Part shown: positions 1 through 32,825 of the stretch, one piece after another
How the letters are laid out: every line of letters starts with the position of its first letter
How positions within the stretch are numbered: position 1 is the stretch's first letter
Assembly: GCA_945897965.1 (NCBI GenBank)
Contig: CAMDHK010000014.1
Coordinates: 1 to 32,825 of the forward strand
Length of the DNA stretch: 32,825 bases
Reading direction: 5' to 3'
Origin: Candidatus Kuenenia stuttgartensis
GTDB lineage: Bacteria; Planctomycetota; Planctomycetia; Gemmatales; Gemmataceae
Program-made: the position numbers and the translations under genes
Notes under the pieces: generated by a model
Told to the model about the DNA's origin: nothing
What the model saw: only the letters and a program-made list of their open reading frames with translations
The model's database searches: none

Positions 1-113
1 CCAAGAAGTTGTGAGGTCACCAGAGGTTGGCCCAAAGCCTTGAGATGGCAAGGAACATGTTGCCCGACTCTTAAATCGACGGGGGCGAAATCAGTTTTTA
101 GCAATCCTTGCAT
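1..113 (-). CDS. possible 5' end of a truncated minus-strand CDS running off the window edge (MQGLLKTDFAPVDLRVGQHVPCHLKALGQPLVTSQLL...)
   Basis: Open frame on the minus strand from ATG at 113 to the window edge, downstream of the TetR gene; too short to recognise, no clear Shine-Dalgarno. Confidence 0.25.
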   Translation of the reverse strand, partial: MQGLLKTDFAPVDLRVGQHVPCHLKALGQPLVTSQLL

Positions 114-160
114 ATGGAGGTTCCAAAGAAAGCTGGTGAATTCTTTAATCTTAAGTTGAT

Positions 161-745
161 TCAAGTTGCTAGTGGAAGAGATTTTGAAAAGCCGTTAAGG
201 AAATGATGTACAATATCGTTGCAAAGGTGCTTTTGTCTGGGTTTTTGGCCAAATCTAATGATAGCCCGGAGCCCGCCTAAAAGGATGAGGGAAGATTCCT
301 TTGGGTTTTGAATGATGAATTCTTTTTGATCTTCTGCCTGTTTAAATAACGATTCCACGAGTTGGATTACATTCCAGCGAGTTTCTTGCCAAGGAAATTC
401 AACCGAAGTTCGTTGAAATGCCTCTGCATGAAGAATAAGGTCAAACAAATGGGGCCTTGCATCAAAAAGATTGATGGATGTTTCAAGAATAACAATAAGC
501 TTGTTTTTGCATGAAACTTCAACTTCCACGGCATTTTCGATGAGTTTCATAAGTTCAGTGGAAGCATCTTTAAGAAGGGCAGCATAGAGTTCTTCTTTGT
601 TTTTAAAATAGCGATAAATGGTGCCTTTCCCTACCCCAGCCCCAAGGGCAATATCATCCATGAGGACTTCGTGGAATCGTTTAGAGGCAAACATAACCTC
701 TGCAGCGGCTAAGATTTTCTCTTGTGGGGGCGCAGAATTTATACT
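161..745 (-). CDS. TetR/AcrR family transcriptional regulator
   Basis: N-terminal HTH: EKILAAAEVMFASKRFHEVLMDDIALGAGVGKGTIYRYFKNKEELYAAL. ORF extends to 793, but the Met at 745 (MSINSAPPQEK) fits the promoter layout better. Confidence 0.93.
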   Translation of the reverse strand, partial: SINSAPPQEKILAAAEVMFASKRFHEVLMDDIALGAGVGKGTIYRYFKNKEELYAALLKDASTELMKLIENAVEVEVSCKNKLIVILETSINLFDARPHLFDLILHAEAFQRTSVEFPWQETRWNVIQLVESLFKQAEDQKEFIIQNPKESSLILLGGLRAIIRFGQKPRQKHLCNDIVHHFLNGFSKSLPLAT

Positions 746-772
746 CATTTCGAAAACCTTGAAACTAGATGA

Positions 773-801
773 TTGACTAGTGATTAAATTCAATTTAGAA
801 T
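773..801 (+). promoter_or_regulatory. sigma70-like promoter for the RND efflux operon (TTGACT - 17 bp - TAGAAT)
   Basis: TTGACT at 773-778, 17-bp spacer, TAGAAT at 796-801, 5/6 matches in each box. Confidence 0.6.
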
Positions 802-804
802 AGA

Positions 805-818
805 ACTGACCGGTCAGT
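805..818. promoter_or_regulatory. putative TetR-family operator, perfect palindrome ACTGACCGGTCAGT
   Basis: Perfect 14-bp dyad in the divergent TetR/RND intergenic region, just downstream of the + strand -10 box. Confidence 0.8.
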
Positions 819-895
819 CAATACTTTATCACCTACCGCGGTGGCTTTCAATAGCCTTGGCTTTTAATAGCCTTGTACAACGGAGATTCTTTCTG

Positions 896-2212
896 ATGTT
901 TCTTTGTAAGTACTTTCTTTGCGTTTCCAATTTCCGTGCCCTTGTGGTTTTATCTCTATTTGTAATTCTATTTTCTGGATGTTCTAAGCAAGGTCTGGAA
1001 GCTCCTAAAGGTGGTTCCGAAGTCCGTCCTTCCCAAATGAAACTCAAGCGCAAAATTGAGCTCTATAAAATCCAAAAGCAACCTTTTCAAGCTACCTTGG
1101 AAACCGTTGGGCACCTTGAGGCTGAAGGACAGACTGATATTGCCGCAGGTGTTAGCGGTGTCGTTGATGATGTTTTATTTCGTGAAGGCCAATGGGTGGA
1201 TCGTGATACTTTATTGGTCCGGATTGATCAAAAGAGACATAAGGCCAATTATGATTCCGCTCTCGCAATGGAAAAAAAGGCTGAGACTGCATTTGTTTTA
1301 AGTCGTGATCTTGAAGGGTTGACTCGCCTTGCAGGAATTGGAAGTTCGTCAGAAGATCGGGTTCGAGCCGCAGGAAATTCGAAACTTGCAGAAGCAGAAG
1401 CGTTACAATCCAGAGCCGCTAGGCAACTCGCAGAAAATAATTTTAATCGCTCTCAGGTTAAGGCGCCTTATTCGGGGCAAATCAACCAACGCAAGGTTAC
1501 CGTTGGTAGCTATCTTGAAGATAAAACCGTGATCGCAACAATTGCCAACTTAAGTCGAATTCGCCTGGTGGGATATATCCCTGAAAAATCTGCGCCTAGT
1601 TTAAGAGCTTTATTAGATAAAGAAGAGTTTCTTAGGTCTGCATGTTTGATTTCGAACACTTTGATTTCACCTTTTAATGCTCTTACGATTTCCGCAGCAG
1701 ATGCTTCTTCCATGTTGCCTTTTGGTTATGAAATGCGATTTACTCTTCGTGCTTTGCCTCGGGAAAATCTTACTGCCCGATTGTTTTTCATCAGTTCGGT
1801 TGCAAGCCCGGACACCCACATGTTTGAATGTAAGGGAATGATTGATCAATCCGTATTTTCGTCGCAGTTGAGGCCGGGATATACAGCAAAAATCATATGT
1901 GATCTTCCTGGTAAAAAAGATGCCTTAGTGGTTCCTGAGGAAGCTGTTCGCGCTAGTGAAAAAGGGTTTATAATTTTTCAACCAATGCCCAGAGTTACTG
2001 CTGACGGATCCGTTGAGTGGATCGCAAAGCCCAGAACATTGCAACTTGGTTTAAGAAAGCCCGGAGTTGTCGAAGTCTTGGAAGGTGTAGGGGAGGGCGA
2101 TTGGATTGTTCGCAAAGGCGCCGATGCCCTTGAAGAGGGAACTCCCGTAGATGTGCCAAAGGCAATGGAAGAAGAGTTGTTGAAAAAGTTTAAGGAAGCT
2201 AAAAGTAAGTAA
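896..2212 (+). CDS. RND efflux periplasmic adaptor (HlyD/MFP family), probable lipoprotein
   Basis: Signal peptide with lipobox-like LFSGC, biotinyl-lipoyl-like segments (VSGVVDDVLFREGQWVDRDTLLVRID; VKAPYSGQINQRKVTVGSYL). ORF opens at 857; Met at 896 gives a better signal peptide. Confidence 0.9.
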   Translation: MFLCKYFLCVSNFRALVVLSLFVILFSGCSKQGLEAPKGGSEVRPSQMKLKRKIELYKIQKQPFQATLETVGHLEAEGQTDIAAGVSGVVDDVLFREGQWVDRDTLLVRIDQKRHKANYDSALAMEKKAETAFVLSRDLEGLTRLAGIGSSSEDRVRAAGNSKLAEAEALQSRAARQLAENNFNRSQVKAPYSGQINQRKVTVGSYLEDKTVIATIANLSRIRLVGYIPEKSAPSLRALLDKEEFLRSACLISNTLISPFNALTISAADASSMLPFGYEMRFTLRALPRENLTARLFFISSVASPDTHMFECKGMIDQSVFSSQLRPGYTAKIICDLPGKKDALVVPEEAVRASEKGFIIFQPMPRVTADGSVEWIAKPRTLQLGLRKPGVVEVLEGVGEGDWIVRKGADALEEGTPVDVPKAMEEELLKKFKEAKSK

Positions 2213-2233
2213 CCAATACCTGTTTGGTGGATA

Positions 2234-5200
2234 ATGACCCTTTCTGATTTAAGTATTAAAAATCCTGTGTTTGCAGTTATGATCAGTGCCGCACTCGTGG
2301 TTTTTGGTGCTATTGCCTATCGTGGTTTGGGGATCAGCCAATTTCCTGAACTTGATTTTCCGGTTGTTAGTATTAACACCACTAGAGAATCTGCTTCACC
2401 AGAGACAATGGATTATGATGTTACCGATATTATTGAGGATGCTGTTTCAAGCGTTGAAGGCATAGATTACATCCAGTCTCAAAGTTTGCAGGGATCTGCA
2501 GTAACCACGGTGTTTTTTCGGCTTGAAAGAAATATTGATGCAGCGATGCAGGATGTGCAAAATGCTGTTTCTTCTGCTATGAACAGATTGCCCACAGATA
2601 TAGACCCACCTGTTATTTCGAAAGTTAATTTCAATAAGTTTCCGATTATTTGGCTGGGCATTCATGGGCAGAAGCCTCTTCCTGAAATCAATCGCTTTGT
2701 AAATGATATTCTTAAGCAGCAAATTCAAACAATTCCGGGTTGTGGTGGAGTGATGTATGGTGGCTTGCGCCCTAGGAATATGCGCATTTGGATCGATCAG
2801 GAAAAACTAGAGGCCTTTCATATTGATGCATTGGATGTTTTTCGTGCGCTGCAGGCTGAGCATGTCGAGAAACCCGCTGGTTATCTAAAATCAGATAAAC
2901 GAGAAATTAATGTAAGGCTAATGGGCGAAGCGAAGACCCCTAAAGAATTTGCTAGTTTGCCAGTTATTTCAAAACCAGATGGCTCGATTGTTACTTTGGG
3001 TGATGTTGCAATTATTGAAGATGGTATGACCGACCGAAGGTCTTTTGCGAGATTCAATAAGGAAACAACCGTTGGCGTTGGCGTAATGCGAGCAACAGGG
3101 GCTAATGTTGTTCAAGTTTGCGAAGAAGTAAAACGAAGGCTACCAATTTTGCGTGCCCTTGCGCCCGAGGGTGTTGAGATAGGCATATCAACCGATTTCT
3201 CGTTGTTTATCAAAGATGATATCGAGGAAGTTAAACATTCACTTGTCATGGGGGTTGTGCTCACCGCATTAGTTGCGTTGATGTTTTTAGGGTCTATGAG
3301 TTCTACCTTGAATGTTTGTGTATCGATCCCGGTTTCCATCATGGGGACATTTGTTGTCATGAAGTATCTTGGATTTACTTTAAATTTTATGACACTTCTT
3401 GGACTTTCGCTTTCTGTAGGGGTGGTGGTGGATGATGCTATTTTGGTGCTCGAAAACATTTACAGGCGCATGGAGAATGGAGAAACCCGGTTTCAAGCAG
3501 CTTTTAATGGGTCTAATGAGATTTCGTTTGCTGCATTGGCCTCTACACTTTCAATCGTGGCAATTTTTATTCCTGTTGCATTTATGCAGGGCGTAGTCGG
3601 ACAGTTTTTCTTTCAGTTTGGCATTACGGTTACGGTTGCAGTTTTAATTTCTCTGGTTGTTTCGTTGACAATAACACCGATGCTCTCCTCTTTGTTTTTA
3701 AAGCTTCATAAAGAGGTTTTAATCAAACCGCCCACTATGCGGGGGGCGATATCTTTGCCAATTAATCTCTTCAGATACACATGGTGGGGTGCAGACAAAT
3801 ATGTTGTTTATCCCCTTTTGGTTTTTCCTACTCATGTGGTGATGAGTTTTATGGAATTCGTTTACAAGAGGGTTCTTCGATTCGCTGTTGATTATCCGGT
3901 CGTCATTCTTCCCATAGCTTTTAGCTTTGCCTGTTCACTTGGCTTTTTAGTTACAGGCTTGAAAATTCCCCTTCCTCCTTGGCTTAGTGCTAAAATTGGC
4001 ACCCCAGCTATTGTGATCAAGCCCATAGGAACAGAACTCGTTCCTAGCGAGGATCAAAATCGTTTTGTCATTAGTTTGATTTGTCCGGTTGGGGTTAGCA
4101 TTGATTATGTTGAGGAAATGATTGGTAAGTGTGAAAATGTTCTTGTCAATTTGAAAGATCCTGTGACGGGCGCTGAAATTATTGCTGCGATGTTTTCTTC
4201 GATTTCTATTCGACCCGGGATGCTTATTTCTGAAGGGGTTGTTTTTATCAGATTAGTTTCCTCTATGGATCGAACTTTGACTCAGACTCAAATCATTCAA
4301 GATGTTAGGAAAAAGCTTTCGGCTCTTGCGGGAGTTAGGCCAATTGTTTTAGATCTTTCCACTCAGGGTTTTACTCCCACTAGGGGTTTCCCTATCGATT
4401 TTGCAATTCAGGGGCCCGAGTGGAAAACGGTTGTTGAGTATGCCGAAAAAGTTCGTCTTCGCATGATTGAAAGCGGCATGGTTGCTGATGTTAATTCAGA
4501 CTATCGGCCTGGTATGCCTGAGGAACAGCTTTTTCCCGATCGTGATAAAGCAACAGAGATGAATGTACCCATTAAGAAACTTGCATTTCTTTTGAATGTA
4601 GCTTTTGGGGGTGTGCGCAATGGTCGATTTACTGATGAAGATAAACGATATGATGTTCGGATGAGGCTTTTGGAGAATCAGCGTGATACGCCAGATCTTT
4701 TAAGCCAATTGAACATCAGGCAAGAAATTCCTTTATCTGCAGGGGTTAATCCGCCAACAATTCCCATCAATGATATTAGTCAGCATAGAACTGTTTCGAC
4801 CCTGCCGTTGATTAACCGTTATAATCATTTGCGCAAGATAGAAATTACTGCCAACATGAGCCCAGGTGTTTCACAGGGAGAATCCATTGCTCGATGCAAA
4901 CAGATTGCTGAAGATGTTCGGGAAGAAATGGAACTCCCTCCAAGTTATCGTTCTGTTCAATTAGGGAATGCCAAGGCGATGGCGCAAACCATTGATAGCA
5001 TGTGGCGATCACTTGTGTTTGGTTTTTTGGTGGCGTATATGATTCTTGGAATCCAGTTTAATTCTTTTGTTCATCCATTAACTGTTTTGTGGGCAGTGCC
5101 TTTTGGTGTTACGGGCGGACTTCTTGTGCTTTGGCTTTGTGGAGATACGCTCAATCTTATGAGTATGATTGGTTTAGTTCTTCTTGCTGGGTTGGTTAAA

Positions 5201-5587
5201 AAGAATTCGATCATTCTGGTGGATTGTGCGAATCATTTTCGTGAAGCTGGCAAAAATGCCAGAGAATCAATGTTGGAAGCTGGCTTTGTTCGCCTAAGGC
5301 CAATTATGATGACTTCTCTTGCTACCATTGCTGGGGTTGTACCGCTTGCATTTGGCTTTGGTGCTGGTGCTGAAAACAGAGGGCCACTTGCTAGAAGTGT
5401 TATTGGTGGAATTTTTCTTTCTACCTTGATTACGCTCATCGTTGTTCCTTCGTTTTATGTTCTTCTTGAAAAAATAAACCATTGGCTTAACTCATTATCC
5501 AAGGGGGTTAAGGCTTCACCGGTTCTTCCGCCTGCTTCTAATATCAAACAATCTAATCAAGCTGCATTGCAGCCCATCGAGGTTTGA
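2234..5587 (+). CDS. RND efflux permease (AcrB/MdtB family), copy 1
   Basis: SIKNPVFAVM start, GVVVDDAILVLENIYR (TM4 Asp-Asp), GLVKKNSIILVD (TM10 Lys), RLRPIMMTSLATIAG. Confidence 0.96.
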   Translation: MTLSDLSIKNPVFAVMISAALVVFGAIAYRGLGISQFPELDFPVVSINTTRESASPETMDYDVTDIIEDAVSSVEGIDYIQSQSLQGSAVTTVFFRLERNIDAAMQDVQNAVSSAMNRLPTDIDPPVISKVNFNKFPIIWLGIHGQKPLPEINRFVNDILKQQIQTIPGCGGVMYGGLRPRNMRIWIDQEKLEAFHIDALDVFRALQAEHVEKPAGYLKSDKREINVRLMGEAKTPKEFASLPVISKPDGSIVTLGDVAIIEDGMTDRRSFARFNKETTVGVGVMRATGANVVQVCEEVKRRLPILRALAPEGVEIGISTDFSLFIKDDIEEVKHSLVMGVVLTALVALMFLGSMSSTLNVCVSIPVSIMGTFVVMKYLGFTLNFMTLLGLSLSVGVVVDDAILVLENIYRRMENGETRFQAAFNGSNEISFAALASTLSIVAIFIPVAFMQGVVGQFFFQFGITVTVAVLISLVVSLTITPMLSSLFLKLHKEVLIKPPTMRGAISLPINLFRYTWWGADKYVVYPLLVFPTHVVMSFMEFVYKRVLRFAVDYPVVILPIAFSFACSLGFLVTGLKIPLPPWLSAKIGTPAIVIKPIGTELVPSEDQNRFVISLICPVGVSIDYVEEMIGKCENVLVNLKDPVTGAEIIAAMFSSISIRPGMLISEGVVFIRLVSSMDRTLTQTQIIQDVRKKLSALAGVRPIVLDLSTQGFTPTRGFPIDFAIQGPEWKTVVEYAEKVRLRMIESGMVADVNSDYRPGMPEEQLFPDRDKATEMNVPIKKLAFLLNVAFGGVRNGRFTDEDKRYDVRMRLLENQRDTPDLLSQLNIRQEIPLSAGVNPPTIPINDISQHRTVSTLPLINRYNHLRKIEITANMSPGVSQGESIARCKQIAEDVREEMELPPSYRSVQLGNAKAMAQTIDSMWRSLVFGFLVAYMILGIQFNSFVHPLTVLWAVPFGVTGGLLVLWLCGDTLNLMSMIGLVLLAGLVKKNSIILVDCANHFREAGKNARESMLEAGFVRLRPIMMTSLATIAGVVPLAFGFGAGAENRGPLARSVIGGIFLSTLITLIVVPSFYVLLEKINHWLNSLSKGVKASPVLPPASNIKQSNQAALQPIEV

Positions 5588-5594
5588 AAACACT

Positions 5595-8500
5595 ATGAGT
5601 TTGCCTGCTTTAAGTATTCGAAACCCTGTGTTTGCTGTCATGGTTTCTGCTGCGATGATCATTTTCGGATGGCTCGGCTATCAAGGCTTGGGGGTTAGTC
5701 AGTTTCCTGAAATTGATTTTCCCGTTGTTAGCATTGCGGTTACTAGAGAAGCAGCTTCGCCCGATATCATGGATGGGGATATTACTGATGTTGTTGAAGA
5801 CGCAGTGGCTAGTGTGGAGGGTGTTGACTATATCATGTCCCGCAGCATGGAGGGCATCAGCCTTGTCACCGTTTATTTCAGGCTTGAAAGAAATATTGAT
5901 GTTGCAATGCAAGATGTTCAAAATGCGGTGAGTGCTGCTAGGCGAAGGTTGCCTGTCGATATAGATCCCCCAGTGATAACCAAAGTTAACCCTAATAATC
6001 TTCCTGTGATGTGGCTGACATTATCTGGGAGCGCCCCGCTGCATCGAATCAGTGATTTTGCGGAGAAAGAGCTCAAGCAAGAAATTGCTGCAATTGCCGA
6101 AGTTGGTGGTGTTCAATTTGCGGGTTTACAGGCACGATCCATCCGAATCTGGGTTGATCGAGATAAGCTTACAAGTTTCAATCTTGCTGCAGATGATGTC
6201 AGGCAGGCAATTCTGAAACAACATGCTGAAATGCCTGCGGGGTATATTCAAAGCAAAATGGTGGAGTTTAATCTTCGAACCATGGGCGAAGCTTATTCTG
6301 TAAATGAATTTCGAAAGCTTTTGGTTACGCAAAGAGATGGGCAGCATATTCTTCTTGAAGATCTTGCGGTGGTTGAAGATGGAATGGAAGACCGAAGAAG
6401 CTTGGCTAGATTTAATCGCATGCCTGCAATTGCTGTTGGAATTCGAAAAGCAATTGGCGGAAATTTGGTGGGCTTGTGTGAGAATGTAAAGAAGGAGTTG
6501 CCTCGGTTGCGAAAAATGTTACCTCCTGGTGTTGAGCTTAATGTGCCTGTCGATTCCTCGGTTTTTGTAAAGGAAAACATAGATGAATTAAAACTAACCC
6601 TAATGCTTGGTGTGCTATTTACAGGAGTTGTTTGTTATTTGTTTCTTGGATCGATTGGCACAACGGTGAATATTTGTCTTTCCATTCCAACATCCTTAAT
6701 CGGAACATTTTTCTTCATCAATTACGGGGTGAAGTTTTTTGGTTGGCCTCCCTTTACCATCAATTTGATGACACTTCTTGGCCTTTCTCTTTCTGTTGGT
6801 GTTGTTGTTGATGATGCAATCTTGGTGCTTGAAAATATTTACAGACTTAGGGAAAAAGGTTTGTCAATGATCGATGCTGCTTTACAGGGAGCAAACGAAA
6901 TTAGCTTTGCTGCCATTGCCTCCACCTTTTCCATTGCTGCGATTTTTCTTCCCGTTGCCTTCATGTCGGGAACCATAGGTAGATTTTTCTTTCAGTTTGG
7001 CGTCACAGTTAGTGTGGCTGTCATTCTATCGCTCGTGTGTGCTTTAACCCTCACCCCCATGCTTAGTGCTTTTTTTCTCAAGCTTGCTCATGAGGAAGAA
7101 AAGGCCCCGCGCCCAATTCATATCGTCCTTGTTTTGTTGATTAGTTTGATGATTCAAATCCCTTTGATGATTTTAAAACTTTTTGCAGCGACCGGTTCCA
7201 TGCTCGAATCTTATTGCTGGCCCGTCAAGTTCTTCTTTAAATACCTAGGTAATTCCTTGCCCATGTTTCTTGACCCTTTTCAGTTTCTTTCTGGAAAACA
7301 AGCATGGATGGCTTTTTCCTTAGAAGTTGTTCTCGAGGTTTTGGTTATTGTTTTGTTTGTACGCTATTTTAAATTGGGGCTCTGGGCTGTTCAATTTTAT
7401 ATTTTAAAGCCATTGTTTTTGACCCCTACAGACTGGGCTTTGAATCTTACAACATCTGCTTATTCCAGGTTGTTGGGGTACTCACTTAAACATACTAATC
7501 TTGTTCTTGTCTTGGGGGTTTTCATAGCCTTGGCAACTGGCCTTTTTTTGGGAATTGGAATATTAGGTCAGGAACTTGTTCCTAGCGAAGACCAGAGCAG
7601 ATTACTAGTTCATGTGGTTGCCCCGGTTGGTGCTAGCATTGATGAAATTGGAAATTTGCTTGGCCGCTGTGAAACTATTCTTTCTGATCGGGATGAAGTG
7701 GCGGGAATTATGACTGCAGTTGCAACCGAATCGGGCTTATTGATGAATGAAGCTGATATTTTTGTTCAGCTTGTTCCCCGATCTGACCGCTCGCTGACAC
7801 AGCAGCAACTTGGCCCTTTAATCCGAAAAGAACTCATGCAAGTTGAAGATGTACGGGTTGTGGTTCGAGATCAATCGACCGAAGGTTTTACGCCTCAGCG
7901 CGGTGACCCGATTGATTTTTCCATTCAAGGGGATTGGAAAATTCTACCCGATGTCGGCCGTAAAATTATTGATTCGATGAATTACTCTTTGACCAAAAAT
8001 AATCTACCTTTGCTTACCGATATAGATATGGATTATAGGCCCGGTATGCCTGAAGTTCAGGTTACTCCAGATCGCGAAAAACTTGCATTATTGGGCATGC
8101 CTGTTTCCCGCCTTGCTGAAAGTATCAGCCTTCTTGTTGGGGGCGAACGCGTTGGAAGATTTACCGATAAGGGCAGGCGTTATGATGTCCGGGTCCGGTT
8201 CCAAGAACAAGAACGAACCTCGCCTGAAAATCTTCTTCTTATGACTCTCAGAGCAGGCGATAACAAGCTTGTTACTGTTGAGGATGTCGTGCAAGAACTC
8301 AAAACTGTTTCAACTCTTCCTGTCATTAATCGTTACAACCATCAACGTAAAATCGAGATTACTGCCAACACTTCTGAAGGTGTTTCTCAAGGCGAAGCAA
8401 TTGCTAAATGTAAAGAACTTGCAACTGGTCTGCTTCCTGAAAATGTAACTTTAGTTGAATTAGGTAATGCGAGTGCGCTTAAAGAAACAATGACAAGCCT

Positions 8501-9029
8501 TATGTTTGCTTTGATGTTGGGTATTGTTATTGCATACATGATTTTAGGAATTCAATTTAATTCATTTATCCATCCATTTACCGTTATTCTTGCAATGCCT
8601 TTTGCGGTCACTGGCGCATTGATCACACTTTGGCTGACAGGTGATACATTAAATATGATGAGTATGATTGGATTTATTCTTCTCATGGGTTTGGTAAAAA
8701 AGAATTCAATTATTCTTGTTGATTACACCAATCAATTAAGAGAGCAGGGGATGGGCGTAGAAGAAGCCTTGGTTAATGCCTGCCCTGTTCGATTGAGGCC
8801 TATTCTTATGACATCGATCGCAACAATTGCGGGTGCAATTCCTGCAGCTTTTGGTGTCGGGCCTGGGGCCGAAACCAGGGCACCCATGGCGCGTGCTATT
8901 ATTGGTGGTATTTTGTTTTCGACTGTTGTAACTTTGTTTCTTGTTCCTGCTTTTTATCTTTTTGCTGAACGATGGCGCAGCTTCGCCAGCTTTCTCGCAA
9001 GGGTTGAGGATGGCCCCAATCCAAAATAA
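5595..9029 (+). CDS. RND efflux permease (AcrB/MdtB family), copy 2, with extended TM6-TM7 insertion
   Basis: SIRNPVFAVM, GVVVDDAILVLENIYR, GLVKKNSIILVDYTN, RLRPILMTSIATIAG; 7-bp gap from copy 1. Confidence 0.96.
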   Translation: MSLPALSIRNPVFAVMVSAAMIIFGWLGYQGLGVSQFPEIDFPVVSIAVTREAASPDIMDGDITDVVEDAVASVEGVDYIMSRSMEGISLVTVYFRLERNIDVAMQDVQNAVSAARRRLPVDIDPPVITKVNPNNLPVMWLTLSGSAPLHRISDFAEKELKQEIAAIAEVGGVQFAGLQARSIRIWVDRDKLTSFNLAADDVRQAILKQHAEMPAGYIQSKMVEFNLRTMGEAYSVNEFRKLLVTQRDGQHILLEDLAVVEDGMEDRRSLARFNRMPAIAVGIRKAIGGNLVGLCENVKKELPRLRKMLPPGVELNVPVDSSVFVKENIDELKLTLMLGVLFTGVVCYLFLGSIGTTVNICLSIPTSLIGTFFFINYGVKFFGWPPFTINLMTLLGLSLSVGVVVDDAILVLENIYRLREKGLSMIDAALQGANEISFAAIASTFSIAAIFLPVAFMSGTIGRFFFQFGVTVSVAVILSLVCALTLTPMLSAFFLKLAHEEEKAPRPIHIVLVLLISLMIQIPLMILKLFAATGSMLESYCWPVKFFFKYLGNSLPMFLDPFQFLSGKQAWMAFSLEVVLEVLVIVLFVRYFKLGLWAVQFYILKPLFLTPTDWALNLTTSAYSRLLGYSLKHTNLVLVLGVFIALATGLFLGIGILGQELVPSEDQSRLLVHVVAPVGASIDEIGNLLGRCETILSDRDEVAGIMTAVATESGLLMNEADIFVQLVPRSDRSLTQQQLGPLIRKELMQVEDVRVVVRDQSTEGFTPQRGDPIDFSIQGDWKILPDVGRKIIDSMNYSLTKNNLPLLTDIDMDYRPGMPEVQVTPDREKLALLGMPVSRLAESISLLVGGERVGRFTDKGRRYDVRVRFQEQERTSPENLLLMTLRAGDNKLVTVEDVVQELKTVSTLPVINRYNHQRKIEITANTSEGVSQGEAIAKCKELATGLLPENVTLVELGNASALKETMTSLMFALMLGIVIAYMILGIQFNSFIHPFTVILAMPFAVTGALITLWLTGDTLNMMSMIGFILLMGLVKKNSIILVDYTNQLREQGMGVEEALVNACPVRLRPILMTSIATIAGAIPAAFGVGPGAETRAPMARAIIGGILFSTVVTLFLVPAFYLFAERWRSFASFLARVEDGPNPK

Positions 9030-9049
9030 TTCTTACGAGCATTTTTTTC

Positions 9050-10432
9050 ATGGATGAAATAAATTTGGTAACGATTACATTTCATGAAGGAACTCTTGTA
9101 GTTAATGGTTTATCTCAGGATTTAACTCAAAACCTTCCTTTTCTTTTGCCCGATCCAAGAACCAAAAATTTCCGGTGTGAGGCCATATATTACAGGGCCC
9201 TCATTCAAGGTTTGGTTTCACTTAAAATTGTTTTTAAAGATTCAGCTAAGCTTTACCAAAATCAGGAATGGGTGACCAAAGATGTTCGTCAGCCGTTTCC
9301 TTATCAATTAGAAGCTCTTGAATCTTGGTGGAGCAAAAAATCACGAGGGGTTGTTGTTTTGCCCACCGGCACAGGTAAAACATTCCTTGCAGTTTTAGCT
9401 ATAATTCGTATGCAGCGCCCCACTTTGGTTGTGACTCCTACTATCGATTTGATGAATCAGTGGCATTCAGTTCTTTCCACTTCATTAGGGGTGCCTGTTG
9501 GGATGATGGGAGGTGGGACCCACGAAGTTCATGACATCACCGTTACCACTTATGATTCCGCGCATATTCATTTGGCAAAGTGGGGCAATAAATTCGGCTT
9601 TTTAGTTTTTGATGAATGTCATCATTTGCCTGGTTCGGTTTATTCAAATATCGCAATTGGTTCTATTGCGCCATTCCGTTTGGGCCTTACAGCAACCCCC
9701 GAAAGAACCGATGGCAACGAAACAATGCTTGAGCATTTGATAGGTCCCTTTGTTTTTCGAAAAGAAATTGGAGAACTCGCAGGTAGTTATTTGGCTAGTT
9801 ATGAATCAGAAATCATTCATGTAGACCTTTCCCCTGATGAAAAAATTGATTACGAAAATGCAAGAAAGTTGTATCGTGATTACCTTATAAAAAGAGGGAT
9901 CAGCCTTAGAGATCCTAGTGGTTGGCAGCGGTTTCTTGCGGAAAGTTCACGCTTTCAAGAAGCGAAAAAAGCCTACGATGCTTTCAGGTTGCAAAAGAAA
10001 ATAGCGTTGCATTCAAAAGCAAAAATTGATGTCTTAGAAAACCTTCTTCTTAAGCATGCGAATGATCCCTGTATTATTTTTGCTGGCGATAACACGATGG
10101 TTTATGCGATCTCTAGGAGGTTCCTCATCCCTGCTGTTACGCATGAAACCAAGGCTAAAGAGCGAAAGCAAACCTTGGATAAATTTAAGTCTGGGGAATA
10201 TCTTGCGGTCGTTACCAACAAGGTTCTTAATGAAGGGGTTGATGTTCCTAGTGCTGGCGTTGGCATTGTGCTTTCAGGTTCCGGAACTGTGCGTGAGCAT
10301 GTTCAGCGATTGGGCAGAATCTTACGTAAGTACAAAGATAAACGCGCCATTCTTTACGAAGTAATTAGCAGGAACACCAGTGAAGAATTAACCAGCAAAA
10401 GGCGTAGGGAGCATGATGCTTACAGGAAATAA
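9050..10432 (+). CDS. XPB/Ssl2-like superfamily 2 DNA helicase
   Basis: VVLPTGTGKT (motif I), FDECHHLP (motif II), LGLTATPERTDG (motif III region), EGVDVPSAGVGIVLSGSGTVREHVQRLGRILR (motifs V-VI). Confidence 0.88.
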   Translation: MDEINLVTITFHEGTLVVNGLSQDLTQNLPFLLPDPRTKNFRCEAIYYRALIQGLVSLKIVFKDSAKLYQNQEWVTKDVRQPFPYQLEALESWWSKKSRGVVVLPTGTGKTFLAVLAIIRMQRPTLVVTPTIDLMNQWHSVLSTSLGVPVGMMGGGTHEVHDITVTTYDSAHIHLAKWGNKFGFLVFDECHHLPGSVYSNIAIGSIAPFRLGLTATPERTDGNETMLEHLIGPFVFRKEIGELAGSYLASYESEIIHVDLSPDEKIDYENARKLYRDYLIKRGISLRDPSGWQRFLAESSRFQEAKKAYDAFRLQKKIALHSKAKIDVLENLLLKHANDPCIIFAGDNTMVYAISRRFLIPAVTHETKAKERKQTLDKFKSGEYLAVVTNKVLNEGVDVPSAGVGIVLSGSGTVREHVQRLGRILRKYKDKRAILYEVISRNTSEELTSKRRREHDAYRK

Positions 10433-11624
10433 ATTGCTTGCGAAAAACTACAGGGGGAGACTTCTGGTCAGTTACCTTGACCCTTCCGATTCTAGATGGG
10501 GTACGGTTGTAGAATGGATTTTATCCAAGGGCAAGGATCTTTTGGGGCAATCAAGAAGTGTATTTGAAGAGGAAATAAATGAGTATCCCGGTTCAGTTCC
10601 TGATGCTTTGGTGTTTGCAGGGTTGGTTAAAGTTTTTTCGGACAATTGTACTTTTGAACAATCTACAGAATTTGATGCGATAAAAATCAGGGAACTTGTT
10701 TTCTCATTAGCTTCAAATTTCAAGCAGGAAGGAAAGTTATCTTCCGATATCGAAGTTCGTAAAAATATTTTTGAACTTGTAGGGAAACAAACTGAAGTTG
10801 ATCCAAATCTCATCGATGCTTTGTTGTACTCCGATCTTGAATCAGAAAATAAACTTTTAGCTATACCCAAGGTTAATGCCCAAAATTTAATGCATCGGTA
10901 TAATCTTTCGCTTGCCCAAGGGGCATTGCTTAACTCGTTGAATATTGTTGTAAAATTACCTTCATCGACTCCCCCAGCAAGGTTAAGGCAGTTAACACGA
11001 TGGCTTAAGTTTCAGCGATTGTTGTGCGCAGTTGATAAAAATAAATCAGAGGGTTTGACCCTGCAGATTGATGGGCCATTAAGCCTTTTCCGAACAACCC
11101 AGAAATATGGTTTTCAAATAGCCTTGTTTCTGCCTGCTCTTTTATTGTGCCCAGAATTTGAATTGGAAGCTGAATTGCTCTGGGGCAAAACTAAGAAGCC
11201 CTGCAAATTCCAAATTACCAGCAATGATGGTTTGGTTACCCATTACGCAGATTCTGGCATGTACCGGCCACCGGAAAACGATGCGTTTCTTCTTTTGTTT
11301 AAAAAAAGAATCGATGAATGGGATATATCGGACACTATATCCGACCTTGATTATTCTGACGATTTACTAATCCCAGATTTTGTTCTTAAGAGGAAAACAG
11401 ATCAAAAAATTGTTGGCCTAGAAATTCTTTGGAATTGGAACACTGTCATGGTTGAACGAAGAATCAAAGACATGGAAAAGCTTAAACTTCAAAAGTATGT
11501 ACTTGCCGTAGCTGATAAAGGTAATTTGGGAAAAGACAAATTAGCACAAATACCTAAGTCAGTTTATTTGTTTAAATCCTCGCCATTGCCTCAGGAAATC
11601 GAGAAAATAATTAACGCGTTTTGA
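10413..11624 (+). CDS. DUF790/Bax1-like nuclease, partner of XPB
   Basis: Starts inside the 3' end of the XPB-like gene (20-bp overlap); N-term MLTGNKLLAKNYRGRLLVSYLDPSD; C-term PD-(D/E)xK-like IPDFVLKRKTDQKIVGLEILWNWN. Confidence 0.78.
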   Translation: MMLTGNKLLAKNYRGRLLVSYLDPSDSRWGTVVEWILSKGKDLLGQSRSVFEEEINEYPGSVPDALVFAGLVKVFSDNCTFEQSTEFDAIKIRELVFSLASNFKQEGKLSSDIEVRKNIFELVGKQTEVDPNLIDALLYSDLESENKLLAIPKVNAQNLMHRYNLSLAQGALLNSLNIVVKLPSSTPPARLRQLTRWLKFQRLLCAVDKNKSEGLTLQIDGPLSLFRTTQKYGFQIALFLPALLLCPEFELEAELLWGKTKKPCKFQITSNDGLVTHYADSGMYRPPENDAFLLLFKKRIDEWDISDTISDLDYSDDLLIPDFVLKRKTDQKIVGLEILWNWNTVMVERRIKDMEKLKLQKYVLAVADKGNLGKDKLAQIPKSVYLFKSSPLPQEIEKIINAF

Positions 11625-11627
11625 TAT

Positions 11628-13133
11628 TTAAAGCTGTTTCTCTGCGATCTCCAGTGCCCGAAGTAATCCTTTTGCTTTGTTGAGCGTTTCTTCATATTCC
11701 TTGGCTGGGTCACTATCTGCAACAACGCCTGCTCCAGCTTGGAGATAGGCCTTTTGACCTACCAAAACCATTGTTCGTAGCGCAATGCATGTGTCCATGT
11801 TGCCTGAAAAATCAATGTATCCAACTGCCCCGCCATAGGGCCCTCTTTTGTGCGGTTCCAAATCGTCGATGATTTCCATTGCTCTTACTTTGGGGGCGCC
11901 GCTCAGTGTTCCTGCAGGTAGGCATGACTTTAATGCATCTAGTGCAGTCATTTCCTTTTTTAGTGTGCCTTCTACCGTGCTACATAAATGCATGACATGG
12001 CTGTATTTTTCAACAGTCATTACATCAGATATTTGAACTGTGCCAAACTCTGCAATTCTACCTACATCATTCCTGCCCAAATCTACAAGCATGATGTGCT
12101 CTGCTCTTTCTTTGGGATCAGATATAAGGTCTTGCGCTAAAACCTTATCTTCTTCTTCGTTTTTGCCCCTGGGCCTTGTTCCTGCAAGGGGGCGTATGGT
12201 CACATGGCGTTCTTCCACCCTAACCATGATTTCTGGTGAACTTCCAATGAGGCAGAGTTCATCAAAGCGAAGGAAGAAAAGGAACGGGCTTGGATTTACA
12301 ACTCTGAGAGTGCGGTAGATATCAAAAGGTTTGGCTTTGGTTTCTGTTTCGAGTCGTTGGCTTAATACGATCTGGAAAATATCGCCTGCATTAATGTATT
12401 CCTGACATTTGACCACAGCTTTTTCAAAAGACTCTTTGGTAAAATTGGATTTGTAAGGTTGGGAGACTTTACCCTCTGGCTGTATGTCTGTAATTTTTAA
12501 TGTGCACTGGTTGTTTTGAAGTTGATGTACGATTGCATCGATTTTGTCACATGCCGTCTTATAGGAAAGTTCTTTATCATTATCTGTTATGTGCGCATGC
12601 ACAACTACAGCGATAGTCTTGTTGATATGATCAAAAATGACCATGTGATCATAAAAACCAAAACATAAATCAGGTAAGTTTCTGTCGTCTGTTGGAGTAT
12701 TAGGCAGATTTTCTACATATCGGACTGTGTCGTAGCCAGTAAAACCAACTGCGCCCCCACAAAAACGCGGTAAACCTGCAATATGTGGTGAGCGATATTT
12801 GTTGATGTATTCCTGTAAAAGCGCAATAGGGTCGTTATGCTCTGAAATACTTTGAATAAAAGTTCCGGATTGACCGGGATTTCGTGTTTCTATCGTGACG
12901 GTTTTCTTTTTAACACTGAATCTTAAAAACGGATCTGTCCCCAGAAAACTATAACGGCCTACTTTTTCCCCACCTACAACGCTTTCAAATAGAAAAGACC
13001 ATTTATCGTGGGATAATTTGCAATAAGCACTTACAGGGGTAAGGGTATCTCCTGTTAATTGCCTGAAAACCGGTACCATGCTGTTGTTTTTTGCATGTTC
13101 TAAGAATGATTCGATATTTGGCCGGTGTCCCAT
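11628..13133 (-). CDS. trpE: anthranilate synthase component I
   Basis: Chorismate-binding signatures: INAGDIFQIVLSQRLE, SPFLFFLRFDELCLIGSSPEIMVRV, RPLAGTRPRG, HIMLVDLGRNDVGRIAEFGTV, LPAGTLSGAPKVRAMEIIDDLE. Confidence 0.95.
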   Translation of the reverse strand: MGHRPNIESFLEHAKNNSMVPVFRQLTGDTLTPVSAYCKLSHDKWSFLFESVVGGEKVGRYSFLGTDPFLRFSVKKKTVTIETRNPGQSGTFIQSISEHNDPIALLQEYINKYRSPHIAGLPRFCGGAVGFTGYDTVRYVENLPNTPTDDRNLPDLCFGFYDHMVIFDHINKTIAVVVHAHITDNDKELSYKTACDKIDAIVHQLQNNQCTLKITDIQPEGKVSQPYKSNFTKESFEKAVVKCQEYINAGDIFQIVLSQRLETETKAKPFDIYRTLRVVNPSPFLFFLRFDELCLIGSSPEIMVRVEERHVTIRPLAGTRPRGKNEEEDKVLAQDLISDPKERAEHIMLVDLGRNDVGRIAEFGTVQISDVMTVEKYSHVMHLCSTVEGTLKKEMTALDALKSCLPAGTLSGAPKVRAMEIIDDLEPHKRGPYGGAVGYIDFSGNMDTCIALRTMVLVGQKAYLQAGAGVVADSDPAKEYEETLNKAKGLLRALEIAEKQL

Positions 13134-13308
13134 GGGATTTATTCTTTGCTAGGTTAAAACAAAATTTTATACCTGTAAGCCGTACGCCATACCACTTATT
13201 TTAAAAATAATCGGTCATGAAATCATCGTTGATACTTGACCTACTGATATTTGCTTGCATATTTATATATGATTATTCTATGAGATCAGAGGGGTATTTG
13301 GAATTCCA

Positions 13309-13695
13309 ATGCATTGTTATGGCTGTAATACTTCAGTATCAAAAGAGCAAGAACGCTGCGGTTCTTGTGGGTTTCCGTTGAAAATTGTATGGGAAAAATG
13401 TGATAATTTTGCAGATGCTGCGGCTGAATACCAAAACGAATGGCTGAAATATCAAGAAGACCTTACCGCCAATGCTTCGAATATGAGTCTATTGCCTTTA
13501 ATTGGGGTTTATTTTGGGGTCAGGTGTATATTTCTAGGCAATGAAGGGTGCAAAAAAGCTCGCCTTGTCAAAAAAAATGAGCTAGCAAACCGTTTTATTC
13601 ATATTCGTAGGTTGGGTGTTTTCGGTTTAATTACAAATCTAATTTCATTACTTTTCATAATTATTGGGGTGATTATCCTTATTCGAACCCCCTGA
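13309..13695 (+). CDS. small zinc-ribbon protein with C-terminal TM segment, function unknown
   Basis: N-term CYGC...CGSC (CxxC x2) and hydrophobic C-terminus LGVFGLITNLISLLFIIIGVIILI. Confidence 0.7.
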   Translation: MHCYGCNTSVSKEQERCGSCGFPLKIVWEKCDNFADAAAEYQNEWLKYQEDLTANASNMSLLPLIGVYFGVRCIFLGNEGCKKARLVKKNELANRFIHIRRLGVFGLITNLISLLFIIIGVIILIRTP

Positions 13696-13894
13696 TTTTG
13701 TTTGATAGTTATTCTTTTCTGTTTTTGGCTAGCAATCAAGCGGTTCTTCCTAGCACTTATAAAAGTTCCTCTGAGATTTAGTGAGTACCTTAAAACATGA
13801 AATTTTAAGGTTCATCTGGTGTTTTTAACTAATAAAACTTACTATTAAATCATGTAGTATTTTGAAACGAAGGCAAAAACTCTAAAGGTGATTC

Positions 13895-14497
13895 ATGAGT
13901 TCGGAAGTAAATCCAGAACCTAATAAAGATCCCGAAACCATAACTCAGGAAGTTAAATATTCCCAGGTGAGTGCAAGGGTTACAGAAAAAGTTTCCAGCG
14001 GTGTTTTTTCGTCGGGCGCTTTATTACTAAATGGGCAAAATGAGTTTATTTTAGATTTTCTGCAAAGAATGGTTCAGCCACAAAGGGTGGTAGCTAGGGT
14101 TGTGATGAGTCCTCCCTCCCTTCTAAGTTTTTGCAATGCCCTTGAAGAAAACCTTTCGATGTTTCAGGCTAAATTTGGTGCGCCCCAGCAATTACCACCC
14201 CCTCCGCCTGGTTCTGTCCCATTGCCAATTGACGAGTTATATGCGCAATTGAAAATTGCAGATGAAATGCTGGAAGGTTCCTACAGCAATGCTGTGATGA
14301 TAAGTCATAGCCCAAGTGATTTTGTTTTTGATTTTATCGCAACTTTTTATCCCAGAAGTGTGGTGTCTGCTCGGGTATTTATGTCTGCATCACAAATCCC
14401 TCCTTTTCTCAATACTTTGAAAAAAGGGTTTCAGCAATTTAAAGATAAATTAAATCCGCCCCCATCCTCTGGCCAAAACCTGCCGCCACCTAATTAA
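13895..14497 (+). CDS. tandem DUF3467-like domain protein with proline-rich linkers
   Basis: Two related units: NEFILDFLQRMVQPQRVVARVVMSPPSLLSFCNALEENLSMFQAKFG and SDFVFDFIATFYPRSVVSARVFMSASQIPPFLNTLKKGFQQFKDKL, each followed by polyproline. Confidence 0.72.
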   Translation: MSSEVNPEPNKDPETITQEVKYSQVSARVTEKVSSGVFSSGALLLNGQNEFILDFLQRMVQPQRVVARVVMSPPSLLSFCNALEENLSMFQAKFGAPQQLPPPPPGSVPLPIDELYAQLKIADEMLEGSYSNAVMISHSPSDFVFDFIATFYPRSVVSARVFMSASQIPPFLNTLKKGFQQFKDKLNPPPSSGQNLPPPN

Positions 14498-14536
14498 CAT
14501 GATTGCTATCAACAAAATAACTTTTGGTGTTTAAGC

Positions 14537-17029
14537 ATGAATGAGCTGGATTCATTGCCAGTAGCTTTGGTAATGCCTGAGTTAATCAATGCGTTGGGTA
14601 ATGGTAGTGCCGCAGTGCTTCATGCGCCTCCTGGAGCAGGAAAAACGACTCTTGTTCCTATTGGGTTAATAAAAGCGGGATACGAAGGCATTGTTTTAAT
14701 AGAACCTCGTAGGTTGGCAGCCAAAGCTTCTGCTCTACGGATTGCCTATCTGCAGGGATCAAAAATTGGGGATTTAATTGGGTATCAAGTCCGGTTTGAT
14801 TCTAATTATTCCAGCAAAACAAAATGTTTGGTTGTTACGACTGGAATCATTTTAAATTGGTTGTCTTCCGATCCCTATCTTTCTGATTGCAAAATCCTCG
14901 TCTTCGATGAATTTCATGAAAGAAGTTTAGAGAGTGATCTTTTATTAGGCATGGCTAGGTTGTTGCAAAAAACTGTGCGACAAGATTTAAAAATTCTTGT
15001 GATGAGCGCTACGCTTGATAGCCATAAAGTTTCGGCCTACATGGATGATTGCCCAGTGATCTCTAGCATGGGGAAAATGTATCCTGTCGAGATAAGTTAT
15101 CAAGTGTCTAAAAAAGATTTTCGCCTAGAAGATGCAATTACTTCAGAAGTTTTTAATATTCAACAAAAAACAAAGGGCGACATCTTGGTGTTTTTGTCTG
15201 GGATGTATGAGATTCTTTCTTCCAAGGCGCAACTTGAAAAACAGTTTCCCGGATTGGACATACACATTCTGCATGGCGATTTGCCAATCGAAGTTCAGGA
15301 GAAATCTTTAAAAAAAGCTCCGCGAGACAGGGTGATATTATCCACCAATGTTGCAGAAACATCAGTAACGGTTAATGGTGTTAAAGCAGTGATTGATTCA
15401 GGGCAGGCGAAAAAAAGTTTCTTTGATAATAGATTGGGTCTGAATAGTCTGGAGACAATTCGTATTTCCAAAGCATCAGCAGATCAGCGAGCTGGTAGGG
15501 CAGGCCGGGAAGCCCCAGGTTTTTGTTCCAGGCTTTGGTCTGAAAGAGACCAAATTATGCGTGAGGATTTCGATAGACCTGAAATTCATCGAGTTGATTT
15601 GTCTGCAGCTTTGTTACGGCTTTTTGCCTTCGGAGAAAACAACTGGGAAGAATTCCCTTGGTTTGAAAAACCTAATCGCCTTGCGGTTGATAATGGAATC
15701 AAGCTTCTGGAAAACTTAAAGGCTATCCACCAAGGAAAAATAACCCCCCTTGGTTTAAAGATGAATGAAATTCCACTTCATCCCAGGCTTTCTGCTATTT
15801 TGCTAAAAGGGGCTAACAAATCTCTTCGCCAAGTTTCACTTGCCATAGCTATTCTTTCAGAGAGATCCGTATTTAGTCAAACTTTTGATGGCTCAAATTT
15901 CAGGCGTGATCAAAGTGCTTCTAGTTCAGATGTTCTCGATGTAGTTGAACTTCTTGAACATTATCAATCATTCAAAAATTCGATACAAAGTAGCAATGTA
16001 ATTCCCGATCGGGCAGCAAATGTTTTTCGGGTCCGGGATCAATTGATTGCTTCATTTGGTGGAGATAAAAATCTTGAAAATACTGGAACAGAGGAAGATT
16101 TTCTTCGCGCAATACTAGCTGGGTTTCCGGATCGTGTTGCTAAAAGACGAGAAAAAAAAGACCCGAAAGCTTTGATGGTTGGAAATCGTGGCGTTGTGCA
16201 ATCGAAAAAAAGCATGGTCAGGGATCATAGCTTTTTTGTTTGTGTTGATATTCAGTCGGGCGATGAAGAATCAATTGCAAGAATGGTGTCAGGTATAAAT
16301 GCGGATTGGTTAGACCCTGTTTTTAAAAGGACCCAACGGGAGGTTTTATACGATCCTGGTTTGAAGAAACTCATTGCAGTTCAAAAATCGTATTACATGG
16401 ATTTGGTTTTAGATCAAAAAGATTCGCATTTGACCCAAGATGATTTGAGTGGCGAAATATTGCATCAGAGTTTGATGAGCCATTTGAAAGAGGTTCTTCC
16501 TGTTTTTGATTCCCCTGCAGGTCAATTATTGGAACGGATAAATATTTATGGGCAATTGTTTCAGAATAAAAATTTCCCGATGATTGATTCAGATTCTTTA
16601 TTGGAGCCTTTATTATGGCTCTGTAAGGGTAAAAAAACACTTCCAGAAGTTCGGGATGGAGATTGGTTAAATGCGGTAAGAACAATTCTTTCTCATGAAC
16701 AGTATGTTACTTTGCAAAAAGAACTGCCCGAGAAGTTGACACTGCCTTCAGGAAAAATTGTTCCCCTGAAGTACGAGATAGGGAAATCGCCATTGCTTGA
16801 GGCAAGAATCCAAGAATTATTTGGCTGGAAAGAAACACCCAAGCTTGGTGGGGGCAAACTTCCGTTATTAATTTCTTTGTTGGCTCCTAATTATAGATCC
16901 CAGCAATTGACTTTGGATTTAGCCGGTTTTTGGAAAAACACCTATCCTCAAGTTCGAAAAGATTTGCGGGGCAGGTACCCAAAGCATGCTTGGCCAGAAG
17001 ACCCTCTTAAAAACGAAACGGAACCTTAA
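14537..17029 (+). CDS. hrpB: ATP-dependent helicase HrpB
   Basis: APPGAGKTTLVP, DEFHERSLESDLLLG, MSATLD, STNVAETSVTVNGVKAVIDSG, DQRAGRAGREAPG; HrpB-type C-terminal extension. Confidence 0.93.
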   Translation: MNELDSLPVALVMPELINALGNGSAAVLHAPPGAGKTTLVPIGLIKAGYEGIVLIEPRRLAAKASALRIAYLQGSKIGDLIGYQVRFDSNYSSKTKCLVVTTGIILNWLSSDPYLSDCKILVFDEFHERSLESDLLLGMARLLQKTVRQDLKILVMSATLDSHKVSAYMDDCPVISSMGKMYPVEISYQVSKKDFRLEDAITSEVFNIQQKTKGDILVFLSGMYEILSSKAQLEKQFPGLDIHILHGDLPIEVQEKSLKKAPRDRVILSTNVAETSVTVNGVKAVIDSGQAKKSFFDNRLGLNSLETIRISKASADQRAGRAGREAPGFCSRLWSERDQIMREDFDRPEIHRVDLSAALLRLFAFGENNWEEFPWFEKPNRLAVDNGIKLLENLKAIHQGKITPLGLKMNEIPLHPRLSAILLKGANKSLRQVSLAIAILSERSVFSQTFDGSNFRRDQSASSSDVLDVVELLEHYQSFKNSIQSSNVIPDRAANVFRVRDQLIASFGGDKNLENTGTEEDFLRAILAGFPDRVAKRREKKDPKALMVGNRGVVQSKKSMVRDHSFFVCVDIQSGDEESIARMVSGINADWLDPVFKRTQREVLYDPGLKKLIAVQKSYYMDLVLDQKDSHLTQDDLSGEILHQSLMSHLKEVLPVFDSPAGQLLERINIYGQLFQNKNFPMIDSDSLLEPLLWLCKGKKTLPEVRDGDWLNAVRTILSHEQYVTLQKELPEKLTLPSGKIVPLKYEIGKSPLLEARIQELFGWKETPKLGGGKLPLLISLLAPNYRSQQLTLDLAGFWKNTYPQVRKDLRGRYPKHAWPEDPLKNETEP

Positions 17030-17045
17030 ATCTAAGGTCCCGTTT
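17016..17045. terminator. bidirectional hairpin between convergent hrpB and gnd
   Basis: AAACGG-A-ACCTTA / AATC / TAAGGT-C-CCGTTT, 12 paired bases with one A-C mismatch, starting inside the last codons of hrpB. Confidence 0.55.
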
Positions 17046-17069
17046 AAAGTTGTTTATAAAAGTTAAACT

Positions 17070-18533
17070 TTAAGCGTTGTAAGTGGAACTTGAAACATCG
17101 CCCCCACGGCCAGTCCAATTGGTGTGGAAGAATTCACCCCTTGGTTTATCTGTTCTTTCGTAGGTATGCGCGCCAAAATAATCACGCTGAGCTTGCAACA
17201 AATTAGCAGGTAGCCGTTCTGTTCGGTAAGAATCAAAGAACGACAAAGCAGTGCTCATTGCTGGTACTGGAATGCCTTTTTTGATTGCCAAGGCAACGAT
17301 GTTTCTCCAGCCTTTTTGTGAACGTTTCATTTCTTTTTTAAAGTAACTATCAAGCAAAAGATTGCTAAGGCTTTTCTTTCGGTCGAATGCTTCTTTGATT
17401 TTACCAAGGAACCTGCTGCGAATAATGCAACCGCCTCGCCACATCAGGGCGATTCCACCATAGTTTAATTTCCACCCATACTCCTTGGCTGCAGCTTGCA
17501 TCAACATATACCCTTGGGCATAGCTGACAAGCTTAGAAGCATAAAGAGCGTCGTGAATATTTTGGATGAGTTTTTCTTTCTTACCTGAGATGTTAGGCTT
17601 GGGCCCTTTGATGGCCTTTGAAGCAATAACTCTTTCGTCTTTAAGTGCGGAAACGCATCGAGCGTAAACGGCTTCAGAAATCAGCGTTACAGGCATAGCC
17701 AATTCTTGGGAGTTGATTACAGTCCATTTGCCTGTACCTTTTTGGCCTGCTGCATCTAAGATTTTTTCAACCATAGGTTGCCCATCGATATCTTTGAAGT
17801 TTAAGATGTCTCTGGTAATTTCGATGAGATAGGAATCAAGCTCACCCTTGTTCCATTCCTCAAAAACTTTATGCATTTCATCGTAAGAAAGACCCAAACC
17901 TTTATGCAAAATATCGTAGGCTTCGCATATCAATTGCATGTCACCATATTCGATCCCGTTGTGAACCATTTTTACATAGTGACCAGCGCCACCTTCGCCC
18001 ACCCAATCACAGCAGGGGGTTCCATCTTCAACCTTTGCGGAAATATCTTGGAAGATGGCTTTGACATGATCCCAAGCTTCGGGGCTGCCGCCTGGCATAA
18101 TGCTAGGGCCCCGACGGGCACCTTCTTCACCACCTGAAACACCCGTACCAATAAATAGAATGCCCTTTGATTCCAAATATTGGGTTCGCCTTACCGTATC
18201 ACCAAAAAGGGAGTTTCCACCGTCGATGATGATGTCGCCTTTTTCAAGATGTGGAAGAATTTGTTCGATAAAGTCGTCAACCGCTTGGCCAGCTTTAACA
18301 AGCATCATGACGCGTCTTGGTTTTTTGAGCAACTTGCACATTTCTTCAATACTATGGGCGCCAATTACTTTGGTACCTTTGGCTTCTTTGGCAAGAAAAT
18401 CGTCAACCTTGGAGGTGGTTCGGTTATACGCAACCACAGTGTAACCATGATCATTCATGTTAAGAATTAGGTTTTGGCCCATTACAGCCAGACCAATTAA
18501 TGCGATATCGCCTTTGGGTTCAGAATTGCTCAT
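17070..18533 (-). CDS. gnd: 6-phosphogluconate dehydrogenase, decarboxylating
   Basis: IALIGLAVMGQNLILNMNDHGYTVVAYNRT, GTGVSGGEEGARRGPSIMPGG, GHYVKMVHNGIEYGDMQLICEAY, KGTGKWTVINSQEL. Met at 18533 (MSNSEPK) preferred over ORF start 18569. Confidence 0.96.
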   Translation of the reverse strand: MSNSEPKGDIALIGLAVMGQNLILNMNDHGYTVVAYNRTTSKVDDFLAKEAKGTKVIGAHSIEEMCKLLKKPRRVMMLVKAGQAVDDFIEQILPHLEKGDIIIDGGNSLFGDTVRRTQYLESKGILFIGTGVSGGEEGARRGPSIMPGGSPEAWDHVKAIFQDISAKVEDGTPCCDWVGEGGAGHYVKMVHNGIEYGDMQLICEAYDILHKGLGLSYDEMHKVFEEWNKGELDSYLIEITRDILNFKDIDGQPMVEKILDAAGQKGTGKWTVINSQELAMPVTLISEAVYARCVSALKDERVIASKAIKGPKPNISGKKEKLIQNIHDALYASKLVSYAQGYMLMQAAAKEYGWKLNYGGIALMWRGGCIIRSRFLGKIKEAFDRKKSLSNLLLDSYFKKEMKRSQKGWRNIVALAIKKGIPVPAMSTALSFFDSYRTERLPANLLQAQRDYFGAHTYERTDKPRGEFFHTNWTGRGGDVSSSTYNA

Positions 18534-18754
18534 AGTTATTTCCATTAGAAAAGATGAAAACAGTGTCATTTAATATTTGAGGAAATGCCAAGCATTGCCA
18601 ACTCTTAATGACTTATAAATGATAATCTAGGCATAAATTGCTCGTTTGGCTAGCAAAACATAAAAATTGTAGTGAAGAAGTTTTACTGGTAATTTGTGGG
18701 CATGATAGAATATTTGATTCACGAAATGATTAGCTTAATTAAAAAGGTGCAAAA

Positions 18755-19807
18755 ATGGCAGCAAGTATTTTTCCGATGGTGTGTCCTAAGATTGATCCTG
18801 CCCCGATATTTGAGTTATTCCGCGGGAATTATGCAACAGAGTTGCTCACCGCTTCTGTTGTGCATTTTAATCTTTTTGAAGAAATAGCTCTTAACCAAGT
18901 AGGAAATGAGTCATTGAGAGCCAAATTAGGGCTTGAAAGACGAGCTTGGGTTGTGCTGATTACTGGGTTAAAAGCTTCCGGGCTATTGTTGGAAAATAAT
19001 GGGAATCTTGCCCTTTCTGAAATTGCAAAATCCACGCTTCTAAAAGATTCAAGGCATAGCATTGCTTCCTATATTGGCTTATCTGGGCAAACTTCTGGTG
19101 TGCTAGAAATGGTGAATCGACTCCGAGTATCAAAACCAGTTCATGCTGATAAGCCTGATGTAGGCGCTGCTTTTATTTTTCGTGAAGGCCTAGATTCCGC
19201 AATGGATAAAACCGAGAGTGCAATGAATCTGACTTTGTCCCTTTCTGGTAGGGCTATGAATGTTGCACCAGTGCTTGCAGAAAAACTCCCTCTTTCAGGT
19301 AATAAGATCCTTCTGGATGTTGGTGCCGGTAGTGGACTCTATTCGATTGCGTTGCTTGAAAAAAACAAAGATTTAAATGCCATACTATGGGATGGCGCAG
19401 AGGTTTTGAAAGTTGCTGATAATTTTGTAAATCAAGCAGGGCTTGCGTCAAGGGTTACAAGCCTTTCGGGTGATATGTTCGCAGATTCTGTGCCCACAGG
19501 CGTGGACGTAGTTTTGCTCTCAAATATTTTGCATGATTGGGATGAACCCGAATGCGTTCGCCTTATCAATAAACTTGTAAATGCCCTTCCAAAAGGCGGC
19601 CTGCTTCTTGTGCATGATGTGTATCTAAATGATGAGCTTGATGGTCCCTTGGAAATTGCTCTGTATTCTGCTGCTCTTTTCTCTCTTACCGAGGGTAGGG
19701 CTTATAGCAAAAAAGAATATCAGGCATGGTTAAATGAAGCAGGGATGACTTTGGTTAAAGTCATCCCTACGCTGGCTCATTGTGGAGTAATGGTTTTTTC
19801 TAAATAA
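18755..19807 (+). CDS. SAM-dependent O-methyltransferase (family 2, dimerisation plus catalytic domain)
   Basis: LLDVGAGSGLYSIALLEKN (SAM motif), VVLLSNILHDWDEPECVRLI, LPKGGLLLVHDVYLND. Confidence 0.88.
   Translation: MAASIFPMVCPKIDPAPIFELFRGNYATELLTASVVHFNLFEEIALNQVGNESLRAKLGLERRAWVVLITGLKASGLLLENNGNLALSEIAKSTLLKDSRHSIASYIGLSGQTSGVLEMVNRLRVSKPVHADKPDVGAAFIFREGLDSAMDKTESAMNLTLSLSGRAMNVAPVLAEKLPLSGNKILLDVGAGSGLYSIALLEKNKDLNAILWDGAEVLKVADNFVNQAGLASRVTSLSGDMFADSVPTGVDVVLLSNILHDWDEPECVRLINKLVNALPKGGLLLVHDVYLNDELDGPLEIALYSAALFSLTEGRAYSKKEYQAWLNEAGMTLVKVIPTLAHCGVMVFSK
19741..19768. other. perfect 12-bp stem / 4-nt loop inverted repeat inside the methyltransferase 3' end
   Basis: AGGGATGACTTT GGTT AAAGTCATCCCT; 44 bp beyond the convergent fabI stop; no U-tract. 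Confidence 0.7.
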
Positions 19808-19811
19808 GTTG

Positions 19812-20693
19812 TTAGACGCCCATTACATTATAGCCACAATCAACATAAAGAACTTGGCCCGTGATTGCGGATGCCAAAGGGCTACATAAGAAGGCAGTGG
19901 CGTTTCCAACTTCATCAGCTTCTATCGGGCGTGGCAAAGGCGATCTACTGGTAGCGTGATCGATCATTTGGCCGATATCACCAATGGCTTTTGCAGCACG
20001 GGAAGCGTAAGGGCCTGCGGAAATAATATTAACCCTAATGCCTTTTGGTCCCAAATTACTTGCCAATTGTTTTGCATCAATTTGCAAAGCAGATTTTGCC
20101 GTAGACATTCCACCACCATAATGTGGAACAACTCTTTCCCCACCGATGTAGGAAAGGCCAACTACGCTTGTGCCGTCTGGCTTGTTTTCCATCAAAGGAA
20201 GTGCAGCCCTACTAAGAGCGGTAAGGGAATAAGCACTTACACTTAAAGCCGTGAGGTAAGCAGCTCTCGTTGTGTTGACAGCGGAGTTTTTTATCTCCGG
20301 GCTGAATGCAACAGCATGAATAAGAATATCAACAGATTTTACCTGCTGTGAAAGAGTATCAATCATGCCTTTGATTGAAAAATCGCCATGCTTCGCATAG
20401 CGTTTATCACCCTTGGTTTTTTCGTCGACATCGTCCATGGTGTCAAAGCTAACATCACAAGGAAGTATTTTTTCAATTTTCATGGTTCCTTGGCCGTATG
20501 GAAGAATGCGGCTTTCTGCATCAGTATCACGCTCCATGATACTTTCAACAATACCCACTAATCTTGGATGAACTGCAAAAAACAGAGTGGCGCCTGCAGC
20601 TTGTAATGTTTTTGCAATATGCCAAGCAAAACCAACATTATCACCAACACCAGTGACCAGTGCCACTTTACCTTTTAAATCGATAGGAATCAT
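19812..20693 (-). CDS. fabI: enoyl-[acyl-carrier-protein] reductase, plant/Chlamydia-like FabI subtype
   Basis: GKVALVTGVGDNVGFAWHIAKTL, HYGGGMSTAKSAL (YX7K), IRVNIISAGPYASRAAKAIGDIGQMIDH, LCSPLASAITGQVLYVDCGYNVMG. Confidence 0.92.
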   Translation of the reverse strand: MIPIDLKGKVALVTGVGDNVGFAWHIAKTLQAAGATLFFAVHPRLVGIVESIMERDTDAESRILPYGQGTMKIEKILPCDVSFDTMDDVDEKTKGDKRYAKHGDFSIKGMIDTLSQQVKSVDILIHAVAFSPEIKNSAVNTTRAAYLTALSVSAYSLTALSRAALPLMENKPDGTSVVGLSYIGGERVVPHYGGGMSTAKSALQIDAKQLASNLGPKGIRVNIISAGPYASRAAKAIGDIGQMIDHATSRSPLPRPIEADEVGNATAFLCSPLASAITGQVLYVDCGYNVMGV

Positions 20694-20747
20694 GAAAGCT
20701 CCTGCAAACTCGAAACATTCAAAAGTAAGCGAAAGTAACCCCGAAAA

Positions 20748-23003
20748 TTACCTTTTGAAGGTCGAACCAGATTGGCGAATCTTGTTACCAGATTCACTTG
20801 ACCCAGAAGTTAGTTGAATAATCGCCTGATCAGCTTCCATTCGAACTCTAGGGTCCAAGTCCGTTTTCTTTTCATTAATTACTTCCAACACTTCTATAGT
20901 ATTGATTTTCATGCGTGTAAGCGAGCGTATACATGCTGCTCTTACCAATGGGGCTGGATCTTCCTTGACTGCCGTTGCTAAGGCCTGAACTGCCAGGTTC
21001 ATGGATGCCCCTCGGATTTTGGATAGTTGATCCGCAGCATACTCCCTTTGGGAAGGTTGATTTGCATTTTTTAGCATCACAACGTTCTCCATTAAAACAG
21101 TATCTGCAGGCATTACGGTGGATTCAGGTTGAATGTAAGCCATCATGTTGGCTGGCATTTGCCCTGACGTCATGCCTTGAGCCATAGCATTATCAGGATT
21201 AATTCCTTGGGGGCTAAATCCTTGGGCAGGCATACCGCCTTCGTTTGGCATTGCTGGATTAAATGCGTTTTGCATTACAACGGTTGATGCAACATCCGAA
21301 GGGATCGGCCTCTGATTTGGGACCGAGGTAAAGGCGTTTGCCATGCCTTGGGTCGGATAATTATTACCAGCCATTCTCGTAGTTGGGTAGCTGGGAAAAA
21401 GTTGCGGTGCTTGGGGTGGAATAATATTGTGTGCGATAGATGGTGCTGCAACAAGGGGTTGTCCATTGGGGTTATAAGGAATCAATCTGACAGGTGGGGC
21501 CCCTGCAGCTATAACCGACCCGTTACCTGGAGGGAGTTTTTCTTCATTTGCGTTAACTTCTTTAGGCTTGTCCAAGAAACCATAAATGCGCCCCATGGTG
21601 CGACCAAGGAAATCTGGTGTCTTAGTCTCGGTAGGTTCTTTCTTTTTGGAAAGAACTATTCTTGGTTGCCTAGGTTCTTTGATAACAATGATTGGCAGTG
21701 GGGCCGTTGTTTCTACGGTTTCTGTCCTAATTTTCGTACTAGCATTAGCTTTAGCAACTGGAACAGATTTAGGTTTTTCCTTAGGCGTTACTTTAATAGT
21801 TTCTGTTGGAGTAGTCTTGGGAGTCGATTTTTCCGCTAGTTCCGCAGTTGTTTTTGGAAAGTTTCCACCAGAAACAATCGCTTCCACTTCTTGGTTTGCG
21901 CTTTCTCTTCCCACAGCTTTTACAGCTTTCTTTGCTATTTTTTCTTCTAGCTTGGGATGTAGATAATCAATGCTTTTCAGTGGATCAGGTTTAGTCCGAT
22001 CTGCATGGGGAAGTTCATGCTCCACTGGTTGGTTTTTAGTAATGTTGGTTTTTTCCTGGGATGAATCCATTTTGCCCCAAGATTTTCGCCAATCCTGAGC
22101 TTTGGGTTGTTCAAACTCAGGCTTTTTTGTTTCTTTTGGCCCAGTGGGTTCTGCAACTCTAGATTCACTTTTAGTTACAACGGAATTCACAGTGGTAGGT
22201 GTTGTATTTTGATTACTTGAGTTCGAAGAATCGATTCCTTTATCTTTTACCTTGGCAACTAAAGGCGCTTTGTAAGGGATTTCTGTGATCGATATGACTT
22301 TTTCAGGCCCAGCACTGGTGGTAGCGACAAGGCTTTTTTCTTCATGGAGAATAATGAGTTTGTCTGTATTGGATGGTGCAGTTTTAGTAGTGAATAATTT
22401 CTTGTTTTTCTCTGGTACAACCACGACTTTATCAGCGCCTGGTGCTGGAATGGTTATGTATTCAGTAGCCAAGGGTTTTTCGGTTGAAGTAGCAACTTCT
22501 GATGTCGCTATTTCTTTTTTAATGGTTGCTGTTTCAATTTTTAATGGTTTTGTGTCTTTTTGAATCGCAGTTTGCATAGGTACAACGGTTGAGTTATTGA
22601 TAGCCGTTGTCGCCTCAACTTTGGGTAGTTCTTTTTGCAAAGTTTTTGCTATTGAAGAGTTATATTCAGGAGGAATAGGGCAATTCGCTGGCGGGGTATT
22701 GGAATTCACCCAGTGGTAGTTAGTCGTTGAATTTTTTTCTTTTGAATTTGGGTCGTTTTGAACGATGGTAATTTTCTTACCAGTTTCAAGAGCTTCTACT
22801 AAATAGCATTGTTGCCCGGTTTTATTTGTCCAAACTAAGATTAGCCTGCACTTTATTGGAGCATTGCCTTTTTCATTTACAGTTAAAAACCTGTCTTTCG
22901 GTTTTTGTATATCATTATTGCTCGGGGTTTCAGAATATGCCAATCCAATGGTTGTTCCAGTAAGTGCTAAAAACAGGGAGCTTAGCCATAATTTGCGTAA
23001 CAT
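20748..23003 (-). CDS. secreted/anchored low-complexity (T/K/P-rich) protein with C-terminal HEAT-like repeats
   Basis: Signal-like MLRKLWLSSLFLALTGTTIGLAYS; long T/K/E/P-rich region; C-term helical repeats AADQLSKIRG..ALATAVKEDPAPLVRAACIRSLTRM..DPRVRMEADQAIIQL. ORF opens at 23021. Confidence 0.72.
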   Translation of the reverse strand: MLRKLWLSSLFLALTGTTIGLAYSETPSNNDIQKPKDRFLTVNEKGNAPIKCRLILVWTNKTGQQCYLVEALETGKKITIVQNDPNSKEKNSTTNYHWVNSNTPPANCPIPPEYNSSIAKTLQKELPKVEATTAINNSTVVPMQTAIQKDTKPLKIETATIKKEIATSEVATSTEKPLATEYITIPAPGADKVVVVPEKNKKLFTTKTAPSNTDKLIILHEEKSLVATTSAGPEKVISITEIPYKAPLVAKVKDKGIDSSNSSNQNTTPTTVNSVVTKSESRVAEPTGPKETKKPEFEQPKAQDWRKSWGKMDSSQEKTNITKNQPVEHELPHADRTKPDPLKSIDYLHPKLEEKIAKKAVKAVGRESANQEVEAIVSGGNFPKTTAELAEKSTPKTTPTETIKVTPKEKPKSVPVAKANASTKIRTETVETTAPLPIIVIKEPRQPRIVLSKKKEPTETKTPDFLGRTMGRIYGFLDKPKEVNANEEKLPPGNGSVIAAGAPPVRLIPYNPNGQPLVAAPSIAHNIIPPQAPQLFPSYPTTRMAGNNYPTQGMANAFTSVPNQRPIPSDVASTVVMQNAFNPAMPNEGGMPAQGFSPQGINPDNAMAQGMTSGQMPANMMAYIQPESTVMPADTVLMENVVMLKNANQPSQREYAADQLSKIRGASMNLAVQALATAVKEDPAPLVRAACIRSLTRMKINTIEVLEVINEKKTDLDPRVRMEADQAIIQLTSGSSESGNKIRQSGSTFKR

Positions 23004-23142
23004 GATCGAATCCCCCGGCATAAGGTTAAATCTATGCCAATAAATGTTTAATATACTGTTTTATTTATCGGTAATGCAGGGTATGAGCTTGAAAGCGAAT
23101 TTGACGAAAAGTCGGAATATTCAGTCGGGTGGGTAAAATAGC

Positions 23143-23175
23143 CAAGGGCCTGTTGGAAAAACCAACAGGCCCTTG
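23143..23175 (-). terminator. intrinsic-terminator-like hairpin after the toroid gene
   Basis: CAAGGGCCTGTTGG / AAAAA / CCAACAGGCCCTTG, perfect 14-bp stem, about 25 bp after the 23200 stop; modest T-rich tract (TATTTT) follows on the minus strand. Confidence 0.75.
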
Positions 23176-23199
23176 ATGATTTAGGTAGACAGGGCTAAA

Positions 23200-25020
23200 T
23201 TACTTCGCTCCGCCCATCTCGCGGCGGTACAAAGGCAAATGCCTATAATAGACTTCCATGGTAAGAAGAGCCATGGATGTAGCCATCAGCCTACCACCAG
23301 CATCGGCGTGAGCGCCAAGAGCATCCCAGCTACCGGAGAGCATGATTTTTTTAGGATCTGTTCCCTGAACCTGCTTGGCAATTAAAATATCACGAACGCC
23401 ATTTTTACGAACCCCAGCAACTTCAGGGCCTAGGTTCCAGAAATCCCAAGCTTCTCCACCCATGTGGTGCATAACCTGAGTTGCGTAGTAAATTTGGTAC
23501 ATGTTGTAATTTGCAGGGCTAACGCCTGGGTGAATCTTTTTCATGATTTCCACGCCTTTTAAAAGGCCGGGATTTCTTGGGTTAACACCCATGTATTGTC
23601 TGCAAAGCATACCGATAGCGGTCATTGCAGGAGCAGCTCCTGGATCTGTGTAGCCATAACCACCAGATTTTGGATCGTGCACACCATCAAGATATTTTTC
23701 AACCATTTTGTATCGTTCGGTTGGGACTTTGAGGCCAGCCATTTGGCCACTCTTTAATGCCATGGTGCACCAACCGGTTACCGAGGTGTCGCCTGGTTGT
23801 TTAGGGCCATAGCGCCAGCCACCACCATCATGCTGGGCATAAATTAAATAATCTAAAGCTCTTTGGGCAGAGATTTTGATCAAGGGATCACTTGTCATAC
23901 CATAAGCTTCGCACATAGCAATTGTTGCCAATGGGTGAGAATAAAGATCACCTCCATAATTGCCATCTTTACCTTGTTTTTTAATAAGGAAGTTGACACC
24001 ACCCATAACGGTTTTGCTGTAATCTTCCTGAGCTTTTTTGCCCGAGGGTTTATGGGTGATACCTGCAGCAAGGAAAGGTAATAAACCAAAACCAGTGCCT
24101 GCAATATCGTCATTTTTGGCTTTATCAGTAGTGTTATGCTTAATTATTTTGGAAGCAGGATTTCCGATAGGGGCACTTCGGTAATGATCACCATATTTAT
24201 TAAGTGACCAATGGCCATCGTCAGCTTGGTGCAAAGCAAAAAATTTAAGGCCTCGAGCAACAGCCGCTTCGGAAAGCGCATTGCCACCGCCTTCTGCAAG
24301 AAGTTTGTCGCGAGTCGAACCACTACGACCAGCAATACCACCAGGGGCATACACCCCGCCCATGCCGCCAAGGGAACCAACATTACTTCCAAGGCCTGAA
24401 ACATCTAGAGAGGGAGCAGCACCAGTACCGCCACCAAAACCCGGAGGGGGTGGAACATTTGCAGCAACCGTTTCAGGTGAATTTGGAATGCCAACAGATT
24501 GCGATGGATCTTCTGGGCCGGGAACACTCATCTCGTCTTTGCGATCCACATTGTATTGCGTGGGCACTTCGATATCGTTGCCCACATCGGTAACAGTTAG
24601 ATCTGGTTCTGGTTCAGATTCTTCAATTTTGGTAGGTTCATCGAGTTTGGCAGCTTGAACGGGGCCATTTTCGAACGGAACAAGCATAATTAAGAGGATC
24701 AGCAAACCGTGCATAGCGGCGCTTATAACCCCAGCACCCAATGCCCAAATAATATTTGCATAGCCAGTATTATCTTGAAGTGTTTCGGAAAGCTCAACAT
24801 GGCCAGCTTCGTGGCCGATTCCTGCGAAAACCGCCAAGCCCATGGCGGGTTTGGTGGCAGCAATAACAGGTACAGCGCCTTCGAGAAGTACCGAAGTAAC
24901 TTCTATACCCCTATCGCGGGCGATCATCTCAGCGTTTTTTTCACTTTGAGCAACAATCTTAGATTCAATGGGCTTGCCTGTCCCCTTGATTGTGCCTTTA
25001 ACAATGTAGTTTTGTGACAT
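23200..25020 (-). CDS. membrane-anchored prenyltransferase/squalene-cyclase-like toroid protein with TonB-like TM and linker
   Basis: TM IIWALGAGVISAAMHGLLILLIMLVPF; acidic/Pro linker DEPTKIEESEPEPD; Gly-rich linker; QW-like repeats HQADDGHWSL, KQGKDGNYGG, AQHDGGGWRYG. Confidence 0.85.
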   Translation of the reverse strand: MSQNYIVKGTIKGTGKPIESKIVAQSEKNAEMIARDRGIEVTSVLLEGAVPVIAATKPAMGLAVFAGIGHEAGHVELSETLQDNTGYANIIWALGAGVISAAMHGLLILLIMLVPFENGPVQAAKLDEPTKIEESEPEPDLTVTDVGNDIEVPTQYNVDRKDEMSVPGPEDPSQSVGIPNSPETVAANVPPPPGFGGGTGAAPSLDVSGLGSNVGSLGGMGGVYAPGGIAGRSGSTRDKLLAEGGGNALSEAAVARGLKFFALHQADDGHWSLNKYGDHYRSAPIGNPASKIIKHNTTDKAKNDDIAGTGFGLLPFLAAGITHKPSGKKAQEDYSKTVMGGVNFLIKKQGKDGNYGGDLYSHPLATIAMCEAYGMTSDPLIKISAQRALDYLIYAQHDGGGWRYGPKQPGDTSVTGWCTMALKSGQMAGLKVPTERYKMVEKYLDGVHDPKSGGYGYTDPGAAPAMTAIGMLCRQYMGVNPRNPGLLKGVEIMKKIHPGVSPANYNMYQIYYATQVMHHMGGEAWDFWNLGPEVAGVRKNGVRDILIAKQVQGTDPKKIMLSGSWDALGAHADAGGRLMATSMALLTMEVYYRHLPLYRREMGGAK

Positions 25021-25080
25021 GAATAATTCTCCTAAACTTTATTGATACTTTATTATTGCATGAATGCTTTGGGAAATCAA

Positions 25081-26283
25081 TCAAATCCTATAGCCGGGAA
25101 ACTTTGAATTTCCAGAATCGTTTTCTGGTAATTTAGACGCAGAAATGTCAATTTGGTTCCCAATAGTGGTCGAATAATCTTTGAAAATAGGGTCGACTTC
25201 TAATCTTCGGTTTCTTAACCGGTTTGAAGTCTTCTGATCGCCACGCAAAAACCAGATAATTAACCCAATAATTCCTGTAAGGACAATCAAGGATGATACG
25301 GTAAATAAAGGCAGTAACCCTTTCGCCCAAGTTGAACCTTCTTCAGAAGATGCGAACGAACCCCTTGTGACATTCAAAGTTTTTCCAATCACTAAAGGTG
25401 TATCTTTCCAAGGGTTTTCGCTACCACTATTTGCTGTTTTGTAGCGATATTTTTTGAAAAAGTAGCCTTGAAATTCGATCAAAAAATCGTCTTTTTCAAA
25501 AGGTTGGATGTTGTCAGGCAATTGAGTAAATAGGATACAAACTGGGTTAGGCCCATACATCTCTTGAAAGACCCAGCCTTCGTAAAGTTCGGAAACGCCA
25601 ACACTTAGTAATGCAACAGGTGGCGTAATTTTTCTGAGGCGCCTTAGCCTTCCTTTGATTTCCACAACCTCGCCTCGATTTGTCCTGGGTTTGGTCATAA
25701 GATCGGAGAAAGTAAGGTCTTTACGGGCGGATTGCGCAAAGGCCAAAGCAGAAGTTTGATGAGCCATTAGCACGAATTCGTAATAAGCAGAGGCCTCTAA
25801 ATCATCAATCGAAGGGCCGGAAATTGGTTTTTCGTCTTTTACCCGTTCCAAAAATTCATCTGGAATCGGTCGAACAACATCTGAATTAATCAAAGACCAA
25901 AAATCTTCTTCGTCACCGATTTTCAAAAACCCAATTGTTTCAATTCCAGAACTTGCAGACCCCGCGGGCATAAGAATTAAACCACAAGTTGCAAGAAGGG
26001 TTTTGTCTCGTCTTGAAGAAAAAGGCGCAGCAAAAGACCATAAATTAAAACCTGCATCATCCCCACTAACTAGCGTAGAAAGCGAGCCTAAAAGCCCAAT
26101 CCCTGGCATGGTTCCCGAGCCAATACAAAGGGTTGCTAAATAGCTCTGCTCGGGTTGAAATAATTGAAATAAAGGAACTGTATCGATATCTTGCGAGGTC
26201 GCTTTTTGCCTTGGAAATAAGCAAGCTAGAAATAAAAAAACAAGGACGATGAATTTGCAAATGGTGTTGGTTTTAGACATCAT
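25081..26283 (-). CDS. uncharacterised envelope protein, N-terminal signal and C-terminal TM
   Basis: N-term FIVLVFLFLACLFPRQKATSQ; C-term LLPLFTVSSLIVLTGIIGLIIWFLRG; possible OB-like stretch (EVVEIKGRLRRL...FLIEFQGYFFKKYRYK). Confidence 0.7.
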   Translation of the reverse strand: MMSKTNTICKFIVLVFLFLACLFPRQKATSQDIDTVPLFQLFQPEQSYLATLCIGSGTMPGIGLLGSLSTLVSGDDAGFNLWSFAAPFSSRRDKTLLATCGLILMPAGSASSGIETIGFLKIGDEEDFWSLINSDVVRPIPDEFLERVKDEKPISGPSIDDLEASAYYEFVLMAHQTSALAFAQSARKDLTFSDLMTKPRTNRGEVVEIKGRLRRLRKITPPVALLSVGVSELYEGWVFQEMYGPNPVCILFTQLPDNIQPFEKDDFLIEFQGYFFKKYRYKTANSGSENPWKDTPLVIGKTLNVTRGSFASSEEGSTWAKGLLPLFTVSSLIVLTGIIGLIIWFLRGDQKTSNRLRNRRLEVDPIFKDYSTTIGNQIDISASKLPENDSGNSKFPGYRI

Positions 26284-26298
26284 TCGTGTCCGGAAAAA

Positions 26299-26820
26299 TT
26301 AATTAACCACACTGATGTTGAATCCCGGAGGTTCAACAAAACTGACATTTTTAAAACCAGCTTTACGGCAAGTATCTGCAACCATGATCACATTGGACCA
26401 TTTTAACTTGCTTGCAGGCTGAATTTTAATTACCTCTTTTTCAGTGGCAGTCTCATTGGCTATTTTGAGTTTTTCAAACAGCTCTTTGAGATCTCCTACA
26501 ATGACCGAACCAGAATTTTGCTTGATATGTATTTTTGCTATTTCACCCCGATTGATATCATCGGTGACGGCTTCCACAACAATTGTTACATCAGCTTCTA
26601 TTTTTGGAGGAGCATCGGGATCGGGTGGCGGCGGCGGTTGTTTGGTTTCCTTGGCAGCAGCTTCATTTTCTGAAGGCAAGCTTAAATCAAACTGACCCTC
26701 CAGCCCGGAAGGATTGTATGTGAAAATGAAAAAAGTCAGCAATTGAAAAGCCATGTCCAACATGGGCGTGATGGGCAATATGACTTCTGGTGCTGGTTCT
26801 TCGTTCCTGTGCTTACTCAT
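26299..26820 (-). CDS. ExbD/TolR-family protein, copy 2
   Basis: [24 protein letters not shown]: conserved TM Asp motif. Confidence 0.88.
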
Positions 26821-27344
26821 ATTGGTTGTGCCACGCTCTTAGTTACAGCCCGGAGTTTTATTTGCCTAAATCCCTCAATTTTGCACATTTGCAGGACACG
26901 GTAAACTTGATCATAGTCAGTAAGCTTATGGGCTCGCATGACAATGGTAGTTTTAACTTTACCATCTTTGCTGGTTCTTTTAAGGGTGTTAAACTGGTTT
27001 CGAAGCCAGAACTTAAATTCGCTGAATCTCATGGGCTCTTCGCCAAGGATAATAATAAAAGGGTCGCCTTCTTTAAACTTATCGGTAAGTTTTTGAAGGG
27101 CGGTAGCACCTTTAGATTCATAATCCTTTAAAATAAAAGGTCGAACATTAACGAATAAAACATCGGTTTCATTCTTGTCCATGGGCACAGCAGACATTGA
27201 TTCTGGCAATACGATTTCTTCTGATACCTGATTGGTTACAAAATTAACGCACATCATGAAAAACATTAGAAGCTGCAACACCACATCCAAAAGAGGAGTG
27301 AGGTTCGGTTCCATGTTTCCTTCGCCGGAAGCACCATGACTCAT
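26817..27344 (-). CDS. ExbD/TolR-family protein, copy 1
   Basis: [22 protein letters not shown]; 4-bp ATGA overlap with the downstream ExbD. Confidence 0.88.
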
Positions 27345-27444
27345 GGTATTTTAACCCCTCGTTGACTTCTATTTCAGTCTTTAACTGGTCCCTTTTAACG
27401 ATCATTGTGCTGATCTCTCTTACAAACAGAGAGACCATCAGAGA

Positions 27445-28293
27445 TTAAACTTGGGGCACGGACTTTGTTGGAACGTTTGGAGTCGCTGGAGTTGCAGGCG
27501 CACCAGGTTGACCCGCTGCTTTTTTAGTACTGTGATACATTTGGGTTAAAAGATCATCAGCGATCAAGCTAGTATCCATCGAAATTTTAATTAATCGATT
27601 ACGATAAAAGGCATGAAAGAAAATAGCAGGAACGGATAGGCCAATCCCGAGCAGTGTAACTACAAGTGCATGCGAAATACCATCTGCAAGTTTATCTGGC
27701 CTTGGGGTGGAACCGGGTCTGCCAAGTTCCATAAAGCTAAGAATCATACCAAATACTGTTCCAACCAAACCAATAAGGGGCCCAAGAGTCCCAATAGTTG
27801 AAAGATAAGTGATTGCTACTTCCTTGCTGGCTTTGATGCTATCAACCATGTTATATGCTGATTCTCTAGCATCTTCGATGCCATATTGAAGCCTAGACAT
27901 ACCCTGACTCATGACTCTACCAAGAAAAGACCCATCTTCTTTGGCTATATCGAAGGCTTGTTTGAACTGCTTCTTATTGACCAAGTCGGTGAATTCTTCA
28001 ACAAAATTTGGGGGAATGGATGTAGCCATTCGAAGTTCCATTGCTAAGAGGCAAACAAGCGCAATAAGTGCAATTGAAATAGCGAGAATCATTGGGCCGA
28101 ACACCCAACCAGCAGATTTAAGAATATGCATGAAAAGGCTAGGATTTCCAGCAGCAGCAGGTTTATCGCCTTCATCTTTCTTTTCTGCAGCAGGAGGCGC
28201 TGCATCTTGAAAGGCGTAGGAACTATTGGTGCTGAATAAAAACCCAACAAGAACCAGCAAAACAAGTGTAAACCTTGACAATGTCCCTGACAT
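27445..28293 (-). CDS. MotA/TolQ/ExbB-family proton channel protein with N-terminal signal-like segment
   Basis: AITYLSTIGTLGPLIGLVGTVFGMILSFMELG, LADGISHALVVTLLGIGLSVPAIFFHAFYRNRL. AAGGGG about 6 nt before ATG at 28293 supports this start over 28353. Confidence 0.92.
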   Translation of the reverse strand: MSGTLSRFTLVLLVLVGFLFSTNSSYAFQDAAPPAAEKKDEGDKPAAAGNPSLFMHILKSAGWVFGPMILAISIALIALVCLLAMELRMATSIPPNFVEEFTDLVNKKQFKQAFDIAKEDGSFLGRVMSQGMSRLQYGIEDARESAYNMVDSIKASKEVAITYLSTIGTLGPLIGLVGTVFGMILSFMELGRPGSTPRPDKLADGISHALVVTLLGIGLSVPAIFFHAFYRNRLIKISMDTSLIADDLLTQMYHSTKKAAGQPGAPATPATPNVPTKSVPQV

Positions 28294-28524
28294 GAAATAC
28301 CCCTTAATTAGCGTTAGCATCTTGTCAATCCTTTTGAAAACTCCAAAAGTCACTTTATGAAAGTTTATTTGGAAGAAGAAAGCAAAATTTCATTAAACTT
28401 TCATTCTGTTATTCTTTTGACACACAGTAGCAAACATTAGTTCCATTAGAATCAAAAACATTAAAATTAAATTAACTTCCTTTATAACAACGATGAAATC
28501 GTGTGCTGTCAAGGAATTATCGCA

Positions 28525-29481
28525 CTACTTTCCCCCAATTTTTTCTTGGAAGTGTTTGAGTGTTTTTGTGAGGCCCTCGGTTCGCTGTATTTTTGGCTCC
28601 CATCCTAATAGGTTTTTGGCCCGTGTTATATCGGGCTTTCGCACTTTAGGGTCATCCTGAGGCAGAGGGTGAAATATGATTTTGCTTTTACTTCCAGATA
28701 AATCAAGGATCTCTTTTGCAAATTCCAGGATGGTCACCTCACTTGGGTTTCCCAAATTTACCGGTTCATGGAAATCCTTGAACAATAATTTTGTGATGCC
28801 TTCAACTAAATCATCAACATGGCAAAAACTTCTCGTTTGCGAACCATCCCCATACACGGTCAAAGGTTCGCCCCTAAGTGCCTGGCCCATGAAATTCGGC
28901 AAAACCCGTCCATCATCCAGCCTCATGCGATTGCCATAGGTATTAAATATTCGGATGATGTGTGTGTTGATGTTATGGCAACGGTGGTAAGCCATAACCA
29001 TTGCTTCAGAAAAGCGTTTGGCCTCATCGTAGACGCCACGAATACCAATTGGGTTAACATTTCCCCAATAATCTTCGCTTTGTGGGTGCCTTTCGGGGTC
29101 GCCATAAACTTCGCTGGTGCTTGCCAATAGGTAGGAAGAGTTTTTAGCTTTTGCCAAACCTAGAGTGTTGTGCGTCCCCAATGATCCAACCTTAAGGGTT
29201 GGGATGGGGTGCCTAAGGTAATCAACCGGACTTGCGGGAGAGGCAAAGTGCAAAATATTATCGATAGGGCCATCAATGTCTAAGTGGTGACTGATATCGT
29301 GGCGTATAAAACTGAATTGCGGATGACTTCGTAAGTGTTCTACATTTCCAAGGCTGCCGGTAATTAAGTTGTCAACGCAGATAACTTCATGACCAAGGCC
29401 CAAAAAGGTTTCACAAAGGTGAGACCCGACGAAGCCAGCACCGCCGGTAACAAGTGTTCGCACTAGTAAAAATCCTTTCAA
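28525..29481 (-). CDS. NAD-dependent epimerase, UDP-glucuronate decarboxylase-like
   Basis: [95 protein letters not shown]. Start may be GTG near 29463. Confidence 0.92.
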
Positions 29482-29731
29482 TCGTTCTTATCGAGGAAGC
29501 CTTCCCGTTGAAATTACCGCAAGGCTCAATTTACAAGCTTTAAAAATCATAAGAATTATTTCTATTATTTTTATGGTTTTGTAAACTGCTTATATGTTAT
29601 CTAATATTTGTTGAAAGAATAATAGCTGATTTATTTATTCGACAGATGTGAATTATTAATTGTTTGGCAAATAGTTTAGTTTGGGTTGTAACTTTTTAGT
29701 CCCTTATGTTTATTTCTAAAAGAGAGACATT

Positions 29732-32293
29732 ATGAACACAAATCCTATGCGTTTTTACACTGTAGTTCCTAGCCTTCCAGTGCGTTTAAATGCGCTTCAT
29801 AAGATTGCCTTGAATCTATGGTGGTGCTGGAATCATCAAGCGGTTGAACTCTTTCGAAGAATTAATCCTGATCAATTTGAATTGGTTGATCATAGCCCGG
29901 TTCGACTTTTAAATCAGCTTTCGCAAAAGCAGACAGCAGAACTGCTTTCCGATGAAGGCTTTCTAAATCACATGGATCGTGTTGAACAAGATTTTGATCG
30001 CTATATGTCTGCAACAACATGGTTTCAAGAACATTATTCCAAAGACAAGAGCGTCTGCAGGATAGCGTACTTTAGCGCTGAATTTGGCATTCATGAAAGT
30101 ATTCCTGTTTATTCAGGCGGACTTGGAGTTCTCGCAGGCGATCATCTCAAAGCTGCGAGCGATATTGGTATTCCATTATATGGCGTCGGCCTTATGTATC
30201 GTGAGGGCTATTTTAGACAATATTTAAATGCAGATGGCTGGCAGCAAGAGCGTTATCCTGAAAATGATTTCTTTGGCCTGCCAGCTGTACAAGTGCTTGA
30301 TAAATCAGGCCATCCTCTTGTTGTTAAGGTTCATTTCCCCGGTAGAGATGTGCTTGTTAAAGTTTGGCAAATAAATGTAGGTCGGGTTCCTTTGTTATTG
30401 CTCGACACCAATATTCTTGAGAATCAACAGGAAGATCGGTCTATTACTGCAAGGCTTTATGGTGGAGATACTGAAAATCGAATTCGCCAAGAAGTCGTTC
30501 TTGGTATGGCTGGGGCCAAAGTTTTACATGCTTTGGGTATCGACCCAACGGTATTCCACATGAATGAAGGCCATAGCGCATTTTCATGCTTGGAAAGAAT
30601 TCGATGCCTGATGACCGAAAAGAATATTGATTTTCTTAAGGCAAGAGAAGCAGTTTCTGCTGGCACCGTATTTACTACCCACACGCCTGTACCTGCAGGA
30701 AATGATCGTTTTTCGCCTGCCCAAATTGAGCACTACTTTGGTGGTTTGATGTCTTCTTTTGGCATGAGCAAGGATGAGTTTCTTGGCCTTGGTCGCGAAA
30801 ACCCCTCTGATACCAATGAAACTTTTTGCATGACTGTTCTTGCAGTACGGCTTTCCAATGTAAGCAATGGTGTAAGCAAGTTGCATGGTGAAGTAAGCAG
30901 GAATATGTGGAAAAATATCTGGAATGGATTATTGGACAAAGAGGTTCCAATAACCTCGGTTACCAATGGGGTTCATACCAGTACTTGGGTTTCCCCCGAT
31001 ATGGTTCAACTTTATGACCGATATTTGGGTGCAGGTTGGGGTCTAAAGCCCAACGATGAAACCTTGTGGAAACGCATTGATTCTATTCCGGATGCTGAAC
31101 TGTGGAGAACCCATGAAAGACGTAGGGAAAGGCTTGTTTCCTTTACCCGCAGACGACTGAAAATGCAGTTGAAAAATCGTGCTGCAACTTCATCCGAAAT
31201 ATCCCGTGCCGATGAGATCCTTGATCCCGAAGCTTTGACCATCGGGTTCGCTCGAAGGTTTGCAACCTACAAGCGTGGTGCACTTATCTTCAAACATCTC
31301 GATAGGCTTTCAGCGCTAGTAAATAATAAAGATCGGCCCGTGCAGATTCTTTTTGCAGGCAAAGCTCATCCGCAAGATAACGGTGGAAAAGAATTGATTG
31401 CTGAAATTGTTCACATGACCAAGCGAGCCGAATTTAAACATCGCGTTGTTTTTCTTGAAGATTACGAAATGAATGTTGCTCGTTATATGGTGCAAGGGGT
31501 TGATGTTTGGCTCAACAATCCGCGCAGGCCTTTGGAAGCTTCTGGTACCAGTGGTATGAAGGTGGCAGTAAATGGTGGGCTAAACCTTAGTATTCTCGAT
31601 GGTTGGTGGTGCGAAGGTTTTAATGGGCAAAATGGTTGGGCTATCGGCGCAGGGGAAGAATATTCTGACCTTGAATATCAGGATGAAGTTGAAAGTAGGG
31701 CGATTTACGATCTTCTTGAACAAGAAATCGTGCCCCTCTTTTACAACCGTAGTACCGATGGTTTACCTAGGGGCTGGATCAAGATGATGAAGAATGCCAT
31801 CAGCACTTTGGCACCAGTCTTTAGCACTTCACGAATGGTTGCGGAGTATACTAAGGTTTGTTATTGGCCTAGTTCAGAACGGTATAACAAGCTTTCTTCA
31901 AATAATTTTCAGGGTGCGAATGAGCTGGCCCAATGGCGTCATCGTCTGCATGAGCAATGGCGTCATTTAGGTGTTCATGAAATTTCAAATCCTCATCATG
32001 ATCCGCATAAGGTGGGGGCTAAATTTCATGTTAAAGCCAAGGTTCACCTTGGGCAGTTGACTCCCGCAGATGTTGATGTGCAGATCTATTATGGCCCCAT
32101 GGATTCCAACTGGGAGATTCAAGAAATCCATATTGCATCCATGAAGCATGAGAAGCAGGAACATCACGAGTGGATATTTACTGGCGAGATTCCCTGTATT
32201 TCTAGTGGTCAGCATGGGTATAGGATTCGGGTATTGCCCAAACATCCCGACCTTGCAAACCAATTGGAACCAGGTTTAATTCTCTGGAGTTGA
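29732..32293 (+). CDS. glgP: alpha-glucan (glycogen/starch) phosphorylase with DUF3417-like N-terminus
   Basis: YFSAEFGIHESIPVYSGGLGVLAGDHLKAASDIGIPLYGVGLMYREGYF, FHMNEGHSAF, PLEASGTSGMKVAVNGGLNLSILDGWW. Confidence 0.94.
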   Translation: MNTNPMRFYTVVPSLPVRLNALHKIALNLWWCWNHQAVELFRRINPDQFELVDHSPVRLLNQLSQKQTAELLSDEGFLNHMDRVEQDFDRYMSATTWFQEHYSKDKSVCRIAYFSAEFGIHESIPVYSGGLGVLAGDHLKAASDIGIPLYGVGLMYREGYFRQYLNADGWQQERYPENDFFGLPAVQVLDKSGHPLVVKVHFPGRDVLVKVWQINVGRVPLLLLDTNILENQQEDRSITARLYGGDTENRIRQEVVLGMAGAKVLHALGIDPTVFHMNEGHSAFSCLERIRCLMTEKNIDFLKAREAVSAGTVFTTHTPVPAGNDRFSPAQIEHYFGGLMSSFGMSKDEFLGLGRENPSDTNETFCMTVLAVRLSNVSNGVSKLHGEVSRNMWKNIWNGLLDKEVPITSVTNGVHTSTWVSPDMVQLYDRYLGAGWGLKPNDETLWKRIDSIPDAELWRTHERRRERLVSFTRRRLKMQLKNRAATSSEISRADEILDPEALTIGFARRFATYKRGALIFKHLDRLSALVNNKDRPVQILFAGKAHPQDNGGKELIAEIVHMTKRAEFKHRVVFLEDYEMNVARYMVQGVDVWLNNPRRPLEASGTSGMKVAVNGGLNLSILDGWWCEGFNGQNGWAIGAGEEYSDLEYQDEVESRAIYDLLEQEIVPLFYNRSTDGLPRGWIKMMKNAISTLAPVFSTSRMVAEYTKVCYWPSSERYNKLSSNNFQGANELAQWRHRLHEQWRHLGVHEISNPHHDPHKVGAKFHVKAKVHLGQLTPADVDVQIYYGPMDSNWEIQEIHIASMKHEKQEHHEWIFTGEIPCISSGQHGYRIRVLPKHPDLANQLEPGLILWS

Positions 32294-32294
32294 T

Positions 32295-32825
32295 TTAGAT
32301 ATCGCGCCTTGCAAACCAAAGCATGCCGAAGCTTGATATGCCTAGCGATATTCCTAATGTCCATACAAGCAATCTTCCCAATGCTTGTATGTCGTATTCT
32401 CCTTTAACCATGTGGGGTAAAGCCTGCATGGTTACTTCTGGAGATAAATGAACGCTAGGGAAATAGCTTAACCCAAGTGTCACGCCGTATAAAAGAACCC
32501 AGACGGTGATGATTCCCAATACCGTGCTGTTTATTATTGCGCTTACGGTAACGCAACATGTGACGACCGTAAATAAAAGAGCGCAAATTGCTATAAGTGC
32601 GATTACGCATCCTTTGAACGATAGATCTTCATGCAGGAAAAAAATGCACCCCAGAATGGTGATAGAACCTAATAGTAAGAATGTGCCTATTACCGTTACA
32701 AGTCGTGCGTGCCACTTCCCTAAAAAATATTGATACCTGCTTATGCCTCTGCTAAGAACAGAATCTGCGAGGGTTCCTCTTTCAGAAGAAATACATCCGG
32801 TAGTAAGAACAACCACAAGAGTCAT
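32295..32825 (-). CDS. ABC-2 type transporter permease, C-terminal part, truncated by the window edge
   Basis: VVLTTGCISSERGTLADSVLSRGISRYQYFLGKW followed by several TM segments; open to the right edge. Confidence 0.7.
   Translation of the reverse strand: MTLVVVLTTGCISSERGTLADSVLSRGISRYQYFLGKWHARLVTVIGTFLLLGSITILGCIFFLHEDLSFKGCVIALIAICALLFTVVTCCVTVSAIINSTVLGIITVWVLLYGVTLGLSYFPSVHLSPEVTMQALPHMVKGEYDIQALGRLLVWTLGISLGISSFGMLWFARRDI

Follow-up and report, generated by a model that had tools for sequence, protein, structure and literature searches.

The way in which planctomycetes supply energy to their unusual outer envelope is a largely open question, and most of the genomes sampled have no recognisable TonB. 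The locus studied here raises this question in a specific form: what does an ExbB-ExbD-ExbD motor drive when its gene cluster ends in an α/α-toroid protein? It lies in a window (the whole stretch of DNA analysed, 32,825 nucleotides, contig C14) from a 4.39-Mb host genome that is 86.5% complete. On the minus strand the genes run in the order ExbB-ExbD-ExbD-p400-toroid from 28293 to 23200, with a perfect 15-bp hairpin downstream. All five reading frames are present where the initial annotation had placed them, including ExbB at 28293–27445 and the two ExbD frames overlapping by ATGA. The features of the locus are as follows.

27445–28293, minus strand: ExbB/TolQ-type proton-channel subunit (282 aa; Pfam MotA_ExbB, E = 2.3e-22; a phmmer search of the PDB returns TolQ/ExbB)
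26817–27344, minus strand: ExbD1 (175 aa; Pfam ExbD, E = 2.3e-16; transmembrane aspartate in NLTPLLD)
26299–26820, minus strand: ExbD2 (173 aa; Pfam ExbD, E = 2.2e-14; transmembrane aspartate in PITPMLD; proline-rich insert)
25081–26283, minus strand: p400 (400 aa; no Pfam match)
23200–25020, minus strand: toroid protein, the proposed transducer coupled to the motor (606 aa; AF2 model; found in 59/59 relatives)
24871–25020, minus strand: toroid residues 1–50, a small β-β-α-β domain predicted to be cytoplasmic (AF2 pLDDT 85–97)
24682–24765, minus strand: toroid transmembrane (TM) helix, residues 86–113 (AF2 helix; hydropathy)
24709–24723, minus strand: S100-A-A-M-H104, the Ser-x3-His pair known from the SHLS motif of TonB and TolA (alignment A1)
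24322–24672, minus strand: disordered acidic/proline/glycine linker, residues 117–233, about 117 aa (AF2 pLDDT <50)
23248–24321, minus strand: α/α-toroid domain, residues 234–591 (AF2; Foldseek probability 1.00)
23142–23176, minus strand: terminator-like hairpin at the end of the cluster (15-bp stem, 5-nt loop)

Ortholog divergence is mainly synonymous in ExbB, both ExbDs and the toroid gene, indicating that they are genuine genes; divergence is faster in p400 than in the motor and toroid genes. In-frame alternative starts upstream of ExbB are possible at 28353 (GTG) or 28320 (ATG). The hairpin (23176–23142) has a folding energy of −28.6 kcal/mol and a z-score of −6.4, which bears out its description as a strong closing structure. 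A promoter scan returned no more sites than shuffled sequences did. The motor proteins carry the features of their classes: ExbB has a MotA_ExbB domain and the pore threonines, and both ExbDs retain the TM aspartate of the ExbD/TolR class (TPLLD in ExbD1 and TPMLD in ExbD2), with NLTPLLD of ExbD1 aligning to NVTPFID of E. coli ExbD.

The toroid protein was modelled with AF2 from alignment A1, which comprises 41 toroids 31–95% identical to that of the window. The model (pLDDT 75.7, with 326 residues at or above 90) contains one confident TM helix and matches the three-part layout of TonB: the TM segment, the acidic/proline linker and the following domain that had been proposed from the sequence are all found. 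The linker holds a weakly conserved L141-D145-G147 stretch (column counts). A second TM segment at residues 50–75, indicated by hydropathy in the window protein and one relative, was rejected, as AF2 predicts disorder there; the orthologs in genomes G001 and G034 show a single hydropathy peak. Across 133 homologs the mean net charge changes from +0.5 ahead of the TM helix to −4.3 behind it. In the host genome, two toroid paralogs start with N-termini resembling twin-arginine export signals. Because of this charge bias, the single confident TM helix and the export-like N-termini of the paralogs, the toroid domain is predicted to be extracytoplasmic with an N-in/C-out topology, in agreement with the location initially presumed.

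Foldseek places the C-terminal domain in the α/α-toroid superfamily, with matches to squalene-hopene cyclases, type II terpene cyclases, GH76 enzymes, sugar epimerases and complement domains (probability 1.00, 10–15% identity). Pfam and NCBIfam returned weak squalene-hopene-cyclase matches (sub-cutoff in Pfam, E ~8e-4). Since the structural matches are broad and of low identity, the fold alone names no function. Terpene cyclase function was rejected, as the class II cyclase DxDD motif occurs in 3 of 146 toroid domains, and a complement-type thioester was rejected as well, the CGEQ motif occurring in none of the 146.

The cluster is conserved. ExbB-ExbD-ExbD-p400-toroid recurs in the same order and on the same strand through the host's family, and a GTDB scan found the five-gene block in Gemmataceae- and Pirellulales-type MAGs as well. 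The closest relative is an uncultured Planctomycetaceae MAG (97% toroid identity), and the next genus is represented by a Gemmataceae MAG. In other families, toroids of 700–850 aa with two TM helices, or of 1100–1230 aa with three, directly follow ExbB/ExbD, and p400 is absent. Of 111 non-redundant Planctomycetota toroids whose upstream region was long enough to judge, 42 have an Exb gene on the same strand no more than 6 kb upstream, against ~0.3 expected by chance given 5.3 ExbB-family genes per genome; as the sequences are related, the binomial figure makes them look more independent than they are. In a tree of the toroid domain, the Exb-linked members are scattered, with 11 changes in total, at least 8 of them forced by well-supported branches. 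The linkage therefore recurs across architectures beyond chance, and the toroid is genetically linked to an ExbB/TolQ-ExbD/TolR motor at several distinct places in the toroid tree, the conserved synteny that the initial proposal called for.

The ExbB-ExbD-ExbD-toroid operon described initially stands for the host's family; it is not a general rule, because 69 of the 111 toroids in the phylum have no nearby Exb gene. These unlinked toroids still keep the Ser-His motif described below, and hence in them the motif must either work in trans or have another role. Their retention of the pair suggests that motors are shared in trans; tonB itself seldom adjoins exbBD (PMC12204202).

The toroid TM helix, GAGVISAAMHGLLILLIMLV, includes S100-x3-H104, comparable to the segments LLSVCIHG of E. 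coli TonB and IISAVLHV of TolA. Position 100 in A1 is Ser in 39/39 sequences, position 104 holds His in 31 of 40 and Asn in the other 9, and all remaining TM columns are more variable than these two. The pattern Sxxx[HN] is present in the N-terminal TM segment of 133/146 toroids compared with 7/111 single-TM control ORFs of the same loci (Fisher p ~1e-47), counts over sequences that share ancestry and so are not independent events. Two of the seven motif-positive controls are neighbours of a toroid that has a clear motif of its own (locus L158). Toroids with two or three TM helices nearly always carry the motif in the final helix ahead of the linker. The other half of SHLS, Leu-x3-Ser, has not been retained, with Ile at 111 and Pro at 115 in the window and variable residues in A1; this half is also less conserved in TonB (PMC12215075). 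The initial annotation, whose comparison with TonB concerned layout only, had missed the Ser-His pair, the strongest evidence obtained here.

Cryo-EM structures show that TonB Ser16/His20 contact ExbB Ser34/Trp38 and that TolA Ser18/His22 contact TolQ Ser28/Trp32, in a network linked to the TM3 proline (PMC12215075). According to the title of Swayne & Postle 2011, as cited in PMC8928145, Asn fully replaces TonB His20, and the exclusive His/Asn alternation at position 104 fits this report. On the motor side, ExbB of the window and its genus keeps Ser34, Thr148, Thr181 and Pro190 of E. coli ExbB, with Trp38 replaced by Ile and Glu176 by His. Similarly, 37 toroid-linked ExbBs retain Ser34 (34/37), Thr148 (36/37), Thr181 (34/37) and Pro190 (32/37); Trp38 of the known contact network is Val, Ile or Leu in 35/37, and Glu176 is usually His. 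Because Ser34, the threonines and Pro190 are kept and Trp38 is replaced, the ExbB-toroid contact is probably alike to that of TonB and TolA without being identical. As far as sequence comparison can tell, the Ser-His motif directly supports motor binding by the toroid.

The same data bear on another reading, that the toroid is an anchored terpene-cyclase-like or glycan-active enzyme that only shares an operon with ExbBD, its Ser-x3-His being an inherited quirk with no motor contact. The weak squalene/hopene cyclase profile matches and the Foldseek similarity to cyclases and GH76 would fit such an enzyme, as would the presence of the motif in homologs whatever their linkage. Yet the DxDD and CGEQ counts speak against it, Ser and His/Asn are the only fixed columns of a helix whose neighbouring positions vary, and the Exb linkage recurs with different architectures. 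We regard this reading as quite improbable.

Is the toroid protein then a substitute for TonB? TonB_C (PF03544) was found neither in the toroid nor in the host genome (86.5% complete) or six same-genus genomes, and no TonB-dependent receptor barrel was detected in the host genome or the same six. Among the 59 relatives, TonB_C was not found in 49 (39 of the 46 of good quality) and the receptor barrel was not found in 39, whereas the toroid was found in all of them. The initial view of a toroid in place of TonB is compatible with these results for the host genome and its genus, but TonB is present in some relatives. Phylum-wide, the A1 profile matches 115/119 genomes, often in ten or more places, a count that takes in soluble and weakly related toroids. 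The toroid class is thus widespread, and genetic linkage to ExbBD is found in a minority. It is highly improbable that the protein is truly orthologous to TonB or TolA and has a C-terminal domain that diverged: it shares with them the three-part layout and the TM motif, but its C-terminal domain is an all-α toroid and not the small α/β domain of TonB/TolA, it has no TonB_C match, and true TonB_C proteins coexist with it in some relatives. The TM segment alone may share ancestry with TonB/TolA.

The remaining cluster protein, p400, has an N-terminal hydrophobic segment, a predicted extracytoplasmic part, a predicted C-terminal TM helix and a basic tail, WFRRGD in homologs (alignment A2). Its AF2 model (pLDDT 71) predicts an OB-like β-barrel at residues 206–305, for which Foldseek gave weak SSB/OB-fold matches, none below E 1e-3. 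p400 adjoins the toroid in 34/146 non-redundant loci and is a probable accessory subunit. Its position between ExbD2 and the toroid, conserved with both, could instead mean that force passes through p400 or another protein, with the toroid being an anchored periplasmic enzyme or binding protein that serves as a scaffold or regulator in ExbBDD. Most α/α toroids serve as enzymes or binding domains, and many polar, aromatic and acidic toroid columns are invariant, as such a role would allow. Nevertheless, p400 lacks the TonB-like order, its confident TM helix being C-terminal; the clusters with two-TM and three-TM toroids have no p400 yet carry ExbB/ExbD; and the Ser-His motif sits in the toroid. 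We therefore judge this arrangement unlikely.

Collectively, we conclude that the toroid protein is a motor-coupled arm of the TonB/TolA kind whose C-terminal domain is new, a conclusion that is supported though unproven. It draws on which genes are present and on their conserved linkage, on the Ser-His motif, and on the fold together with the predicted topology. In the proposed mechanism, the ExbB-ExbD-ExbD motor would be driven by the proton-motive force and the toroid protein would act as its force-transducing arm. The toroid TM helix would dock outside the ExbB pentamer via Ser100/His104, as TonB does via Ser16/His20 and TolA via Ser18/His22; the flexible ~117-residue linker would span part of the periplasm; the α/α toroid would be the working end; and p400, with its periplasmic OB-like domain and C-terminal TM helix, would be an accessory subunit. 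We consider this explanation as a whole likely. The initial hypothesis of an ExbBDD motor driving a toroid arm thus gains support from linkage beyond chance and from the Ser-His motif, and we infer that the toroid binds ExbB, is coupled to proton flow and delivers force. Of the two outcomes named at the outset as refuting that hypothesis, neither was obtained: the toroid gene does co-occur with ExbB/ExbD, and the toroid is predicted to lie outside the cytoplasm. As a weak guess from the fold, the target may be a glycan or a peptidoglycan/envelope protein bound at the conserved aromatic/acidic face, which we hold to be rather doubtful.

These results suggest that the planctomycete cluster represents a type of cell-envelope machine that is widespread but has gone unstudied. 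We tentatively propose, at somewhat less than even confidence, that Planctomycetota have phylum-wide, multi-copy toroid-headed arms beside or instead of TonB/TolA, that many of these share few ExbBD motors in trans, and that the heads are proton-gradient-driven devices for handling glycans or the envelope. A phylum-wide motor-coupled arm with two diagnostic residues would make the question of envelope energising directly testable by mutation.

Among known systems, squalene-hopene and type II terpene cyclases, GH76 mannanases and the complement thioester domain have their fold in common with the toroid at ~10–15% identity, but the toroid domain differs from the cyclases and the complement domain in lacking DxDD and CGEQ. 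The likeness to TonB-ExbB-ExbD comprises 5:2-type motor genes, Ser-x3-His in the arm's TM helix and a long Pro/acidic linker. Unlike that system, the toroid system has two different ExbDs, a toroid domain, a cytoplasmic N-terminal domain and p400; it is without TonB_C, and no TonB-dependent receptor was found in the host genome or genus. TolA-TolQ-TolR resembles it in the adjacency of tolQ-like, tolR-like and arm genes and in the TM Ser-His pair, whereas here a toroid forms the end of the arm. Among the cluster's neighbouring genes, tolB, pal and cpoB were not recognised. In open-access journal articles we found no description of an ExbBD-toroid system. A 2025 report in Mol Biol Evol describes force transducers with a von Willebrand factor A (vWA) domain in the PVC group, including in Planctomycetes (PMC12204202); its text nowhere mentions toroid, squalene, cyclase or prenyltransferase. 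A Pfam scan of the toroid protein gave no vWA match, and the vWA proteins of the host genome and close relatives have no SHLS-type TM segment where the full frame was recovered, several frames being incomplete. The two systems follow the same logic with another head, vWA in one and an α/α toroid in the other; the vWA transducers are accompanied by a TPR gene, whereas the toroid is accompanied by the OB-like p400. A toroid arm would thus widen the range of machines known to be driven by the ExbBD/TolQR motor.

Toroid genes with a transmembrane (TM) segment were also found paired in tandem at L048 (7790-11405), L044 (8576-11953) and L092 (922-4199), in the coordinates of each fetched locus, and further such pairs lie at L069, L071, L120, L139, L143, L145, L153, L155, L163, L167 and L175. 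The two copies are near-identical in some pairs and diverged in others, and most pairs have no Exb genes nearby. At another toroid-bearing locus, L158, two more ORFs (3540-5531 and 5694-7634) lie upstream of the toroid gene. Neither matched the toroid profile built from 41 aligned toroids (A1), yet their TM segments carry the Ser-x3-His pattern too, as SFGVH and SFLVH. These ORFs possibly combine the motor-binding anchor of the toroid proteins with head domains of other kinds.

A p400-toroid pair of Gemmataceae-like type was present on a contig titled Bacteroidales (L128, JAIXLE010000232.1). Because the contig agrees with G025, a genome of the host's family, in both length and coordinates, this title looks mislabelled.

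The gene immediately downstream of the toroid cluster holds that position in the host genus and two more genera:

20748-23021, minus strand, 757-aa protein whose N-terminus is signal-like; a long central region rich in Thr, Lys and Pro leads to HEAT repeats at the C-terminal end

The host genome carries a second, distinct ExbB-like operon on another contig:

L181 (contig C114) 7723-10124, 448-aa MotA/ExbB-type protein, then a protein whose N-terminal TM lacks Ser-x3-His

Two further gene groups were identified in the window:

857-9029, plus strand, HlyD-type membrane fusion protein, then two successive AcrB-type RND pumps (1117 and 1144 aa)
9050-11624, plus strand, overlapping genes for an XPB/ERCC3-type helicase (PF16203, XPB_DRD) and a DUF790 protein

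The former is possibly a two-pump efflux unit. DUF790 corresponds to the Bax1 nuclease, the partner of XPB in archaea, so the latter appears to be a repair pair of archaeal type, here carried by a planctomycete.
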